Part shown: positions 1-64,000 of the stretch, one piece after another
Position numbering within the stretch: the first letter of the stretch is position 1
Layout: the number at the start of each line of letters is the position of its first letter
NCBI GenBank assembly: GCA_000531095.1
Contig: HG799466.1
Location: 88,970-152,969 of the forward strand
Direction: 5' to 3'
DNA: 64,000 bases
DNA from: Gemmata massiliana
GTDB lineage: Bacteria > Planctomycetota > Planctomycetia > Gemmatales > Gemmataceae
Position numbers and translations under genes: made by a program
The notes under the pieces: model-generated
Databases searched by the model: none
The model's input: the letters and a program-made list of their open reading frames with translations, nothing else
Told to the model about the DNA's origin: nothing

Positions 1-20
1 AGGAGGTTGGTCTCAGACGC

Positions 21-58
21 ATAACTTCGTATAGCATACATTATACGAAGTTATACGA
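21..58. other. loxP-containing sequencing-library linker (assembly artefact)
   Basis: Positions 21-54 are an exact 34-bp loxP site: 13-bp arms around an 8-bp asymmetric core. The next four bases (ACGA, 55-58) also match the published linker used in 454 Titanium paired-end libraries, as I remember it. It interrupts the reading frame of a transposase on the minus strand and lies at the very edge of the window. I infer that it is untrimmed library adapter at a contig end, not biology. Bases 1-20 may therefore come from a different genomic place. Confidence 0.9.
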
Positions 59-162
59 GTGACTCCGAGGATGTCGGACAGCGCGTGCTTCTTGGTCCGG
101 TTCACGCGCGGGTCCGGCAGCGCGGCGAAGTAACGAACGAAACTGGGCTCCTGGTCCGGCAT
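55..162 (-). mobile_element. ISAs1-family transposase, N-terminal fragment cut by linker
   Basis: Reading the minus strand from the ATG at 162-160 gives a 36-residue start that contains FVRYFAALPDPRVNR and HALSDILGV. This is the N-terminal signature of ISAs1 / H-repeat transposases (F..LPDPR, then H.L.DIL). A strong Shine-Dalgarno (GGAGG) lies about 7 bases upstream of the ATG. The frame is lost at the linker (21-58), so the rest of the element is missing from this contig. The element's outer end probably lies near 200-225, where the neighbouring endonuclease homology stops. Cut-and-paste or copying of an insertion sequence is the family function. The family call is firm although only 36 codons are visible. 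Confidence 0.75.
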
Positions 163-209
163 GGCAGGCCTCCTCGTCCCCGCCGATCTATACCTAAAAT
201 CTTACATCG

Positions 210-773
210 TCAGTAGTTCAAGATGCGTTGACCCTGCATCACGGAGTTCTTCATGCCATCAAGGGCATTCTCCCACCGACCGTCACCTGAAACTTGGTTG
301 TGGCTCAGTACCGTATTGTTGAAGTCGTCGCGCGGCCCAACACTCTTGATATCCACAAACAGCCACGCCGAGTCGGTGTAATTCTCCAGGCACTTTCCGA
401 TATCGCGGTGGCGTAGTACGAAGCGATTATCAGGGCCCGTCGGCAACCCGGTGTCTCTGATCGCGAAACCGAACTTCTCCAAGAGCCGAGGGAGTTTGCC
501 TCCGATCGTGTGTTCGCCAACCTCAATCCACGGATATTGATCCCCGCGGGGTTGCCGTCCCCGTTCGTCGGGCGGATAGTTCTGCCAGAAGGGATATAGA
601 CACGATGCTTCGTTGTAATCGTTTACGATATCGGACAAAGAACTGCTAACAACCGTTCGTAGTACATCCGAAAAATAGTTTTCAAGGGCGGTGAGCTGCT
701 TGTGGTGCGTGATGAAGTGTTCCCTGGCATTGTTGTAATTCTTAAACAGTTCTGCTCGGTGCTCGTTGAACAT
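210..773 (-). pseudogene. BglI-like type II restriction endonuclease, C-terminally truncated
   Basis: The 187 residues align with BglI from its first residues: NEHR near the N-terminus, PFWQNYPP (61-68), GDQYPWIEVGE (78-88), GLPTGPD (109-115), FVDIKSVGPRDD (139-150) and NQVSGDG (159-165). BglI uses Asp116, Asp142 and Lys144; the equivalents here are Asp115, Asp141 and Lys143, all present. BglI is about 299 residues and cuts GCCNNNNNGGC. Homology here ends near residue 183, a few codons before the stop, and an ISAs1-type transposase starts 48 bases further on. I infer that an insertion sequence removed the C-terminal third, so the enzyme is probably dead. An XRE regulator ends 12 bases upstream. 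No methyltransferase is visible. Base composition is visibly more AT-rich than the surrounding genome, which fits horizontal acquisition. Confidence 0.8.
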
Positions 774-785
774 CCGGGTAGTCCT

Positions 786-1010
786 TCACAGCTCTTTGAA
801 CAACTCCGAGAGCGACATCCCAAGGGCCGCGGCGATTTTCGCAACGTTGATGAGCGAAACGTTTCGCTCACCGCGCTCGATGCCGCCGATGTATGTGCGG
901 TCCAAACCGCACGCATCCGCGAATGCCTCTTGGGACGAAAAACCCTTCTCCCTTCGCAATTGCTGCACGCGCTTGCCGAAGCGAACCAGAGTGTCGGGCT
1001 TTTTCGCCAT
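786..1010 (-). CDS. XRE-family HTH regulator, restriction-modification controller-like
   Basis: A 74-residue single-domain helix-turn-helix protein. The HTH_3 fold covers about residues 8-70, with the recognition-helix region around [14 protein letters not shown] (37-50) followed by [14 protein letters not shown]. Size, the S-Q-E-x-F-A pattern and the ERGxRN turn match controller (C) proteins of type II restriction-modification systems, which time endonuclease expression. The gene is directly upstream of the BglI-like endonuclease remnant, on the same strand with a 12-base gap, as expected for a C-R operon. The start at 1010 was chosen because it gives the usual C-protein length; an in-frame ATG at 1037 would add nine residues. 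Other XRE repressors look similar, so the C-protein role rests on context. Confidence 0.75.
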
Positions 1011-1117
1011 CCCCCAAACGTAACAACCGCCGACCATTGTTCCACGGACGATAGGTAGCACTTCCGAAGCGCTGGGTAGTAGAAATCGACTGGCTGTCCC
1101 CGGCTCTTTACTCACCC

Positions 1118-2647
1118 CTACGACGACGTCCGGACGAACAGCGCGAGCGAGCTGATAACCGTCTGGGATACCCCCCACGCGAGCGGCACCCCGACCCACG
1201 CCCACCGGAACCCGAGCGTGAGCCAGTTGAACGCGACCGGCGTGCTCGCTTCCAACGGTGCGGCCACCGTTTCTGCTGTGGTACCCACCGCGGCCGACTG
1301 AACGGGCGCCACACTGCGGACGAACAGGTTGCACGCGAACCCGACGATGAGTAACCCGGCCATCAGGTACATCGTCAGTGTGTACGCATCCGCTTTCGGC
1401 ACACCGCTGTTGATCTGATGCTCGCGGATGTAGTTCACCAGCACCGGACCGGCCACGCCCGCCAGCGACCACGCGGTCAGCAGCCGGCCGTGGATCGCGC
1501 CCACCTGCGCCGTGCCGAACTGGTCCCGGAGGTACGCGGGGATCGTCGCGAACCCGCCGCCGTACATGCTGATGACGACCCCGTAACACAGCACGAACAG
1601 CGCCACGTTCCCCAAGTGCCCGGTTGTGGGGGTGAGCGCGTACAGCACTGCCCCAAGCGCGAAGAAGATCGCGTAAGTAGGCTTGCGGCCGATCGCGTCG
1701 GACGTGGACGACCACGCGAAACGCCCGGCCATGTTGAAGAGGCTCAGCAGCCCCACGAACCCGGTCGCCGCCTTCTCCCACGCCTCGGGGGAGAACAGTT
1801 GCGGGAACATCTCCTGAATCATCGGCGACGCCTGTTCCAGCACGCCGATCCCGGCCGTGACGTTCAGCAGCAGCACGGCCCACAGGAGCCAAAACGCCCG
1901 CGTGCGGATCGCGTCGTTCGGGGTGGCGCTCGCAACGTTCGATATGGCCTTCTTCACCGCACCGGGCGGCCTCCAGCCGGGCGCCGGGATGCGCACCGTC
2001 AGCACGCCGAACATCATGAAGGCGAAGTACGCGGCACCCATCACCAGGAACGTTTCCGTCACGCCCGCGGATTCCGGCGTGCGGAAGTGGGCCATCAGCA
2101 CGCGCGAGAGCGGCGCGCCGATCATGGACCCGCCGCCGAACCCCATGATCGCCAACCCGGTCGCCATCCCGGGCCGGTCCGGGAACCACTTGATGAGCGT
2201 GGATACCGGAGAGATGTACCCCAACCCCAAACCGATCCCACCGAGCACACCATACCCCAAATACAGCAGCCAGAGCTGGTGCGACCACACCCCGACCGCG
2301 GACACCAGAAACCCGCTCCCGAAACAGACCGACGACGCGAACATCGCCTTGCGCGGCCCGACCCGATCGAGCCACGAGCCGAACAGCGCGGCGGAAAGCC
2401 CGAGGAACACGATGGCGATGCTGAACACCCACGCCACGTCCGGCTGGCTCCAGTCGCCTTGCGCGGGGGCCTTGATGCCAATGAGCTGCGTGAGCGGGAT
2501 CTTGAACACGCTGAACGCATAGGCTTCGCCGATGGCGAGGTGGATCGCTAGTGCCGCGGGCGGCACGAGCCACCGGTTGAAGCCCGGCGGGGCGATTGTG
2601 CGCTGGCGGTCAAAGAAACCTGGTGCAGAAGTGACCAAAGTGGACAT
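1118..2647 (-). CDS. OFA-family MFS transporter (oxalate/formate antiporter type)
   Basis: A 509-residue inner-membrane transporter of the major facilitator superfamily, with about 12 hydrophobic segments. The motif after the second helix, [13 protein letters not shown], is the MFS motif A (G.LxDRxGxRK). The segment with [15 protein letters not shown] and [14 protein letters not shown] is typical of the oxalate/formate antiporter (OFA) subgroup, which exchanges carboxylates. The start at 2647 was chosen because 24 upstream codons lack family similarity. The C-terminal part adds a cytoplasmic loop and two further helices after about residue 430. The gene stands alone between the restriction remnant and a long inverted repeat, so the substrate cannot be deduced. 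Confidence 0.88.
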
Positions 2648-2810
2648 GAAGTTGTCTCGTTCGCTCGTTCGCCCGGCGCGGGGCGCACCCATCAGCGCCC
2701 TTCCAAACACAGGCGCCAACAGGTATTTGTTGCATTACGTGTGATCCCTCACCAGGAGATAGCGAACCCCGTGCCCCTCTATTACAAGTACGGGTATTTC
2801 TGAATCACCC

Positions 2811-2944
2811 GTGCATGAGACGGGACTTCACCGCAGAGGACACGAGAGGGCGCGGAGGAAAACCGGATCGGAAACAATCGCGGCCACCCTTACTTTTTCT
2901 CTGCGCTCTCCGCGCCCTCTGCGGTGAAGTCCCGTCTCATGCAC
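2811..2944. repeat. Long inverted repeat with perfect 29-bp arms
   Basis: The arms at 2811-2839 and 2916-2944 are exact reverse complements (29 bp). They contain the phrase CTTCACCGCAGAGG, followed inwards by imperfectly paired purine-rich sequence of the CACGAGAGGGCGCGGAGG type. This resembles dispersed intergenic repeats seen in many environmental bacterial genomes. It lies between the MFS transporter start and the next gene's stop codon, and fills most of the roughly 300-bp gap. The RNA would fold into a very stable hairpin, so it may act as a terminator or an mRNA stabiliser. Confidence 0.85.
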
Positions 2945-2948
2945 GCAC

Positions 2949-3641
2949 CTACTGTTTCCCCAACAACAGATCAATGACCCAGCACCCGCGCGCGTGCTCG
3001 CCGCGTTCGCGACAGTGGGTCAGAATCACCTCGTCGTCGCAACCCGCGTCCTGGAGCGCGTCCGCCAGAATAGGCATTCGATCGAACGCGCGGTCCGAGT
3101 AGATGCCGCGTGCCAGCGAGAGCACTGTTTCTGTGAGCCATTCGAGTTGAATTTCGAGCGAGTTGAACGGGTTGCCGAACACGTCGCGCACGAGATCGGC
3201 CTGCGCCGCCAGTTCGCTTATGTATTCGGGCAGGTGCTCGTCCCCGGGTTCCGGACCCGTTATCGGCAGATCGGCCGCGGCATTGGCTGCGGCTTGCTGC
3301 GCGTATCCTGCAACGGTAATGAACTTGGAAGTGACGTTGGCGGCGCCGAGTGCAACGTGGGCGAGATAGCCCAACGTATCGGAAGATTCGGTCCGCACCT
3401 CGTGCCAAGCCGCTCGTGCTGTGGAGTGAAGGCGGGCCAGCTCCTCGTCACTGATCTCGCCGTCCGCGAAGGCTTCCGCGGCGGTGACGATTCGGATGAT
3501 GTGTGGGGGTACGAAAGCGTTCCAGACTCGTCGGCAACACGCGCACCCGAACAGTCGTTGTTTCCGCTTGCTCGCAGTGCCTTGAAGGAACTTCAACATC
3601 TCCCGCGGATCGGTACCGGTCAACCATTGGTGTTCGTCCAT
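2949..3641 (-). CDS. Gemmata-type hypothetical protein (WLTGTDP...FGCACCRR family)
   Basis: A 230-residue soluble protein. The N-terminus, with W-L-x-x-T-D-P, M-L-x-F-L-x-G, S-K-R-K and a CACCRR motif (about residues 33-38), belongs to a lineage-expanded family common in Gemmata genomes. In other members the same start is often followed by variable C-terminal halves. Residues 55-75 continue with the A-E-x-F-A-D-G pattern and an acidic stretch. The function is unknown to me. Two close cysteines (CACC) may bind metal but are not a known domain signature. It is a single gene flanked by the inverted repeat and dedA. Confidence 0.7.
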   Translation of the reverse strand: MDEHQWLTGTDPREMLKFLQGTASKRKQRLFGCACCRRVWNAFVPPHIIRIVTAAEAFADGEISDEELARLHSTARAAWHEVRTESSDTLGYLAHVALGAANVTSKFITVAGYAQQAAANAAADLPITGPEPGDEHLPEYISELAAQADLVRDVFGNPFNSLEIQLEWLTETVLSLARGIYSDRAFDRMPILADALQDAGCDDEVILTHCRERGEHARGCWVIDLLLGKQ

Positions 3642-3688
3642 CTCTCCACAATATCGCGCGCGTGAGTCGGTTCGCTACGGCACTCGCG

Positions 3689-4312
3689 CTACACGGGCGG
3701 GGTCGGTTCGGGCACGCTCCCCTTACGAAAGTACACGCTCACGCGCCACGCCACGAACCCCACGGCGACCACGGCCAGCACGACCCACGCCGCGTGCCCG
3801 AGCCGGTTCTGCATCGCTTCCCAGGCGTGCCCCGCGAAGTGACCGACGAGTGCCATCGCCACCGCCCATACGAGCGCCCCGGCCGCGTTTGCAGGGAGGA
3901 ACCGCCCCCAGCGCATCCCGGACGCGCCCGCGGCCGGTCCCGCGATCACACGCAGCCCCGTAATGAACCGCGCGATGAATACCGTGAGCGTGCCGTACTT
4001 CGCGAAGTACCGCTCCGCGATCTTCATGCGCTCGGGGGTGAGGAACAGGAACCGGCGCCCGGCGTCGAGGCGCCGGCGCGCGACCCGGCGCCCCAACCAG
4101 AAACCCAGGTTGTCACCCGCGACCGCCGCGACGAACGCAACCGCCACCACCGCCCAAAGGTGGAGGTGCGCGCCCCCTTCCGGGCTGGTGAGGTACCCTG
4201 CGGCCAGAAGCGCGGTCTCGCCGGGCACCGGTATCCCGGCGTTCTCCAGCAGCACAACAAGCCCGAGCACCCAATACCCGTGACCGCGGACCAGTGCAAC
4301 GATGTCCGGCAT
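3689..4312 (-). CDS. DedA family membrane protein
   Basis: A 207-residue integral membrane protein of the SNARE-associated/DedA (VTT) family, some members of which flip lipid carriers such as undecaprenyl phosphate. Diagnostic stretches are ENAGIPVPGET near residue 23, GDNLGFWLGRR near 66, and FIARFITGLRVIAGPAAGASGM around residues 112-133 (F-x-x-R-x-x-x-x-x-R...G). Five or more hydrophobic segments are visible. The ATG at 4312 has a good Shine-Dalgarno (GGAGGAAG) directly upstream; the longer frame's 26 extra codons were rejected. The neighbours are unrelated, so the specific cargo is unknown. Confidence 0.9.
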   Translation of the reverse strand: MPDIVALVRGHGYWVLGLVVLLENAGIPVPGETALLAAGYLTSPEGGAHLHLWAVVAVAFVAAVAGDNLGFWLGRRVARRRLDAGRRFLFLTPERMKIAERYFAKYGTLTVFIARFITGLRVIAGPAAGASGMRWGRFLPANAAGALVWAVAMALVGHFAGHAWEAMQNRLGHAAWVVLAVVAVGFVAWRVSVYFRKGSVPEPTPPV

Positions 4313-4765
4313 GACTTCCTCCACGCACCCGAGCACGCGGAGAACAGAATGGAAACCGCGTGCCAACCACAATGGTCGGCACGTTACCAAGACTTGCGAG
4401 GTAAAGGTTACAACTTACACGCCTAGCGCCTCAAAAGTTCAAACCGCGAAAACGCTGGGAATCACAGACGTTCGCACCCATCGAACGCTGAAAGTGAGCT
4501 TTGGCACACCGCGTGCTTTTCTCTTTGTCGACGAACACGAGTCGGGCCGAACTTCCCCCCGGCCCACCCCACATACCAGATTGCATTTCAATCAACCTAT
4601 CCACGAGAGCCGGCGACTTCGGTCGTCGGCTTCATCTTTTTTGTGCCTCCGAATCCGCCCATAACGAGCGGTCGGAGCATCCCATCGGTGAATCGGAATC
4701 CCGAAAATAAACGAGCACGCGCGAACGCGACCGGGAACTATGGGGTTGAGGAGGCATACGCACAC
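4313..4765. other. 453-bp divergent intergenic region
   Basis: The gap separates the divergent dedA and sigma-factor genes. I see no convincing coding frame, tRNA or strong hairpin. It is somewhat less GC-rich than its surroundings (for example 4390-4480) and must hold the promoters of both flanking genes. An AGGAGG box at about 4749-4754 precedes the sigma-factor start at 4766. Confidence 0.5.
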
Positions 4766-7700
4766 ATGGCCGATGCGCACGTACTCGCGCGACTCGCGAC
4801 CCTGGCCCACACCGGGCTACCCGATCACGCGCTGTTGGACCGGTTCGCGGCCGACCGCGACGAGTGCGCGTTCGCGGCCCTGGTGGAGCGCCACGGAGCG
4901 GTCGTGCTCGATGTAGCGCGCGCCGTACTGCACCACGCCCAGGATGCGGAGGACGTGTTCCAGGCTTCGTTCTTGGTGCTCGCGCGCAATGCCGGCACGA
5001 TCCGCACGCGCACCTCGGTCGGATGCTGGTTGCACGGAGTCGCGCGCCGACTCGCACTGAGGGCACTGCGTGCGCGTGTGCGCCGGTCGCGTCACGAGGC
5101 AGTCCCGCGTGGGGCGGCGTCGGTACCCGGAGACGATCTGACGTGGGGCGAAGTCCGCGTGCTGATCCACGACGAACTCGCGCGACTCCCCGACGCACTT
5201 CGCGCACCGGTGCTCCTGTGTCACCTCGAAGGACTCACGCTCGATGAAGCCGCCGCGCGCCTGGAACTCTCACGCAGTACCCTGCGGCGGCACCTGGACC
5301 GGGCGCGTGCGGTTCTGCGTCAGCGGCTCGCGCGGCGCGGACTGGCCGCGGCCGCGATCACTTTCCCGACATCGATTTCCAACGCGGTCCCGCCGCGGAC
5401 CGTTCTCGAAACGGCCCGGTCCGCTGTTCGGTTCGCCGCCGGGTTCGCGGAACCCACGCGCGCCGTCGAACTCGCTAACGGAGCACTGTCCGCCATGACC
5501 GCCATGCGCTTGAAGCTCAGCGTGTTACTCGTGGCCACCTTGTGTACGGTGGGGTTTGTTGTCGCGGGTACTCAGATGGGAGCCGACCCGCAGAAGGCGG
5601 AACTCCCGTCCGCGCCAGCGCCCGTGGCTGTTCCCGAGGAGAAGCCATCAACCAAGTCCCTGACCGACGAGGAGAAGTTACAAGGCACGTGGATCGTCAC
5701 TAACGACGACAGCCCGTTACTCGGGGAGAAGTGGACCTTCAAGAACGGCCAGTTCGAGAGGGCCGGGGAGAACAACGCGGCCGAACCGGGCACGGAGATC
5801 AAGACTCACTACAAGCTCGATCCCAAGCAGGATCCCAAAACGATCGATTTTCAGATGGTCGCGAGCGACGGGCCGCTCCTCCGAAGTATGGTCAAAGGCA
5901 TTTACGTGTTCGAGGGGAACGAACTGAGAGTTTGCTTCGCCCTACAGAGCGAAGACCGCCCGAAGTCGTTCTCGAAGGCTCTGGGGCGCACCTTGGTGCT
6001 CAAGCGCGAGGCACCCGCCAAGGCCGAAACCGACGACGAGAAACTGCAAGGCGCCTGGACCGGCACCGGCACCGACCTCCCGTTTGAGGCGGACACGAAG
6101 TGGACGTTCCAGCACGGTCGGCTCGAGAGATCCTGGGAGAAGAAAGCGCCCAAGCCAGAGGATCAAGTCAACACGTGGTACAAGCTCGATCCCAAGCAGA
6201 ATCCCAAAACGATTGACCTCACGGATCAGATGGGGACCGACGGTCCGCTCCTGTTCGTCAGTAAAGGCATTTACTCGCTCGAGGGAGACGAACTGAGAAT
6301 TTGTCTGCCACTCCGTGGCGAAGAGCGGCCGAAATCGTTCTCGAAGGATCCGGGGCGCACGTTAGTTCTCAGACGCGAGCCGCCCGCTAAAGCGACCTAC
6401 TTGGACCAGCGCGAGGGCAAGCCGCCGATGCGCACCGTATATGTGTCCCTGGAGTTGACCAACCCCCGGAACGAACCCGTCTGGCTGCTCACACGGTACC
6501 GGGGGGACGAGCCGCTCGCGGAATCGGGGAAGTTCTACGCGACCGAAGGCATCCCGCAGGCGTTCCTCGGGGACAGTTACAGGGGCACCAAAAATGGCGG
6601 GATGGGCGAGGCTGTCCGCGTGAGCCTCATCGGAGGGTTCCACGCCTTCTATCTCGCACCCGAAGCGACCGTTCGCTTCGACCGGTACCCGATCGAGTGC
6701 TGGAAAGAAGTGGATCAGATCGAAGTCTGGGAAGTGTCCGCCGCGCGTGTCAACGGGCGCACGGCACTCGATGAATGGCTACCCTACCAAACGAAGAGCG
6801 ACGGAAACGTTCGTGTCCCGGCGAGTGCACCCGCGACTAACCTCGACTGGGACGCGCGGACGGCCAAGTCGCGCACCGATTACCCGAAGGGGCGTATCGA
6901 ATTCGTGCGCGCGGAACCGATTCGGAAGTGGCTCCTGCCGATCAAAAAGCCCATCGCTCTGGCACCCAAAACGCCACTCGAAGAGCTTCAGGGTACCTGG
7001 GATCCGGTTTCCTTTGAGCTAGGAGGGGAACGGAAAACCGGAGAGAAATTAAAGACTGCTTTGGGGCCATTGGAAATCACAAACGACACGTTCCGTCAAT
7101 CGTTCGGAGATACCATACATCTGTCGAGGCTCAGGGTCTATGGCAACACGAGCCCACGGTCATTCGATTTGCTCGACAGAAAAGAACTGGAAGGTACCAA
7201 TAGAGAAAAGAACGAACAGAGGGAAAGGAACGAACAGTATGCCACATTGGGGATCTATGACCTCACTGGCGACACCCTGACAGTCGCGGTAGCGGGATCG
7301 GGCGAGGTGCGCCCCACGGGGTTCAAGACCGCCACCAACTCGCCGTTCTGGGTATGCACCTACACGCGCAGGCCCCAAAAGACTCCACCGGAATTCGTCT
7401 CGGCGGAAGTGGTGCTGCATTTGGGGGGCGACGGTTTGAAAGGTCAACCGGGTGATGCAATGAAGAAGGTGATCACGGACAAGGCGACCCTCGCCAAGTT
7501 CGTGGCCTGTTTCCCGGAGTTGGGGAGCAAGAAGAAATCGACCACCCACTGGGAGTGGAAGGCCGCGGTCACATTCCAATTCACGAACAATAAGGGCGAA
7601 TCGATCAGGGTGTTCAGCAACTGGACGGAATGGAACGAAGGCGAAGGCGATTGGCCGGTGAAGTCGAATCTCATCAAACTCACCGGTGAACTGTTCGAGC

Positions 7701-8479
7701 AACCGATCCTCATCGATCAGGGAACCATCGCGGGCGAGTGGGAGTTCGTGAAGGCTGAGATGGGCAGTCAAAAGCAGGACTATTTGCCCTTCGTGCTTAG
7801 TGCGACTCACACCACACTCAAGCTCCTGGATCGCGATGGCAAATTCGCAAAGAACAACGAGTGGGGCGTGAGCTATACGATCGACCCGAGTAAAACGCCA
7901 AAAGAGATCGACTTGGTCTTCAAGCCCAGCACTAAGGACGCACGAACCGCGCGGGGCATCTACGCGATAAAAGACGGCGCGCTGACGATTTGTTTCGATG
8001 GCGGGGGAGGTCAGAGCCGGCCGACCGACTTCAACGCCCTCCGCGGGCATGACGGCGCCCTGTGGGTGCTCAAGCGCAAAGGTATTGGGCCGGCACTGAC
8101 ACCGGCACCCGCGTCGGCAGTAAATGAGCTGGAACCGCTACGGAAGAAACTCCGAAGCGGCACGCCCGAAGAGAAGCAACGCGCGCTGACCACGATTCAC
8201 GACCTGCAAGCCATCAAGCTGATTCCGGACGTGATCGAAGCCATCGCCGACCCGAACGCGCTCCCGCGCGAGGGTGACACGGGGTGGGGGTTCGTCGGGC
8301 ACCAGGCGGCAACCGTGATGTGCGAGCTGTCGCGAGTGCTGGACGGTACCGACCGGCGCGGGCGCCGGGACTACACGTTCCACGACGACCAGTACCAGGG
8401 CGGCGAGAAGCTCAAGGAACTCGGGCGCCTGGAAGAGGTCCGCAAGAACTGGTCGCGGTGGCACATCGACCGGAAGTGA
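4766..8479 (+). CDS. Membrane-anchored ECF-type sigma factor with four TIGR03067-like domains
   Basis: A 1237-residue protein. Residues 22-105 are sigma-70 region 2 (DAEDVFQASFLVLARNAG at 60-77). Residues 128-188 are region 4, with the HTH around LTLDEAAARLELSRSTLRRHL. A single transmembrane helix follows (about 248-268). The remainder is extracytoplasmic, with at least four divergent TIGR03067-type modules that begin with E-x-L-Q-G-x-W and contain K-x-T-F and a G-I-Y-x-x-x-x-x-L-x-(I/V)-C pattern (about 301, 423, 735 and 990). The C-terminal 120 residues look HEAT-like. Such sigma factors without a separate anti-sigma factor are known from Gemmata. I infer that the periplasmic part senses a signal and controls the cytoplasmic sigma domain. 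The ATG at 4766 was chosen because the sigma homology begins just after it; 41 codons upstream are unrelated. Confidence 0.85.
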   Translation: MADAHVLARLATLAHTGLPDHALLDRFAADRDECAFAALVERHGAVVLDVARAVLHHAQDAEDVFQASFLVLARNAGTIRTRTSVGCWLHGVARRLALRALRARVRRSRHEAVPRGAASVPGDDLTWGEVRVLIHDELARLPDALRAPVLLCHLEGLTLDEAAARLELSRSTLRRHLDRARAVLRQRLARRGLAAAAITFPTSISNAVPPRTVLETARSAVRFAAGFAEPTRAVELANGALSAMTAMRLKLSVLLVATLCTVGFVVAGTQMGADPQKAELPSAPAPVAVPEEKPSTKSLTDEEKLQGTWIVTNDDSPLLGEKWTFKNGQFERAGENNAAEPGTEIKTHYKLDPKQDPKTIDFQMVASDGPLLRSMVKGIYVFEGNELRVCFALQSEDRPKSFSKALGRTLVLKREAPAKAETDDEKLQGAWTGTGTDLPFEADTKWTFQHGRLERSWEKKAPKPEDQVNTWYKLDPKQNPKTIDLTDQMGTDGPLLFVSKGIYSLEGDELRICLPLRGEERPKSFSKDPGRTLVLRREPPAKATYLDQREGKPPMRTVYVSLELTNPRNEPVWLLTRYRGDEPLAESGKFYATEGIPQAFLGDSYRGTKNGGMGEAVRVSLIGGFHAFYLAPEATVRFDRYPIECWKEVDQIEVWEVSAARVNGRTALDEWLPYQTKSDGNVRVPASAPATNLDWDARTAKSRTDYPKGRIEFVRAEPIRKWLLPIKKPIALAPKTPLEELQGTWDPVSFELGGERKTGEKLKTALGPLEITNDTFRQSFGDTIHLSRLRVYGNTSPRSFDLLDRKELEGTNREKNEQRERNEQYATLGIYDLTGDTLTVAVAGSGEVRPTGFKTATNSPFWVCTYTRRPQKTPPEFVSAEVVLHLGGDGLKGQPGDAMKKVITDKATLAKFVACFPELGSKKKSTTHWEWKAAVTFQFTNNKGESIRVFSNWTEWNEGEGDWPVKSNLIKLTGELFEQPILIDQGTIAGEWEFVKAEMGSQKQDYLPFVLSATHTTLKLLDRDGKFAKNNEWGVSYTIDPSKTPKEIDLVFKPSTKDARTARGIYAIKDGALTICFDGGGGQSRPTDFNALRGHDGALWVLKRKGIGPALTPAPASAVNELEPLRKKLRSGTPEEKQRALTTIHDLQAIKLIPDVIEAIADPNALPREGDTGWGFVGHQAATVMCELSRVLDGTDRRGRRDYTFHDDQYQGGEKLKELGRLEEVRKNWSRWHIDRK

Positions 8480-8531
8480 AACCGTCACGGCGAATGGCCG
8501 GCTGACACCGGCCGCTCGCTCAAGCAACTCT

Positions 8532-9443
8532 CTACAGAACCTCGTTCGCGCCTTCGGCCAGGAGCATCGCGGCGAGTTCTTGACCGAGCGCGAGCGGGGC
8601 GCTCGCCAGCCCGGAGTGCGTTGCGACGATCCGGCGCTTCCCGTCGGTCGAGAGCACGGCCCCGCGCACCGTGAGTACGCCGTCGAGTACCTTCGACGTG
8701 GTCCCGATGGGCACGAGGCACCCGCCCCCGAGCGCGTAAAGCATCGCGCGCTCGGCCTGCACCCGGGCGAACGTGTCCGGGCACCGCAACTGTGTGACAA
8801 GAGACTTCGTTTCGGCGTCGTCGGAGCGGCACTCCAGCCCGATGGCCCCCTGCCCCACCGCCGGCAGCATCCAGCCCGCGTCGAGGATCTCGGTGATCCG
8901 GTCCGCCAGCCCGAGCCGCACGAGCCCCGCTTCGGCGAGGATGATCGCGTCGAGGTTCTGCTCGTCGAGTTTCCGCAACCGCGTGTCGACATTCCCGCGC
9001 AGGTCGAGCAGGTTCAGGTCCGGGCGCCGGTTCAGCACCTGAGCCCGGCGCCGCAAACTGCTCGTGCCCACGGTCGCGCCGCGCGGCAGGTCGTCGAACC
9101 GCTTGTGCTTCCGCGAGACGAAGGCGTCCCCGGTCGGTCCGCGTGCCGGTACCGCGACGAGTTCGAGCTGCGGTTCGGGGATCGTGGGGAGATCTTTGAG
9201 GCTGTGGACGGCCACGTCCGCGCGCCCGTCGAGCAGCGCGCTCTGAATGGCCTTCGTGAACACCCCGAACCCGCCCATCGCGGAGAGCGCGGACGCCTGA
9301 TCCCGGTCGCCGTGCGTCTCGATCAGCACCAACTCGACCGCACGCGGCGCGGCAACGGGTCGCAGCTTGTCGGCGATGTGGTTGGCCTGCCAGAGCGCGA
9401 GCGGACTGCCGCGCGTGCCGAGTCGAAGGGGGGCGGTACTCAT
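8532..9443 (-). CDS. hemC: Hydroxymethylbilane synthase (porphobilinogen deaminase)
   Basis: A 303-residue cytosolic enzyme that joins four porphobilinogens into hydroxymethylbilane in tetrapyrrole synthesis. The N-terminus LRLGTRGSPLALWQA is the family signature. HSLKDLP carries the catalytic Asp84, GTSSLRRRAQ (126-135) binds the substrate, and the dipyrromethane cofactor is attached to Cys242 in GGGCLVPIG. Length is normal. The ATG at 9443 overlaps the stop codon of the upstream HIT gene by four bases (ATGA), so translation is likely coupled. It converges with the sigma-factor gene; a small GC-rich hairpin (8496-8513) in the 52-bp gap may end both transcripts. Confidence 0.97.
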   Translation of the reverse strand: MSTAPLRLGTRGSPLALWQANHIADKLRPVAAPRAVELVLIETHGDRDQASALSAMGGFGVFTKAIQSALLDGRADVAVHSLKDLPTIPEPQLELVAVPARGPTGDAFVSRKHKRFDDLPRGATVGTSSLRRRAQVLNRRPDLNLLDLRGNVDTRLRKLDEQNLDAIILAEAGLVRLGLADRITEILDAGWMLPAVGQGAIGLECRSDDAETKSLVTQLRCPDTFARVQAERAMLYALGGGCLVPIGTTSKVLDGVLTVRGAVLSTDGKRRIVATHSGLASAPLALGQELAAMLLAEGANEVL

Positions 9444-9919
9444 GCGCTCGGCGCTCCGTTGGTCGTGAGCCAGGCGCGGAGCCGGGCGACCGCCTCGGCG
9501 CGCGGCACGGTGCCCGTTTCCAGGCGCTGCTTTTCGTCCGCGCTGGTGTCGGCCCCGGCGAGCGCGAACCACACCGGCCGCAGGCGCTCGAGGTCGTTGA
9601 TGTCGCGCGGGAAGATGTGCCAGTGCAGGTGCGGCACCTGGTTCCCGAGCAGTTCGTAGTTCAGTTTGTGCGGGCGGAAGCAGGCTTCGATAGCCTCCGC
9701 GAGCCGGGCCATTTCGTCGAGAAACGCGGTTCGTTTCGGGCCGAGCTGACTGAGTTCGCTCGCGTGCTCGCGTGCGACAAGGACGCAGTATCCGGTGTAG
9801 CGCTGCCACGGCCCGAGGAGCGCGACAGAATGGGGAAACTGCCAGACGATTTCGCCTTCCGGCCAGCCCTTCGGGTCGGCGAGCTTCTGGCAAAAGGGGC
9901 AGGTCGGATCGTGTGCCAT
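9440..9919 (-). CDS. HIT family protein (nucleotide hydrolase/transferase)
   Basis: A 159-residue protein of the histidine-triad superfamily. These proteins hydrolyse or transfer nucleoside phosphates. The triad HLHWHIFP (H-x-H-x-H) is near residue 100, and CPFCQK near the N-terminus probably binds zinc with a later His, as in many bacterial HIT proteins. The start at 9919 gives MAHDPTCPFC, the usual HIT beginning; eight extra upstream codons were rejected. It is the first gene of a two-gene unit with hemC, overlapping it by 4 bases. The functional link to haem synthesis is not obvious. Confidence 0.9.
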   Translation of the reverse strand: MAHDPTCPFCQKLADPKGWPEGEIVWQFPHSVALLGPWQRYTGYCVLVAREHASELSQLGPKRTAFLDEMARLAEAIEACFRPHKLNYELLGNQVPHLHWHIFPRDINDLERLRPVWFALAGADTSADEKQRLETGTVPRAEAVARLRAWLTTNGAPSA

Positions 9920-9950
9920 GCGGTTATCGTAATGGGGGCACACAAAGAAG

Positions 9951-9978
9951 AAAGCCCCGGTCGGATGACCGGGGCTTT
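9951..9978 (-). terminator. Rho-independent terminator after the TPM genes
   Basis: A perfect 12-bp stem (AAAGCCCCGGTC and its complement) with a GGAT loop. On the minus strand the stem is followed by TTCTTTG. It sits 28 bp beyond the stop codon of the TPM-domain gene (10007) and before the HIT start, so it separates the two units. Confidence 0.85.
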
Positions 9979-10006
9979 CGCTGTTAGCCGTTACCAGCAG
10001 GCGGGT

Positions 10007-11089
10007 TTAGAAGTCACCACCACCAAAGTCGCCGCCACCGCCACCGAAATCCCCACCGCCGCCGTAGTCACCGCCCCCACCATAATCGCCACCACCGCCG
10101 TAGTCGCCACCGCCACCACTGTAGTCCCCGCCGCCATCGTCGTAGCTACCGCCGGCACCCGCGTCACCGCTGAAGTCGCCGTCGCCGGGCGCGGTGTCGT
10201 TACCGCCCGTGTCGTTGTTCGAGTAACCGTCGTTCGCGTAGGCGTCGCTGCCGTGGCTGTAGTGGGTACCGAACATACTGTCATAGAGGTACATCCCGGC
10301 CATCGCGCCGAACAACCCACCGAACAGCGCGGTTCCGAACCCGCCGCCACCGCCGTAACCGCCACCGTACCCACCGCCGTATCCGCCGCCACCACCGGTG
10401 AGCGCGCGAATCAGGCCCACGACCAGCCAGATACAGAGCAGAACGCACAGACCCAAGCAGATCCAGCCCCCGATGCCCATACCGGCCTTCTTTGCTGTTT
10501 GGTGATTCGTGGTCGTGGTCCCGGTCGCCCCGGCCACGACGGTATCCTTCAGGTCGCTGATGACGTAATCAATCGCCGACGCCAGCGCCTCATCGCGGAG
10601 TTTGAACTGCTCCGTCTCGGGCTTGTCCTTGGCCCCGCGGAACGAGTTCAGGAAGAGGTCGCGGAGCTTCTGTTCATTGTCGTTAGAAAACCCGCGGTCC
10701 CGGGTCGTCTTGTCCGCGATCACCTCGACGTGACCGGGACTACGGCACACGAGGATATAAATTCCCTTGGCCTTGTCGCCCGTTGCTAGTTCTTCGGCCC
10801 ATTTCCGAAAGAATTTAGCCTCTTCGCCCTTCTCCTTGGGTGCAGTTTTGCCCGCGGGAAGGGTCGAGTGCGTGTCAATGGTGACCATCAACCCGTGATC
10901 GAATTGGGTGTTACCCATTCGGGATTTTGCTTTGTCGATCCCACCGCTCGTGAACAACGAGCCGCCGTCGTACACGTGCAACGTGCCCGCTTTCGGCGCC
11001 GTCTTTGAAGCGAGCGCTGTGGTCGGGGTCGCGAGCAGCCCGCCGACCAGCGCGGCCGCTGTCGCCAAACTCGTCGTCAACCTGTTCAT
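10007..11089 (-). CDS. TPM-domain membrane protein with Gly/Asp-rich tail
   Basis: A 360-residue envelope protein. A signal peptide (about 1-27) is followed by a TPM (TLP18.3/Psb32/MOLO-1) domain at about 34-175, seen in LHVYDGGSLFTSGGI, GIYILVCRSPGHVEV and TRDRGFSND. A transmembrane helix follows around WICLGLCVLLCIWLVVGLI. The last 130 residues are extremely rich in Gly, Asp, Tyr and Phe (GGGGDYGGGG repeats), the same layout as YgcG-type proteins. ATG at 11089 has the Shine-Dalgarno AAGGAG. TPM domains are linked to membrane-protein repair or acid-phosphatase activity; the role here is unknown. A tandem paralogue without tail lies just upstream, and a strong terminator follows. Confidence 0.82.
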   Translation of the reverse strand: MNRLTTSLATAAALVGGLLATPTTALASKTAPKAGTLHVYDGGSLFTSGGIDKAKSRMGNTQFDHGLMVTIDTHSTLPAGKTAPKEKGEEAKFFRKWAEELATGDKAKGIYILVCRSPGHVEVIADKTTRDRGFSNDNEQKLRDLFLNSFRGAKDKPETEQFKLRDEALASAIDYVISDLKDTVVAGATGTTTTNHQTAKKAGMGIGGWICLGLCVLLCIWLVVGLIRALTGGGGGYGGGYGGGYGGGGGFGTALFGGLFGAMAGMYLYDSMFGTHYSHGSDAYANDGYSNNDTGGNDTAPGDGDFSGDAGAGGSYDDGGGDYSGGGGDYGGGGDYGGGGDYGGGGDFGGGGGDFGGGDF

Positions 11090-11158
11090 TGCGTCTCCTT
11101 GTGGTAGCGGGGCGGTGCATGGCAAGCGACCAGCCACAAGCTCCGTATCACATTCTAC

Positions 11159-11734
11159 CTACTTGGCCGTTCCCTTCAGGACGCTCGACACGTAATCGGC
11201 CGCGCCCGAAAGGGCCTTGTCTCGGATCTTGAACTGCTCCTCGTCGGACTTCCCGTCCTTCTTTGCTTGGCCCGCTTCTTTGAACGATGCCAGCAGGATG
11301 TCGCGGAGCTTCTGCTCGTTCTCGTTGTTGAACCCGCGGTCCCGCGTGGCCTTGTCCACGAGAACCGTCACGTACCCCGGACTGCGGCACACGAGAACGT
11401 AGACGCCCTTCGCTTTATCCAGTGCCGCTTCGGACTTCGCCCAGTTCGTGAAGAATTTGGCCTCTTCGCCCTTTTCCGGGTGCGTCTTGTCTTTCGGGAT
11501 CGACGCGAACGTTTCAACCGTCAGGGCCGTTTCGCGCTCGAAGACCGTTTTACCCATCGCGGCCTTTGCCCTGTCGATGGCGCCGTTGGTAAACAGCGAT
11601 CCGCCGTCGTACACGTGCAGCGCGCCGGGCTTCTTTGCCGACTCTTTTCTCGGCTGTGCCGATACGGGAAGCGTCAGCAACCCGCCCACCAGCACGGCAA
11701 AAACGGGTCCGAGACCGCCGAAAAGCTGAATCAT
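11159..11734 (-). CDS. Secreted TPM-domain protein, short paralogue
   Basis: A 191-residue protein with a signal peptide (about 1-26, ending SAQ) and one TPM domain. The paralogous landmarks LHVYDGGSLFTNGAID, GVYVLVCRSPGYVTV and TRDRGFNNENEQKLRD match the next gene almost word for word. It ends shortly after the domain and has no transmembrane helix or glycine-rich tail, so I expect a soluble periplasmic protein. It is followed 69 bp later by the longer paralogue on the same strand; the pair looks like a tandem duplication in one operon. The ATG at 11734 has GAGGGG upstream. It is divergent from hslV. Confidence 0.8.
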   Translation of the reverse strand: MIQLFGGLGPVFAVLVGGLLTLPVSAQPRKESAKKPGALHVYDGGSLFTNGAIDRAKAAMGKTVFERETALTVETFASIPKDKTHPEKGEEAKFFTNWAKSEAALDKAKGVYVLVCRSPGYVTVLVDKATRDRGFNNENEQKLRDILLASFKEAGQAKKDGKSDEEQFKIRDKALSGAADYVSSVLKGTAK

Positions 11735-11939
11735 CGGAGCCCCTCAAGTTCGCGACGGTCGAACGACACCTCAAGAGCCTGTCGCATTCTATCTCATCGC
11801 GGGTCGCGTGCGGTGGCAAATCGCCCCGGGTTTCGCGGCCCGTATCATATCCTGAACGCCCCGCGAGGATGAGGCCCGTTGCCGTCCCCTCGTTTGTGTG
11901 GGTCTGACTTGTATTCGCCGCACCCGGAGCAATCTTAAC

Positions 11940-12476
11940 GTGTCCCGAATTCGCGCTACAACTATTTTAGCAGTCAGAACTTCCAACGGGGCCGCGATCG
12001 GCGGCGACGGGCAAGTGACGCTCGGTAACATCGTCATGAAGGCCGACGCCCGCAAGGTCCGCAAACTGTACGACGGCCAGGTTCTCGCCGGGTTCGCGGG
12101 TGCCGCTGCGGACGCCTTCAGCCTGCTCGACCGTTTCGAGCAAAAACTCCGCGATTTCCAGGGTTCGGTGCCCAAGGCCGCGACCGAACTGGCGAAGGAA
12201 TGGCGCACGGACCGCGTGCTGCGCCGGCTTGAAGCGATGCTCGTGGTTCTTGACCGCGAGCACCTGTTGCTCGTGAGCGGAACCGGCGACGTGATCGCCC
12301 CGACCGATAACGTTTTGGCGATCGGGTCCGGCGGCCCCTACGCGCTGGCCGCGGCCCGGGCGCTGATGGCTCACACGCAGCTCAAGCCCGCCGAGGTGGT
12401 GCGGGCCGGACTGGAGATCGCCGGCGACTTGTGCATCTACACGAACCGGAACATCGACGTACAGGAACTCAATTAA
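11940..12476 (+). CDS. hslV: ATP-dependent protease subunit HslV
   Basis: A 178-residue peptidase subunit of the HslUV (ClpQY) protease, a proteasome-like hexamer in the cytoplasm. The proposed mature N-terminal nucleophile is Thr7 in RATTILAVR, followed by [11 protein letters not shown]. The GFAG...DAF turn and the C-terminal [10 protein letters not shown] are also typical. I chose a GTG start at 11940 because it gives the normal short propeptide before the threonine and has GGAG upstream; an ATG at 11898 would add 14 codons with no similarity. hslU follows 148 bp later, with a dispersed palindrome in between. Confidence 0.95.
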
Positions 12477-12495
12477 GAGCTAAGCAGCGACGACA

Positions 12496-12592
12496 GCCGC
12501 GGATGAACGCGGATCAGCGCAGATCAGAAAAGAAGAGTGAATTCAACGTGATCTGCGTCTTGAATCCGCGTTTATCTGCGTTCATCCGCGGC
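12496..12592. repeat. Dispersed palindrome, CGCGGATGAACGC family (copy 1)
   Basis: Left arm 12496-12526 and right arm 12549-12592 are imperfect inverted copies built from CCGCGGATGAACGC, GCGGATCA and GCAGATCA. The same word set recurs at 20078-20154 and 55870-55952. It fills the hslV-hslU gap inside what should be one operon, so the hairpin would form in the polycistronic RNA. Confidence 0.85.
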
Positions 12593-12624
12593 GCGTTTTG
12601 CTTCTTGCTTTCGGAAGGAACGGC

Positions 12625-13971
12625 ATGGCTGATTCAATGACCCCGAAGCAGATCGTGGCCGAGTTGGACAAGTACATCGTCGGGCAGGCGGCCGCGAAGA
12701 AGGCCGTCGCGGTGGCGATCCGCAACCGCTGGCGCCGGCAACAGCTCCCGGCCGAGCTGCGAGCCGACGTGACGCCCAAAAACATCATCCTCATCGGGCC
12801 GACCGGCGTCGGGAAAACCGAAATCGCCCGGCGCCTCGCGTCGCTGGTGGGGGCGCCGTTCATCAAAGTCGAGGCGACCAAGTTCACCGAGGTCGGGTAC
12901 GTCGGGCGCGACGTGGAGAGCATCATCCGTGACCTGACCGAGGCCGCGATCGGACTCGTGCGCCAGGAGATGCGCGGCATCGTGCGCGAGAAGGCACAGG
13001 AGAAGGTCACCGAGCGCCTGCTCGACCTGCTCGTGCCGATGCCGAAGAACACGCCGTGGGAACCGGAGCAGGAGAAAGAGGAACTGGAGCGCCGGCAGCG
13101 CACCCGCGACAAGATGAAGGCGAAGCTCGAAGCGGGCGAACTGGAAGACCGCGTGGTGGAACTGACCGTCGAGCAGAAGGCCACGCCGGTGCAGATCTTC
13201 TCCAACCTCGGCATGGAGAACATGGACGTCGACCTGCAGGGCATGTTCGACAAGATGATGCCGAAGAACACGCAGCCGCGCCAGCTCCCGGTGAAGGACG
13301 CTCGCAAGGTGCTGCTCGAACAGGAGACCGAGTTGCTCATCGACCGCGCCGCGGTGGTCGAGCAAGCGGTGGATCGCGTCGAGAACCACGGCATCGTGTT
13401 CCTCGACGAAATCGACAAGGTGTGCGCCCCGGGAGCGGGCCACGGACCGGACGTGTCGCGCCAGGGCGTGCAGCGCGACCTGCTCCCCGTGGTCGAGGGC
13501 ACCACCGTGAACACGAAGCACGGCCCGGTGCGCACGGACCACATCCTGTTCATCGCGGCCGGGGCGTTTCACGTGTCGAAGCCCGCGGACCTGATGCCCG
13601 AACTCCAGGGCCGGTTCCCGATCCGCGTGGAACTCACCGACCTCACGAAACCGGACTTCCTCCGCGTGCTCACGGAACCGAAGCATGCGCTCCCGAAACA
13701 GTACGCGGAACTGCTCAAGACGGAGGGCGTGGACCTGGAGTTCACACGCGACGGGTTGGAGGCACTGGCGGACATCGCGTTTGATGTGAACCGCTCGAAC
13801 CAGAACATCGGTGCGCGCCGGCTCCACACGGTCATCGAGAAGGTGGTGGAGGAGGTGAGTTTCAACGGCCCGGACCTGGCCGACAAGCGCGTGGTGATTG
13901 ATGGCAAGTTCGTCCGCGACAAGCTCGGCCCGGTGGTCCAGCGCGAAGACCTGAGCAAGTTCATCCTGTGA
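12625..13971 (+). CDS. hslU: ATP-dependent protease ATPase subunit HslU
   Basis: A 448-residue AAA+ unfoldase that feeds substrates to HslV. Landmarks are MTPKQIVAELDKYIVGQ at the N-terminus, Walker A GPTGVGKTEIARRLA near residue 57, the pore-loop region TEVGYVGRDVES, the inserted I domain (about 110-240), Walker B IVFLDEIDK near 260, and the C-terminal tail ending KFIL that docks on HslV. Length is standard. ATG at 12625 has GGAAGGAA upstream. It forms an operon with hslV and is followed by a palindrome that probably acts as terminator. Confidence 0.97.
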   Translation: MADSMTPKQIVAELDKYIVGQAAAKKAVAVAIRNRWRRQQLPAELRADVTPKNIILIGPTGVGKTEIARRLASLVGAPFIKVEATKFTEVGYVGRDVESIIRDLTEAAIGLVRQEMRGIVREKAQEKVTERLLDLLVPMPKNTPWEPEQEKEELERRQRTRDKMKAKLEAGELEDRVVELTVEQKATPVQIFSNLGMENMDVDLQGMFDKMMPKNTQPRQLPVKDARKVLLEQETELLIDRAAVVEQAVDRVENHGIVFLDEIDKVCAPGAGHGPDVSRQGVQRDLLPVVEGTTVNTKHGPVRTDHILFIAAGAFHVSKPADLMPELQGRFPIRVELTDLTKPDFLRVLTEPKHALPKQYAELLKTEGVDLEFTRDGLEALADIAFDVNRSNQNIGARRLHTVIEKVVEEVSFNGPDLADKRVVIDGKFVRDKLGPVVQREDLSKFIL

Positions 13972-13982
13972 CGCGGTTTTAG

Positions 13983-14059
13983 TGTAGTCCGCGAGCGGTT
14001 CCCGTTCTGCGACAAGACATGTCGCTCTAACTCCGGAAGCCAACCGCTCGCGGACTACA
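13983..14059. terminator. Inverted repeat between convergent genes (likely bidirectional terminator)
   Basis: Arms at 13983-14000 and 14042-14059 are perfect 18-bp inverted copies with the core AGTCCGCGAGCGG. The element lies between hslU and a convergent secreted-protein gene. It looks like another dispersed family. A terminator role is inferred from position; there is no long T run. Confidence 0.65.
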
Positions 14060-14077
14060 TTCAACAAATCGCTCCGC

Positions 14078-14629
14078 CTAGCGCAGCGACTTCACCCACT
14101 TCTCCAGCGCCTTCGCGTGCTCGGCCACGGTCACCGACGGCCCGCTGAGGCGGATGTGGTGCGCGAGCGTAGTACCGTCCGTATCCTTCTCCTCCACGAT
14201 CACCCAGATCACGCGCCAGTCTTCGAGTAGCGTCTCCTTCTTGTCCAGCGGGCGCTCCTTGTACTTCCACGTCCCGGTCACGTCGAGCACGTTCACGGTC
14301 GCGCCGGGCACCTCCCACTTCGCGGTCTTGCTGATGTCGTCGACCGTCTTGCCCTCGGGCGGCACGAACGTCGCCTTCCACTTGGGGAAGTTCTTGTCCG
14401 TACCCGGCAGGCTCTCGTTCATGATGCTCAGTTCGGCCTCCGGGTGGTCCTTCGCGCCCGGCAACTTGAACTGGTACGTGCGGAGCCGGTTTGATGGTTT
14501 TTCACTCTTCCAGTCGACCGGGGTCGGTGCGGAGAGCTTGATGAGCTTCACCACGACGGGCTTGTCCTCGGCGCGGGCGCCGCCGGCGAGCACAACGATG
14601 GCAGCGAGACTATACACAGCACAGCGCAT
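14078..14629 (-). CDS. Secreted hypothetical protein
   Basis: A 183-residue protein with a cleavable signal peptide (about 1-20, ending GGARAE). The mature part is hydrophilic, rich in Lys, Trp and Glu, and begins KPVVVKLIKLSAPTPVDW. I recognise no catalytic motif. Similar secreted proteins with the SNRLRTYQFKLPG and VTGTWKYKERP elements occur in planctomycetes. The ATG has AGAGGTT upstream. It lies downstream of the large cytochrome gene on the same strand, separated from it by a strong hairpin, so it is probably expressed on its own. Confidence 0.65.
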   Translation of the reverse strand: MRCAVYSLAAIVVLAGGARAEDKPVVVKLIKLSAPTPVDWKSEKPSNRLRTYQFKLPGAKDHPEAELSIMNESLPGTDKNFPKWKATFVPPEGKTVDDISKTAKWEVPGATVNVLDVTGTWKYKERPLDKKETLLEDWRVIWVIVEEKDTDGTTLAHHIRLSGPSVTVAEHAKALEKWVKSLR

Positions 14630-14663
14630 GATGAACCTCTGAGGTGATTGAGCACATGGAACC

Positions 14664-14691
14664 GTACCACGGACCCACCGGTCCGTGGTAC
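14664..14691 (-). terminator. Hairpin after the PVC cytochrome gene
   Basis: A perfect 12-bp stem (GTACCACGGACC and its complement) with the loop CACC, 18 bp beyond the stop codon of the gene ending at 14709. There is no T run, so it may be a terminator or an RNA-stabilising element. Confidence 0.6.
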
Positions 14692-14708
14692 GAAACCCAA
14701 AATTGGCG

Positions 14709-17700
14709 TCACGGTTTCGGCGCGACCTTCGTTTCGTCCGCCGAGATGAGGCTGAAATAGAACCCGTGCGGGTTGTTGCCGTTCGCGATCTTGAGCAGCA
14801 CCGTGTTCTTGCCCTTGATGAGCTTCACGGGCACCTTTTGCGCTTCCGGCGCCGCGGCCTTTGATTCGCGCGAAACGAACACGTCCTTGCCGTTCACCCA
14901 AACTCGCGCCCCGTCGTCCGGCCCGAGCAGGATCTCCGCCGACTGGTCGCTCGGCGATTCGATCTCCACTTGCATATACGAGGCCGAATTGGTCGAGCCA
15001 TTGCCGTGGTATGCAGCGAGGTCGAAGTATCCCTTCCCGTCCGGGCGAATGGTCTTCCATTCGCCGGTGACGGACTCGCCGATCGTCTTCGGGAGCTGCA
15101 ACCGGAACGTGGCCTTCGGGTCGAACGCGCCCTTCTCCGGACCGTACTCCGTGTCAAGCGCCTCGTCCATGCCCTTCGCCGGGAACGGCCCGACGATCCG
15201 GAAACTGTCCGGCGTGAGTGCCGCGGTCTTCAGCGTTTCGAGGTACGCGACGAGGTCCACCAACTCGTCCTCGTTCAGTGCCGCGACGATGTCCTCGGGC
15301 ATGATGGACGTCTTCAGCTTGCGGACCGGCCCCTCAATATCCTTTTTGGGAACGGTCGTATCCTTGCCGTTCGCGTCGCGCAGCGTGATCGCGGCGGGCG
15401 TGTCCGAAACGAGCAGCCCGCTCACGGTCACGTCCGCGGTGGTGGTCACGGAGTGCTGGACGTACTGGTCCGCGATCGCCTTCGACGGCGTCAGGAGCGA
15501 TTCATACAGGTTCTCGCGGCTGATCTTCTTGCCGATCATCGACAGGTCCGGGCCGACCTGCCCGCCGGTTCCGCGCACCATGTGGCACTTCGCGCACTGG
15601 GCCGCACCGGTGAGGCTCGCGGTCCACACGGCCTTCCCGCGAGCCACGTCACCGCCGCGCCGGGCCAGTTCCGCGACCGCGGGGAGATTCTTGGGGTTCA
15701 ACTTGCCCGGCGCCGGGAACGCGAGCTTCGCCCGGTTCGCGAGGTCCGCGTAGGGCGAGTTCCGCAACAGGCGCCCGGCTTCTGCGAGCAGTTCCTTCGG
15801 GAGATCGCCCTTCGCGTGTGCGTCGAGCAGCCACGTCGTGCCGGCGCGGTTGCCGGCTAGCGTCGTCAGGCACGCAGACTTGAGTTCGGGCGTGCCGCGG
15901 TCACCGGCGTTGATGCCGCGCACGAGCGAATCGAGAGCAACCGTCGCGTACTTCGGCGACTTCTGGCCCTTCGGGAGCAAGTCACCAAGCGCCTGAATGC
16001 ACGCGACCGAGAGCGGGTTCTCTGGGCTGCCGACCTCGACGAGCGCGGACACGCTCTTGTCGTCGGGTAGTTTGCCGAGCGTGCGAACCGCTTCTTTGCG
16101 CAGGTCGAGTGCGGCGTCCTTGTTCTTCGCGATCACGGCTACTGCGTCGACGCGACTCACTGCGTTCGCAGCGGCAACGAGCTGAAGCCCCGTGGCGACC
16201 GTCTTCTCGTTGGCGAACAGCGTGTCGAGTGCCGAAGCGAGTTCCTTGCCGCTTTGCAGCGTCTTCCACTTTGTCGGCAGGAAGAGTTTCAGACTCTCAA
16301 TGGCACGGGCCTTCATTTCCGGGGCCGCGTCGCCCTTCAGCACGTCCAGCATCGTGACGCCGGCCGCGAGTTCGTCGCTCGTGGCGAGGATGTCGACCAC
16401 GCGGGCCTTCTGCGCCGCGGTCAGTTTGGGGTCGGTGAGCAGTTTGCCGAGCCGCGGGAGTACGGACTTCGGCCGCAGCTCCCACACGAGGTCCGCGACC
16501 TTGTCGTTCCACTCCGGGAAGTGCTTGTCGAAGTCCGCGAGGATCGCGTCGCGCCGCATCGAATCGGTCCCGCACGCGATATTGAGGGCGGCGCGGTAAA
16601 AGTGGTCCTGGCCGTCGTACTTCTTCGCGAGGTGGTAAAATATGTTCGTCGTCCGATCGCGGGCCTTCAAGTATCGAATCCAGAGCAATGCTTCACGCCA
16701 GCCACTAACCGAAAGTGCATCGAGTTCCTCTTCGTTGTCCGCTTTGTCTATGTCGGTATAGCTCACTTCGTCAGCCTGTTTCACAACGAGGTACGAGAAC
16801 ACTTGGAGCAGGCGCCCCCCGGCCGCTTGAAGTTGCGGATTCTTCGACTTGGACAAAACCCCGGCTGGTGCCATTACCAGCTTTCCGTGCGGATAAATCT
16901 GTGGCGTTAAGAAGGCCGCTCGTGCGACGAGAAGCGGGTCCGTTCCCTTCTCAATAATCTTTCTCACGACAGCAATTGCCTCCTCTCGGTCCATTTGCCG
17001 GATCGCGCCATTCGCCAGCCAACGGATTGCCTGGCACGATGAACCTAGCGCCATGAGCACATCCTCCTTCGTGTCCAGTTTCACCTCCGGCACCTTGTAC
17101 CCCTTATGGCCCTTCGGCGTGATGCGGTAAATGCGGCCGTCGGTGGGGTCGCCCATGCCGTGCCCGCCGACGCCGCGGTCGTACCAGTCGGCCACGAAGA
17201 TGCTGCCGTCCGGGGCGACGCACACGTCCGATGGCCGGAACCACTGGTCGCTGCTCGTTAAGAGCAGTTCCTTATCGAGTTCGTACCCCGCGCCCTTCGG
17301 CTTCGGGAAGAACCAGCGGACTTCCGACGGCGCGCAGTCACAGTGCAGTAGCGCGCCCTGGTACTTCTTGGGGAACAGCGCACCTTCGTAGAACGTGATC
17401 CCGGTCGGGCTGCCCTGCCCCGTTCGCAGCGTCTTGTGAACGATCCCGGGCTGCTCCTCGTGCCAGTGCGACTGACCGGGACCGCGCGGACCGTAGCCGT
17501 AGTTGCCGCCCGGCATCACGAAGCAGATGCGAGTTTGCTGATTACCGTCATCATCATTGTCCGAGAGCCACACTTCGCCGAAGCTGTTGACGCAGCACTC
17601 GTAGTTGTTGCGGAAGTTGTGCGCGATCAGTTCCAGGTTGGTACCGTCCGCGTCGCAGCGCCACACGGTCGCCTTCTGGCAGTCGGTGGTATTGCTCACC

Positions 17701-18323
17701 CACTTTTTGCCCTTCCCGTCACTGGACTGCAACCCGGTTACGCCGCTATCGCCGACGGTGAAGTACAACTTGCCGTCCGGCCCGATGTTCAGCCCGTGAA
17801 CTCCGTGGTCGTGGTCGAACCCGCCGAAGCCGGTGAGGAACTTCTTCGGCGGGCCGTCGGCCTTCAGGTCGCCGTCCTTGTCCTCGAACACGAGGATATC
17901 GGGCGACTGGCACACGAACACGCGCTGCCCCTTACCGTCCGCGTAGGGCGCGACGCACACACCGAGCGGGCCGTACAGCTCCTCGCCCTGGTAGAACGTC
18001 TTCGCCTCGGTCGCCTTCCCCTCCCCCTTGGCATCAACCAGCACGACGATCCGGTCGCCTTCCTTGCGGATGATCGGCCGGCCGAAGTTCTTCCGCCGGT
18101 AGTTGACCGCCTCCGCGACCCACACACGCCCCTTGTGGTCGACGTCGATGCTCGTGGGGTTAATCAGCATCGGTTCCGCGGCGAACAGTTCCACCTGGAA
18201 CCCGTCCGCGACCTTGAGCGCGGCGAGTGCCTTTTCGGGCGGGAGCGGCCCGCCGCCCTTCGGCTGGGCGAACACCGGCCCGGCGAACGCGATCAGTGCG
18301 GCCAGGGAAATGAGTCGGGGCAT
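14709..18323 (-). CDS. PVC-type haem-binding dehydrogenase (beta-propeller, HEAT, cytochrome c)
   Basis: A 1204-residue periplasmic protein of a family characteristic of planctomycetes and verrucomicrobia. A signal peptide (1-20) is followed by a sugar-dehydrogenase-like beta-propeller (about 35-430; VADGFQVELFAAEPML, HDHGVHGLNIGPDGKLYFTVGDSG). Alpha-helical HEAT-like repeats (about 450-870) come next, then a cytochrome c domain with one CAKCH site (Cys910), GPDLSMIGKK and a distal Met probably in SIMPEDI. The C-terminal 170 residues form a beta-rich module with INGKDVFVSRE-like features (here VNGKDVF). These proteins are thought to oxidise sugars or polysaccharides and pass electrons to the haem; the substrate is unknown. 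The ATG at 18323 was chosen because the signal peptide starts there. Confidence 0.9.
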   Translation of the reverse strand: MPRLISLAALIAFAGPVFAQPKGGGPLPPEKALAALKVADGFQVELFAAEPMLINPTSIDVDHKGRVWVAEAVNYRRKNFGRPIIRKEGDRIVVLVDAKGEGKATEAKTFYQGEELYGPLGVCVAPYADGKGQRVFVCQSPDILVFEDKDGDLKADGPPKKFLTGFGGFDHDHGVHGLNIGPDGKLYFTVGDSGVTGLQSSDGKGKKWVSNTTDCQKATVWRCDADGTNLELIAHNFRNNYECCVNSFGEVWLSDNDDDGNQQTRICFVMPGGNYGYGPRGPGQSHWHEEQPGIVHKTLRTGQGSPTGITFYEGALFPKKYQGALLHCDCAPSEVRWFFPKPKGAGYELDKELLLTSSDQWFRPSDVCVAPDGSIFVADWYDRGVGGHGMGDPTDGRIYRITPKGHKGYKVPEVKLDTKEDVLMALGSSCQAIRWLANGAIRQMDREEAIAVVRKIIEKGTDPLLVARAAFLTPQIYPHGKLVMAPAGVLSKSKNPQLQAAGGRLLQVFSYLVVKQADEVSYTDIDKADNEEELDALSVSGWREALLWIRYLKARDRTTNIFYHLAKKYDGQDHFYRAALNIACGTDSMRRDAILADFDKHFPEWNDKVADLVWELRPKSVLPRLGKLLTDPKLTAAQKARVVDILATSDELAAGVTMLDVLKGDAAPEMKARAIESLKLFLPTKWKTLQSGKELASALDTLFANEKTVATGLQLVAAANAVSRVDAVAVIAKNKDAALDLRKEAVRTLGKLPDDKSVSALVEVGSPENPLSVACIQALGDLLPKGQKSPKYATVALDSLVRGINAGDRGTPELKSACLTTLAGNRAGTTWLLDAHAKGDLPKELLAEAGRLLRNSPYADLANRAKLAFPAPGKLNPKNLPAVAELARRGGDVARGKAVWTASLTGAAQCAKCHMVRGTGGQVGPDLSMIGKKISRENLYESLLTPSKAIADQYVQHSVTTTADVTVSGLLVSDTPAAITLRDANGKDTTVPKKDIEGPVRKLKTSIMPEDIVAALNEDELVDLVAYLETLKTAALTPDSFRIVGPFPAKGMDEALDTEYGPEKGAFDPKATFRLQLPKTIGESVTGEWKTIRPDGKGYFDLAAYHGNGSTNSASYMQVEIESPSDQSAEILLGPDDGARVWVNGKDVFVSRESKAAAPEAQKVPVKLIKGKNTVLLKIANGNNPHGFYFSLISADETKVAPKP

Positions 18324-18625
18324 GCTGGGAAGGCTCCGAGAGCGAGGGAGAGTCGAGGCAGGTGCGGCCAGTGTACCGCGAACCGGCGCCGAGCGAAACA
18401 GCCTGGAACGAACCGAGCGCATTCGGTGATCCTCCGCGAATCGTGGGGTGTGCGCGCCAGAATTCACATCGCGCCCTCAATTTTTCTCGCAGCTCCTCAA
18501 CTTCCGTTCAGGCCTGAATCGGCTGCCGACACAGATGTGACAACTGCGTTGGCCTGGGGCGCGTTTGCGACCTAGAGTTGGACGCCACACCCCGTCCCGG
18601 TTGGGACGTCGAGCGAGCGTAATCA

Positions 18626-20050
18626 ATGATCGGCCGCGTATTCATGGGTCGTTACGAGACCAGGAGGCAGCTCGGCGAGGGCGGCATGGGGAAGGTGTAC
18701 CTCGCGCGCCAGATCGACCTGGGACGCGAGGTCGTCGTTAAGGTGATGCACGAGCAGATCGCGGCGGACCCGAAATTCCGCGACCGGTTCCAGCGCGAAA
18801 CGCTTCTCATGGCCCGGTTCCAGCACCCCGGTGCGGTCACGCTCTACGACGCGACCCTCGACGACCCGCTCGGGCCGTGCATCGTGATGGAATACGTGAA
18901 GGGCGTGAACCTCGAATCGCTGCTCGCGAAGAACAAGCGCATGAGCGCGCCGCGCGTCGGCCGCATCATCGGCGAACTGTGCGAGGTGCTCCAGGCCGCA
19001 CACGAAGAGGGCATTATCCACCGCGACCTGAAGCCCGCGAACCTCATGATCCTCGACGCGGACACCCCGCGCGAGCGCATTAAGGTGATGGACTTCGGCC
19101 TCGCGAAGCTGGTCGAGGGCGAGCCGACCTCGCACAAGGTGACCGACACGAACGTGGACTTCGCCGTCGGCACGCCCGGGTACATCTGCCCGGAGCAAGT
19201 GCGCGGCGAGGAAATGGACCACCGCGGCGACCTGTACAGCGTCGGCGTGATGATGTACGAGTTGCTCACCGGCCGGCTCCCGTTCAACGGGCCGACCAGC
19301 ATGGACATCCTGCTCGCGCACGCGACCGAGTACGCCCCCACGTTCGCGGAACTGGGACTGAGCGGGTGGGTTCCGAGCGAGATCGAGGAACTGGTCTTCG
19401 ACACGCTCGCCAAAGATCCGGACGACCGACCGCAAACCGCCCGCGCCCTCGCGGAGCGGTTCGACACGGCCCTGAACCGGGCACAGGTGAAAGCGGAAGC
19501 ACGCGGGTCGCGCCTCGTATCGATCCCGGCCCCCGGTTCGGGCGTCAAAACTCCTGGTTCGGGTATCAAGGCCCCGGGGCCGAAGTCCTCGTACCCCGGG
19601 TTGCCGATCTCCGCGGTCAACACCCCGCCGCCCGCGACGTCCGCGACGCCGACGCACATCAGCGGTTCGCGCGAACAGGCCGCGCTCCCGTTCCACATGG
19701 AAGCGTGGATGCCGGAGCAGATCGCTATTGTGAAGCTCCGCGGGTTCGTTCACGACGCCGGCGGTGAAGTGGTAGAAAGCGTCCCGGGGCTGATTAAGGT
19801 TCGGCTCGGCGGGCAGAAGGCCCCGGCCGGCGGGGCACTGTCGTGGCTCGGGCTGCGCCGCGCGTCCAACCCGATCGACGTGGAACTGCACCTGCACCAC
19901 CTCGACCCGGCGAAAGAGAACCACCTCACGGTCCACGTCCTGTTCCGCCCGTCGCACCCGGCGCTGCTCACCGACCGCAACTGGCGCCAGCGCTGCACGC
20001 AGGTGTTCGTAGAACTCCGGTCGTACCTGATGGGCCGCTCTCCCGAGTGA
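18626..20050 (+). CDS. Serine/threonine protein kinase (Hanks type), soluble
   Basis: A 474-residue kinase. The Gly-rich loop LGEGGMGKVYLA is at about 16-27, the ATP-binding lysine is in VVVKVM, the catalytic loop is HRDLKPAN, the DFG motif is MDFGLAK and the activation segment ends GTPGYICPEQ. The catalytic domain covers about 10-285. A Pro/Gly/Ser linker with near repeats of PGSG(V/I)K follows, then a 150-residue C-terminal domain (from MEAWMPEQIA) that I do not recognise but that resembles tails of other Gemmata kinases. No transmembrane helix is seen, so it should act in the cytoplasm. Its nearest neighbour downstream is a palindrome and a DUF2784 gene; substrates are unknown. Confidence 0.92.
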   Translation: MIGRVFMGRYETRRQLGEGGMGKVYLARQIDLGREVVVKVMHEQIAADPKFRDRFQRETLLMARFQHPGAVTLYDATLDDPLGPCIVMEYVKGVNLESLLAKNKRMSAPRVGRIIGELCEVLQAAHEEGIIHRDLKPANLMILDADTPRERIKVMDFGLAKLVEGEPTSHKVTDTNVDFAVGTPGYICPEQVRGEEMDHRGDLYSVGVMMYELLTGRLPFNGPTSMDILLAHATEYAPTFAELGLSGWVPSEIEELVFDTLAKDPDDRPQTARALAERFDTALNRAQVKAEARGSRLVSIPAPGSGVKTPGSGIKAPGPKSSYPGLPISAVNTPPPATSATPTHISGSREQAALPFHMEAWMPEQIAIVKLRGFVHDAGGEVVESVPGLIKVRLGGQKAPAGGALSWLGLRRASNPIDVELHLHHLDPAKENHLTVHVLFRPSHPALLTDRNWRQRCTQVFVELRSYLMGRSPE

Positions 20051-20077
20051 GCAGAAACAGCAACAGAAAGAACCGTA

Positions 20078-20154
20078 GATTACGCAGATCACGCGGATCA
20101 GAACTGGGGAGAGTGACCATCGCTCTTCGGTTCTATCCGCGTGATCCGCGATTC
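20078..20154. repeat. Dispersed palindrome, GCGGATCA family (copy 2)
   Basis: Arms 20078-20104 and 20130-20154 pair through ACGCAGATCACGCGGATCAG and GATCCGCG words. It belongs to the same family as 12496-12592 and 55870-55952 and lies after the kinase gene. Confidence 0.8.
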
Positions 20155-20266
20155 GTGCTCGTTGCTTCGCAAGCACATTCACGGGAATAAATCCTTTCGG
20201 CCCGGGATCATATCCAACAGACAGCACGTCTGCTCACGCAACACCCAACGATACAAGAGGTGCCCT

Positions 20267-20704
20267 ATGTGGTACGGCCTTGCCGCCGACGCCGTTGTCG
20301 CCGTTCACGTCGCTTACGTCGCGTATGTGGTTCTCGGCCAAGCCGCCGTCATCGTGGCCGCGCCGTTCCGGTGGCAGTGGGCTCGGAACCCGTGGTTCCG
20401 GTTCTCGCACCTTACCGCGATAGCCATCGTCGGATACGAGGAAATTCGCGGCCTCCGGTGCCCACTGACCGTGTGGGAAGAGCAGTTCCGCGGGCTCGCG
20501 GGCCAAACCTACAACGTCAGCGAAACGTTCATGGGCCGGCTGATGCACGACCTGCTGTTCATCGATGGCAAGCCGGACATCTTCTTCACGACGGTCCACC
20601 TCGCCATGCTGGTATTGGTCGTTCAGGCGCTCGTCATGTACCCGCCGCGATGGTTCCGGTTCGGGCGCGCCCCGAAAGTGGCTCTCGCACCTGCCGTCGC
20701 GTAA
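20267..20704 (+). CDS. DUF2784 domain-containing membrane protein
   Basis: A 145-residue protein with three to four hydrophobic segments. It shows the DUF2784 landmarks: an N-terminal MWYGLAADAVVAVHVAYVAYVVLGQ helix, WFRFSHLTAIAIVGYEEIRGLRCPLTVWE-like text (short motif CPLTVWE), and a histidine in the late helix (TVHLAML). The function of the family is unknown. The ATG at 20267 has AGAGG upstream; the longer frame adds 42 unlikely codons from the palindromic region. No functional context is visible. Confidence 0.85.
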   Translation: MWYGLAADAVVAVHVAYVAYVVLGQAAVIVAAPFRWQWARNPWFRFSHLTAIAIVGYEEIRGLRCPLTVWEEQFRGLAGQTYNVSETFMGRLMHDLLFIDGKPDIFFTTVHLAMLVLVVQALVMYPPRWFRFGRAPKVALAPAVA

Positions 20705-20880
20705 CCCCAACTCAGCCGTCGGTAGTCGAACGTGCGAGCGAAGCAACCGCGTCCGTTGTCGCTGTAAATGCGGCGACAGTAGGCACGGCCGAAACAGTCG
20801 TGTGGGGAAAGTTGGCGCGGGCGGGCTGCTACCCATCGGTGCAAACGACGGCACGATCTCCACATCCGTGAGGCGCGGCC

Positions 20881-21294
20881 ATGAGAGCCATGCGAATCTT
20901 CATCGGCGTGCTACTCATGCTGGGTACCGCGTGTCTGCTGTTCATTGGCTTCGCCTTCGCCACGCTCTCGGCGGGCGGTCTGGAAAAAGGTAGCCCGGAG
21001 TGGTGGCCGACGGTCCTCGGAGTAATGTTCGAGGAACCAGAAACCTTCATACTCATAGCGGGGATGATGGGCGGCATTGGCCTCTGCCTCTACCGCCCGG
21101 AGATGACGCGGACTGAGGGGAGACTGATGGCCGTGACCGGAGTCATTCTCCTGGGACTATTCCTGCAAGCAGCCAGCCGGGAGCGACAGTGGATGGAAAG
21201 CCGCACCCCAAATCCCGATGGGACGAGGCACATCGTGAAGAAGTACCGCAACTGGTTCGGCCAGGGTCGGACGGTCGAGATCGACGAGCCGTAG
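20881..21294 (+). CDS. Hypothetical membrane protein
   Basis: A 137-residue protein with three predicted transmembrane helices (about 5-30, 50-70 and 82-98) and a polar C-terminus rich in Arg and Lys. I recognise no family. The reading frame has normal high-GC codon use. It lies in an otherwise sparse stretch bounded by a DUF1501 remnant. There is no obvious Shine-Dalgarno before 20881; an ATG four codons later (20890) is an alternative start. Confidence 0.55.
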   Translation: MRAMRIFIGVLLMLGTACLLFIGFAFATLSAGGLEKGSPEWWPTVLGVMFEEPETFILIAGMMGGIGLCLYRPEMTRTEGRLMAVTGVILLGLFLQAASRERQWMESRTPNPDGTRHIVKKYRNWFGQGRTVEIDEP

Positions 21295-21457
21295 GGGGCA
21301 GCGGTGGGCCGCGGGAGGTAGCTTCTGGAACTCGGCGGCGCTCGGCGGTGCCTTTGCATCGTGATCGTGAGGCGTCGCCGTCGAACTTGTAGGCACCCGA
21401 AGGAACCCGGTCCCGTTACGCCGAGCGATCTCGGGAAGCGCCCCGGGGCGAAGTAAC

Positions 21458-21477
21458 CGTGGCGCCCGGGCGCCACG
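21458..21477. repeat. Perfect 20-bp GC palindrome
   Basis: Positions 21458-21477 read the same on both strands (core GGCGCCCGGGCGCC). It lies between a membrane protein gene and a gene remnant. It could be a terminator hairpin or a protein-binding site; nothing else supports a role. Confidence 0.6.
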
Positions 21478-21578
21478 ATGACGGAACCAAGGCGGTCGTT
21501 CGCTACGCTACTTCACGAACTTCTTGGCCTGGTTCGGTTCGGCGGTCAGCTCGAACGGTTCCAGTTCCGTCGGCTTCG

Positions 21579-21896
21579 ACCACCGTCATGTGGACGGGCG
21601 AGTTCGGGCGCCTGCCGATCTCGCAAGGCTCGGACGGCCGCGACCACAACCGACACGCCTTCTCGCTGTGGCTGGCGGGCGGCGGGTTCAAGTCGGGCTA
21701 CGTCCACGGCGCGACCGACGACTTCGGGTACAAGTCGGTAGACAAGGTCGTCCGCGTGTCCGCGTTGCACGCCACCCTGCTCCACGCGCTCGGCCTGGAC
21801 CACACGAAGCTGACCTTCCCGCACGAGGGCCGCGACGACACGCTGACCGATGCCGCGGTCACGCGCGCCGAGGTCGTCGAAGACCTGCTGGCCTGA
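21579..21896 (+). pseudogene. DUF1501 protein, C-terminal remnant
   Basis: The frame from 21579 reads TTVMWTGEFGRLP, QGSDGRDHNRHAFSLWLAGGG, YVHGATDDFGY and LHATLLHALGLDH. This is the C-terminal quarter of planctomycete DUF1501 proteins (about 105 of roughly 450 residues). Everything before the VMWTGEFGR strand is missing: upstream codons are out of family. A minus-strand tail fragment ending KKFVK-stop (about 21508-21570) abuts it. I infer a decayed gene left by a rearrangement. An intact DUF1501 gene sits at 38658-39983. Confidence 0.75.
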
Positions 21897-22219
21897 GTAC
21901 CGCCCGGAGCAACGGTTAGTAACGCGGGCGATTTCGCCCTGCGTTTGCAGTAGTTGTTTCTGGCGCCCCAACAGCAAAACCTCGAAATTCTCCTCAAAAA
22001 GTAATGTGGTTGGGTGTTTTTGAACATTCGATTCAGGCATCAAGGGTAACTTCCCTTTTGCCGGTGTGCAGATCGAACCAAAACGTCGTTATTTGTGTCC
22101 GGCTATTCTTGCACACCGGCCAATTGGACTGTAAGATTACGTCCCATTTTGGTATTCTTTCAGTGTAGACCACAGCAACCCTACAAACACTCACTTGGTA
22201 GGTGAGAAAGGAGGCGAAG
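21897..22219. other. 323-bp AT-richer gap with inverted repeat
   Basis: No coding frame is convincing. It is visibly lower in GC than the flanking genome. It contains an 11-bp inverted repeat (GCCGGTGTGCA at 22060-22070, complement at 22110-22120) and a small AAGGG/CCCTT hairpin followed by TTT (22042-22059) that could end transcription from the left. The promoter of the next gene should be near 22130-22200. Confidence 0.5.
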
Positions 22220-22750
22220 ATGCTGACGACTTACGATATCGATGCCGTGCGCCGCTTCGCCGACGAAGTACGAAGTCAGCGACTTGAGTGCAGCGACGAA
22301 GGGACATTCTGCAGCGATTTCGACCAATACATTCACTGCCTTGCCACTGTTTGCGAACAGTGGCTTGATGCGTTGGAGAATTGGGTGTACGCCGTGTTCC
22401 GAGGCCGTGTGGAATTCGACCCCGCTGTAGAACACTGTTTCAAAGCTAACTTAAAGAGCGCAGCTGGTGATGCTCGGCCGCACGTCGAACACGGGCGAGA
22501 GGTAGAGTCCGAGTGTCACAGTTTGGCGCGTTTAAACGACCTGGATAGGAGTGTGCGCCGAATCGACTCCCTATTGAAGTACTGGATCAGTCCGCAACGG
22601 TCTGTTACTCCAGCAGCCCGTGTCCCAATAAACGATGCGGCTGAAAAGGAAATTGTTGAGCAGTTACAGAAGCTTGTGCCGCTGCCTACAGAGTGGGAAC
22701 CATCGGATAAACGACAGTTGCGACTTTTCCGCAATCCCCCTACGACGTGA
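22220..22750 (+). CDS. Hypothetical protein in AT-richer island
   Basis: A 176-residue soluble, mainly helical protein. Notable are an acidic, cysteine-containing N-terminal half (CSDEGTFCSDFDQYIHCLATVCEQW, cysteines near residues 24, 31, 40 and 46) and a heptad-like stretch near the C-terminus (AAEKEIVEQLQKLV). I recognise no family. The ATG at 22220 has a strong AAGGAGG Shine-Dalgarno; the six-codon longer frame is less likely. Codon use is less GC-biased than in flanking genes, suggesting acquisition by transfer. A GNAT gene follows after 46 bp and is probably co-transcribed. Confidence 0.6.
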   Translation: MLTTYDIDAVRRFADEVRSQRLECSDEGTFCSDFDQYIHCLATVCEQWLDALENWVYAVFRGRVEFDPAVEHCFKANLKSAAGDARPHVEHGREVESECHSLARLNDLDRSVRRIDSLLKYWISPQRSVTPAARVPINDAAEKEIVEQLQKLVPLPTEWEPSDKRQLRLFRNPPTT

Positions 22751-22796
22751 ATTTTCTGGGGAGGGATCTTGCCTCCCCAGAGGTAACGAGCATTTC

Positions 22797-23387
22797 ATGA
22801 ATCCCGCCCTTCCAACACGCCCCCTTCTTGCCGTGACATTGGCTCTGAACAGCGACGAATTTCGTAGCATTCAGAATTGGAATTATCCTGCCGAACCATT
22901 CTACGTTGACCAAGTCAAGCGTGCTCTTCAAAACGATATTCCACAGTTGGTAATACACCGCGATTGCTCCATCTGGGGGTATTCTGATCCGCCGTTGGGC
23001 AAAGAGTTTGTTGGTTTTGGTATCCTCCAAATAGAGGAGCATTACTCAAATTACACGGGCGGGCTTCCGCATTGTTACATCCCCCTACTTTCCGTCAAAC
23101 CAGGGATAAAAAGCATGGGGTATGGGAAATCGATTGTGGACCATCTCATCGCAGAAGCAGCCTTAAATGTTCGCGACTTTGAGGGTTACGTTTCGAGTTA
23201 CCTATTTCTCGATGTGTACGTAGCCAACGAGCCCGCCATTCGACTTTATCGAGATAAATGCCAATTCGTCGTGTTGAATCCAAACAATCCAATTTCTGAC
23301 CCCGATGAGCACAACGAACCTTATTTCGTCATGGCACGAAACGTTGCCCTATCTGAAAAGGTAGTCCCCGCTCCAATGCCTTCATGA
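22797..23387 (+). CDS. GNAT family N-acetyltransferase
   Basis: A 196-residue protein with a GNAT core. The acetyl-CoA pyrophosphate-binding region is SVKPGIKSMGYGKSIVDHLI (about 101-120; the usual Q/R-x-x-G-x-G appears as S-M-G-Y-G), and the last motif is VANEPAIRLYRDKCQF (about 143-158). Residues before 100 form the variable substrate half. The substrate is unknown. Base composition is AT-richer than the genome average, as in the upstream gene. The ATG at 22797 follows a GAGG-rich stretch. A toxin role as in GNAT toxin-antitoxin pairs was considered, but the upstream protein does not look like a ribbon-helix-helix antitoxin. Confidence 0.8.
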   Translation: MNPALPTRPLLAVTLALNSDEFRSIQNWNYPAEPFYVDQVKRALQNDIPQLVIHRDCSIWGYSDPPLGKEFVGFGILQIEEHYSNYTGGLPHCYIPLLSVKPGIKSMGYGKSIVDHLIAEAALNVRDFEGYVSSYLFLDVYVANEPAIRLYRDKCQFVVLNPNNPISDPDEHNEPYFVMARNVALSEKVVPAPMPS

Positions 23388-23423
23388 ATTCACGTTGTGT
23401 TTTTCGGAGTACCGAATGAGGTT

Positions 23424-23627
23424 CTACTTCCAGTTCTCCAGAAATTCGAGCAGGCCCGCGGCCTCTTGGGACGACAGGCCGCTCATCTGACCTTCGTCAG
23501 CGACACGCGCGGTGGTTCGTCGCGCGAACGGGTTCAGCAGGCTGCCGAGCAGTTCGGGCCGCGTGCGCGCCTTGCCGATCACCGAGAGGTCCGAGCCGTG
23601 GGCCGTTCCGCGGCCGCCGGACCAGGT
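23424..23627 (-). pseudogene. PVC-type cytochrome c, C-terminal remnant
   Basis: Reading the minus strand up from the stop at 23426-23424 gives ...GSDLSVIGKARTRPELLGSLLNPF... and MSGLSSQEAAGLLEFLENWK-stop. This is the end of a planctomycete haem-binding domain (G-x-D-L-S-x-I-G, R-x-E-L-L-x-S-x-L-x-P). The CxxCH motif and everything upstream are missing; the frame runs into the end of the protease gene. I infer a decayed gene fragment. With the DUF1501 remnant at 21579 it brackets the AT-richer pair of genes. Confidence 0.7.
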
Positions 23628-23634
23628 GCCCGAT

Positions 23635-25716
23635 TCACTTCGGAATCGGTTCTACTCCGCCAATCGCCTCAAGTTCGGCGATTCCCGCTCGCAAGAGTTT
23701 CAACCGTTCTCGATCGTTCTGCGCAGAAGTCGCGGACTTGAGCAGATCAGCGATCATGCGCCGCGTCTTCAGGTCGCGTGCCCCCTTCTCGATTGTGTTG
23801 AGTGCCTTCGTGAGCCATTCCGACGCAGTACCCGGCGAGTTGGGGAACTTTTGCTCCAGTACGTCCGCGTGGTTGGCCACCAGTTTCGCGACCGACTTGA
23901 TCCGGCCGGAATCTGTTCGCACCGAGTCGCTGAACGCGGTTGCGGCCTTGGTGTCATCACCCAACCCCAAAAACGCGCGGGCCAATCCTTCGCGTGCGTC
24001 GGTGTCCGCGGGGTACACATCCAGAACTCGCTCCAGATCCCCGCGTGCCTTACGAAAATCCTTCGTGCCAATCGCGAGTACAGCCCGGCGGACCAGAACG
24101 TCGCGGTGAAACGGTCCCTTCTCAACGGCCGTATCGAGTTCCGCTAATGCCGCTTCTGGCTCGAACATGCGCGCCCGACAGAGACGCGCTTCCACACAAC
24201 TGGCGTCGAGCATCACCGCGTGATCGCAGTCGCGTTTCGCTTCTGCGAACCGCCCCGCAGACCGGTGGTGTTCCGCCCGCAGACCGAATCCGCGGGCAAG
24301 TAATCGCGCTTGGTGAGCGGGGATGGATTCAATGCAGGCGAGCAAGCCGGTTAGCGTGCGCGCGGGACGATCACGCAACGCGACATCCAGAAACGCTCGA
24401 ATCTCGTCCGTTGTTGCAGCATACCCGACTTGCTGCGCCCCTTCGCGCGATGCCAGCGCCCCGACCAGTTCCCCGCGAACATTCACCAGCGGCCCGCCCG
24501 GAGAGCCCGCCTGAGCAGGCAACTGCCCCACGAGCACGTTCACCGCAGGGGCCTTCTCGCCGACATCCAGCGTCACGCGCCCGCGCTGCCGAACGGAGCC
24601 GTTAGCGTACACCCACGCGAACTCCAACCCGCCGGGGTGACTCATCGCGTGGAGCGCATCGCCCGGCTTCGGCACGCGGGCCGCAAGCGAGAGCGGTTTC
24701 ATGTGGTCCGAACCGGAATCGAGTCGAATGAGGGCCAGATCGCGTGTCGCGTCGCGTGCGAGAACGACACCGCTGCGATACGCGGCGCGAAGGTGCAGCG
24801 CGAGTGGGTCGCGATACGCACCGCGCTCGCTCACCCAACGATCACCATCGCGCAGCGGAAGGGCCACGCCGACACGATCCATCACGGTCAGTCCGCGCGC
24901 GCATGTGAGGACAAGGTCTTTCTCGATCAGCGCGCCAGCCATGTGAACGTCAGTCGCCGTGGGCCGAATCCACACGGTCGCCCGCGTGAGCGCCTCGGCA
25001 ATCACGACTGGTTCAGCGTCCCGGACCTGCTTCGGGGGTGCATTCAGGAAGGTCCGGATGTCACTCGCCGAGATCACGATAGCCGCGAGCGGACATGCTC
25101 GGCGCAATGCGCAATCCATGCCAACGACTTCACCGCGCGCGTTGAACACCGGTCCGCCGGAATCGCCCTCGTCCGTGGAGAATTGAGCCACAAGCGCGCT
25201 CGCCCCCAGCGCGAGTTTCTTCCCGCGCCAGAAGTATCCGTCCGAGAGTTTGCCGCTCGTGCGCAGTGGGCCGACGGTCGTGTTCCAGATCGTATCGATG
25301 TCGATCCGGTGCCCGATCACGCGAAGCCAATCGCCCGTTTGCGGTACTCGTGCCGAAAATACAACGGCTTTCGCACCTTTGGGAAGTGATTCAAGCTCCA
25401 CGAGTGCGAGGTCGAATTCGTCCGAAGTTTTCAGCACCATGCCCGAAACGAATAACCCGCTTTCGCGAAGCTTCGGTCGGTTACGAAGGTACTCGCGCCG
25501 GTCCGTAACGAGTTCCCCGTCACGGTACCAGGGGAGGAACACATCGACTTTCTTGCGGTCCGCGACGACGTGCCGACAGGTGACGAGCAGGCGCTTCTGG
25601 ACGTCAACGACGAACCCGCTCCCCGCACCGTCGTTCTCCGCACGCACCCACGCGCACGACGCCAACGGATCATTTACCGACGCCGTACCGAGAACGAATG
25701 TAAGTGCGAGTAGCAT
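23635..25716 (-). CDS. Tandem trypsin-like protease with TPR tail; second domain lacks His
   Basis: A 693-residue secreted or membrane-bound protein (hydrophobic N-terminus 1-18). The first trypsin-like domain (about 20-230) has the triad His49 (TCRHVV), Asp102 (FDLALVE) and Ser186 (GDSGGP). A second, homologous domain (about 235-440) keeps Asp326 (RDLALIR) and Ser405 (GSPGGP), but the His position is Arg274 (LTCARGL), so it should be inactive. The C-terminal 230 residues are TPR-like helices (AEAKRDCDHAVMLDAS, FRKARGDLERVLDVYP). It may be a periplasmic quality-control protease with scaffold function. The start at 25716 was chosen to exclude a 76-codon extension encoded by a tandem repeat. 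The HEAT-AKR gene is upstream on the same strand. Confidence 0.85.
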   Translation of the reverse strand: MLLALTFVLGTASVNDPLASCAWVRAENDGAGSGFVVDVQKRLLVTCRHVVADRKKVDVFLPWYRDGELVTDRREYLRNRPKLRESGLFVSGMVLKTSDEFDLALVELESLPKGAKAVVFSARVPQTGDWLRVIGHRIDIDTIWNTTVGPLRTSGKLSDGYFWRGKKLALGASALVAQFSTDEGDSGGPVFNARGEVVGMDCALRRACPLAAIVISASDIRTFLNAPPKQVRDAEPVVIAEALTRATVWIRPTATDVHMAGALIEKDLVLTCARGLTVMDRVGVALPLRDGDRWVSERGAYRDPLALHLRAAYRSGVVLARDATRDLALIRLDSGSDHMKPLSLAARVPKPGDALHAMSHPGGLEFAWVYANGSVRQRGRVTLDVGEKAPAVNVLVGQLPAQAGSPGGPLVNVRGELVGALASREGAQQVGYAATTDEIRAFLDVALRDRPARTLTGLLACIESIPAHQARLLARGFGLRAEHHRSAGRFAEAKRDCDHAVMLDASCVEARLCRARMFEPEAALAELDTAVEKGPFHRDVLVRRAVLAIGTKDFRKARGDLERVLDVYPADTDAREGLARAFLGLGDDTKAATAFSDSVRTDSGRIKSVAKLVANHADVLEQKFPNSPGTASEWLTKALNTIEKGARDLKTRRMIADLLKSATSAQNDRERLKLLRAGIAELEAIGGVEPIPK

Positions 25717-25767
25717 GCGTTCCAGAGTAACCGATGGAGTGTCTGTGGCACACGTGTTCTCGAACCA

Positions 25768-25848
25768 CTCTGCTCTCGGTCTTCTGCCCTCTGCTCTCGG
25801 TCTTCTGCCCTCTGCTCTCGGTCTTCTGCCCTCTGCTCTCGGTCTTCT
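25768..25848. repeat. Tandem repeat, 21-bp unit, about four copies
   Basis: Four head-to-tail copies with exact 21-bp period (unit CTCTGCTCTCGGTCTTCTGCC); the last copy is degenerate. It is followed by a TTTGTGCTCTTTGTGCCTTTTTGTGG stretch of another common intergenic repeat type (words TTTGTGC repeated). It lies between the stop of the HEAT-AKR gene and the start of the protease gene. A reading frame runs through it as (R)PRAEGR repeats, but I treat that as non-coding. Confidence 0.85.
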
Positions 25849-25889
25849 TTTGTGCTCTTTGTGCCTTTTTGTGGCCAATCCGTCTTTCT

Positions 25890-27974
25890 TCACACTTCTG
25901 CGCGGACCGTCTTGCGGAAGATCGTGTCTTCGCGGTACATCCACTCACCGCGTTTGAGCAGTCGTTCGCGCACGTCGTCGGGCAGTTCCGGATTGCGAAG
26001 TGCGTCGAGGTTCTCTTCCAGGTATTCCATCGTTGACGGTGCTGTGAAGCACGCCGACACGCCGGGCGTGTTCAGTGTGTACCGGAAGCAATCACTCGGA
26101 CGGAACGACGGATCGAGCAACCGGCCGTAGCACGTGTTGTTGAACGTGAAGATCGACGTGCCGCGTTCTTGCGCGAATGGGAATACTTCGGTTTCTGCTT
26201 TCCGGTGTGCGGCGCTGTGGCGCACCATGACCGGGTTCCAACCCTCAAGAATCGCGTCGCGGGCGATCCCGCGGTTGTGAGTCGAAAGCCCGAACACTTG
26301 CACCAGACCGTCCCGTTTGAGTGCTTCGAGTTCCTCGAGCACGTCGGGTGTGATCCGGCGCCACGACTGCGTCCAGAAGATCAGGAAGATGCTGAGGCGC
26401 TCCAGTTTCATATTGCGTAGCGCACGCTCCACGTCTTTGCGGATCTTCGCCGGGTCCGCCTCGAAGGTGCCCACTAGCATGTGAACCCCGCGCCGGTCGC
26501 TCGGCGAGAGCCGCGTCATGAACCGCGTGAGCGTGGCGTAGTTCGGCTCCCAGAAGAACAGGTTCACCCCCTGCTCCGCCGCCCGCACGTACCCCTCTAC
26601 GGGCAAGCCGTAGTGCCCGGACACGCCGAGGGGCGATACGATCGGCCCACCGGGTCCAATTTGTCGCGGGCGCACGAGCGTAATTGGCAGCAAAGCCAGC
26701 GGTTCCGCGGCCACACGCGGAGTTGCGGGCGGCTTCCAGGATGTTTCGGGTGCGAGTTTCCACACCGGAACGCGGCACATCTTCGCGGCTCGCGATAGCA
26801 CAAACCAGGACGTTTCAAGCGTGGGAGTTTCGACCAGTTCTTTAGCACGATCAGGCGTCAGTGCCGCTGCGCGTGCGTGCGGGTGATCCGGAGTAAATGG
26901 CGGCGCGACGTAAAGGTTCGATGGAGAAATGTCGGACTTCAGTCGCTCCAATTCCGCGCGGACGTCTTCCGCGGGAAACGCTTCACCCGCCTGCGCCGCG
27001 GCCCACACGTGTGCAGTTGTCTGAGAGTATCCCGGAAGCGTTTCCAGTAAGGGCAAAAGTGTTGCCGGACGGCACAGAATAAACTTCGCAACTTCTTCAA
27101 TGCGATCGAGTTCGACGCCGCGTGTGAGTGCATCGAGCACGGGTGCGGTGTCCTCACGCGGGTCGCCGAGCGAGCCGATTGCCCCCTCCCATTGCTCCGG
27201 GGTACCGTCTTCACGCAGCGCGAGAATCACCCATGCTCGAACGCGCTCATCGGGGTGGTTCACGAGGCGAACGAGCGTGTTGAGCACGGCGCGTCGACCG
27301 ATCTGGCCGAGCAGTTCCAGGTTCCGCGCGAGTACCGCGGGATCCCAGTCCCAGAACGGGCACCACGATTGCGGATCGTTCGTGGTTCGCTCGGCGGGTA
27401 CATCGCCCGTCCAGCTATAGAGCAGGTAGTCGCAGAGTCGGGTCGCGTGTGGTGCGGGGGTGAGTAGAAGACCGAGCACACGTTCCCGGTTACCCAGATC
27501 GCGCCCCCATTCTTCGAGCCACTGTCCGAGTGCGTAACGCACCCGCCAGTGCGGATCGTTCGATGCGGGTACCAACAGTTCGCGTTGCTCACCTTCAGCC
27601 AGTGCGTTCACAGCCGCCCGGCGCACCTGCCAAAACGGGTCCGTGGTAAGCAGCCGAACCAGTTCCCGACTCGTGCCGGGGACCATCTTTCGCCGAACCA
27701 ACTCGCCCGCGGCCAGAATCCGAATACTCGGGTGCGGGCTACTTAGTGCGCGCACAATCGCATCGCGCACGATCGATGAATCATCATTTTCGAGGCTCCG
27801 AACCGCCGCGCTCGCTGCAGTCGCGCTCGTTTCGCGGTTCAGCAGCAGTTCGACCAACCCCTCCCGTTCGGTCACTTCTGTTGTGCCCCGAAACGACTCG
27901 GCCGCGGCCGTGTTCAGGTCCGGGTCGAGCAGGGTGTAGGTGCGGGCCAGTGGGTGATCGTTTGGAACGCGCAT
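25890..27974 (-). CDS. HEAT-repeat protein fused to a degenerate aldo/keto-reductase-like barrel
   Basis: A 694-residue cytosolic protein. Residues 30-360 are HEAT repeats (DDSSIVRDAIVRALSSPHPSIRILAAGEL, DPFWQVRRAAVNAL, DERVRAWVILAL). Residues 440-690 resemble an aldo/keto reductase: SPLGVSGHYGLP, then EPNYA where the family's catalytic Tyr sits, and a late VSACFTAPSTMEYLEENLDAL similar to the AKR nucleotide loop. The catalytic Asp, Lys and His positions are not conserved (FFWEPNYA, LVGTF, IFLIFW), so normal reductase activity is doubtful. Divergent from the reverse transcriptase gene with only 70 bp between starts, so they may share control. The ATG at 27974 was chosen; 68 upstream codons overlap the RT start region. 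Confidence 0.75.
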   Translation of the reverse strand: MRVPNDHPLARTYTLLDPDLNTAAAESFRGTTEVTEREGLVELLLNRETSATAASAAVRSLENDDSSIVRDAIVRALSSPHPSIRILAAGELVRRKMVPGTSRELVRLLTTDPFWQVRRAAVNALAEGEQRELLVPASNDPHWRVRYALGQWLEEWGRDLGNRERVLGLLLTPAPHATRLCDYLLYSWTGDVPAERTTNDPQSWCPFWDWDPAVLARNLELLGQIGRRAVLNTLVRLVNHPDERVRAWVILALREDGTPEQWEGAIGSLGDPREDTAPVLDALTRGVELDRIEEVAKFILCRPATLLPLLETLPGYSQTTAHVWAAAQAGEAFPAEDVRAELERLKSDISPSNLYVAPPFTPDHPHARAAALTPDRAKELVETPTLETSWFVLSRAAKMCRVPVWKLAPETSWKPPATPRVAAEPLALLPITLVRPRQIGPGGPIVSPLGVSGHYGLPVEGYVRAAEQGVNLFFWEPNYATLTRFMTRLSPSDRRGVHMLVGTFEADPAKIRKDVERALRNMKLERLSIFLIFWTQSWRRITPDVLEELEALKRDGLVQVFGLSTHNRGIARDAILEGWNPVMVRHSAAHRKAETEVFPFAQERGTSIFTFNNTCYGRLLDPSFRPSDCFRYTLNTPGVSACFTAPSTMEYLEENLDALRNPELPDDVRERLLKRGEWMYREDTIFRKTVRAEV

Positions 27975-28044
27975 CGGTGCTTGAGATATTGCGAGGAGTG
28001 GGCTACCTTCTATGCACTTATCGAGGGTACGAAGAGGATTCGCA

Positions 28045-29592
28045 ATGTCCGCTCCACGATCCGCCCCGGCGTGGCTGCTCCTGCCACTACCCGCGAACGC
28101 GGACGCCGACGCCGGCCTGATCGCGACCATCGAACAGCACTGCGCTAAGTTACCCGGAACGTTCAAGGCGCTCCACACCGCACTCGATCGGGTTCGTGCC
28201 CTCGCGAGTTACGAACCGGCCGTGAACCGGGCGAACGAGCTGATTTGGACGCAATTCGACGCGCTCCTCGAAGCCCCCGACAAAAAGGCCCGACTCGAAT
28301 TCGTTCGCTACGCCCGCGAGCACCTGCCGGAGCGCGCCTGCGCCCGCGTGCTCCGGCGCCTGGCGAAAGACGCGGACATGGAAGTGCGCCGGACCGTGAT
28401 CCGGGCCGTGCGCAAAGCGAAAATCGAAGAAGTCGCCGTCCCCACCCAGAAGGACGGCGACTGGAACCCGACGGGGTGGCTCCTCCCGAGCGAGGAGTTG
28501 AAGATCACCCGGCACAAGCCCGGCACGCGCACCCAGGAACGTAGCGGAGTGCCGATCCTCGGCAAACTCAAGGACGTGCGGAAGCTACTGAACATCAAAT
28601 CACCGAACCAGCTCGGGTTCTTCCTGCTCGCGAGCGATCATAATAACGGCCCGTACAGCACGCACACGATTCCCAAACGCGACGGCACCGACCGGATGAT
28701 TTGCGCCCCCAAGAAACAGTTGAAGTGGGTGCAGAAGCAGATTCTGAAGCACATTTTGAGCAAGATTCCGCCGCACCCGGCCGCGCACGGGTTCGTCAAC
28801 GGGCGCTCCACCGTGAGCAACGCGACGCCCCACGTCGGCGCGGAACTGATCGTAAAATTTGACCTCAAGGACTTCTTCCCCACGATCCACTACTTCCGCG
28901 TGATGGGGCTGTTCGCGAGCCTCGGGTACCCGGTCGATAATTGCATGTTTGGTACGAAGGACGAAGCCAAACAGGTCGCCCCTGTACTCGCGCGCCTGTG
29001 CTGTTACACGCCCGACCCCACGCAATGGGGCACCGCGACGCTCCCGCAAGGCGCGCCCACCTCCCCCGCGATCTCGAACCTCGTGTGCCGGCGGCTCGAC
29101 GCGCGCCTTACGGGTTTGGCCAAAGCCAATAAGGGCACGTTCACGCGCTACGCGGACGACCTCACCTTTTCGTTCCCGAATGCCGAGGGACTGAAACTCG
29201 GGCGGTTCCGCTGGTGGGTGGATCAACTGTGTCAGCACGAAGGGTTCGTGGTGAACCAGGAGAAGTTCCGCGTTATTCGCGACTCCCAGCGCCAGGTGGT
29301 GACCGGGATCGTGGTGAACGACGCCCTCCGGGTGCCGCGTGAACTGCGGCGCGAGTTGCGTGCGATCCTCCACAACTGCGCGACGCACGACATCGAATCG
29401 CAAGCGAAGCGGCACCCGAAGTTCAACGGCAACGTCGCGGCGTTCACGCAATACCTGCGCGGGATCGCGGCTTACTTGAACATGGTGCAACCCGAGCAAG
29501 GTGGTGCCCTGCTCCGCCGCGTCAACGAGTTACTCGGCGGACCGATCGGTGACAGCGACGAAACACCGGACGCGAAAGCGGGTGACGAATGA
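28045..29592 (+). CDS. Retron-type reverse transcriptase with HEAT-like N-terminal extension
   Basis: A 515-residue RNA-directed DNA polymerase. The RT domain covers about 185-450: NATPH at 259-263 (the retron NAxxH element), catalytic FDLKDFFP with Asp273, QGAPTSP at 335-341, YADD at 369-372 and VTG at 419-421 (the retron VTG element). The first 180 residues include helical HEAT-like text (RVLRRLAKDADMEVRRTVIRAV, 101-122), an unusual extension. DGR polymerases usually have SQ rather than SP in the Q-G motif, which argues against that class. The ATG at 28045 has AGAGGA upstream. The stop overlaps the start of a SUMF1 protein (ATGA), so the two are translationally coupled. I see no msr-msd-like region in the 70 bp upstream. 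It could be an uncharacterised retron-like or defence RT. Confidence 0.88.
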   Translation: MSAPRSAPAWLLLPLPANADADAGLIATIEQHCAKLPGTFKALHTALDRVRALASYEPAVNRANELIWTQFDALLEAPDKKARLEFVRYAREHLPERACARVLRRLAKDADMEVRRTVIRAVRKAKIEEVAVPTQKDGDWNPTGWLLPSEELKITRHKPGTRTQERSGVPILGKLKDVRKLLNIKSPNQLGFFLLASDHNNGPYSTHTIPKRDGTDRMICAPKKQLKWVQKQILKHILSKIPPHPAAHGFVNGRSTVSNATPHVGAELIVKFDLKDFFPTIHYFRVMGLFASLGYPVDNCMFGTKDEAKQVAPVLARLCCYTPDPTQWGTATLPQGAPTSPAISNLVCRRLDARLTGLAKANKGTFTRYADDLTFSFPNAEGLKLGRFRWWVDQLCQHEGFVVNQEKFRVIRDSQRQVVTGIVVNDALRVPRELRRELRAILHNCATHDIESQAKRHPKFNGNVAAFTQYLRGIAAYLNMVQPEQGGALLRRVNELLGGPIGDSDETPDAKAGDE

Positions 29593-30566
29593 AACCCGAC
29601 GACGAAGACGAAACCCCGAGCACGGACGACGGTGCGCAGTTCCCGTCCGCGAAGGCCATCGGCGAACTGGAAGCTCTCACCAAGAAGAAAGCGAGCGCGG
29701 CCCGTGCGCTCGCGGCTTGGAAGATCGTCACCGCAGCGTCCACCAATTCCGACGCGCACGCGGTCATGGATTTCGCACGCGACCACGAACTGGTCCAGCC
29801 GTGTGAGCACACCGACCCCACGACGCGCGCGAACCTGAGCTGGGTGAACCCGATCGACGGCTCCCAGATGATCTGGATACCCGCGGGCAAATTCACTTAC
29901 GGCACGGGGGGCGAATCCGCCTACTGCGCCGGGTTCTCACTCGCGCGGTGGCCGGTCACCAACGAACAGTACGCTCAATTCATCGCCGAAACCGGCTACG
30001 AGCCGGATCAGGCGCACCCGGACTACGACGCCTACCTCTCGAACTGGACCAGCACCGGCCCGCCCAAAGGTAAGGAGAAGCACCCGGTCACGTTCGTGTC
30101 GCTGTTCGATACGTTCGCGTACTGCAAGTGGGCCGGGCTGATAATCCCGACGGAGTGGATGTGGGAGAAGGCCGCACGCGGAACCGACGGGCGGCCGTAT
30201 CCGTGGGGTACGGGAGCGTCCGGGAACAAGAAACTCGCGCACGTAGAAGCCGCCTCTACGTGCGAGGTGGGCAAGTTCTCACACGTCCGCTCGCCTTACG
30301 GCTGCGAGGAGCTAACCGGGAATGTCTCGGAGTGGTGCCAGCCGGCGGCGCCGAAAGCCGCGATCGGCGATTTCCCTCCCCTGAACCCGGTCGTTTCGGT
30401 CCCCGGCCCCAGCGAAACAGTTGAGACGGGCGTTCGTGGGGCGTGCTACCTGCGCACATCGGCAGAATCGATGAAGAGCAACCACCGCCGGAACCTCTCG
30501 GTCGCTCGGCGCAACCAGTGGGTTGGCTTCCGTCCCGCGTGTGTGCTCCCTGTGCGTCCGGCTTAA
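29589..30566 (+). CDS. SUMF1/FGE-fold protein coupled to the reverse transcriptase
   Basis: A 325-residue protein. An acidic N-terminal helical part (1-75) is followed by a SUMF1 (formylglycine-generating enzyme, C-type-lectin-like) domain at about 88-318: MIWIPAGKFTYGTG, RWPVTNEQYAQFI, PTEWMWEKAARGTDGRPYPWG, ELTGNVSEWC and a final RRNQWVGFRPA. True FGEs have a cysteine pair after R-G-G-S; here the sequence is RGACYLRTSAESMKSNHRR, without the pair, so oxidase activity is unlikely and ligand binding is more plausible. The start codon overlaps the RT stop by four bases. DGR target proteins often use this fold, but I find no second copy of the C-terminal segment nearby. It ends just before a palindromic repeat and a convergent gene. 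Confidence 0.88.
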   Translation: MKPDDEDETPSTDDGAQFPSAKAIGELEALTKKKASAARALAAWKIVTAASTNSDAHAVMDFARDHELVQPCEHTDPTTRANLSWVNPIDGSQMIWIPAGKFTYGTGGESAYCAGFSLARWPVTNEQYAQFIAETGYEPDQAHPDYDAYLSNWTSTGPPKGKEKHPVTFVSLFDTFAYCKWAGLIIPTEWMWEKAARGTDGRPYPWGTGASGNKKLAHVEAASTCEVGKFSHVRSPYGCEELTGNVSEWCQPAAPKAAIGDFPPLNPVVSVPGPSETVETGVRGACYLRTSAESMKSNHRRNLSVARRNQWVGFRPACVLPVRPA

Positions 30567-30575
30567 AAGTTCCCC

Positions 30576-30659
30576 ATTCCAGAGTTCCAAGTTCCAGCAG
30601 TTCCAAACCTGAAGCGCCGTACTTCGTTTTTTGGAACTCTGGAACTTGGAACTGCTGGA
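30576..30659. repeat. Inverted repeat of TTCCAAGTTCCAG family between convergent genes
   Basis: Arms of about 29 bp at 30576-30604 and 30631-30659, built from TTCCAGAGTTCCAAGTTCC and TTCCAGCAG words. A related element is at 63139-63233. It lies between the SUMF1 gene and the convergent PQQ gene; the hairpin with the T6 stretch near 30626-30631 may terminate rightward transcripts. Confidence 0.8.
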
Positions 30660-30675
30660 ACTCAAGTGTTCCGGT

Positions 30676-32004
30676 TCACTTCTCTTCGATGCAGTACAGG
30701 TACTTTTCGCCGCGCAAGAACAACTGTTTGCCCACCGCGACGGGCGAAGCATCAATGAGATCGTTGAGCTTGTTCACCGACAGGACGTCCACACTGTCGC
30801 CCGCCTTGAGCACCACTGTTGCCCCGTTACGGTCGACGAAATACACGCGACCCGCAGCCGTGATCGGCGAAGCGTAGAAGCTCCTCACGGTTGGGAGTTG
30901 CTCCTTCTCGACAATGGCCTTACCCGTTTTCGCGTCGAGCACGGTGAGTAGTGCGTCGTTCGCTTGAGTGAAGTAGAGGGAGTCGCCGACGAGAACCGGC
31001 GACGGCACGTAGGGCGTCCCGGCCGGGTAGCGCCAGTTCACTTTGCCCTTCGTGCCGAGGTCGCCGGTGGACGCGAGCGGCACGGAGAGAGCCATGTACC
31101 CTCGATACCCGCTCACGCAGATGACCGAATCGCCGAATTTTACCGGGGACGGGATCGGGTTCACGGTCATGCCGGCACATTCCCAGATGACCGCACCCGT
31201 CGCCAAATCGTAGCTGCGAACGCGCGTCGTGCCGTTCGTAATTACTTGTGTCTTCCCGCCGTGTTCGACGACATAGGGCGTCGACCAGGTGGTCTTCTCT
31301 TCGCGCTTCACCACCCACTTCGTTTTGCCGGTGGCCGTATCGAGGCAATGCAATTTGGAGTCTGCCTCCTGGTCGAAGTTCAGGAGCAGCGCGTCCCCGT
31401 GTACGACCGGCGTGACGGCCTCGCCCCACCCGAGCCGCGTGTGCATGCGCCCCAAATCCGTGCGTTCCCACTTCACGTTGCCGTCGAAGTCCAGGCAGTA
31501 CGTTCCGAACGACCCGAACGACACGTACAAGAACTTGCCGTCGGTGGTAGGCGAACCAGCCGCGTAGGAGTGCGTCGCGTGGTGCCCCTCGTGCGGAACC
31601 ATTTCGGCAACGAGCTTCTCCCACAGTTTCTTGCCGCTAGTTCGATCAAAGCACATTACGAAAAACTTGTGGAAGTTCGTCGGCGGATCGGTCTTCACGT
31701 CGAATCGTGTGTCCGGCTTGGGCATCTCTTCGGGCTTCGCCTTGCGATCGGTCTTCACCGCGGTCAGCACGAACACGCGGTCGCCCCAGACGATCGGCGT
31801 GGCCGACCCGCGCCCGGTCAGTTCCGCCTTCCACGAAATGTTGGTCTTCGCGTCCCACTTCACGGGCGGATTCGCCCGCGGAGCGGAGCCGTCGGCGTTC
31901 GGCCCGCGCCAGTGGTGCCAGTTCTGTTCCTTCTCTTTCTCGAAGTCCGCGGCGCGAACGGTCGGGACCGACAGAATCAGAGCGATTGCAGCGAAACGGT
32001 ACAC
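30676..32004 (-). CDS. Secreted PQQ-type beta-propeller protein
   Basis: A 442-residue periplasmic protein with a signal peptide (1-18, TVRA-A) and a quinoprotein-like beta-propeller. Typical blades are NWHHWRGPNADGSAP near the N-terminus, RTSGKKLWEKL, DFDGNVKWER, DTATGKTKWVV, DLATGAVIWECAGM and DAKTGKAIVEK, each with the (D/N)-x-x-T-G-x-x-x-W pattern. In planctomycetes such proteins are abundant; whether PQQ is bound is uncertain because no dehydrogenase calcium/Asp motif stands out. A GTG start at 32004 has the strong GGAGG box. It is a single gene. Confidence 0.88.
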   Translation of the reverse strand: MYRFAAIALILSVPTVRAADFEKEKEQNWHHWRGPNADGSAPRANPPVKWDAKTNISWKAELTGRGSATPIVWGDRVFVLTAVKTDRKAKPEEMPKPDTRFDVKTDPPTNFHKFFVMCFDRTSGKKLWEKLVAEMVPHEGHHATHSYAAGSPTTDGKFLYVSFGSFGTYCLDFDGNVKWERTDLGRMHTRLGWGEAVTPVVHGDALLLNFDQEADSKLHCLDTATGKTKWVVKREEKTTWSTPYVVEHGGKTQVITNGTTRVRSYDLATGAVIWECAGMTVNPIPSPVKFGDSVICVSGYRGYMALSVPLASTGDLGTKGKVNWRYPAGTPYVPSPVLVGDSLYFTQANDALLTVLDAKTGKAIVEKEQLPTVRSFYASPITAAGRVYFVDRNGATVVLKAGDSVDVLSVNKLNDLIDASPVAVGKQLFLRGEKYLYCIEEK

Positions 32005-32056
32005 GTGAACCTCCGGTTAGGAGCCGGTGCGACTTAGTGGGAGTGTACGCGAGTGC

Positions 32057-32581
32057 TCAGTGGCGAGAAAGGTACGCGAGCGCCCGGCTCACGCAATCTT
32101 CAAATGAAAGCGCGCCGGTATCGAGCGTGAGTCGCGGAACGGTGAGCGGTACGGCCGCGGCCCTCACGCCCGCGTACATCTCCGGCGTGCGGTTCCCCGC
32201 GGGGTGCGTACCCGCGCGGTGGTCCACTTCGAGCCGAGCACGGGCCACCGTATCTGAGCATGCGCACTCAATAACCTGAAGCGGCTGGTTGAGCGATCCG
32301 GCCAGGGCGATTGGTGCGTCGAGTTGTCCCAGTTTGCTGAACGTGCGCCCGTCGAGAAAGACGGCGCGCCCCGGATCGGCCCTGAGAATGTAGTCGGCCG
32401 CACGGTACACCGCGGACATCGCGATTTCGTCCTGCGCGGCCGAATAATCGAGCACACTTGGTGCAAAGAGTGCGGCCCGAACCACATCCTTGCTCAGCAC
32501 CACACCACCGAGAGCCTCTGCAAGACGTGAGGCGAGCGTACTTTTCCCACTACCGGGCAAGCCGGCCATTGCAATCAGCAC
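32057..32581 (-). CDS. P-loop kinase-like ATPase (AAA_33 type)
   Basis: A 174-residue small P-loop protein. Walker A is GLPGSGKST near residue 7, then LSKDVVRAALF (the substrate-binding segment of zeta-toxin/adenylylsulfate-kinase-like enzymes) and AVFLDGRTFSK as the Walker B-like strand. The family phosphorylates small molecules or nucleotides; the substrate is unknown. The frame starts with GTG at 32581; a downstream ATG (32569) would delete the first strand, so the GTG is preferred. It follows the PQQ gene's start by 52 bp on the same strand, but a shared promoter is not evident. Confidence 0.8.
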   Translation of the reverse strand: MLIAMAGLPGSGKSTLASRLAEALGGVVLSKDVVRAALFAPSVLDYSAAQDEIAMSAVYRAADYILRADPGRAVFLDGRTFSKLGQLDAPIALAGSLNQPLQVIECACSDTVARARLEVDHRAGTHPAGNRTPEMYAGVRAAAVPLTVPRLTLDTGALSFEDCVSRALAYLSRH

Positions 32582-32732
32582 CCCGCGTCCTCGCGTGAAT
32601 CCACAGCTCCCGCAGGTCGAAGCCGACCGTGCCTAATCAGAGACGGTTCACTCCGCCCAGAAATTTCCTCAAAATCCGAGCAGAGTACAGATCGGGTGTC
32701 AGACTGCGAGATTGCTGTGTTTCGTGATGTGC

Positions 32733-33284
32733 TCAGCGGTCGAGGGCGGCTGTGATGCGCGGAAGGGCTGCTGCGAGGCCCGCGTCGATTTCCTCTTTCG
32801 CGCGCCGCTGTTTGTCGGCCTCGGTCATCGGGGCCACGGCCGCTACAGGGACCGGCGCCGGGGCCGGAACCTTATTCAGAAATGCAGTGAGTTTCGCGAC
32901 GTCCGCGAACCCAACGTGCCGGCCGATCACTTTCCCCTCCGCGGTGGCCAGAACCAGCGTGGGGAAGCTCTCGATCCCGAGTTTGTCGGTCAATTGCTGG
33001 TACTTTTGGGCATCGATCTTTACCGGAATGAACTGCTCGTTGAGCAGTTTCACGACCTTCGGATCGCGGAACGTGGTCGCGTCGAGCTTCTTGCACCAGA
33101 AGCACGATTCGGTCCCGAAATCGAGCAGCAGCGCGCGGCCGGTTTCAGTCGCTTCCTTCCGCGCCGCGGCGAAATCAGTGCGCCATTTCACGTCTTGGGC
33201 TGATACTGAGCCGGACAAACCCAAGAGCATCGCAAACGACACGAAGGCCCAAACGACCGGTCCCGAGAACAGCATTCGCGACAT
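32733..33284 (-). CDS. Periplasmic thioredoxin-like protein
   Basis: A 183-residue secreted thioredoxin-fold protein. Signal peptide 1-29 (ending SVSAQ) is followed by a thioredoxin domain with redox motif CFWCKK (about 61-66) and cis-proline in SFPTLVLATAEGK. A Pro/Ala hinge and a charged helix (MTEADKQRRAKEEID) form the C-terminus. The family reduces disulfides or delivers electrons in the periplasm. An upstream in-frame ATG at 33293 exists, but the AAGGA box is better placed for 33284. It is divergent from the oxidoreductase gene. Confidence 0.85.
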   Translation of the reverse strand: MSRMLFSGPVVWAFVSFAMLLGLSGSVSAQDVKWRTDFAAARKEATETGRALLLDFGTESCFWCKKLDATTFRDPKVVKLLNEQFIPVKIDAQKYQQLTDKLGIESFPTLVLATAEGKVIGRHVGFADVAKLTAFLNKVPAPAPVPVAAVAPMTEADKQRRAKEEIDAGLAAALPRITAALDR

Positions 33285-33432
33285 GTGCGGCATCCTTGCG
33301 CGCGTTTCCGAACGCGCGGGGAATAGCCGCCCCTCGTACCCGGGTCAACCCGAACTACCCGGTCCGCGCATTCCCTTCCGCGCGCGAACCGGGTAAAAAG
33401 AAGGTACCCTCCGTGCCCGATTAGGGACTGAC

Positions 33433-35766
33433 ATGGACCACGAACCGAACCTCTCCACAAGTGGCGGATCCGCAGACCGCCCGCCAGCGCAACCCGCTCC
33501 GGAAGCGCTGTGCCCCGAAGAGTTCACCGGGCTGAAGCTCATGGAGCCGAAGTCCGCGGCGGCCGGGGCCACTGCGGTGGCCGTGTCGCTCGGGCACGTG
33601 TTCGGCACTGCCGGGTTCCGGCGCGGGCTCCGCGCGCTCACCTTGCTGAACCAGGCACAGGGCGTGGACTGCCCGAGCTGCGCGTGGCCGGACCCGGACG
33701 GGCACCGCTCACTCACCGAGTTCTGCGAGAACGGCGCGAAGGCGATCGCGTGGGAAGCGGACACCCGGCGCCTGACCTCGGAGTTCTTCCGCACGCACTC
33801 CATTGATGAACTGGCGAAGCAAACCGACTACTGGCACGGGCAGCAGGGTCGGCTCACCGAACCGCTCGTGCTGCGCCCCGGAAGCCGGCACTACGAACCG
33901 ATCACCTGGGACGCCGCGTTCCGGCTCGTCGCAGACGAACTCAACGCGCTCGCGTCGCCGGACGAAGCGCTCTTCTACACGTCCGGCCGCACGTCCAACG
34001 AGGCCGCGTTCCTCTACCAACTCTTCGTTCGACAGTTCGGCACGAACAACCTCCCCGACTGCTCGAACATGTGTCACGAGTCGTCGGGTAGCGCGCTGGT
34101 GCCGTCTGTCGGCATCGGTAAGGGTACGGTGAAACTCGAAGATTTCGAGAAGTCGCAACTCATACTGATTCTGGGTCAGAACCCGGGTACGAACCACCCG
34201 CGGATGCTCACAGCGCTCCAGGCCGCGAAGCGCGCCGGCGCGAAGATCGTAGCGATCAACCCGCTAAAAGAAGCCGGGTTACTGGCGTTCCGCAACCCGC
34301 AGGAAGTCGGTGGGATGCTCGGCTTCGGCACCGCCCTCACGGACCTCTACCTTCAGGTCCGAATCGGCGGAGATCAGGCGCTCCTCAAGGGCGTGATGAA
34401 AGTGCTCGTCGAGCGCGGAACCGCCCTCGACCGGGCGTTCATCGCCGAAAAAACGGACGGCTTCGATGCGTTCACCGCGACTCTGGCTGAAGCGTCGTGG
34501 GAGCAAATCACCGCACAGAGCGGGATCGCGCGCGAAGTGATCGAGCAACTCGCGGACCTGATCGCGGCCAACGAGCGAATCATCGCATGCTGGGCAATGG
34601 GCCTCACTCAACACAAGCACGCGGTCGCGACGATCCAGGAACTGGTAAACCTGCTCCTGTTGCGCGGGAGCATTGGCAAACCCGGCGCGGGGCTGTGCCC
34701 GGTGCGCGGGCACTCGAACGTGCAGGGCGACCGCACGATGGGCATCTTCGAGCGCCCCGCCGCGTGGTTCCTCGACGCGCTCGGCCGCGAGTTTAACTTC
34801 GCGCCGCCGCGCGAGCACGGGTTCGACGCGGTCAAAGCGATCCGCGCGATGCGCGACGGGCGCGCGAAGGTGTTCTTCGCGATGGGGGGTAACTTCCTCT
34901 CGGCCACGCCGGACACCGAAGTCACCGGCTCGGCGCTCAAAAACTGCCGACTGACCGTCCACGTCTCGATCAAACTGAACCGCTCGCACCTCGTCACCGG
35001 GCACACGGCCCTCATCCTGCCGTGTTTGGGTCGCACCGAGCGCGACACGCAAAACGGAAAAGAGCAGTTCGTCACCACTGAGAACTCGATGGGCGTGATC
35101 CAGATGTCGCGCGGGTCACTCGTGCCGGCGTCACGCCACTTGCTCAGCGAAGTGGCGATCGTGGCGCGGCTCGCGGAAGCGACCCTCGGGGCGCGCTCGG
35201 CAGTGCCCTGGGGCGAACTCGCGAACGACTACGACCGAATCCGCGAGCGGATCGAGCGCGTGATCCCCGGGTTCCAGGATTACAACGCCCGCAGCCGGCA
35301 ACCGGGCGGATTCTACCTGCCGAACCTGCCACGCGAGGGCACGTTCCCCACCGCAACGGGCAAGGCGCGATTCACCTCGCACCCGCTGCACGCGGTCGGG
35401 GTCGAACCGGGCCAGTTGGTGATGATGACGATCCGCACGCACGACCAGTTCAACACGACCGTTTACGGCCTCGACGACCGGTACCGCGGGATCAAGCACG
35501 AGCGCCGCGTGGTGCTCATGAACGCGGCCGACATCCGCGCCGCGGGTCTTACCGCCGGCGACGTCGTGGACCTGACCGGTCACTACCGGCGCGAGCGGCG
35601 CGTGGCTCCGCACTTCATCGTGGTGGAATACGACATCCCGCCGGGCTGCTGTGCCACCTACTTCCCCGAGACGAACGTTCTGGTCCCGCTCGACAGCACC
35701 GCGGACATCAGCAACACCCCGACCTCCAAGTTTGTCGCGGTGACACTCGCCCGTAACGCCAACTGA
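33433..35766 (+). CDS. FdhF/YdeP family molybdopterin oxidoreductase
   Basis: A 777-residue molybdenum enzyme of the formate dehydrogenase alpha-like YdeP group. Landmarks are GVDCPSCAWPDPDGHR near residue 75, TDYWHGQQGRLTEPLVLRPGS, YTSGRTSNEAAFLYQLF, NMCHESSGSAL near 215, ILGQNPGTNHPRML, and the C-terminal molybdopterin dinucleotide-binding domain (TIRTHDQFNTTVYGLDDRYRG, TPTSKFVAVTLA at the end). YdeP proteins are not proven formate dehydrogenases; acid-resistance roles are reported for E. coli. The fdhD gene follows 56 bp downstream, which fits a need for sulfuration of the cofactor. The ATG has AGGGAC upstream. Confidence 0.93.
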   Translation: MDHEPNLSTSGGSADRPPAQPAPEALCPEEFTGLKLMEPKSAAAGATAVAVSLGHVFGTAGFRRGLRALTLLNQAQGVDCPSCAWPDPDGHRSLTEFCENGAKAIAWEADTRRLTSEFFRTHSIDELAKQTDYWHGQQGRLTEPLVLRPGSRHYEPITWDAAFRLVADELNALASPDEALFYTSGRTSNEAAFLYQLFVRQFGTNNLPDCSNMCHESSGSALVPSVGIGKGTVKLEDFEKSQLILILGQNPGTNHPRMLTALQAAKRAGAKIVAINPLKEAGLLAFRNPQEVGGMLGFGTALTDLYLQVRIGGDQALLKGVMKVLVERGTALDRAFIAEKTDGFDAFTATLAEASWEQITAQSGIAREVIEQLADLIAANERIIACWAMGLTQHKHAVATIQELVNLLLLRGSIGKPGAGLCPVRGHSNVQGDRTMGIFERPAAWFLDALGREFNFAPPREHGFDAVKAIRAMRDGRAKVFFAMGGNFLSATPDTEVTGSALKNCRLTVHVSIKLNRSHLVTGHTALILPCLGRTERDTQNGKEQFVTTENSMGVIQMSRGSLVPASRHLLSEVAIVARLAEATLGARSAVPWGELANDYDRIRERIERVIPGFQDYNARSRQPGGFYLPNLPREGTFPTATGKARFTSHPLHAVGVEPGQLVMMTIRTHDQFNTTVYGLDDRYRGIKHERRVVLMNAADIRAAGLTAGDVVDLTGHYRRERRVAPHFIVVEYDIPPGCCATYFPETNVLVPLDSTADISNTPTSKFVAVTLARNAN

Positions 35767-35822
35767 TTCCGGTTACAGATCAGCCCGTAGCCCGCTCCCA
35801 GGCGGGCGCGAAGGATGGTTCG

Positions 35823-36653
35823 ATGCAAGTCCGGGACACCAACGACCACGAAGCGTACCAGCCCGTGCGCGTCCTCACACTCCGGCACGAGGGCGCCGGC
35901 ACCGAGCGCGCCGACGCGGTCGCGGTCGAAGCCCCGCTCGAAGTGCGCATCGGCGGCAAGCCAGTAACTGTGCTGATGCGCACACCGGGCCACGACGAGG
36001 AACTGGTGACTGGGTTCCTGTTCGGCGAGGGCGTTATCGCGGACGCGGACGACATCATCTCGATCACTCGGCCCACAGACATAAGCGACGCGGAGCACGG
36101 AAACGTTCTGGAAGTGCGGCTGATGGTTTCGCGGCGCGTGTTCGACGGCGATCGCCTGTTTTACAGCAATTCTAGTTGTGGCATTTGCGGGAAAAAATCG
36201 ATCGCATCGATCGAAGTTCGTGGTACGCCTTCGTGCTCAGAGTTCACCGTTTCATCTGCCACACTCGCGGCCCTCCCGGAGCGCCTGCGAGCCGCACAAC
36301 CGACGTTCGCACGGACCGGCGGGGTCCACGCCTCGGGTCTGTTCACGGCAGATGGGACGCTCCTCGCAGTGCGCGAGGACGTGGGGCGGCATAACGCACT
36401 GGACAAGCTCGTCGGCTGGGCACTGGACCGCGGGGACGTTCCACTCGCCGATCGCGTTCTGCTCGTATCGGGGCGCGTGAGTTACGAACTGGTACAAAAG
36501 GCGGTCGCAGCGGGAATCCCGATCGTCGCTGCAGTGGGTGCGCCGTCCTCGTATGCGGTCGAACTGGCCGAACGTTTCGGTATCGCGCTCGTCGGCTTCC
36601 TCCGGACCTCGGGCATGAATATTTACGCGAACCCGGATCGTGTCACCGCGTGA
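35823..36653 (+). CDS. fdhD: Formate dehydrogenase accessory sulfurtransferase FdhD
   Basis: A 276-residue chaperone that passes sulfur to the molybdenum cofactor of formate dehydrogenase-like enzymes. The conserved cysteine pair is in NSSCGICGKKSI (about 116-127), and the C-terminal signature is LAVREDVGRHNALDKLVG (about 183-200). MRTPGHDEELVTGFLFGEG near residue 55 also matches. Length is normal. It is in an operon with the YdeP-type oxidoreductase immediately upstream, its likely client. A small hairpin (CCGCC/GGCGG, 36672-36692) after the stop may be a weak terminator. Confidence 0.95.
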   Translation: MQVRDTNDHEAYQPVRVLTLRHEGAGTERADAVAVEAPLEVRIGGKPVTVLMRTPGHDEELVTGFLFGEGVIADADDIISITRPTDISDAEHGNVLEVRLMVSRRVFDGDRLFYSNSSCGICGKKSIASIEVRGTPSCSEFTVSSATLAALPERLRAAQPTFARTGGVHASGLFTADGTLLAVREDVGRHNALDKLVGWALDRGDVPLADRVLLVSGRVSYELVQKAVAAGIPIVAAVGAPSSYAVELAERFGIALVGFLRTSGMNIYANPDRVTA

Positions 36654-36834
36654 GGAGCGAGATAGGTCACCGCCATTCAAAATGGGCGGCGTTAAAACTC
36701 ACGGTTACGGCCGCACTCGTCACGGGACTGAAGATTCACCGACCCGGTACGAAGTAGAAGTAGCGTGAAGGGAACGAGGAGCGGTTCGATCGGGCTGCGG
36801 TGGAAGGGCTGAACTACCCGCGAGGAGAACTAAC

Positions 36835-36984
36835 GTGGAGAACTGGGGCTTCGCGGTACTCGTCGCCGTCGTTGTGGCCGGGATCTTCGTGGCCACACGA
36901 TTGGTCGGCAGATCGGGGCGGAACGAGGGAGGTGCTCATGGAGGTGGTTACTCGTCTTCGTCGGTGGACGATCTACCCCCGTGA
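36835..36984 (+). CDS. Small single-span membrane protein
   Basis: A 49-codon frame with a GTG start at 36835 and a clear GAGGAG box about 8 bases upstream. The peptide begins MENWGFAVLVAVVVAGIF, giving one N-terminal transmembrane helix (about 6-23), then RLVGRSGRNEGG and a Gly/Ser-rich, acidic end (GGGYSSSSVDDLPP). Too short for usual gene finders. The strong ribosome-binding site and the sensible membrane-protein layout support it; there is no family I recognise. It lies after fdhD on the same strand, 181 bp away. Confidence 0.5.
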   Translation: MENWGFAVLVAVVVAGIFVATRLVGRSGRNEGGAHGGGYSSSSVDDLPP

Positions 36985-37066
36985 AGTGCCGCGAATCGAG
37001 GGGGCGCCGGACCGGTTCGCGCCCCGTGGCTACGAGGCGGTCCGGCACCCGGATTCAACCGCCGCG

Positions 37067-37408
37067 TTACTTGCTCCCGCGCCCCATGCTCTTGGCCTTC
37101 TTGAGTTTCTTCGGGCGCTCGGCCGCGACCGGCGCAATAACCTTTGGCTTCACGGGCATCTCGCACTCGCCGAATTCGGCCGCCTGCTCGCCCTGCTCCG
37201 TGAGCGAGTAGGTCGCTTCAAAGGGATCATCGACCGTTCCGGTCGCGCGAATCATTAACCCCGCCTCAACCATTTCGGTCAAAAAGCTTCCGTCCTTGGT
37301 TCTGCGGCTGGGCACCAAGCGCAGGGCGCGCCCGGTTAGTGGCTTCTTGCTCCGCTTGACCGTTCGGAGGCACTGCCAGGTGAAGTGATTGACGGGAAGT
37401 ACGGGCAT
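37067..37408 (-). CDS. Small Gemmata-type winged-helix-like protein
   Basis: A 113-residue protein. The central part PLTGRALRLVPSRRTKDGSFLTEMVEAGLMI...FEATYSLTEQGEQAAEFGE (short landmarks: SFLTEMVEAGL, YSLTEQG) looks like a winged helix, because a short helix pair is followed by a beta wing ending in T-x-x-G, as in MarR/PadR regulators. The C-terminus is Lys/Pro-rich (KPKVIAPVAAERPKKLKKAKS), as in nucleic-acid-binding tails. Start at 37408 is inferred from the MPVLPVNHFTW beginning; there is no good Shine-Dalgarno. Similar proteins occur in Gemmata genomes. DNA binding is inferred only. Confidence 0.6.
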   Translation of the reverse strand: MPVLPVNHFTWQCLRTVKRSKKPLTGRALRLVPSRRTKDGSFLTEMVEAGLMIRATGTVDDPFEATYSLTEQGEQAAEFGECEMPVKPKVIAPVAAERPKKLKKAKSMGRGSK

Positions 37409-37526
37409 GAGGAGATACCGTATTAGAGGAATCGTTCGGCCCGGGGGCGCGAGCGACGAGTCGAGGAGTATTTGAACAAGCGGCACGCCGATACGCAAGC
37501 CCGTGTTAGAAATGGTTGTGTTTCTG

Positions 37527-38648
37527 TCAGCCTTTGGAGTTACGAGCCTGCCGCCACGCCTGCCAGTCGCGTTCCACCGCAGCGGCCGCGTCCTTCGCCG
37601 CCCGTTCGAGCCACCCGGCCGGTAACCGCACCACGTGCCGCAGCACCGCGCTCGCGGCCCCCGGGGTGCCCAGGTGAACGTTCGCCGTCTCCGCGCCCAT
37701 CGCGGTCAGCACGCGCCCGGTGTCGATCTTCTTCAGGTGATCGAGTTCGATCCGGGAGCACCGGGGCGCGAGCCGGCGGAGCACCCAACCGCCCTCGACC
37801 CGGTAGAACGGGTCCGGGGCGCGAACGGCCCGCTCGACCACCTCGGCCAGTTTGGACGTCGCGGGTTCCGCGGTCCCCGCCGCCCACTCGGTCGCGGGCG
37901 GCGCGATCGCTTTCGCCTCGCGGCACATCCACCCGCCGCGCCACTCCACGAGCGCGACGAACCGCGGGCGCCCCAAGCTCCCCATACCGGCGCGAGCGCG
38001 GAACCGGAACGCGGGCGCCCGCGCGTCCGACGGAAGTTCTCGAACGAGTGCGTCACGGGCCGCGGGCGGCGGATCGATCACCGGTTCGTCGAGCAGCTTC
38101 GTGAGTTTGGCCCAAAACCGGATCGGGGCACGCTCGCTCGCCATCCCCACGGTCCGGAGGTCGGGGTGGTGTTCTTCGAGCACGAACGGCGTGCCGCCGG
38201 CCGCGAGCGCGTCGCGGTAGCCGTCAAGAATCACGCGACAGGCGTCGCTCGTTTTGATGTCGAGGGCGCCGCTCTTGCGCGCGAGGCGGGCGCTGGCCGC
38301 GAGCCGGACGAGGTCGCTCGTGTACGGAATCTCGTCGGCCTCGTCGAAATCGTTCACCCCCCAACACAGGCGCCCGTCCACGTCGCGCCACGTCCCGAAG
38401 TTCTCGACGTGGAGGTCGCCCACGCCCGCGACGCGGGGCGCCGAGACCAGTTCCGGACACGTCGCGGCCCACACCGCGGGCCAGCGATAATAGGTGCCCC
38501 GGAAGAACGGGAACGGGTCGTTGGGATCGGCCATCCGCTCGCGCTTGAACGCGAGGTCCGGGGCGTGCAGCGGAAAGAACCGGGCGAGCCAGGCTTCGTA
38601 ATCCTGCGTCGCGGCGACGATGTGAATCAAAGGAACCTCGCGCTTCAC
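37527..38648 (-). CDS. DUF2252 family protein
   Basis: A 373-residue protein of the DUF2252 family, which has a kinase-like fold related to aminoglycoside phosphotransferases. Landmarks are RMADPNDPFPFFRGTYYRW (about 38-56), GVGDLHVENFGTW (75-87), GVNDFDEADEIPYTSDLVRLAAS (97-119) and GMGSLGRPRF. The HVENF and NDFDEA pieces would correspond to the catalytic and metal-binding positions of the kinase fold. Substrate unknown. A GTG start at 38648 is used. It lies 9 bp downstream of the DUF1501 stop on the same strand, so the two are probably co-transcribed. Confidence 0.88.
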   Translation of the reverse strand: MKREVPLIHIVAATQDYEAWLARFFPLHAPDLAFKRERMADPNDPFPFFRGTYYRWPAVWAATCPELVSAPRVAGVGDLHVENFGTWRDVDGRLCWGVNDFDEADEIPYTSDLVRLAASARLARKSGALDIKTSDACRVILDGYRDALAAGGTPFVLEEHHPDLRTVGMASERAPIRFWAKLTKLLDEPVIDPPPAARDALVRELPSDARAPAFRFRARAGMGSLGRPRFVALVEWRGGWMCREAKAIAPPATEWAAGTAEPATSKLAEVVERAVRAPDPFYRVEGGWVLRRLAPRCSRIELDHLKKIDTGRVLTAMGAETANVHLGTPGAASAVLRHVVRLPAGWLERAAKDAAAAVERDWQAWRQARNSKG

Positions 38649-38657
38649 TGATGTGAG

Positions 38658-39983
38658 TTAGCTCCCAAACACGGCGCGAACCGGGTCGCCCTCACTCAAC
38701 CGGAACGGGCGCGCGGTCTGGTCGCGCACCTCGGTCGCGGGGTCGATCCCGAACCGCCAGAACACCGTCGCCGCGAGATCGGCGGGCGTAACCGGGTCGG
38801 TCGCAGGGTACGCACCGATCTTGTCACTCGAACCGAACACCGCACCACCCGTCACCCCACCTCCAGCCAGGAGCGCGGTGTAACAGTCCGGCCAGTGGTC
38901 GCGCCCGGCGCTGCCGTTGATCTTCGGCGTGCGCCCGAACTCGCCCAGCGCCAGCACCAAAGTCGAATCGAGCAGCCCGCGCGCGTCCAGGTCTTCGATC
39001 AGGGCCGACAGCGCTTGATCGGCGGGCGGGATCAATTGACGGTGGCGCGAAAGCAGTTTCTCGTGGCTGTCCCAGTTCACGTCCTGGCCGTTGTACTGCC
39101 CGTCGAACGCGGTCACGAAGTTCACGCCCCCCTCGACGAGCCGGCGCGCGAGCAAAAGGCTTTGACCCAACAGGTGCCGGCCGTAGCGCTCGCGCACCCG
39201 CTCCGGCTCTTTGTGAATATCGAACAGGCGCCGGACCTCGGGGTTCGCCAGGAGCCGCACGGCGCGGTCGCGGCTGATCGCGGCCTGTGCGACCGGACCG
39301 GGTAGCGCGGAGCGGTCCAGCCCGCGCAACAGCGCGGCCCGGGCGCCGAGTTCGGTCGTGTTCTCGAAGGCGGCGATGCGGAAGTCGGGCGCGTTCGGGT
39401 CGCCGGTTACCTGGAACCGGTCGAACGCCCCGCCGAGCAACCCGGGCGTCTGCCCCGGCAGTTGCACGACGTTGTAGATCGTGTAGGGGAGCGCGACATA
39501 CGGCAGGCTGTTGGCGCGCGTCCCGAGCGCGAAGCTCACGGCCGAGCCGAGGGTCGGAATGCCGCGCGGGTCGTCCGAGAGCAGTTCCTGGTCGCCGCCC
39601 GCGGGCGTGCGCCCGGTGAGCGTTTCGGCCGCCGCGGAGTTGTGGTTCCGCATCGGGTGGTGAACCCCGCGAACCAGCGCGACGCGATCGAGCACGCGCG
39701 CCATTTGTGGCAGGTGTTCCCCCACCCGAACCCCGGGAACGGCAGTGGCGATAGCCCGATACTCGCCGCGCACTTCGGCCGGTGCGTTTGGTTTCGGGTC
39801 GAACGTTTCGAGGTGGCTCGGCCCGCCGTAGAAGAACACCAGGACGCAGGAGCGAATCGCGCGCTTCGGACCGGCGATAACCGTTGGAGTTACGGCCGTC
39901 GCACGCGGCAATCCGTTCAAGCCGATGCCGAGCGCGCTCAATTCCAGAACGCGCCGGCGAGTGAATCGGGCGTCACCATTCAT
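38658..39983 (-). CDS. DUF1501 domain-containing protein (Tat-exported)
   Basis: A 441-residue protein with a Tat-like N-terminus (FTRRRVLELSALGIGLNGL). The family is sulfatase/phosphatase-like (alkaline phosphatase superfamily). Landmarks are VFFYGGPSHLETFDPKP, GVRVGEHLPQMARVLDRVALVRGVHHPMRNHNSAAAE (key pieces HLPQMA, HHPMRNH), VNWDSHEKL, LALGEFGRTPKIN and GRDHWPDCYTALLAGGG. In planctomycetes it is usually paired with a DUF1549/DUF1553 cytochrome gene; that partner is absent here, and a DUF2252 gene follows instead. Substrate unknown, probably a sulfated or phosphorylated polymer. Confidence 0.92.
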   Translation of the reverse strand: MNGDARFTRRRVLELSALGIGLNGLPRATAVTPTVIAGPKRAIRSCVLVFFYGGPSHLETFDPKPNAPAEVRGEYRAIATAVPGVRVGEHLPQMARVLDRVALVRGVHHPMRNHNSAAAETLTGRTPAGGDQELLSDDPRGIPTLGSAVSFALGTRANSLPYVALPYTIYNVVQLPGQTPGLLGGAFDRFQVTGDPNAPDFRIAAFENTTELGARAALLRGLDRSALPGPVAQAAISRDRAVRLLANPEVRRLFDIHKEPERVRERYGRHLLGQSLLLARRLVEGGVNFVTAFDGQYNGQDVNWDSHEKLLSRHRQLIPPADQALSALIEDLDARGLLDSTLVLALGEFGRTPKINGSAGRDHWPDCYTALLAGGGVTGGAVFGSSDKIGAYPATDPVTPADLAATVFWRFGIDPATEVRDQTARPFRLSEGDPVRAVFGS

Positions 39984-40102
39984 CGCGTCGGTCCTCTGAT
40001 CGCGTCGCAGTTCGAGGCCGTTCCGATCGTCTCGCCAATATGGTTGGCCAATTGCACTCGCGCGTCAAATAGGAATCGCCCGAAATCTCGCGCGACAAAG
40101 AG

Positions 40103-40132
40103 GTTCCGCCCCGCACCAGTGTTGGGCGGAAC
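40103..40132 (-). terminator. Putative terminator of the nuo operon
   Basis: A 9-bp stem, GTTCCGCCC at 40103-40111 and its complement at 40124-40132, with a 12-base loop. On the minus strand it is followed by CTCTTTG. It lies about 90 bp beyond the nuoN stop codon and before the DUF1501 start in the 236-bp gap 39984-40219, where I see no gene. Confidence 0.5.
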
Positions 40133-40219
40133 AGCAGAAAAATTGAGCGTATGAAAACACCAACGCCCGACACCAGAACGGCGCCGGGCGAAATGAGGTG
40201 TGTCGAACTAAGCGGCGAG

Positions 40220-41803
40220 TTACTTCGTGTCGCGTTCGGCCGTGATCCGTTGTGCCGGCGCGCCGGGAACGGGGGCCGCCTTGCGCGCGGCCCGCACGAT
40301 CGGTTCGGGGTAGATCCCGAAGAAGAGCGTCGCCGCGGCGAGCGTGACAACGGCCACGAACGTGGGGACCGCACGGGTCCGGGTCGCGGGGCGGAGCGGC
40401 GTCCGCAAGTACATCACCCCCACCACGCGGAGGTAATAGTACGCGCCAACGGCCGCGTTGATCGCTGCGATCACGGCCATGATCTGGTAAAGGTTCCGCA
40501 TCTCCGCGGTGTGTGTCGGGGCGCTGAAGGCACCAACGAACAGCAGGAACTTCCCGGCGAACCCGGCCGTGAGCGGCAGCCCGATCAGGCTGAACAGGAA
40601 CACCGTCATCGCGCCGGCCGCGACCGGGTGCGACTGGCTCGCGCCCGCGAGGTCGTCGATCGATTCTATCGGTTGGTCGGGGGTACCGAGGTACAGGATC
40701 ACCGCGAACGAGCCGACCGTCATCATACCGTAGGCGACGATGTACACGAGGAGCGCGTCGATCCCGCCGATCCCCGGTTGCCCGATCGCGTCCGGGAGCG
40801 AACTCGCGACCACAATGCCCATCAGCATGTACCCGCCGTGCGCGACGCTCGAGTACGCGAGCATCCGGCGCACGTTGTCTTGCAGGAGCGCCAGCACGTT
40901 CCCGATGCACATCGTCATCGCTGCCAGGATCCAAAGCAGGAGCGGCAGTTGCGTTTTTGTGTCGAACGGAATGTGCCGCACGTCCGCGCCGAGGAGCCCG
41001 AGGATTCGAGCCAGCGCAACGAACCCGGCCAGCTTCGGGAAGAACGCGAGCTGCGCCACCACACCGGCCGGCGCCCCCTCGTACACGTCCGGGGCGTAGA
41101 AGTGGAACGGGACCGCGGTGATCCGGAACCCGATCGCGGCGATCACGAGCACCGCACCGACGAGTGCCATCGGGTTCAGGCCCTGCACGTCGCCGCCTTG
41201 CGTCTTGGTCAGTGCGTCCGTGATGACGGCCAGGTTCGTGCTGCCGGTCAGCCCGTAGAGGTAGCTGAAGCCGAACAGCATGACGGCCGACGACATCACG
41301 CTCAGCAGGAAGTATTTTGCGGCGGCTTCCTGGTTCAGTTTGTTACGCGCGGGGAGGTACAGCAGGATGTACGTCGGAATGGAGAGCAGTTCGAGTGACA
41401 GGAACAGCGTGATGAGGTCGTTCGCGCGGCCCACCAACGATACCCCGGCGGCGGCAACGAGCAGGCAGCCGTAATACTCGGCCGCGTTCGTGCCATCTAC
41501 CTCGGCCCACGACACAAAGAGCAGCACCGCGGCCGTTATGAGCGCGACCCAGCGCACGAACGCTGCGGCGCCGTCCGGAACGAGCGGCGCGACCGTGAGG
41601 AGCTGCGGCGATTCTGTTTCGACCGTCGCGGCGAGAACCGCGGCGAGCACGACACCGGCCAGGGAAACACCGAACCACAAACACCGGCGGTTGTACACGC
41701 ACCCGAACAGGAATACCACGCACGCCGTGCCGATGAGCGCGATCTCGGGCACGGCGAGTTGGAACACGCCCTTGAGTGTCTGTTGCAGCAGCGGGTCGGT
41801 CAT
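40220..41803 (-). CDS. nuoN: NADH-quinone oxidoreductase subunit N
   Basis: A 527-residue antiporter-like proton-pumping subunit of complex I with about 14 transmembrane helices. The central channel residues lie in the motif ELLSIPTYILLYLPARN (Glu of E-L-x-S-x-P), in KYFLLSVMSSAVMLFGFSYLYGLTGS, and in the lysine-containing VPFHFYAPDVYEGAP. The quinone-side segment LLALLQDNVRRMLAYSSVAHGGYML-like text (short: NVRRMLAYSSVAH) is also typical. It is the last gene of the nuo operon, 118 bp after nuoM, and is followed by a putative terminator. Confidence 0.95.
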   Translation of the reverse strand: MTDPLLQQTLKGVFQLAVPEIALIGTACVVFLFGCVYNRRCLWFGVSLAGVVLAAVLAATVETESPQLLTVAPLVPDGAAAFVRWVALITAAVLLFVSWAEVDGTNAAEYYGCLLVAAAGVSLVGRANDLITLFLSLELLSIPTYILLYLPARNKLNQEAAAKYFLLSVMSSAVMLFGFSYLYGLTGSTNLAVITDALTKTQGGDVQGLNPMALVGAVLVIAAIGFRITAVPFHFYAPDVYEGAPAGVVAQLAFFPKLAGFVALARILGLLGADVRHIPFDTKTQLPLLLWILAAMTMCIGNVLALLQDNVRRMLAYSSVAHGGYMLMGIVVASSLPDAIGQPGIGGIDALLVYIVAYGMMTVGSFAVILYLGTPDQPIESIDDLAGASQSHPVAAGAMTVFLFSLIGLPLTAGFAGKFLLFVGAFSAPTHTAEMRNLYQIMAVIAAINAAVGAYYYLRVVGVMYLRTPLRPATRTRAVPTFVAVVTLAAATLFFGIYPEPIVRAARKAAPVPGAPAQRITAERDTK

Positions 41804-41921
41804 GAGTGGTACCGCGGTTCAGAGAACAGGAAGTAGCGGTCCGCTCCGAGCGCGTCCGCGTGCCGTCCTCTGTCTTCTCGTCCTCGGGGTAATCGGTCTT
41901 CTGATCGCGTGTGCCGAACCA

Positions 41922-43829
41922 CTACTTCGGGGAAGCGCCCTTCCCGCCCTTTTCGCCACCCTTCGCGCCTTTGGTCCCCGGTTGCGGGACGGGGCCTTTC
42001 GGCCCCCCGAATGGCGGCGCACCTGCTCCGCCTTTTTCGATGTCAATCGGCGCGATCGGGGGCGCCGCGGGTTTCGGTTCGTCGTCAACGTACACGTAGG
42101 GCACGCCTTGAACGCGAGCGCGAGCCGTATCACCGATGATCGACAGCACGCGAACGTCCTGCTTCATCGTGTCGAGGATTGGGAGCGGGAACAGCCCCAG
42201 AACCAGACACAGCACCGCAAGTCCCCCAAACGCGACGAACTCGCGCCGGTTCACGTCTGTCGGCGCGGTGCCGCCAACCGGTTCCGGCTCCTTGGTCGGG
42301 TTGAAGAACGCCTTCTGGAGCACGGTGAACGTGTACCACGCACTCAGGAAAACGCCGAACGCCGCGATCACGGCAAGCCCGAGGCGGTGAACGCCCGGGT
42401 TGCGGGCGTCGAACAGCCCGCCCAGCATCAGCATTTCGCTCACGAAGTTGTTCAGTCCGGGCAGCCCGACGCTCGCGAGGCACAACACGAACACGAGCAC
42501 CGCGTAGTTCGGGTACCGGGCCATCAGCCCGCCGAACTTCCCGATCTCGGTGGTCCGGTAGCGGTCCATCAGGAACGCGAGCGTAGCGAACAGTGCCCCG
42601 GTGCTCAGCCCGTGGTTCACCATGTGCAGCACCGCGCCCGACAGCCCTTCCTTGTTGAACGCGAACAGCCCCAGCACCAGGAACCCCAGGTGCGAAACGG
42701 AGCTGTAGGCGATCACCAACTTGATGTCCTTCGAGGCGTAAGCACACAGCGCCGCGTACACGATCCCGAACGCCGCGAACCCGCCGATCGCGGGCAAGCC
42801 GTAAGTGATCGCCGCGTCCGGAACGAGCGGCAGCACGAGCCGCAGGATACCGAACGTCCCGAGCTTCGCCATGAGCGCCGAGAGCATCACCGTCACGCCG
42901 ATCGGCGACTCGCCGTAGGCCGAGGGCAACCACGTGTGAAACGGCCAGATCGGAACCTTCACCATGAACCCGGCCATCAGCGCAATGAAGAGCCAGAACT
43001 GCACGCTCTGCTTGACTGCGAGGGCCGCACTGTCTCCGGCGAGCGCCTTCTGGTGCGCATCGTGGAGGCCCTTTTGAACGTTGACCATCAGTTGCGGGAT
43101 CGAGAACGTGACGGTCCCGTCCGCGCTCGGGTTCGTGAGGACGACACCGATCACCCCGACGAGCGTGAGCAGGCTCCCGGCCAGCGTGTACAGGAAGAAC
43201 TTGCGGGCCGCGTCGCGCCGCCCGGACCCCACGCCCCACTTCCCGATGAGGAAGAACGACGGGATCAGCGTCAGCTCGAAGAATATGTAGAAGAGCACCA
43301 CGTCGAACGAGAGGAACGCGCCAATTATCCCGGCCTGGAGCAGAAACACCCACCCGAAGAACGCGCCGGGTTTCTCCTTGACCGACTCCCACGACACAAG
43401 AATGACTGGGATCAGCATCAGGCTCGACAGCGCCACGAGCCACAGGTTCAACCCGTCGATGCCGATGTAGAACTGCACGTTCGGGCCGGGCTTGCCGGGC
43501 GCGAGCTGCTTGTTCGAGAGGCTGAACAGCGTCCACGTCGTGCGCGCGTCCGGGCTGTCGTCTTTCGCCCCGGGATCACCGGGCACGAATTCGGGGTGGA
43601 ACTGTACTGCGTATTCGTCGCCCCGCCGCGAGCTCTCGCGCTTGGCGCGTTCGCCGAGGTGCGGGATCGCGATCGCGACCACGGCCGTGGTCAAACCGAG
43701 GTGAACTAGCGCGAGCACGAGTGCGACCCGGCGCGCGATCCGCCCGAACGCCGGTACGATCACCGCCGACGCGAGCGGCAGTAGCACCAGCAGCAGAACC
43801 AGTACGGTGATGACGGAGTAAGTGGACAT
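41922..43829 (-). CDS. nuoM: NADH-quinone oxidoreductase subunit M, with extra loop and tail
   Basis: A 635-residue proton-pumping subunit (about 14 helices). Typical pieces are YIGIDGLNLWLVALSSL, FYIFFELTLIPSFFLIGKWG (Glu of F-E-L-x-L-I-P), PFHTWLPSAYGESP (H-T-W-L-P) and DIKLVIAYSSVSHLGF. It is longer than the usual 500 residues: an insertion between the first helices (about 63-105; FHPEFVPGDPGAKDDSPD) and a 60-residue Pro/Gly/Lys-rich C-terminus (GGPKGPVPQPGTKGAKGG) account for the difference. The role of the tail is unknown. It sits between nuoL (109 bp gap) and nuoN. Confidence 0.95.
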   Translation of the reverse strand: MSTYSVITVLVLLLVLLPLASAVIVPAFGRIARRVALVLALVHLGLTTAVVAIAIPHLGERAKRESSRRGDEYAVQFHPEFVPGDPGAKDDSPDARTTWTLFSLSNKQLAPGKPGPNVQFYIGIDGLNLWLVALSSLMLIPVILVSWESVKEKPGAFFGWVFLLQAGIIGAFLSFDVVLFYIFFELTLIPSFFLIGKWGVGSGRRDAARKFFLYTLAGSLLTLVGVIGVVLTNPSADGTVTFSIPQLMVNVQKGLHDAHQKALAGDSAALAVKQSVQFWLFIALMAGFMVKVPIWPFHTWLPSAYGESPIGVTVMLSALMAKLGTFGILRLVLPLVPDAAITYGLPAIGGFAAFGIVYAALCAYASKDIKLVIAYSSVSHLGFLVLGLFAFNKEGLSGAVLHMVNHGLSTGALFATLAFLMDRYRTTEIGKFGGLMARYPNYAVLVFVLCLASVGLPGLNNFVSEMLMLGGLFDARNPGVHRLGLAVIAAFGVFLSAWYTFTVLQKAFFNPTKEPEPVGGTAPTDVNRREFVAFGGLAVLCLVLGLFPLPILDTMKQDVRVLSIIGDTARARVQGVPYVYVDDEPKPAAPPIAPIDIEKGGAGAPPFGGPKGPVPQPGTKGAKGGEKGGKGASPK

Positions 43830-43938
43830 CTCGTTAGTTCCAAGCTCCGGCTTCCGGGCTTCAAGTTGGGGCGGGTCATCGGCGCCGGGATCGCGTCCCG
43901 TTCGCCGGGTTCACTTCGCCCCGAACCCCGGGAGTTCC

Positions 43939-45900
43939 TTATCTGGTGACGCGGAACACAACGAACGTCAGGAACACGGCGACGCCCAGCGCCATCGACA
44001 GGGCGTAGAACTGGACCAGTCCGTTCTGGATCGGGCGGACCCAGCTCCCGACGAACTGCGGGACCGACGAAATCAGGCGAGCGAGTCCGTCGAGGAACCC
44101 GTCGAACACGCGGGCCAGGAACGCCAGCACTTCCGCCGGCTTCACGAACAGCGCGCCGTAGATCTCGTCGACGAACAGTTTGTTCCGCGACAGATCGAAC
44201 ACAGGCCCCATCCCCAGGGGCGCCTTCTCCGCACCGCCCTTGCGGTAAAGTGCGAAGGCGAGAGCGATTCCGCCCAGTGCTAGAACCGCGCTGGCGCCCG
44301 CGATAACCCAGTTAAAGTGGTGCTCGACTTCTTTCGCCGGGGTCAACCCGCGCGTCTGGCCGAGCGACGGCGTGCCGCTCAGGAAGTCACTGAACCAGTG
44401 CGTGAACGGCTCCACCACCACACCCACGAACAGCGCCCCCACCGCGAGCACGATGAGCGGAATCGTCATGGCGGGCGGGGACTCGTGTGCGTGGTGCCCG
44501 GCCTCGTGCGGGATGCGTTCCGGCCCCCAGAACGTGAGGAAGTACGCGCGGAACGTGTAGAACGCAGTCAGGAACGCGGTTAAACACGCCACCAAAAGGA
44601 GCGTGAAGTAGCCCGCAGTGTAGGGGCTGCTCGATTCGCTCGCGGCCGTGAGCGATTCCAGGATGAGATCCTTGCTCCAGAAGCCAGAGAGCAGCGGAAC
44701 CCCTGCGAGCGCGGCAGCGCCGCACAAAAAAGTAAGGTGCGTGGTCGGCAGAACCTTCCGCAACCCGCCGAACTGACGCACGTCGATCACCCCGCCCATC
44801 GCGTGCATCACGCTCCCGGCCGCGAGGAACAACAGTGCTTTGAAGAAGGCGTGCGTGAACAGGTGGAACATCGCCGCCCCGACCGCGAACGCCGGGCTGA
44901 TCGTGCCACTGGTTCCGAGTGCGAGGAACATGAACCCGAGCTGGCTCACCGTGGAGTACGCGAGCACCCGTTTGAGGTCGGTCTGGGCGAGCGCGATGAA
45001 CGCCGCCAGGAGTGCCGTAATGCCACCGATCCACGAAACGACGATCTGGGCATCGGGCGCCATCGCAAACAGCGGCGCGCATCGGGCGAGCAGGTACACG
45101 CCCGCAGTAACCATCGTGGCCGCGTGGATGAGCGCGGAGACCGGCGTCGGGCCTTCCATCGCGTCCGGCAACCAGACGTAGAGCGGGAACTGGGCGCTCT
45201 TGCCCACCGCACCGCAGAACAACAACAGGCACGCGAGCGTCAGCGATCCCTGTTCCGGCGGGTACTTCTGAATGTGATCGAACAGCAGGTTCAGGTCGGT
45301 GTTCCACCCGCCGAGTTTCCACAACAGGAAAATGCCGAGCAAGAACCCGGTGTCGCCGAGGCGCGTGTAGAGGAACGCTTTCCGCGCCGCGGCAGCAGCC
45401 GATGGCTTCTCGAAGTAGTACCCGACGAGCAGGTAAGAGCAGACACCGACCCCTTCCCAGAACGCCACCAGGAGCAGGAAGTTGTTCGCGAGGACCAGCC
45501 CGCACATGCTGAAGACGAACAGGGCCATCACCGCGAAGAACCGCGGGAACCCCTTGTCGCCGTGCATGTAGCCGCCGGCGAAGAGCGCGATCCACGTCGC
45601 GATGAACGTAATCATCGCCAACATGATCGACGAGAGCGCGTCCACCGTCAGGGTGAACCGGATCTGCAAGTGCCCCGCTGCGAACCACGTAATCGGCTCG
45701 GAAATCTTGCGCCCGTTGCCGAGGTCCATCACCTGCACGAGCAACAGCATCGCAACGACGGCCGCACTCGCGCACGCGAGGATTAGGGGAACGTGGGCCA
45801 GTTTCTTCAGGGGCGAAATGTACGCGAAGAGCGTCGCCAACAAACTCGCGCTGAGCGGCAGCGCGAGAACGACGAGTGCGAGCGTGATCGGGTCAGACAC
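43939..45900 (-). CDS. nuoL: NADH-quinone oxidoreductase subunit L
   Basis: A 653-residue antiporter-like subunit of complex I with 15-16 helices. It ends in the long lateral helix and final anchor. Key text: GYMHGDKGFPRFF, LLVAFWEGVGVCSYLLVGYY, LWKLGGW, SAQFPLYVWLPDAMEGPTPVSALIHAATMVTAGVYLLAR (short landmarks PLYVWLPDAMEGPTPVSALI, HAATMVTAGV) and DLKRVLAYSTVSQLGFM. I use a GTG start at 45900 because it has GGAGGAGG upstream and gives the usual N-terminus; it overlaps the end of nuoK by 8 bp, which suggests translational coupling. Longer frames add Arg-rich residues without similarity. Confidence 0.95.
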   Translation of the reverse strand: MSDPITLALVVLALPLSASLLATLFAYISPLKKLAHVPLILACASAAVVAMLLLVQVMDLGNGRKISEPITWFAAGHLQIRFTLTVDALSSIMLAMITFIATWIALFAGGYMHGDKGFPRFFAVMALFVFSMCGLVLANNFLLLVAFWEGVGVCSYLLVGYYFEKPSAAAAARKAFLYTRLGDTGFLLGIFLLWKLGGWNTDLNLLFDHIQKYPPEQGSLTLACLLLFCGAVGKSAQFPLYVWLPDAMEGPTPVSALIHAATMVTAGVYLLARCAPLFAMAPDAQIVVSWIGGITALLAAFIALAQTDLKRVLAYSTVSQLGFMFLALGTSGTISPAFAVGAAMFHLFTHAFFKALLFLAAGSVMHAMGGVIDVRQFGGLRKVLPTTHLTFLCGAAALAGVPLLSGFWSKDLILESLTAASESSSPYTAGYFTLLLVACLTAFLTAFYTFRAYFLTFWGPERIPHEAGHHAHESPPAMTIPLIVLAVGALFVGVVVEPFTHWFSDFLSGTPSLGQTRGLTPAKEVEHHFNWVIAGASAVLALGGIALAFALYRKGGAEKAPLGMGPVFDLSRNKLFVDEIYGALFVKPAEVLAFLARVFDGFLDGLARLISSVPQFVGSWVRPIQNGLVQFYALSMALGVAVFLTFVVFRVTR

Positions 45901-46318
45901 GGACGGCCTCCTCCGCGATCGGTTGGGGCCGCGCACCGGCCGGCGTGAGCGTCGGTTCCGGTTCCACCGGGGCCTGTTCGAGCGGTTCCTCGTCCACGGC
46001 CGCCGGGATGCCGAGTTCTCGCAGTTCTTGCCAGTCGGACACGTCGAGCGAGCGCCGGCGCCGGTACAGGCTCACGAACAGCGCCAGCGCGATCCCGGCC
46101 TCGCACGCGGCGACCGCCAGGATGAACAGCACGAACACCTGTCCCTGTAGGTTCCCGTGGTACCGGGCGAACGCGACGAAGTTGATCGCGACACCCTGGA
46201 GCATCATTTCGGCGCACAGGAACATCGTGATGAGGTTGCGCCGGGTGAGGAACCCGACCAGCCCGATGCCGAAGAGCGCCGCGGCGACCGCGAGGAAGTG
46301 CCAGAGCGTGAGGATCAC
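45893..46318 (-). CDS. nuoK: NADH-quinone oxidoreductase subunit K
   Basis: A 141-residue membrane subunit with three helices. The conserved glutamate motifs are FLCAEMMLQGVAINFVAFA (Glu in helix 2) and AACEAGIALALFV (Glu in helix 3). The usual length is about 100; here a 40-residue Glu/Pro-rich cytoplasmic tail (EEPLEQAPVEPEPTL) is added. A GTG start at 46318 overlaps the nuoJ stop (GTGA). It is followed by an 8-bp overlap with nuoL. NuoK contributes to the proton channel next to NuoJ and NuoN. Confidence 0.95.
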   Translation of the reverse strand: MILTLWHFLAVAAALFGIGLVGFLTRRNLITMFLCAEMMLQGVAINFVAFARYHGNLQGQVFVLFILAVAACEAGIALALFVSLYRRRRSLDVSDWQELRELGIPAAVDEEPLEQAPVEPEPTLTPAGARPQPIAEEAVRV

Positions 46319-47538
46319 TTGGCGACCCCCTTACGGTGTGTGACGGCGACCGCGCCGATGACGGCGACGAGCAACAGCGTACCCGCCAGTTCGATCGCCA
46401 ACAGGTGTTCGGAATACAGCACGAAGCCCAGCCCCCGGACGTTGTTCGCGGGGAGTTCGCCGGCCCCGCGGAGGAGCACGACCTCGTCCCGCAGTTCCCG
46501 AACCGCGGCCCGCGCACCGGCCGGGTCCGGCTTCTCATCGCTCATCAGGCGCCGAACGGTCCGGAACGTCTTCGCGCTGGTCTCGCGAACGCCCGCGGCC
46601 CGCTTAACGACGCCCCGGGCCTGCTCGTCCGCACGAAACAGGGTCGAGTTCTCGCCGTTCAGCTGCCCGCGGAACTGCACGAGCCGATCATGAATCGAAC
46701 CGTTCCGCTCGTTGCCCGCGAGTTCGATGTCCTGGAAGTTGCGTCCCGGGGCACTGTCGAGCGAGTACGTCCCGCCCACCACCCGCGACAGGTCGTTTTT
46801 GATCGGCGGGTAGACCTTTTCAAAGGCTTCCAGGCGGTCGAGCACGGCCCCGCGGGTGCCGGCGTCACCTTCGAGGGCTTTCTCTGCCTCTTCGAGCCGC
46901 GTTACGACGTCCGAAAGAGTCTTGCGTTCTTCCGCGGTCACGACCGGTGCGAGCAGGTGCGACTGCGAATCGCTGGCCCCGTCCGGCTTCGTCGTCTGAG
47001 CGGTCTGGTAGAGAGTGAACAGCACGAGCCCGACGAACGCGAACCCGGCGAACCCGCCGTAGAGCGGCTCGCGGCTGCGGTCGTTCTCGTTCGACGCCCC
47101 GTCCGCGTGCGACAGCATCAGCACGAAGAGGAACGTCACGATGATCGCACCGGCGTAGATGATGATCGTCGCGGCCATCAGGAACGGGGCCGCGAGTAGC
47201 AGGAACAGCCCGCACGTGCTGAGCACGACGAACGCGAACGCGATCGCCCCGCGTGCCGGGTTCTTCTGGGCCACGAGGACCGCCCCGAAAACGAGCGCCC
47301 CGGCCGAGAACAGCACGAACAGCGCGGTCCCGATGACGTCCGGGAGCGGCCGACCGAACGTGGCGAACACCCACGCGCCGAAGACCGCGGCGGACGCGAC
47401 CAGGGCCGCGATCCCCCCCGGTACGAACCGCCCGCGCGGGCGCGGGAGCAGGAAGTAGAACCCGACGACGCCGAGCACGGCGGCCAGGGCGATTTGCCCG
47501 CCGGCTTCCTGCGTCGGTGAAAGCGCGAACAGGTTCAT
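46315..47538 (-). CDS. nuoJ: NADH-quinone oxidoreductase subunit J with large soluble insertion
   Basis: A 407-residue protein, twice the normal size. The NuoJ core is at about 73-145 (ALVFGAVLVAQKNPARGAIAF, then the pi-bulge helix ATIIIYAGAIIVTFLFVLML) and 160-180, and resumes at about 364-400 (NVRGLGFVLYSEHLLAIELAGTLLL), where the ..VLYSEHLLAIE.. strand of the last helix is found. Between them is a 180-residue charged, helix-rich insertion (183-363; TRLEEAEKALEGDAGTRG, DRLEAFEKVYPPIKNDL). Two extra helices precede the core (13-60). The start at 47538 was chosen because the longer frame reads into nuoI. It overlaps nuoK by 4 bp. The insertion probably faces the cytoplasm or periplasm; function unknown. 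Confidence 0.9.
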   Translation of the reverse strand: MNLFALSPTQEAGGQIALAAVLGVVGFYFLLPRPRGRFVPGGIAALVASAAVFGAWVFATFGRPLPDVIGTALFVLFSAGALVFGAVLVAQKNPARGAIAFAFVVLSTCGLFLLLAAPFLMAATIIIYAGAIIVTFLFVLMLSHADGASNENDRSREPLYGGFAGFAFVGLVLFTLYQTAQTTKPDGASDSQSHLLAPVVTAEERKTLSDVVTRLEEAEKALEGDAGTRGAVLDRLEAFEKVYPPIKNDLSRVVGGTYSLDSAPGRNFQDIELAGNERNGSIHDRLVQFRGQLNGENSTLFRADEQARGVVKRAAGVRETSAKTFRTVRRLMSDEKPDPAGARAAVRELRDEVVLLRGAGELPANNVRGLGFVLYSEHLLAIELAGTLLLVAVIGAVAVTHRKGVAK

Positions 47539-47546
47539 GCGGACTT

Positions 47547-47562
47547 CGTGAAGGTTGTCACA
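47547..47562 (-). promoter_or_regulatory. CRP/FNR-like dyad between nuoI and nuoJ
   Basis: CGTGA-N6-TCACA, one mismatch from the classical CRP/FNR half-site pattern. It overlaps the nuoI stop codon and ends 9 bp before the nuoJ ATG. It closely resembles the dyad upstream of nuoA (57608-57625). Just upstream on the minus strand is TATATA (about 47579-47584), which could be a -10 box. It may regulate a secondary promoter or simply fold in the mRNA. Confidence 0.4.
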
Positions 47563-48256
47563 AGCGAGACGACGATGGTATATAAGGCGAGCGCGATGCG
47601 GCAGCGCCGTTTCCGGCGAACGGTCGGTGTGAGCCGACCGCGGTCCCCGCACCACACTTCCCCGGCCGGCCCACACCGGCCGCTCGACTAGTGGCCCGGG
47701 GCGGCTCGCTCGCGGGGCCGAGTTTACCGGACTGCGTGCGGACCGGGTCGGTCCCGGCCCTGGTCGTGGTATCAAACACGCTCAGGAGCTTTTCCTTGTC
47801 GAACACCATCTGTTCGCGGCTCAGACCGGTCAGGTCGTAGAGCGTCGTGAGTTCGATCGCGTCCACGGGGCACGCCTCTTCGCACATGCCGCAGTAGATG
47901 CACCGCAGCTCGTCGATGACGAACGTTTCCGGGTACTTCTCGCGCCCGTCCTTTTGCCACTCGGTCGGGGCGGGCGCGGCCACGATGTCGATGCAGTGGG
48001 CCGGGCACGCGGTCGCGCACATGTAGCACGCCACGCACTTCACGCGCCCCGCCTCGTCCCGGTTGAGCCGGTGAACGCCGCGGTAGTTCAGCGGCATCTT
48101 CGGTTCTTGTTCCGGATACTGTTCGGTGATCTTCCGACCGACCATGTGCCCGAGCGTGGTCTTCAGCCCGTCGATGAGCGCGGGAATGTAGAGCTGCTCC
48201 CACAGCCCCAGTTTCGACTCTTCCACCCACGACACGTCGGATTCGGTAATTGGCAT
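47558..48256 (-). CDS. nuoI: NADH-quinone oxidoreductase subunit I
   Basis: A 232-residue peripheral subunit carrying two 4Fe-4S clusters (N6a, N6b) that pass electrons towards NuoB. The cluster motifs are CVACYMCATACP and CIYCGMCEEACP, in the usual order at about 73-84 and 118-129. PEQEPKMPLNYRGVHRL in front is typical. The normal protein ends near residue 180; the last 50 residues are Ser/Arg/Gly/Ala-rich low-complexity and lack similarity, so this tail may simply be translated intergenic sequence. ATG at 48256. It overlaps the regulatory dyad before nuoJ. The gap to nuoH is 67 bp. Confidence 0.95.
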   Translation of the reverse strand: MPITESDVSWVEESKLGLWEQLYIPALIDGLKTTLGHMVGRKITEQYPEQEPKMPLNYRGVHRLNRDEAGRVKCVACYMCATACPAHCIDIVAAPAPTEWQKDGREKYPETFVIDELRCIYCGMCEEACPVDAIELTTLYDLTGLSREQMVFDKEKLLSVFDTTTRAGTDPVRTQSGKLGPASEPPRATSRAAGVGRPGKCGAGTAVGSHRPFAGNGAAASRSPYIPSSSRL

Positions 48257-48323
48257 GAGACCACCGGTACTAGCTGTTTCCAACTGGTCGCGGCCCGGAC
48301 GCCCGCCCGAGCCGCAACACCGA

Positions 48324-49565
48324 TTATTTACCCGCGTATGTGACGCCCGCGGGGAGGCCCGGCGGGAGCTTCTTGACCGCACGCTTGGGGTTCGTGATCG
48401 TGCCGCGGGTCCGCGCTCCCATTACCCCCGCGCCGACGAACAATACCAAACTCACACCCGCGAGAACGATCAGCGCGACGCCGAACTGCTTCACGATCAT
48501 CACCGCGAGCAGGTTCAGCAGCGCGAGCGGGATCATCACCTTCCACGCGAGGTTCATGAGCTGGTCGAAGCGGAACCGGGGAATGGTCCAGCGCACGAAC
48601 TGGGCGAAGACGCACAGCGCGACCATCTTCCCGCTCAGCACGAGCAGCTTCACAACCGCCCCGAGGATCGGGTTCGTGATGAGCGACTCCAACCCGAACA
48701 GGCTCCACCCGCCGAGGAACAGCACCGACAGCATGAAACTCGCGGTGACGAGGTGGATGTACTCGGTCAGCAGCATCAGCCCGAGCTTCAGCGAACTGTA
48801 CTCGGTGTGATACCCGCCGACGAGCTCCTGTTCCGCTTCCGGCAAGTCGAACGGCAACCGGCTGCTCTCCGCGTAGGTACTCACCATGAACAACAGCAGC
48901 GCGAGCGGCTGGAACAGGATGAACCACCCGTGCGACAGTTGCCACGCGATGATCTTCTCGGGGTTCAACGAGCCGACCACAATGAACACGCCGAGTACCG
49001 ACATCCCGAGCGGGATCTCGTAGCTCACGATCTGCGCCGAGGACCGGAGCGAGCCGAGCAGCGAATACTTGTTATTCGCGCTCCACCCGGCCAGGATCAC
49101 TCCGTACACCGCCAGCGAGCCGAGCGCGAAGATGTACAGAACACCGATGTCCAGCCCCGGCGCGAGCACGAAGTTGAAGCTGTCCGCGTAAGCCTTCTGT
49201 TGTGCCTCGAACGTCGCCACGGCCCCCGGTTCCGTTGCCACGACCGCGTCCGGAGCGGGCGTCGTCGCCCCGAACGGCACGATAGCCAGTGCCATGAGAG
49301 CCGTACCCACCGCGACCGCGGGCGCGAGCAGGTAAAAGACCCGATCGACGTGACTCGGGATCACTTCTTCCTTCAGGAAGAACTTCCCGCCGTCCGCGAG
49401 CGGCTGGAGCAGCCCGCCGGGGCCGACGCGGTTCGGCCCCACGCGGTCCTGCATCCAGGCCGAGATCTTGCGCTCGCCGAGCGTGAGGTAACCGCACACG
49501 CTCAGCACGCCGGCGATGAGGCCGACGATGAGGATCGCGGTAATCATGGGGTCAAAGGTCGGCAT
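48324..49565 (-). CDS. nuoH: NADH-quinone oxidoreductase subunit H
   Basis: A 413-residue membrane subunit (eight or more helices) that forms the quinone-binding site with NuoB and NuoD. Signatures are ERKISAWMQDRVGPNRVGPGGLLQPLADGGKFFLKE (short: QDRVGPNRVGPGG) near residues 38-50, and AESSRLPFDLPEAEQELVGGYHTEYSS (E-x-x-R-x-P-F-D-L-P-E-A-E) near 225. About 50 residues more than average come from a loop after helix 2 (PDAVVATEPGAVATFEAQQKAYADS). ATG at 49565; an alternative in-frame ATG is at 49547. It lies 49 bp after nuoG. Confidence 0.95.
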   Translation of the reverse strand: MPTFDPMITAILIVGLIAGVLSVCGYLTLGERKISAWMQDRVGPNRVGPGGLLQPLADGGKFFLKEEVIPSHVDRVFYLLAPAVAVGTALMALAIVPFGATTPAPDAVVATEPGAVATFEAQQKAYADSFNFVLAPGLDIGVLYIFALGSLAVYGVILAGWSANNKYSLLGSLRSSAQIVSYEIPLGMSVLGVFIVVGSLNPEKIIAWQLSHGWFILFQPLALLLFMVSTYAESSRLPFDLPEAEQELVGGYHTEYSSLKLGLMLLTEYIHLVTASFMLSVLFLGGWSLFGLESLITNPILGAVVKLLVLSGKMVALCVFAQFVRWTIPRFRFDQLMNLAWKVMIPLALLNLLAVMIVKQFGVALIVLAGVSLVLFVGAGVMGARTRGTITNPKRAVKKLPPGLPAGVTYAGK

Positions 49566-49614
49566 GGCTCTCGTCGTGTGGGTTCGTCGGCAATGTCTCT
49601 CGGAGCAGCGCGAC

Positions 49615-51312
49615 TCAGGCGGTCGCGGTTTCCAGCGCGACGCGCGTTTCCGGGGCCAGCGCGCCGAAGAACGGCACCGCCCGTGCGAGTTCCTTCCGGA
49701 CCGCGTCGGGCTGCACCAGTCCCCGGCGCCCGAGCAGATCGAACGCCAGTTGCAACTCGCTCCGCGTTTCTTGCGGCGGGCGGGCGGCGCGGCCGAACGT
49801 CTGAACGTAGTTCGCGTGGTTCACGAACGTGCCGTCCTTCTCGAACCCGGTGGTGCCGGGGAGGATGTACTTGGCCGACGCGGTGACGACCGTCGGCAGG
49901 ATGTCCTGCGCGACGAGCAGCGCGGGCGCCTTCCAGTCGGTCGGGACGATCGCGTCGAGCTGCGACTTATCGGGGTACCCGCCGCTGAACCACATCGCGG
50001 CGACCGATTCCTTCGCGACGGTCGCGAACGGGATGACCGCGCCCTGAAGTTGTTTCAGAACTTCCTCGACGCCGAGTCGATTCGGGGCCTTCTCCGCGCG
50101 GATCGTAAACTTCACCGGTTCGACTGGCTCGCCCCGCACGTTCTTGGGGTAAGTGTCGTCCGCGCCCACAACCGGAACCGGGCCGAGAACGAGCCGCACG
50201 TTCGGGGAGAGCGACTTGAAGTACGTCCCCAGCAGGAACGCTTCTTCCACCGTGAGGAACGGCGACAGGACCGCGACCACGCCCGCTGCGTTCGTTTGCG
50301 CGGCGGCCGCGAACGCCTGTTTCAGTTCGGGGACCAGCGAGCTCCACGCGACCGGCTTGAACTTCCCGTCCACCTTCGCCACGGGCCGGATGAAGCGCTC
50401 GCCCGAGTTCGCGTGGTGGTAGCCGTACCGCCCCTCGTCGCAGATGAAGTGCCCCTGCGCCTGAGGGTTGGTCCGCGCCCGAACGCGGTACACGATATCC
50501 TTGTTCGCGTCCACATAAGTGCTGCACCCGGTTGAGCACCGGTTGCACACGCCGTCGGTGGTCTTCAGGTACCAGACGCGCTGCTTGTAGAGGAAGTCCT
50601 TGCTCCCGAGCGCCCCGACCGGGCACAGGTCTACGACGTTCCCGGCGAGCTTGTTTTCGAGCGGCCGACCGGGGAACACGTCGATCTCTTCGTGGTGCCC
50701 GCGGCCGACGACCTGCAACTCCGCGGTGCCCGAGATCTCGCGCGTGAACCGCACGCACCGCGTACACATGATGCACCGGTCAGTGAACAGCGTGATCTTG
50801 CTCGACAAGTGCGGCTTGTTCGCGGGCGTGTTCTTCACGTCCACCATGCGCGACTCGGACCGGCCGTATTTGTACGAGAAGTCCTGGAGCTTGCACTCAC
50901 CGGCCTTGTCGCACACCGGGCAGTCGAGCGGGTGGTTGATGAGCAGACCTTCGAGCGTGTCCGCCTGGCTCTTCTTCGCCCGGTCGCCGAGCGCCGCGGC
51001 CTTCGTGTAGCCCGGGTCGTAGGGCAAAGCCGGCAATCCCTTGTCGCGCTTGTCGTACTCGCCGGTGACGATGACGGTGCCGTCTTTGACCGGGGTCTGG
51101 CACCCGGGCAGCACCTTCGGCTGCATCGTGACCTTGCCGTCCTTCAGGTCGCCGACCTCGACCAGACACATGCGGCACGACGCCACGACCGACAGCGCCT
51201 CGTGCCAACAGTAGTGCGGCACGAACACGCCGGCGAGTTCCGCCGCCTGCACGCAGTTGAGCCGCTTGGTGCCGATCTCGACCGGCTTGTCGTTTACGTA
51301 AACCGTCGGCAT
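49615..51312 (-). CDS. nuoG: NADH-quinone oxidoreductase subunit G (short form)
   Basis: A 565-residue iron-sulfur subunit of the complex I peripheral arm. The N-terminus binds one 2Fe-2S (HYCWHEALSVVASCRMCLVEV) and 4Fe-4S clusters through CPVCDKAGECKLQDF, RCIMCTRCVRFTREI and CNRCSTGCSTYV. The molybdopterin-like domain after about residue 300 is shorter than in E. coli (about 900 residues in total) and Thermus, so the C-terminal part is reduced. It transfers electrons from NuoE/NuoF clusters to NuoI. A lipoprotein gene and a small membrane protein separate it from nuoF, although the strand and spacing fit one transcript. Confidence 0.94.
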   Translation of the reverse strand: MPTVYVNDKPVEIGTKRLNCVQAAELAGVFVPHYCWHEALSVVASCRMCLVEVGDLKDGKVTMQPKVLPGCQTPVKDGTVIVTGEYDKRDKGLPALPYDPGYTKAAALGDRAKKSQADTLEGLLINHPLDCPVCDKAGECKLQDFSYKYGRSESRMVDVKNTPANKPHLSSKITLFTDRCIMCTRCVRFTREISGTAELQVVGRGHHEEIDVFPGRPLENKLAGNVVDLCPVGALGSKDFLYKQRVWYLKTTDGVCNRCSTGCSTYVDANKDIVYRVRARTNPQAQGHFICDEGRYGYHHANSGERFIRPVAKVDGKFKPVAWSSLVPELKQAFAAAAQTNAAGVVAVLSPFLTVEEAFLLGTYFKSLSPNVRLVLGPVPVVGADDTYPKNVRGEPVEPVKFTIRAEKAPNRLGVEEVLKQLQGAVIPFATVAKESVAAMWFSGGYPDKSQLDAIVPTDWKAPALLVAQDILPTVVTASAKYILPGTTGFEKDGTFVNHANYVQTFGRAARPPQETRSELQLAFDLLGRRGLVQPDAVRKELARAVPFFGALAPETRVALETATA

Positions 51313-51408
51313 TGCAAGTCGTCCGTATGTTCCCAGAACCGCGGGTGCCAGCCCGACCGGTATCGAGTCGGAAAAAGAGCGGGCGGAGCGCCCGCGGTCC
51401 CGGGATCG

Positions 51409-52134
51409 TTACTTCCCCAATCGCGCTTTCAGCTCCGCGGCGGTGAGCGTTTCCACACCGTTCTGACTCACCACCAGCCCGCCGTTCAGGTACGCCCGGG
51501 CCTCGAACGCCCATACACTCTCGCGCGATGTCGAACCGGTCAGGATGATGGCCCCGTCCTTGACCAGTGCCGCGGCGGGCGAACTCGCTTCCCGAAGAGC
51601 CGCGTAAGTCAATGCGGCGGTGGGCATCTTTCCGCTCGCGCCCGAAGCGTTCTCGATGAAGACCCACACTTCCCGCATGTCGGCCATCGCGACGATCTTG
51701 TTTGCGGCACCGATCGGTGTCCCACCTCCCGCTGCAATCGGCGGTGGGTTGACTGGCACCGGCTGGAGTACGCCCGCGACGGGCGGCTTACCCCCTCCGC
51801 CCGGTTGCACTCCAGGTACCGGAGCCGCGAACCCGCCTTGCGGTGCCGACCCGATGTTGATCGGGGACGGGGGCTTTGAACCGACCGGTCCGCTATCAAC
51901 CGGGTTCTGCTTGGTCTGGAACCGATCGTCCTTCAACCAGCTCGGAGCGCCCTCGCCGCTACCGGCCTTCTTCTCATCGGGCTTCTTGTCAACGGGTGAT
52001 ACGGCCGGCGGCGTGCTCGCGCGGGCCTGTTCATTGTTGCTGTTGTTTGCAGGGGCAGTATTCTTCGCGCCCCGCTTCGCACAACCGATCATGAGTAACA
52101 AACACAGTCCGGCGACCAGGATTCGCGTACCCAT
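51409..52134 (-). CDS. Proline-rich lipoprotein inside the nuo operon
   Basis: A 241-residue predicted lipoprotein. The N-terminus MGTRILVAGLCLLLMIGCAKR has a lipobox (LMIGC, Cys18), so it should be lipidated and membrane-anchored. Next come a Ser/Asn/Lys region and a Pro/Gly-rich part (GGFAAPVPGVQPGGGGKPP). The C-terminal 90 residues (NKIVAMADMREVWVFIENASG, ALVKDGAIILTGSTSRESVW) look like a folded beta-rich domain without recognised family. The start at 52134 was chosen for the lipobox; the longer frame adds 29 codons. It lies 17 bp after a small membrane protein gene and 96 bp before nuoG, all on one strand. No known complex I subunit resembles it. Confidence 0.75.
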   Translation of the reverse strand: MGTRILVAGLCLLLMIGCAKRGAKNTAPANNSNNEQARASTPPAVSPVDKKPDEKKAGSGEGAPSWLKDDRFQTKQNPVDSGPVGSKPPSPINIGSAPQGGFAAPVPGVQPGGGGKPPVAGVLQPVPVNPPPIAAGGGTPIGAANKIVAMADMREVWVFIENASGASGKMPTAALTYAALREASSPAAALVKDGAIILTGSTSRESVWAFEARAYLNGGLVVSQNGVETLTAAELKARLGK

Positions 52135-52151
52135 TGGCGAAACCTCACGGG

Positions 52152-52538
52152 TTACCCGGGCGTCTGAAACCCCTTCATTGGCGATAAAAACATTACAAGA
52201 GCACCGAACAGCACAAGACAACCGAACCCGACTAAACCGACCACGGTCCCGACGAGTCCCAACAAGAACAGCCGGAATCGCTCACCACCACCCACCCCAG
52301 TCTGGTCTTGGGCATCGATGCACGCACCCAGTGTTTCGGGCACAACAACGAACAATCCCAGAAGCCCACAGACCGCAATCACGCATCCGGTCACTGTTAA
52401 GAACGGCCAGGGCAAAACTTCCGGTCCGCTCACCCACAGCAAGGCGATCGCTCCCACCCACGCGACAAACGGCGACCACACCGCGAACCACGCCGTCCGC
52501 CAGTACCGGGTTCCCGCAATTTTCGCGAGTGAAGTCAC
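52152..52538 (-). CDS. Small membrane protein inside the nuo operon
   Basis: A 128-residue protein with three predicted transmembrane helices (about 20-38, 46-68 and 88-118). The middle loop is GACIDAQDQTGVGGGERFR. I recognise no family. The start at 52538 lies 7 bp after the nuoF stop and the gene ends 17 bp before the lipoprotein start, so it is clearly in the same transcription unit. The pair interrupts the canonical nuoF-nuoG order. It may help assemble or anchor the complex; that is only inferred from position. Confidence 0.65.
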   Translation of the reverse strand: MTSLAKIAGTRYWRTAWFAVWSPFVAWVGAIALLWVSGPEVLPWPFLTVTGCVIAVCGLLGLFVVVPETLGACIDAQDQTGVGGGERFRLFLLGLVGTVVGLVGFGCLVLFGALVMFLSPMKGFQTPG

Positions 52539-52545
52539 GTCGACC

Positions 52546-53916
52546 TCAGTGCGAACCGGCCAGGGCGAGTGACTTTGCGTACTTGCTCTTCGCGCCGCTC
52601 TTGATCGCGGCCTCGAACTCCGCGCGGAACTTGCGGATCGCGGTCTTCACGGGCCACCCGGCCCCGTCCGACAGCCCGCAGATCGTTGTACCGGGCATGA
52701 TGCCGATTCGGTCGCCGACGTCAATCAGGATGTCCAGATCTTCCTTGCGCCCGAGCCCGCGCCGGAGCCGGTCGGTGATCTTCAACATCCAGCCCGTTCC
52801 CTCGCGGCACGGGGTACACTGCCCGCAGCTCTCGTGGCTGAAGAACTGGCAGACATTGTGCAGCACGTCGATCATGCTGGTCTGGTCGTCGACCACGGTA
52901 ACGGCCGCGGTTCCGAGCCCGAGGCACCCGACGCGCCCCGGACCGTTGAAGTCCAAGGGTATGTCGTACTCGGTCTTACCGTCCTCGCCCTTGAGCGGGG
53001 CGTTCACGTCCACGAACCCCATGCTCAGCCCGCCGGGGTTCACGGCCTTCGCCTTGCGGCCCTTCCACACGCCGCCGCCGTGTTTCTCCACGAGATCGCG
53101 GAGCGTCACACCCATCGGCAGCTCGACGCACACCGGCTTCTCGACGTGCCCCGCGAGCGTGTACAGCTTGGGGCCGTAGCTCCCGGCATCGCGCGGGTTC
53201 TTCGGGTCGGGTGGCACGCCGAGCGACTTGAACCAGTCGATCCCGCGCTTCATGATCTGCGTAACGCACGCGAGCGTTTCGACGTTGTTCACGATCGTCG
53301 GCTTGCGGAACGCCCCCTCGATCGCCGGGAACGGGGGCTTGATGCGCGGCCACGCGCGCTTCCCCTCCAGGCTCTCGATCAGCCCGGTCTCTTCCCCGCA
53401 GATGTACGCCCCGGCACCGCGGTGCAGCACGATGTCGAGGTTGAACCCGCTGCCCAGGATGTTCTGGCCGAGCAGTTTGGCCGCGTACAGTTCGTCGACG
53501 GCCGCCTGGAGCGAGCGGAACGAGTCCCCGTACTCGTAGCGGACGTAGTAGAACGCCTTCTGGGACCGGATGGCGTAACACGCCAGCATGATCCCTTCAA
53601 GCACCTGGTGGGGGTCTTTCTCCATCAGGATGCGGTTGTTGTACGTACACGGCTCGGACTCATCCGCGTTGACGCACAGGTAGATCGGTCCCGGGTGGTC
53701 CTTCGGCAGGAACGTCCACTTAAGGCCGCAGGGGAACCCCGCGCCGCCGCGCCCGCGCAGCCCGGCGTCCTTCACCTGCGTGATGACGTCGATCGGCTGC
53801 TTTTCTTTCAGCGCGCGTTCGATGGTGGCGTACCCGCCGTCGGCGCGGTACCCCTCCAGTTTGCCGCTGTTGGGCTTGTTGATGCGGGCCAGGAGTACGG
53901 GTTCGTATGCAGGCAT
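52546..53916 (-). CDS. nuoF: NADH-quinone oxidoreductase subunit F
   Basis: A 456-residue flavoprotein that binds NADH and FMN and carries cluster N3 (4Fe-4S). FMN/NADH motifs are GRGGAGFPCGLKW (G-R-G-G-A-G-F), NADESEPCTYNNR, and GAGAYICGEETGLIESLEGKR (short: GAGAYICGEETGLIESLEG). The cluster ligands are ESCGQCTPCREGTGWML (Cys-x-x-Cys-x-x-Cys) and a later Cys in TTICGLSDG. Length is normal. It follows nuoE by 79 bp, a gap filled by a dispersed palindrome, and precedes two non-nuo genes. Confidence 0.96.
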   Translation of the reverse strand: MPAYEPVLLARINKPNSGKLEGYRADGGYATIERALKEKQPIDVITQVKDAGLRGRGGAGFPCGLKWTFLPKDHPGPIYLCVNADESEPCTYNNRILMEKDPHQVLEGIMLACYAIRSQKAFYYVRYEYGDSFRSLQAAVDELYAAKLLGQNILGSGFNLDIVLHRGAGAYICGEETGLIESLEGKRAWPRIKPPFPAIEGAFRKPTIVNNVETLACVTQIMKRGIDWFKSLGVPPDPKNPRDAGSYGPKLYTLAGHVEKPVCVELPMGVTLRDLVEKHGGGVWKGRKAKAVNPGGLSMGFVDVNAPLKGEDGKTEYDIPLDFNGPGRVGCLGLGTAAVTVVDDQTSMIDVLHNVCQFFSHESCGQCTPCREGTGWMLKITDRLRRGLGRKEDLDILIDVGDRIGIMPGTTICGLSDGAGWPVKTAIRKFRAEFEAAIKSGAKSKYAKSLALAGSH

Positions 53917-53927
53917 CGGGTCTTCTC

Positions 53928-53999
53928 GTAGGTCGGGCTGTGCCCGACATCTTTCCCGCCGTTGTTCAGCGGCTCGTCGTCGGGCTGTGCCCGACCTAC
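53928..53999. repeat. Dispersed palindrome, GTCGGGCTGTGCCCGAC family (copy 1)
   Basis: Two 21-bp copies in opposite orientation, 53928-53948 and 53979-53999, each itself palindromic around GTCGGGC-TGT-GCCCGAC. It occupies the nuoE-nuoF gap, and the right copy supplies the nuoE stop codon (TAG of GTAGG). The same element occurs at 60756-60834. Confidence 0.88.
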
Positions 54000-54478
54000 T
54001 TGAGTTTCAGCTCCGTAATCAACTGGTCGGCCTTTTCGGGCGTCACGTTCATGGCGTGGACGTCGTTCACCAAGCAGGCCGGGGCACCGTCGCACGCCCC
54101 GATGCACTCCGCGAACTCCAGCGTGATCTTGCCGTCGGCCGTCGCGTGACCGCACGACACGCCGAGCTTGTGTTCGCAGTGCTCGATGAGTTCGTAGGCC
54201 CCGCGGAGCATGCACGCCAGCCCGCGACACACCCACAACCGCGTCGTACCGAGCTTCTGGCCCTCGCCCTTGAAGAACTCGTAGAAGGTCATCGTGTCGT
54301 GAACTTCCGACGGGTGCAGTTCGAGGATCTCGGCGATCTCGACGATGGCCTCGTTCGACACCGTGCGCAGTTCGTCGTGAACGAGGTGCAGCGCCGGCAG
54401 CGTCACCGCCTGCTTACGCGGGTACTTCGGGATGTACGCCCGAATGCGGTTCTTCAGATCTTCGGAAAGCGCGGCCAT
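53996..54478 (-). CDS. nuoE: NADH-quinone oxidoreductase subunit E
   Basis: A 160-residue 2Fe-2S (N1a) subunit with a thioredoxin-like fold. The cluster ligands are two cysteine pairs: VCRGLACMLRG (C-x4-C) and ECIGACDGAPACLVN (C-x3-C). The N-terminal PKYPRKQAVTLPALHLV and SEVHDTMTFYEFF match the family. The start at 54478 gives the usual beginning; the longer frame reads into a palindrome. The stop codon belongs to the dispersed palindrome 53928-53999. Flanked by two different palindrome families. Confidence 0.95.
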   Translation of the reverse strand: MAALSEDLKNRIRAYIPKYPRKQAVTLPALHLVHDELRTVSNEAIVEIAEILELHPSEVHDTMTFYEFFKGEGQKLGTTRLWVCRGLACMLRGAYELIEHCEHKLGVSCGHATADGKITLEFAECIGACDGAPACLVNDVHAMNVTPEKADQLITELKLK

Positions 54479-54500
54479 CGTCGCCCCCAAGCCCCAAACG

Positions 54501-54604
54501 GCCAGGGGTTGAAACCCCTGGCTATTCTCGGTGACCCCTTCGGGGTCACTGCCTTTGGACCCCGAAGGGGTCACCGGTAGTAGCCAGGGGTTTCAACCCC
54601 TGGC
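54501..54604. repeat. Nested palindromic element, CCAGGGGTTGAAACCCCTGG family
   Basis: Outer copies at 54501-54524 and 54580-54604 are each palindromic (CCAGGGGTTGAAACCCCTGG) and are inverted relative to each other. Inside lie GGTGACCCCTTCGGGGTCAC (54530-54549) and its inverted partner (54558-54575). It fills the 140-bp nuoD-nuoE gap. Confidence 0.88.
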
Positions 54605-54618
54605 GAGCCGGCCGCGCG

Positions 54619-55848
54619 TCAGCGGTCCAACTCCGCGGCAATAATATTCAAGCTCCCCAGCACGGCGGGCACGTCAGAAATCTGGTGCCCCTCCATCATC
54701 ATCGGGAACACCGCGAAGTGGATGAACGACGGCGGGCGCGTCCGCGCGCGGAACGCCTTCCCTCCTCCATCAGCAACCACGTAGAACCCGAGTTCGCCGT
54801 TCGCGGTTTCGTGCGCCCCGTACACCTCTTCCGTCGGCGTCTCCCACCGGCGGTTCCACATGAACAGCTCGAAGTGCTGAATCAGCCCCTCGATACTGCG
54901 GTAGGTCGCGTTCTTGTCCGGAATCGTGAGCTTGTCGTTGAGATCGACGTTCACGGGACCGGTCGGGAGGTTCTCGACGGCCGCGTTGATGATCTTCCAC
55001 GACTCCAGCATCTCGCCCATGCGGACCAGGTAGCGGTTGTAGCAGTCCCCGCCCTTCCCGCACACGACCTTGAACGCGCCCGCGAGATCCTTGTACGCGA
55101 GGTACGGCTCGTCCTTACGAAGGTCGCGAACCACGCCGCTCGCACGCGCCACGGGACCGGAGCAACTCGTGTTGATCGCCTCTTCCTTCGTCAATACGCC
55201 GATGCCCTTCGTGCGGTCGATGAAGATGCGGTTGCGGTTCAGGAGCCGGACGATGTCTGCGTGGACCTTCGGGAACGTCTTCACGAAGTCCCGGACCTGG
55301 GCCACGACGTCGTCGGAGATGTCGGCCATCAGCCCGCCGACGCGCGTGTAGCTCGGGTGAAACCGCTGCCCGGCAGTCGATTCGATGATGTTGTACACCT
55401 TCTCGCGGGCATTGAAGGCGTACAGGAACGCGGTCAGCGCCCCGAGGTCGAGAGCCGCCGCGCCCACGCACAACAAGTGATCGCTGATGCGCGCCAGTTC
55501 CGCCAGAATGGTGCGGATGTACTTGCACCGCGGGGTGATCTCGATCCCGATCAGCTTTTCGATCGTGTGGTGCCACGCGACCTCGTTCGCGACCGGGGAG
55601 ATGTAGTTCATCCGGTCGACGATGGTCACGTACTGGTTGAAGTCGAGGTCTTCGCCGAGCTTCTCGAACCCGCTGTGCAGGTACCCGATGTCGGGCACGG
55701 CCTTAACGATGGTTTCGCCGTCGAGCGTGAGGATGAGGCGCAGCGTGGTGTGCGTGGCCGGGTGCTGCGGCCCGAAGTTCAGGGTGTAGAGGAACTCCTG
55801 GTCCGCACCAGCGAGGTCTTCGACGGGAGTAGCAGCCTCAATCGGCAT
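54619..55848 (-). CDS. nuoD: NADH-quinone oxidoreductase subunit D
   Basis: A 409-residue peripheral subunit (49-kDa type) lining the quinone cavity. Signatures are FGPQHPATHTTLRLILTLDGE (quinone-site His in GPQHPATH), GYLHSGFEKLGE near residue 75, and R-I-S-D-H-L (RISDHLLCVG) near 140. The C-terminal ...DVPAVLGSLNIIAAELDR (end DVPAVLGSLN) resembles the conserved D-P-V-x-G-x-x-D-R end, where D and R remain. Length is normal. It is a separate gene from nuoC, with a palindrome (55870-55952) between them. Confidence 0.96.
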   Translation of the reverse strand: MPIEAATPVEDLAGADQEFLYTLNFGPQHPATHTTLRLILTLDGETIVKAVPDIGYLHSGFEKLGEDLDFNQYVTIVDRMNYISPVANEVAWHHTIEKLIGIEITPRCKYIRTILAELARISDHLLCVGAAALDLGALTAFLYAFNAREKVYNIIESTAGQRFHPSYTRVGGLMADISDDVVAQVRDFVKTFPKVHADIVRLLNRNRIFIDRTKGIGVLTKEEAINTSCSGPVARASGVVRDLRKDEPYLAYKDLAGAFKVVCGKGGDCYNRYLVRMGEMLESWKIINAAVENLPTGPVNVDLNDKLTIPDKNATYRSIEGLIQHFELFMWNRRWETPTEEVYGAHETANGELGFYVVADGGGKAFRARTRPPSFIHFAVFPMMMEGHQISDVPAVLGSLNIIAAELDR

Positions 55849-55869
55849 CGCAATCTCCGAAGAGAAGAG

Positions 55870-55952
55870 TAGCCGCGGATGAACGCAGATTAGCGCGGAT
55901 CAAATCAATTCTTGCATCAACTCTTATCCGCGTTTATCTGCGTTCATCCGCG
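55870..55952. repeat. Dispersed palindrome, CGCGGATGAACGC family (copy 3)
   Basis: Left arm from 55870 (CCGCGGATGAACGCAGATTA) and right arm ending at 55952 (TTATCTGCGTTCATCCGCGG) are inverted. It is the same family as at 12496-12592 and 20078-20154. It fills most of the nuoC-nuoD gap. Confidence 0.88.
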
Positions 55953-55965
55953 GCACTCTTTTGTC

Positions 55966-56469
55966 TCAGCTATCCGCCCGGGTCACGGTCGGGAAGTTGT
56001 GCCGCTCGCCGTGCCCGCGGAGCGGGTAGTCCTTGCGGAGCGGGTACGCGGTGTACTCCGACGGCATCAGAATCCGACGCAGGTCCGGGTGCCCCGGGAA
56101 CCGCACGCCGTACATGTCGTAGACCTCGCGCTCCATCCAGTCGGCGCCGCGCCACAACTCCACGACCGACGGCAGTTCCGGGTCCGGATCGTTGGCGAAC
56201 GCTTTCACGAACAGGCGCTCACCGGTCTGGGTGTTGGTCAGGCCGTACACCACGCAGAAGCGGTCGGTCGCGCCCTGGTAGCCCAGGTAGTCGATCCCAC
56301 CGAGTTCCGCGAGAAAATCAAAACCCAACTCGTCCTTCAAGCACTTCAGCAGCGGGAACAGCACCGTGGGCGCCTTTTCCGCACTCACCAGTACGCGCTG
56401 ATTGTCCCGGAACGAGGACGTGGTGAACGCCCCCGGAAACTTCGCGCTAAGTGTGTCGAGGACCGGCAT
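55966..56469 (-). CDS. nuoC: NADH-quinone oxidoreductase subunit C
   Basis: A 167-residue 30-kDa-type subunit of the peripheral arm. The signature is EREVYDMYGVRFPGHPDLRRILMPSEY (short: EREVYDMYGVRFPGHPDLRR), followed by PLRKDYPLRGHGERH at the C-terminus. The N-terminus MPVLDTLSAKFPGAF is typical. The start at 56469 was chosen because 65 upstream codons overlap the end of nuoB and lack similarity. It is a separate protein, not the fused NuoCD of enterobacteria. Confidence 0.95.
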   Translation of the reverse strand: MPVLDTLSAKFPGAFTTSSFRDNQRVLVSAEKAPTVLFPLLKCLKDELGFDFLAELGGIDYLGYQGATDRFCVVYGLTNTQTGERLFVKAFANDPDPELPSVVELWRGADWMEREVYDMYGVRFPGHPDLRRILMPSEYTAYPLRKDYPLRGHGERHNFPTVTRADS

Positions 56470-56536
56470 AAGGAATCTCTTGCCTGGACCGCGGCCACGA
56501 GGACCGCCGCTCCGGGAATCGCCCGGAGCGAGGAAC

Positions 56537-57142
56537 TCATTTTGCCAACGGGAGTGAGCGCAACCGGGTGGCAGTGTTGTAATCGCCCGGCGCAACGATG
56601 GCTTCGTCCGCTCCGAGTTCGCGGGCCAGCGCGGTCGGACCTTCGTAGGCGGTGCGCGACGCAAACTCGCGTGCGTCGATGGTGCCCGTGCGCTGGATCT
56701 TTTCTTGCAGGTCGATGATCGAGCGGATCAACTGCTCGGGCCGCGGCGGGCACCCCGGAACGTACACGTCCACGGGAATGAACCGGTCGATTCCCTGCAC
56801 CACCGCGTAAGTGTCGAACACGCCGCCGCTGGAGGCGCACGCGCCCATGCTGATGCACCACTTCGGCTCCGGCATTTGCAGCCAGATGCGCTGCATCACC
56901 GGCACCATCTTCATCGCCACGCGACCCGCGACGATCATCACGTCGCACTGGCGCGGGCTGAACCGCATGGCTTCGGAGCCGAACCGGGCGATGTCGTAGC
57001 GGCTGCTCGCGGTGGCCATCAGCTCGATCCCGCAGCACGCGGTCGCGAACGGCATGGGCCACAGGCTGTGCTTGCGGGCCATGTTCGCGAGGTAGTCGAG
57101 CGGGGCGATCATGAAGTCCGGCAGCAGGTTCGTTAGCGCCAC
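56537..57142 (-). CDS. nuoB: NADH-quinone oxidoreductase subunit B
   Basis: A 201-residue subunit carrying cluster N2, the last iron-sulfur cluster before quinone. The adjacent cysteine pair is in [12 protein letters not shown], and the other ligands are in MGACASSGG and [26 protein letters not shown] is also typical. A GTG start at 57142 is used because it lies just before [10 protein letters not shown]-like text and overlaps the nuoA stop by 10 bp; no ATG in this frame gives the normal N-terminus. The C-terminal 40 residues are less conserved. Second gene of the operon. Confidence 0.96.
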
Positions 57143-57573
57143 TGGAACACCCCCTTCTTCCACGCATAGACGTAGGCGATCACGAACGTGACCAGGAACA
57201 CCATGATTTCGAGGAACACCACGGTGCCGAACACGGTCCGCCACGTCTGGTCGCCGCCCTCGCCGTAGGCGATCACGGCCCACGGGTAGAGGAACAGCAG
57301 TTCCACGTCGAACACGAGGAACAGGATCGCGATCAGGTAGAACTTGATGTCGAACTGCATCCGCGCCGAACCGATCGGGTCCATGCCCGATTCGTAGGGC
57401 ATCTGCTTGATCTTCGTCGGTTTGCGCGGCTTGAACGGGAACAGGTGAGTTCCGGCAATCGCGCCGACCGCGAACAGGACGCACACGATCGCGTAAATCA
57501 GGATCGGATAATACGCGGTGAGGTCGAACGCCGGTTCGATGCCGCCGGGGGTTTGAACGGGGGTGACTGACAT
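57133..57573 (-). CDS. nuoA: NADH-quinone oxidoreductase subunit A
   Basis: A 146-residue membrane subunit with three helices. The central signature is [40 protein letters not shown] (short landmarks: [15 protein letters not shown] and [12 protein letters not shown]), with the conserved Glu and Asp of the E-channel region. First gene of the nuo operon. ATG at 57573 has the strong box AGGGGAAGG; 32 further upstream codons run over the regulatory dyad and terminator and are rejected. The leader contains a dyad (57608-57625) and an intrinsic-terminator-like hairpin (57633-57662). Confidence 0.96.
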
Positions 57574-57607
57574 GCCTTCCCCTGTCGTGCGGGCAACTAT
57601 GGCTTCT

Positions 57608-57625
57608 TTGTGAAGGATTTCACAA
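57608..57625 (-). promoter_or_regulatory. CRP/FNR-like dyad upstream of nuoA
   Basis: Perfect inverted repeat TTGTGAA-N4-TTCACAA, which contains the exact TGTGA-N6-TCACA pattern of CRP/FNR-family sites (57609-57624). It lies about 35 bp upstream of the nuoA ATG. TTGTGA could also be a -35 box with CATAGT 18 bp further on as -10. A related dyad precedes nuoJ. Confidence 0.55.
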
Positions 57626-57632
57626 GGGTGAC

Positions 57633-57662
57633 CAAAAAACAACCTCGACGGGTCGGTCGAGG
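57633..57662 (-). terminator. Intrinsic terminator between kinase gene and nuoA
   Basis: On the minus strand, stem CCTCGAC / GTCGAGG (57656-57662 and 57643-57649, 6-base loop) is followed by TTGTTTTTTGG, a good U-run. It is 122 bp beyond the kinase stop and 60 bp before nuoA. It may end kinase transcripts or act as an attenuator in a nuo leader. Confidence 0.7.
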
Positions 57663-57682
57663 CGTGCATTTCGTTCCTTGTG

Positions 57683-57710
57683 ATAGTACGGAGACGGGTT
57701 GCGCCGTCAA
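57683..57710 (-). promoter_or_regulatory. Possible sigma-70-type promoter facing nuoA
   Basis: On the minus strand TTGACG (57710-57705), a 16-bp spacer, then TACTAT (57688-57683). It would start RNA near 57676, upstream of the terminator-like hairpin, so the leader would be about 100 nt long. Whether this or the TTGTGA/CATAGT pair is used cannot be decided from sequence. Confidence 0.4.
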
Positions 57711-57783
57711 GAAAGGCGCGCGGTTGGGTGCCCGTGTTGGGCGTGCGGAGGCGGCAAACTCACCCGAACCGGACCGCGAGGTT

Positions 57784-59745
57784 CTATGGCAGCGTTCGTG
57801 TGCTCTCTGCGAGAGGTAGTTTGACAGTGAACGTGCTCCCGTGCCCGAGTCCGGGGCTTTCAGCCGCAATAACGCCGCCGTGCATCTCGACCAGGCGTTT
57901 GACCAGCGCAAGCCCAATGCCGAGTCCGCCCTGAGCGCGGTCGAGTGTTTTGCCGACCTGCGTGAACATCTCGAACACTTTGGGCAGCATGTCGGCCTCG
58001 AGGCCCACGCCCGAATCCGAAATTCGGATGACGGCCGTGCCCCCTTCCCGCTCAACTGCCAGCCCGACGCAACCACCTGGGGGCGTGTACTTGGCCGCGT
58101 TGTTTAGCAGATTCGACACGATCTGCGTGATCCGCACTGCATCGGCGTGAAGAACGAGTGGTTCGCTCGGGATAGTTACGCTGATTTGGTGGCCGGCCGA
58201 TTCCAGCAGCGGCGCACTGGCATCCAGGGCGTTCTCGACCACCATCCGAACAGTAACGCGGTCCTTGCGGAGTTCGAGTTTCCCGCGACTCACGCGCGAA
58301 ATGTCCATCAGGTCGTCGATGAGCCGAATCAGGTGCGCGAGCTGCCGGTCCATCCGCGTGCGGGCTTTCTCGGCCGCGGGACCACCAGCCGGGTACATCT
58401 TCAGAAGCTCCAGCCCGTTGCTTATCGGAGCGAGCGGGTTCCGAAGCTCGTGGGCCAGGATCGCCAGGAACTCGTCCTTGCGCCGGCTCTCTTCCGCGAG
58501 AGCGGCTTCCGCTCGCTTTCGGGCCGTGATGTCTTCGATAATGGCGCACGCCCGGATCGGCGCACCGGCCGGGGTCCGCACGACGGTCGCCGTCACTCGA
58601 ACCCAAATGGTAGCCCCGTCCTTGCGCACGTACCGCTTTTCGACCGCGTACTGCGGTACGATCCCGCGCATCAGTGCCCCGAAACGCTCGTCACTTGCAT
58701 CTCGCTCGTCCGGATGGGTCAAGTCCCGAATTGTCAGCTTGAGAAGCTCGTCGGTTGTGTACCCCATGAGCGCACAAAACGCCGGGTTCACACGCACCAG
58801 TTGACCGGTGGTCGGGTCGGCGTGCCCCTTCCCCACCCCGGCCCGCTCGAAATTCGTGCGAAACTCCTCCTCGCTCGCACGCAGCGCCTCCTCGGACCGC
58901 TTCGCCTCCGTCACATCGAGAAAGGCTCCCAAACACCGGACCGCCTTTCGTGCGAAACCGGCGCCCGTGAAGAACGTTTGCCCCCGAACCCGGAGCCAGC
59001 GTTCCTCGCCGTTGGGTCGGAGAATCCGGTGCTCAAGCTCGAAATTTCCCGACCCAGTCGGCTCGAACGCGGCCAACACCCGGCTCATCACCCCGTCCCG
59101 GTCGTCCGGGTGGAAGCGCTCCTGAACTCGGGCGAACGTGGTTTGCGTGCTCGCGAACCCGAGCAGCACGCGCCCGGGTTCGTTCATCACCACGACATCA
59201 GTCAGGAGATCGATGTCGAACGTGCCCATTCGGGCAATGTCCACGGCCAGTTTGAGCCGTTCCTCGCTCTCCTGGACAGCTACTGCCGCCCGCTCGCGCT
59301 CGGCCGCTTTCAGTGCCTCGGTCTTCTGGTACAGTTCGACGAAAACAGCGACCTTCGCTCGAAGAATCATCGGGACGAGCGGTTTAGTCAGGTAGTCGAC
59401 GGCGCCGAGTGCGTAGGCTTCGGTGGCCGAAAACCCGTCTCCGTCCGCGGCTGTGAGGAAAATAATGGGAGTGGTCCGGGACCGCGCACGTGTGCGAATG
59501 AGTTGCGCGGCCTCGAAGCCGCTCAGCCCCGGCATCCGCAGGTCCATAATGATGACCGCGAAGTCCGTTTCCAGAACCCGGCGCAGGGCTTCGTCCCCGG
59601 ACCCGGCTCGGATCACGTTCTGACCCAAGTCCGCGAGCACCGCTTCGAGCGCAAGCAAGTTCGCTGGTTCGTCGTCGACGACCAGAATATCTACCCGCCC
59701 CACTTCACGCGACAACTGCCAACCCTCTTTGGTGTTAGCGAGCAT
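57784..59745 (-). CDS. Receiver-PAS-PAS hybrid histidine kinase
   Basis: A 653-residue cytoplasmic sensor kinase without transmembrane helices. An N-terminal response-regulator receiver (17-135) has Asp68 (MDLRMPG) and Lys121 (LTKPL). Two PAS domains with PAC motifs follow (160-282 and 287-410; GEERWLRVRGQ, DGATIWVRVTA). HisKA has the phospho-accepting His432 in FLAILAHELRNPLAP, and HATPase_c covers about 540-645 (NLLNNAAKYTPPGG, ISDSGVGL, GGLGIGLALVKRL). The PAS folds may sense redox or small ligands. It is directly upstream of nuoA on the same strand but separated by a terminator-like hairpin. The cognate regulator is not in the window. Confidence 0.93.
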   Translation of the reverse strand: MLANTKEGWQLSREVGRVDILVVDDEPANLLALEAVLADLGQNVIRAGSGDEALRRVLETDFAVIIMDLRMPGLSGFEAAQLIRTRARSRTTPIIFLTAADGDGFSATEAYALGAVDYLTKPLVPMILRAKVAVFVELYQKTEALKAAERERAAVAVQESEERLKLAVDIARMGTFDIDLLTDVVVMNEPGRVLLGFASTQTTFARVQERFHPDDRDGVMSRVLAAFEPTGSGNFELEHRILRPNGEERWLRVRGQTFFTGAGFARKAVRCLGAFLDVTEAKRSEEALRASEEEFRTNFERAGVGKGHADPTTGQLVRVNPAFCALMGYTTDELLKLTIRDLTHPDERDASDERFGALMRGIVPQYAVEKRYVRKDGATIWVRVTATVVRTPAGAPIRACAIIEDITARKRAEAALAEESRRKDEFLAILAHELRNPLAPISNGLELLKMYPAGGPAAEKARTRMDRQLAHLIRLIDDLMDISRVSRGKLELRKDRVTVRMVVENALDASAPLLESAGHQISVTIPSEPLVLHADAVRITQIVSNLLNNAAKYTPPGGCVGLAVEREGGTAVIRISDSGVGLEADMLPKVFEMFTQVGKTLDRAQGGLGIGLALVKRLVEMHGGVIAAESPGLGHGSTFTVKLPLAESTRTLP

Positions 59746-59932
59746 TTTGAAGAATTATCACCGGTGAGTCGAGGGGGCATTAGCCGCTCTGTCGGAATTC
59801 GTACCCAATCAATTTGAGGGGCCGGACGTATTCGGGATGCCGGGAATTTCTGCATATCCCAAAAGACGAGAACGCGATCATATTTTGGTAGATCTTTTCC
59901 GATTTAAACACGGTCTGGCGAGGAACGCAAAA

Positions 59933-60526
59933 ATGGACGACACGCAGACACTCCGGTTGCCCGTCACCGTTGGTGAACTGCTACTCCGACAGATCGGGCC
60001 GAGGGACTTCAACGACCTGCGATCGTATTGGTCCGACCCCGAGGTCATGAAGTACTGCTGGGGGCCGCTGACCGACGACCAAATCTCGGGCACGATTCGC
60101 GAACAAGCGGAAGATGGTGTTGGCGGACCGGGCACATCCCTGTACCTCGCCGTTGTCCTCGATCGGATGCTAATTGGGGACTGTCAACTGGCCATTAGCC
60201 CGGATGGTCGGCAGGGCACAGTCGGGTTCATGTTCAACCCACGTTTCACGGGGCGCGGGCTCGCAACCCGTGCCGTTGTTGCTACGCTCGGTGTCGGGTT
60301 TGTTCAGCTCGAACTACACCGAATCGACGCGGCCGTCGACGTCCGGAACGAGCGCTCGTGGAAGTTGCTAGATCGCATCGGGATGCGACGGGAGGGGCAC
60401 CTCATCCACGGCAGTTACTCAAATGGCGAGTGGGTGGACGATTATATGTACGCCATACTGGATTCAGAATGGCACGACAAACACCCGCATGTCGCGACTG
60501 CCGTGGGATTCAAGAACCGCGGCTAA
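59933..60526 (+). CDS. GNAT family N-acetyltransferase (RimJ/RimL type)
   Basis: A 197-residue acetyltransferase. The N-terminal RLPVTVGELLLRQIGPRDFNDLRSYWSDPEVMKYCWGP (short: LLLRQIGPRDFNDL) and the acetyl-CoA site FNPRFTGRGLATRAV (R-G-x-A/G), then ELHRIDAAVDVRNERSWKLLDRIGMRREGHL are the RimJ/RimL pattern. This subgroup acetylates protein N-termini or small molecules. ATG at 59933 has GAGGAA upstream; 32 extra codons in the longer frame read through AT-rich DNA. It is divergent from the histidine kinase, with a 187-bp shared upstream region. Confidence 0.9.
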   Translation: MDDTQTLRLPVTVGELLLRQIGPRDFNDLRSYWSDPEVMKYCWGPLTDDQISGTIREQAEDGVGGPGTSLYLAVVLDRMLIGDCQLAISPDGRQGTVGFMFNPRFTGRGLATRAVVATLGVGFVQLELHRIDAAVDVRNERSWKLLDRIGMRREGHLIHGSYSNGEWVDDYMYAILDSEWHDKHPHVATAVGFKNRG

Positions 60527-60608
60527 ATCGCGACGCGCGCCGAAACCGCCTTTCGGGATCTGTGCAATACACTTCCGCGATGCTTTGTGGGCGCGGAAGA
60601 ACTGTCAC

Positions 60609-60782
60609 ATGATCGATCGTCAATCCGTCGGAAGTCGGTACACAAAACTGCTGCCCATTTTGCTCGGGTCCGTGGCGACAGTCGGTGTTGCTTTGACAAC
60701 AGCCGCAGTCATACGCGCGCACAGAAACGCAACTATCATCGCGGTCGCTACATTTGTAGATCGGGCTGTGCCCGACGCTTGA
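60609..60782 (+). CDS. Possible small membrane protein ending in a repeat
   Basis: A 57-codon frame (MIDRQSVGSRYTK) with one hydrophobic helix (about 14-34: LLPILLGSVATVGVALTTAAV) and a C-terminal DRAVPDA encoded by the dispersed palindrome at 60756. It lies in a 600-bp gap. There is no clear Shine-Dalgarno. It may be spurious. Confidence 0.3.
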   Translation: MIDRQSVGSRYTKLLPILLGSVATVGVALTTAAVIRAHRNATIIAVATFVDRAVPDA

Positions 60783-60834
60783 TCCGCGCCGCGCTCCTAT
60801 TGGATTCAACACCGTCGGGCACAGCCCGACCTAC
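60756..60834. repeat. Dispersed palindrome, GTCGGGCTGTGCCCGAC family (copy 2)
   Basis: Copies at 60756-60776 and 60814-60834 in opposite orientation; the right one is the exact complement of the consensus GTAGGTCGGGCTGTGCCCGAC-type unit (first 20 bases given elsewhere), the left has one difference (GTAGATCGG). Same element as in the nuoE-nuoF gap. The rest of the 602-bp gap 60527-61128 shows only AT-richer sequence near 60890-61080 that probably holds the promoter of the sugar-kinase gene. Confidence 0.85.
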
Positions 60835-61128
60835 TGGTTCGTCTATCGCTCGATGTCGGGTATTTTCGGGCCAAAAAGCCTGCGATTCTTAGTCAAAAAA
60901 CCCGACAGTAAGCGATAGGCAGACCACTACTCGCGATCTCAGCACCGGCGGATCAATAGTCTGCCCGCCGGAGCACCCGCCACACCTCACAAAAAATCGC
61001 GCCGGCGCCCTGGGGTTGACATTGTCACTCCGAGTATGGGAACCTGTGCCCGTTAGCTCCAAAATTCGCGCTGACGAGAACGGCTCTTGGGACCGAGGGC
61101 CGCGCATTTACCGCGCAAGGATCATGGA

Positions 61129-62205
61129 ATGATCATCTGCCGGACGCCATACCGCATTTCCTTTTTTGGCGGCGGGACCGACTACCCGAGTTGGTACCGT
61201 CAACACGGCGGTACCGTCCTCGCTACCGGGATCGACAAATACTGTTACCTCACCTGTCGCCACCTGCCGCCGTTCTTCGAGCACCGCATCCGGATCGTCT
61301 ACCGGCAAATCGAAACGTGCTCCGCGGTGGAAGAGATCAGCCACCCGGTGGTCCGCGAAGCGCTCAAGTTCCTTGAAATCGATCGCGGCGTCGAGATCCA
61401 CCACGACGGCGACCTGCCCGCCCGCAGCGGAATGGGGTCGAGTTCCGCGTTCACCGTGGGCCTGCTCCACGCGCTCCACGCGCTCCGCGGCGAGATGCCG
61501 ACCAAGCACCAGCTCACCAAGGAAGCGATCCACCTCGAACAAAACGTGCTGGGCGAAACGGTCGGGTCGCAGGACCAGACGATCGCCGCCTACGGCGGGT
61601 TGCGGCACATCCGGTTCCAGACCGACGGCGAAATCGAGGTTTCGCCGGTGGTGCTCCCGGCCGGGCGCATCGCGGAACTGAAGTCGAACCTGATGCTCGT
61701 CTATACCGGTATCGCCCGTACCGCGGCCGACGTCGCCCGAAGTTACGTCCCGGGGCTGGAGAGCCGCCGGCGCCAGTTGCGAATCATGAAGGAGATGGTG
61801 GACGAGGCCATCGAGATCCTGACCGGCGGGGTGAACCTGATCGCGTTCGGTGAACTGCTACACGAAGCGTGGCTCGCCAAGCGCAGCCTGAGCACGGAAG
61901 TCTCGAACGCCGAGGTGGACGGACTGTACTCCGCGGCTCTCGACGCGGGTGCCATCGGCGGGAAGCTCACGGGTGCCGGCGGCGGCGGGTTCCTGCTGCT
62001 GTTTGTGCCACCGGAGCGCCAGGCCGATGTACTCGAAGCACTGAACGGTTGCGTTCACGTGCCGTTCGAGTTCGAGTCGGCAGGCAGCCAAATCATCTTC
62101 TACGAACCCGGCACCGACTACGAAGCCGCCGACCGCGCACGCGGCCAGCGTCGGCGCACGTTCAAGGAATTGACCCGCCCCGCACTCAGCGCGGAGGCAC
62201 AATGA
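61129..62205 (+). CDS. GHMP-family sugar kinase
   Basis: A 358-residue kinase. The N-terminus MIICRTPYRISFFGGGTDYPSWY is the signature of the heptose-7-phosphate/fucose-type GHMP group (R-x-S-F-x-G-G-G-T-D). The phosphate-binding loop is RSGMGSSSAFTVGLLHAL (P-x-x-x-G-L-G-S-S-x type) near residue 105, and the C-terminal motif is GKLTGAGGGGFLLLF near 286. Likely reaction: ATP-dependent C1 phosphorylation of a sugar such as D-glycero-D-manno-heptose 7-phosphate or a related hexose. ATG at 61129 follows AAGGATC. It overlaps the epimerase gene by 4 bp (ATGA). Confidence 0.9.
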   Translation: MIICRTPYRISFFGGGTDYPSWYRQHGGTVLATGIDKYCYLTCRHLPPFFEHRIRIVYRQIETCSAVEEISHPVVREALKFLEIDRGVEIHHDGDLPARSGMGSSSAFTVGLLHALHALRGEMPTKHQLTKEAIHLEQNVLGETVGSQDQTIAAYGGLRHIRFQTDGEIEVSPVVLPAGRIAELKSNLMLVYTGIARTAADVARSYVPGLESRRRQLRIMKEMVDEAIEILTGGVNLIAFGELLHEAWLAKRSLSTEVSNAEVDGLYSAALDAGAIGGKLTGAGGGGFLLLFVPPERQADVLEALNGCVHVPFEFESAGSQIIFYEPGTDYEAADRARGQRRRTFKELTRPALSAEAQ

Positions 62206-63209
62206 ACCACGACGTTCGTATTTTCGTCGCCGGGGGCGACACGCTCTACGGCCACGCGCTGATCGATCTGCTGCGTGCGGAGGGTTTCACGAATCTGGTC
62301 GGCGCCGGGGCGGACGAGCCGAACCCGACGCGGCCCGCGGCCGTTGAATCGTTCTTCGCCGCCACGAAGCCGGAAGTGGTGCTCCTCTGTGCCGGCAAGT
62401 CCGGCGGGATCGGGCTGAACCGCGCGCGCCCCGTCGAACTGATGCGCGACAACCTGCTCGCGACCACGACCGTCCTCGACGCCGCGCACCGGTACGGCGT
62501 GACGAAACTCCTGTACCTCGCGAGTTCGTGTGCGTACCCGAAACACGCACCGCAACCGCTCGCGGTGGAATCGCTCGGCACGGGACCGATGGAGCCAACG
62601 AGCGAAGCCTACTCGACCGCCAAGTTCGCCGGCTGGAAGTTGTGCGAGGCGTACCGTCGAGAGTACGGGTGCCGGTTCATCACCGGGTTCCCCGCGAACG
62701 CCTTTGGGCCGAACGACGATTTCAGCGCGGACGGCGGGCACGTCATCCCGGCCCTCATTCGCCGGGCACACGACGCGAAAAAGCAAAGCGCGCCGGAACT
62801 CGTGGTGTGGGGGAGTGGAACCCCGCGCCGGGAGTTCGTGTACTCGCGCGATCTCGCCCGGGCGTGCCTCTTCGTCGCAGAGCACTACGAGAGCGAGGAG
62901 CCGATCAACCTCGGCGGCGGCACGGACGCGAGCATCGCGGACGTGGCCCGAGCGGTCGCGGACGTGGTCGGGTTCCGCGGGCAGCTCCGGTTCGACGCGA
63001 CGCAGCCGGACGGCGCCCCGCTCAAGGCACTGAACTCGGCCCCGCTCCTGGAAATGGGCTGGCGACCGGAGACAGATTTCCGCGCCGCACTCGCTGAAAC
63101 TTACGCCTGGTTCCTGCGCCACCACACCACGGAAATTAGTTCCAAGTTCCACGTTTCGTGTCGAGAGGGCGCTGAGAACGTCTACTTGGGCCGTAATGGG
63201 TCGACTTGA
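62202..63209 (+). CDS. NAD-dependent epimerase/reductase (GDP-fucose-synthase-like)
   Basis: A 335-residue short-chain dehydrogenase of the extended type. The nucleotide site is FVAGGDTLYGHAL (a variant of G-x-x-G-x-x-G), catalytic residues are the Ser of LASSCAYPKHA and Tyr/Lys of YSTAKFAGW, and NAFGPNDDF and RREFVYSRDLARA are typical of GDP-L-fucose synthase-like enzymes. It would modify a nucleotide-linked sugar made with the upstream kinase. Normal similarity ends near residue 308 (YAWFLRH); the last 25 residues and the stop codon lie in the dispersed repeat 63139-63233. Overlaps the kinase stop by 4 bp. Confidence 0.88.
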   Translation: MNHDVRIFVAGGDTLYGHALIDLLRAEGFTNLVGAGADEPNPTRPAAVESFFAATKPEVVLLCAGKSGGIGLNRARPVELMRDNLLATTTVLDAAHRYGVTKLLYLASSCAYPKHAPQPLAVESLGTGPMEPTSEAYSTAKFAGWKLCEAYRREYGCRFITGFPANAFGPNDDFSADGGHVIPALIRRAHDAKKQSAPELVVWGSGTPRREFVYSRDLARACLFVAEHYESEEPINLGGGTDASIADVARAVADVVGFRGQLRFDATQPDGAPLKALNSAPLLEMGWRPETDFRAALAETYAWFLRHHTTEISSKFHVSCREGAENVYLGRNGST

Positions 63210-63233
63210 AACGTGGAACACGAGATTTGGAAC
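63139..63233. repeat. Inverted repeat of the TTCCAAGTTCCACG family
   Basis: Left arm 63139-63158 (GTTCCAAGTTCCACGTTTCG) and right arm 63203-63233 with GAAACGTGGAACACGAG and TTTGGAAC. Relative of 30576-30659. It provides the C-terminal tail and stop codon of the epimerase gene. Confidence 0.75.
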
Positions 63234-63252
63234 TCACGAGAGGACACCGGAC

Positions 63253-64000
63253 ATGCACGCCAGGCTATTTCGATCGCTGTACCGCATTCGCCGGGTCGAG
63301 GAGGAAGTCGCGCGCGTCTACGCGACGGACAAGATCAAAAGTCCGGTCCACCTCTCCATCGGTCAGGAAGCGGTTTCGGTCGGCGTGTGCGACGCCCTCC
63401 GCGCGGACGACGTGGTGTTCGGCACCTACCGCGGACACGCGCTGTACCTCGCCAAAGGCGGGGACATGAACGCGATGGTCGCGGAACTATACGGCAAAGT
63501 GACCGGCTGCACCCGCGGTAAGGGCGGGTCGATGCACCTGATCGACACCGAGTGCGGGGTGATGGGCACGTCCGCGGTGGTCGGCACGACGATCGCGAAC
63601 GCCGCCGGATACGCCTACTCGCTGAAGCTCCGCCGGTCGGACGCGGTCGTGGTGTGCTTCTTCGGCGACGGCGCCACGGAAGAGGGCGTGTTCGCGGAAA
63701 CGCTGAATTTCGCCGTTCTAAAGCGCCTGCCGCTCCTGTTCGTGTGCGAAAACAACGGCTACGCGATTCACACGTCCCAGGCCAAGCGTCAGGGGCTGCC
63801 TGACATCTGCGCTCGGGCACGGGCTTACGGCATGCCGGCCGAACGGCTCGACGGTAACGATGTGCTGACACTTCGCGACAAAGCCGAAAGTGCCATCGCC
63901 AAACTGCGAGCTGGCGAAGGGCCGCAATTCATCGAAGCCACGACGTACCGGTGGCGCGAGCACGTCGGCCCGGGCGCGGACTACCACCTCGGATACCGTG
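63253..64000 (+). CDS. Thiamine-diphosphate dehydrogenase E1 alpha subunit (partial)
   Basis: The first 249 codons of a pyruvate/acetoin dehydrogenase-type E1 alpha subunit; the frame is open to the window end, so no stop is seen. LYRIRRVEEEVARVY begins the domain, then HLSIGQEAVSVGVCDAL, FGTYRGHALYLAKGGD and KGGSMHL. The thiamine-diphosphate/Mg motif GDGATEEGVFAETLNFAVL...CENN is at about 137-170, with the N of the motif in ENN. These enzymes decarboxylate 2-oxo acids. ATG at 63253 has GAGAGGA upstream. It follows the epimerase by 43 bp, so it may belong to the same sugar-related unit. Confidence 0.9.
   Translation, partial: MHARLFRSLYRIRRVEEEVARVYATDKIKSPVHLSIGQEAVSVGVCDALRADDVVFGTYRGHALYLAKGGDMNAMVAELYGKVTGCTRGKGGSMHLIDTECGVMGTSAVVGTTIANAAGYAYSLKLRRSDAVVVCFFGDGATEEGVFAETLNFAVLKRLPLLFVCENNGYAIHTSQAKRQGLPDICARARAYGMPAERLDGNDVLTLRDKAESAIAKLRAGEGPQFIEATTYRWREHVGPGADYHLGYR

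What the first reader, a model, noticed from the sequence alone, without database searches (positions are those of the whole stretch)
28045..30566. Retron-type RT with HEAT extension, coupled to a SUMF1-fold protein: candidate new RT system
The RT has the retron elements NAxxH (259-263) and VTG (419-421) plus YADD, but its genetic partner is a SUMF1/C-type-lectin-fold protein, joined by an ATGA overlap. The RT carries a HEAT-like N-terminus, and a HEAT-AKR fusion lies divergently 70 bp away. I know no described retron type with a SUMF1 effector, and the SUMF1 domain lacks FGE cysteines, so it may bind ligands rather than make formylglycine. DGRs also pair an RT with this fold, but the Q-G-x-x-x-S-P box and absence of a visible TR/VR argue against DGR. 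The module may be a new defence or diversification system.
Basis: partly seen in the sequence, partly recalled or inferred. Interest (0 to 1): 0.85.

Follow-up and report, generated by a model that had tools for sequence, protein, structure and literature searches.

The report
Retron relative with many RNA templates
This bacterial reverse transcriptase belongs to a conserved system with two unusual partner proteins and, instead of the single RNA template gene normally expected beside it, a family of different template-like RNA genes in arrays and elsewhere in the genome, so one enzyme may make a whole set of small DNAs.

Summary
A retron-lineage RT (28045-29592) overlaps a SUMF1-fold gene (29589-30566); a HEAT-AKR gene lies 70 bp away, divergent. 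Genome searches show more. In 95 genomes of the window's family, the RT clade, the SUMF1 protein and the HEAT-AKR protein were found in the same 18 genomes and in none of the other 77 (capped candidate scoring). The RT's best model is PADLOC RT_XIII, but the SWIM partner seen at true type XIII loci is absent. No msr-msd fits at the locus. Instead a new RNA family (a1/a2 ends, TAGCG, msr hairpin, variable msd hairpin; covariation) forms tandem arrays of up to 8 copies plus dispersed copies. It was found in all 18 genomes and 4 of the other 77; in 10 of the 18 it lies just 3' of HEAT-AKR. In the window's genome an array of 4 lies on another contig. Same-locus copies share the msr (76% identity) but have near-random msd's (53% v 49% shuffled), which are conserved in orthologous copies of a close relative. 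Best reading: a multi-template retron, not a DGR. Reverse transcription of these RNAs and a defence role are untested.

The parts
28045..29592 (+). Retron-lineage reverse transcriptase, 515 aa: helical HEAT-like N-terminal extension (about residues 1-165), RT domain with QGAPTSP and YADD, retron motifs NAxxH (28819-28833) and VTG (29299-29307)
   Evidence: PADLOC RT_XIII 1.5e-106; 19-sequence alignment; closest solved chains: retron Ec86 RT, 6e-40; own clade, 19 of 19, support 0.98
29589..30566 (+). SUMF1/FGE-sulfatase-fold protein, 325 aa, overlapping the RT (ATGA); no CxxxxC pair in the C-terminus; binding rather than catalysis is inferred
   Evidence: same 18 of 95 genomes as the RT clade
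25890..27974 (-). HEAT-repeat protein fused to an aldo/keto-reductase-like domain that has Phe at the catalytic His position and probably lacks the catalytic Asp
   Evidence: same 18 of 95 genomes as the RT clade, also where it is not next to the RT (G479, G441)
27975..28044 (.). 70-bp divergent region; TTGAGA 27981-27986, 17-bp spacer, TACCTT 28004-28009 upstream of the RT; too short for an msr-msd of the kind found here (about 150 nt)
   Evidence: similar in close relatives; reading the hexamers as a promoter is inference

Best explanation
The locus encodes the protein half of a retron-type system whose RNA half is a multi-copy family. One RT, co-conserved with a SUMF1-fold protein and a HEAT/pseudo-AKR protein, recognises a shared msr (TAGCG start, GCGGCG-loop-CGCCGC hairpin, 3' AGTAGC) carried by several ncRNA genes per genome (1-11 found in RT-positive genomes), in tandem arrays with short spacers and as single copies, most groups behind a -10-like box. 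By analogy with known retrons the RT would prime from the G of TAGC and copy the msd, so a cell would contain several different msDNAs in one kind of RT-RNA-DNA particle. The two partner proteins would sit on this particle: HEAT repeats as scaffold, the apparently non-catalytic AKR and SUMF1 folds as binding modules that are held silent by, or sensed through, the msDNAs, most likely in phage defence of the retron kind. Shown: the genes, motifs, co-occurrence, RNA structure and covariation, msd diversity between copies and its conservation in orthologous copies. Inferred: reverse transcription of these RNAs by this RT, particle formation, the role of the partners, defence.
For: RT: retron motifs and retron models/structures as best hits. 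Co-occurrence: RT clade, SUMF1 and HEAT-AKR in the same 18 of 95 genomes, not found in the other 77; also concordant inside five genera that hold both states, 15 present and 20 absent (hand count from these calls; genomes are related, so the 1/C values printed overstate independence). No other gene is shared by more than 7 of the 19 fetched neighbourhoods (alternative frames set aside). ncRNA: found by an a1/a2 + TAGC + hairpin scan, model R1 built from 9 copies, 91 copies in 40 loci. Folding of two copies z -8.1 and -6.7. Pair counts on 91 copies: 94.5% paired v 76.5% shuffled, 251 v 79 cells with double changes, covariation 0.474 v 0.165 shuffled and 0.04-0.11 slid (the alignment was fitted to the model). 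Control free of that bias: longest a1/a2 run 12.5 own v 7.8 when a1 and a2 come from different copies; 55 of 85 copies reach the swapped 95th percentile. ncRNA in 18 of 18 RT-positive and 4 of 77 RT-negative genomes. Beside HEAT-AKR in 10 of 18 genomes. TAnnnT at -25..-8 in 32 of 43 array or singleton starts v 6.2 shuffled. Same-locus copies (98 pairs): msr 76%, msd 53% identical v 49% for shuffled msd; best G400 match of 6 of 6 own copies compared has msd 92-100% identical.
Against: In the window's own genome and 7 other RT-positive genomes the ncRNAs found are not near any of the three genes, so the link rests on relatives and co-occurrence. Four RT-negative genomes carry the ncRNA; three are incomplete (82, 68, 69%), but G403 is rated 100% complete and has 4 copies. 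The searches score a capped number of candidates per genome (15 RT, 12 HEAT-AKR, 23 SUMF1, 32 RNA), so absences and copy counts are not exhaustive. RT-positive genomes are large (6.5-11.6 Mb), a possible confounder, though large RT-negative ones (G397 12.4, G485 10.1, G480 9.0 Mb) lack the RNA. 30 of 85 copies do not beat the swapped a1/a2 control at the 95th percentile. The distant relative G065 has the RT (40-44%), HEAT-AKR and one candidate ncRNA (z -5.2) that R1 does not recognise (12.7 bits), and no SUMF1 gene seen on its short contig. AKR-part relatives without a HEAT match also occur in seven other genomes of the phylum. None of the three NCBIfam retron models reaches its cut-off. No msDNA or transcript data exist here; neither partner has a recognised toxic activity; both structure predictions were poor (mean pLDDT 46.8 and 34.0).
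Confidence: 0.72

Rival explanations
1. Ordinary type XIII retron: the RT is a divergent type XIII member whose usual partners were lost or moved, and the SUMF1 and HEAT-AKR genes are incidental neighbours.
For: PADLOC RT_XIII is the best model (1.5e-106); msr hairpins of type XIII ncRNAs and of R1 RNAs are similar; HEAT-AKR weakly matches HEAT-ARM_XIII (4e-7).
Against: RT_XIII scores 348-355 bits for the two sequences of this lineage tested (399 for G065) v 480-562 for four other RTs of the family, two of which were checked to have a SWIM_XIII neighbour (604 and 623 bits); no SWIM gene among shared neighbours; the partners co-occur 18 of 18 v 0 of 77; R1 gives one type XIII ncRNA of the own genome only 18.6 bits.
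Confidence: 0.1
2. Diversity-generating retroelement: the RT diversifies the SUMF1/C-type-lectin-fold protein.
For: FGE-sulfatase is named as a common DGR target domain (PMC8934634, PMC7159879, passages read); profile hit to the DGR protein TvpA at 3.9e-7, behind FGE and EgtB chains.
Against: RT is retron class; no TR/VR-like direct repeat in 25600-32600; SUMF1 is not hypervariable in the nearest relative (96% identical when RT is 99% and HEAT-AKR 94%); no further conserved gene (ORFs of 90 aa or more).
Confidence: 0.03
3. The arrays are not retron templates but another structured repeat (REP-like or regulatory RNA) common in large genomes of this family, or they serve another RT.
For: Arrays are unlinked in 8 of 18 genomes; G403 has copies without the RT clade; these genomes carry other palindromic repeats and RTs.
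Against: Retron-like anatomy with covarying a1/a2 and variable msd; beside HEAT-AKR in 10 of 18 genomes; of 34 genomes with an RT match but not this clade only 4 have the RNA, and of 43 without any RT match none.
Confidence: 0.12
4. The system works in host regulation (decoys or sensors for the cell's own proteins) rather than phage defence.
For: Shared chromosomal setting in several species (PQQ gene near the SUMF1 gene in the window and 5 relatives), msd's conserved in orthologous copies, no toxin-like partner.
Against: Patchy presence within genera and array size change between two genomes with 99% identical RTs (4 v 8 copies) would suit a conflict role; retrons are described as defence systems (abstract starts).
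Confidence: 0.3

Closest known systems
Retron type XIII (PADLOC RT_XIII, SWIM_XIII, HEAT-ARM_XIII)
   Same: Closest RT model; a HEAT-repeat partner; ncRNA with a similar msr hairpin; type XIII loci occur in the same genome
   Different: No SWIM protein; SUMF1-fold and HEAT/pseudo-AKR partners instead; lower RT score; ncRNA not next to the RT and present in many different copies
Retron Ec86 (nearest solved RT chains)
   Same: RT core with NAxxH and VTG (6e-40); a1/a2, branch-G motif, msr and msd hairpins (Ec86 anatomy recalled)
   Different: Ec86 has one ncRNA beside the RT and a different effector (recalled); here an N-terminal helical extension and a repertoire of ncRNAs
Diversity-generating retroelements with FGE/C-type-lectin targets
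   Same: RT gene beside a gene of this fold
   Different: Different RT class, no TR/VR found nearby, no hypervariation seen
FGS (SUMF1-fold) domains in bacterial conflict systems (PMC7159879)
   Same: SUMF1 fold proposed there as a binding effector, also in planctomycetes (passages read)
   Different: In the passages read these belong to vWA-MoxR, iSTAND or GTPase systems or are DGR targets; none is paired with a retron RT

Membership tests
Retron | RT of the retron class with NAxxH and VTG | tested here: met
   (NCBIfam retron models match but stay below their cut-offs)
Retron | ncRNA with a1/a2 complementary ends, AGC-type branch site, msr hairpin and msd hairpin | tested here: met
   (on other contigs in the window's genome; the link to this RT is inferred)
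Retron | Single ncRNA in the RT operon | tested here: not met
   None in the window; 1-11 copies found per RT-positive genome, arrays and dispersed
Retron | msDNA with 2'-5' branch made by the RT | not testable with these tools
   Needs DNA extraction
Retron | Co-conserved partner gene | tested here: met
   SUMF1 and HEAT-AKR in the same 18 of 95 genomes; that either is an effector is not tested
Retron type XIII | RT_XIII model as best hit | tested here: inconclusive
   Best hit but 355 bits v 480-562 for four other RTs of the family; the tree gives a separate clade with unresolved backbone, and type XIII markers are spread over it
Retron type XIII | SWIM_XIII partner | tested here: not met
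   SWIM_XIII found at the two other RT loci tested; no fourth widely conserved gene in these neighbourhoods
Retron type XIII | HEAT-ARM partner | tested here: inconclusive
   HEAT-AKR matches HEAT-ARM_XIII at 4e-7 over 168 residues, which may be generic HEAT similarity
DGR | TR/VR pair with adenine-specific differences | tested here: not met
   No such repeat in 25600-32600; a distant TR was not searched
DGR | DGR-class RT | tested here: not met
   The 25 PADLOC models shown carry retron names; NCBIfam gives retron, then group II and DRT models
Formylglycine-generating enzyme | Catalytic cysteine pair | tested here: not met
   No CxxxxC after residue 280 in P0002 and none conserved in the alignment; the requirement is recalled
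Aldo/keto reductase | Catalytic Asp-Tyr-Lys-His | tested here: not met
   Phe stands against the His of IHW in 3n2t; FFWEPNY replaces the usual FFDTA..Y; tetrad and usual motif recalled

The most novel reading that the evidence does not exclude
A 'repertoire retron': one RT serves an array-borne, expandable library of ncRNAs with a constant msr and unrelated, individually maintained msd hairpins, so that the cell carries many different msDNAs, each a separate bait or sensor read out through the HEAT/pseudo-AKR and SUMF1-fold proteins, with repertoire turnover by array expansion, loss and dispersal.
Probability: 0.5. Interest if true: 0.93.

Novelty: new variant of a known kind. Interest (0 to 1): 0.84.

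Why it matters
Retrons are understood as one RT, one ncRNA and an effector (recalled). A lineage with one RT and up to a dozen different, individually conserved templates would show that msDNA can be a repertoire. It would offer a natural multiplexed msDNA producer (useful for multi-site editing), and would make it testable what an msd hairpin specifies, because nature has here varied the msd while keeping RT, msr and partners. It also adds a SUMF1 fold and an apparently dead AKR to proteins tied to reverse transcription.

Tried and rejected
DGR: no TR/VR near the locus, RT class wrong. Plain type XIII: SWIM missing, lower score. msr-msd beside the RT: 70-bp gap with a promoter-like element upstream; in L067 only 30 bp between SUMF1 and the convergent gene. 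ncRNA hidden inside the genes: synonymous change over 12 RT, 11 SUMF1 and 10 HEAT-AKR sequences shows no strongly constrained stretch (lowest window ratio 0.68). Rfam: no match at gathering in the window; in seven array loci 10 matches up to E 0.5, all below the gathering scores and none on an array copy. msd as captured phage sequence: two 20-base msd words and one 25-base msr word had no exact match in viral contigs; a weak negative. AlphaFold models of RT and SUMF1 (two-sequence alignments) were too poor for fold searches, so none was run. Phage and plasmid collections: of 158 plasmid and 55 phage records with a match none covers 80% of the query in one place. Genome contigs gave one relative, L063, whose contig has the length and match of G415:C46. 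Literature: ten searches showed no SUMF1-partnered or multi-ncRNA retron; the library is partial, searches list only 20 of 26 and 20 of 53 papers, and the paper I recall as the retron type classification is not held, so type XIII is taken from PADLOC model names.

Rows dropped before counts: the tree kept 79 of up to 86 candidate sequences (short, with an internal stop, without a match or identical ones removed; the split E. coli RT of L134 is not in it). The scan printed 13 rows, of which 3 (L069, L077 on both strands) are plain palindromes and 2 repeat L088 as L127. Of 115 copies found, 91 copies entered the analysis (E up to 1e-4, fetched loci; some of the 91 come from RT-negative G403, G408, G416, G421, and a few weak ones are not among the 115). 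85 of 91 had the regex msr core and 79 of these entered the msr/msd comparison. Arrays were grouped at spacing under 250 bases.
Full report
What is in the window. The RT gene runs 28045-29592 (+), the SUMF1-fold gene 29589-30566 (+) with an ATGA overlap, and a HEAT-AKR gene 25890-27974 (-) starts 70 bp away on the other strand. The RT carries NAxxH 259-263, QGAPTSP 335-341, YADD 369-372 and VTG 419-421. Pfam gives RVT_1 (3.7e-19), FGE-sulfatase (2.7e-34), HEAT and Aldo_ket_red; HEAT in the RT N-terminus is below its cut-off, though a low-confidence model is helical there. The RT's best PADLOC model is RT_XIII (1.5e-106), and all 25 of 55 matching models shown carry retron names; the three best NCBIfam models are retron ones, below their cut-offs. 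The nearest solved chains are the retron Ec86 RT (6e-40), group II intron RTs far behind (about 1e-3).

A three-protein module. 52 of 95 have an RT match, but only 18 of 95 have the full-length clade, 55-100% identical from the N-terminus on (three rows flagged with a stop are open frames up to their own end). HEAT-AKR is found in 18 of 95 at E 1e-20 (G410 only as a fragment at a contig end) and SUMF1 in 18 of 95 at E 1e-30; comparing the three lists by hand, they are the same 18 genomes. These searches score at most 12-23 candidates per genome. In 14 of the 18 loci RT and SUMF1 overlap by 4 bases (ATGA 10, GTGA 4). The exceptions are L069 (SUMF1 moved behind HEAT-AKR), L071 and L072 (gaps) and L079 (inserted palindrome, SUMF1 in two frames). 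HEAT-AKR is the divergent neighbour in 15 of 18; in G479 and G441 it is elsewhere, and in G410 the RT contig ends before it. Setting alternative frames aside, no other gene is shared by more than 7 of the 19 fetched neighbourhoods, which are 6.5-20 kb long. In the phylum, 111 of 392 genomes have an RT match (three candidates scored each), and apart from the window's own only G065's aligns nearly full length (residues 26-499, about 40-44%); it has HEAT-AKR upstream on the same strand. A HEAT-AKR profile matches 9 of 384 genomes: the own one, G065, and seven that match the AKR part only.

Relation to type XIII. Four other RTs of the family score 480-562 bits to RT_XIII, and the two neighbours tested, both in the window's own genome, are SWIM_XIII proteins (604 and 623 bits); the window RT scores 355, its most distant family relative 348 and G065 399. 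In an RT-domain tree of 79 sequences the window lineage plus G065 is one clade, 19 of 19, support 0.98; deeper branching is unresolved (parent support 0.007) and type XIII markers are spread over the tree. Several type XIII loci show retron-like ncRNAs ahead of the RT and often ahead of the SWIM gene too, which gave the clue for finding the RNA here.

The RNA. No msr-msd fits around the window genes: the upstream gap is 70 bp with a promoter-like element, and a relative (L067) has 30 bp between SUMF1 and the next gene; codon analysis shows no hidden RNA. A motif hit beside the unlinked HEAT-AKR of G479 turned out to be three tandem retron-like RNAs. A scan for TAGC, hairpin and a1/a2 ends found more just 3' of HEAT-AKR in L071, L074, L077 and L079, on the RT strand, besides three plain palindromes. 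Two copies fold with z -8.1 and -6.7. A covariance model R1 from nine copies found no copy in the window (13.3 bits) but 37 matches below E 1e-6 in relatives' loci; two loci are held twice, so 32 are distinct, nine of them the training copies.

RNA in trans in the window's genome. In G000 the model finds four copies at C6:521084-521806 and single copies at C3:320079 and C7:296844 (55-107 bits), plus two weaker ones on C1 (41 and 31 bits) that lack the TAGCG motif; the RT is on C5. Over 95 genomes the RNA is in 22 (115 copies; 32 candidates scored per genome, so counts are minima): all 18 RT-positive genomes (1-11 copies each) and 4 of 77 RT-negative ones, G408 (12 copies, 82% complete), G416 (68%), G421 (69%) and G403 (4 copies, 100% complete). 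Of the 34 genomes with an RT match but not this clade 4 have it; of the 43 without any RT match none. None of 383 other genomes drawn from the phylum has it (only 8 candidates scored per genome and stricter filters, so a specificity control rather than proof of absence). In 10 of the 18 RT-positive genomes it lies next to HEAT-AKR (G409, G410, G413, G420, G423, G435, G441, G442, G479, G483). RT-positive genomes are large, which may confound; large RT-negative genomes such as G397, G485 and G480 lack the RNA.

Anatomy and evolution of the copies. 91 copies in 40 loci fall into 43 arrays or singletons: 17 arrays of 2-8 copies and 26 singles; 42 of 48 tandem spacers are 60 bases or less. Consensus: cggAGtTAGCG, CTGCGGCGtTACGCCGcGG, atGGTT, GTGCC, and 3' Gga.GaaAGTAGC. 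Pair counts: 94.5% of cells paired v 76.5% shuffled; 251 v 79 cells changed on both sides; covariation 0.474 v 0.165 shuffled and 0.04-0.11 when slid (the alignment was fitted to the model, and related copies count apart). A control free of that bias pairs a1 with a2 of other copies: longest run 12.5 own v 7.8 swapped v 7.4 shuffled, 55 of 85 own runs reaching the swapped 95th percentile; msd arms 8.5 v 5.9, 57 of 85. A TAnnnT box lies at -25..-8 in 32 of 43 starts v 6.2 shuffled. Same-locus paralogues (98 pairs) are 76% alike in the msr but 53% in the msd (shuffled msd 49%), while each of the six own copies compared has a best match in G400 with msd 92-100% identical; best matches in G402 give 58-98%. 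Msd's fold better than mononucleotide shuffles (mean z -2.85; 70% below -2). The G000 array has 4 copies and the corresponding G400 array, between the same genes, 8, the RTs being 99% identical. So msd's differ between copies but are each kept in close relatives, and array size changes.

Partners. The SUMF1 protein has the fold by sequence (CalU17, ToxD, EgtB, FGE) but no CxxxxC pair, so binding is likelier than chemistry. The AKR part aligns Phe to the His of IHW in 3n2t and has FFWEPNY where AKRs usually have FFDTA..Y (recalled), so it too looks dead, while both proteins are well conserved. FGS (SUMF1-fold) domains are described as binding effectors in bacterial conflict systems, also in planctomycetes, and inactive enzymes as possible decoys (PMC7159879, passages read).

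Mechanism and limits. I read this as a multi-template retron: one RT and msr, many msd's, with two binding proteins. That the RT copies these RNAs rests on anatomy, co-occurrence and linkage, not on chemistry. A retron-like defence role is the most likely function (about 0.5), regulation about 0.3. No systematic defence-island test was run. The literature searches showed nothing like it, but the library is partial and two lists were capped.

Noticed in passing
L113:1555-1814 and 4073-4332; L115:1489-1748 and 4087-4346; L117:1527-1786 and 4068-4327; L123:1588-1847 and 4173-4432: Type XIII-like loci of this family carry two different ncRNAs per locus, one ahead of the SWIM gene and one ahead of the RT; SWIM_XIII itself was scanned only for L111 and L112, while L113, L115 and L123 have an ORF that starts like L111's.
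   Followed up: partly
L112, L118, L120: A second RT group (L112 scanned as RT_XIII with SWIM_XIII; the others lie near it in the tree) shows no obvious msr-msd in the stretch before the RT; L112 and L118 have a long palindrome there instead.
   Followed up: no
G403: C258:11958-12110, C62:56686-57000, C230:18784-18915: Four R1-type ncRNA copies in a genome rated 100% complete in which the RT clade, SUMF1 and HEAT-AKR were not found: orphan templates, relics or use by another RT.
   Followed up: no
L081:2675-2850: The distant relative G065 has a single retron-like RNA (GGGGCGCCA...TGGCGCCCC ends, z -5.2) between HEAT-AKR and RT, not recognised by R1: possibly the ancestral one-template arrangement.
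   Followed up: partly
window 25768-25869: Four tandem copies of a 21-bp unit (CTCTGCTCTCGGTCTTCTGCC, the last one partial) just behind the 3' end of HEAT-AKR, where relatives hold the ncRNA array.
   Followed up: no
window 30568-30653: Inverted repeat built of TTCCAAGTTCCAG-like units between the convergent SUMF1 and PQQ genes.
   Followed up: no
L069 (2516-2740), L070 (8686-8942), L079 (just below 8310): Palindromic insertions between HEAT-AKR and RT, or between RT and SUMF1, made of GGGCGGAAGCCC-like or CACACGGAGTGTGCC-like repeats.
   Followed up: no
L142-L148: Seven other genomes of the phylum encode a relative of the AKR part of HEAT-AKR without a match to the HEAT part (open frames 275-547 aa); their neighbours were not examined.
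   Followed up: no
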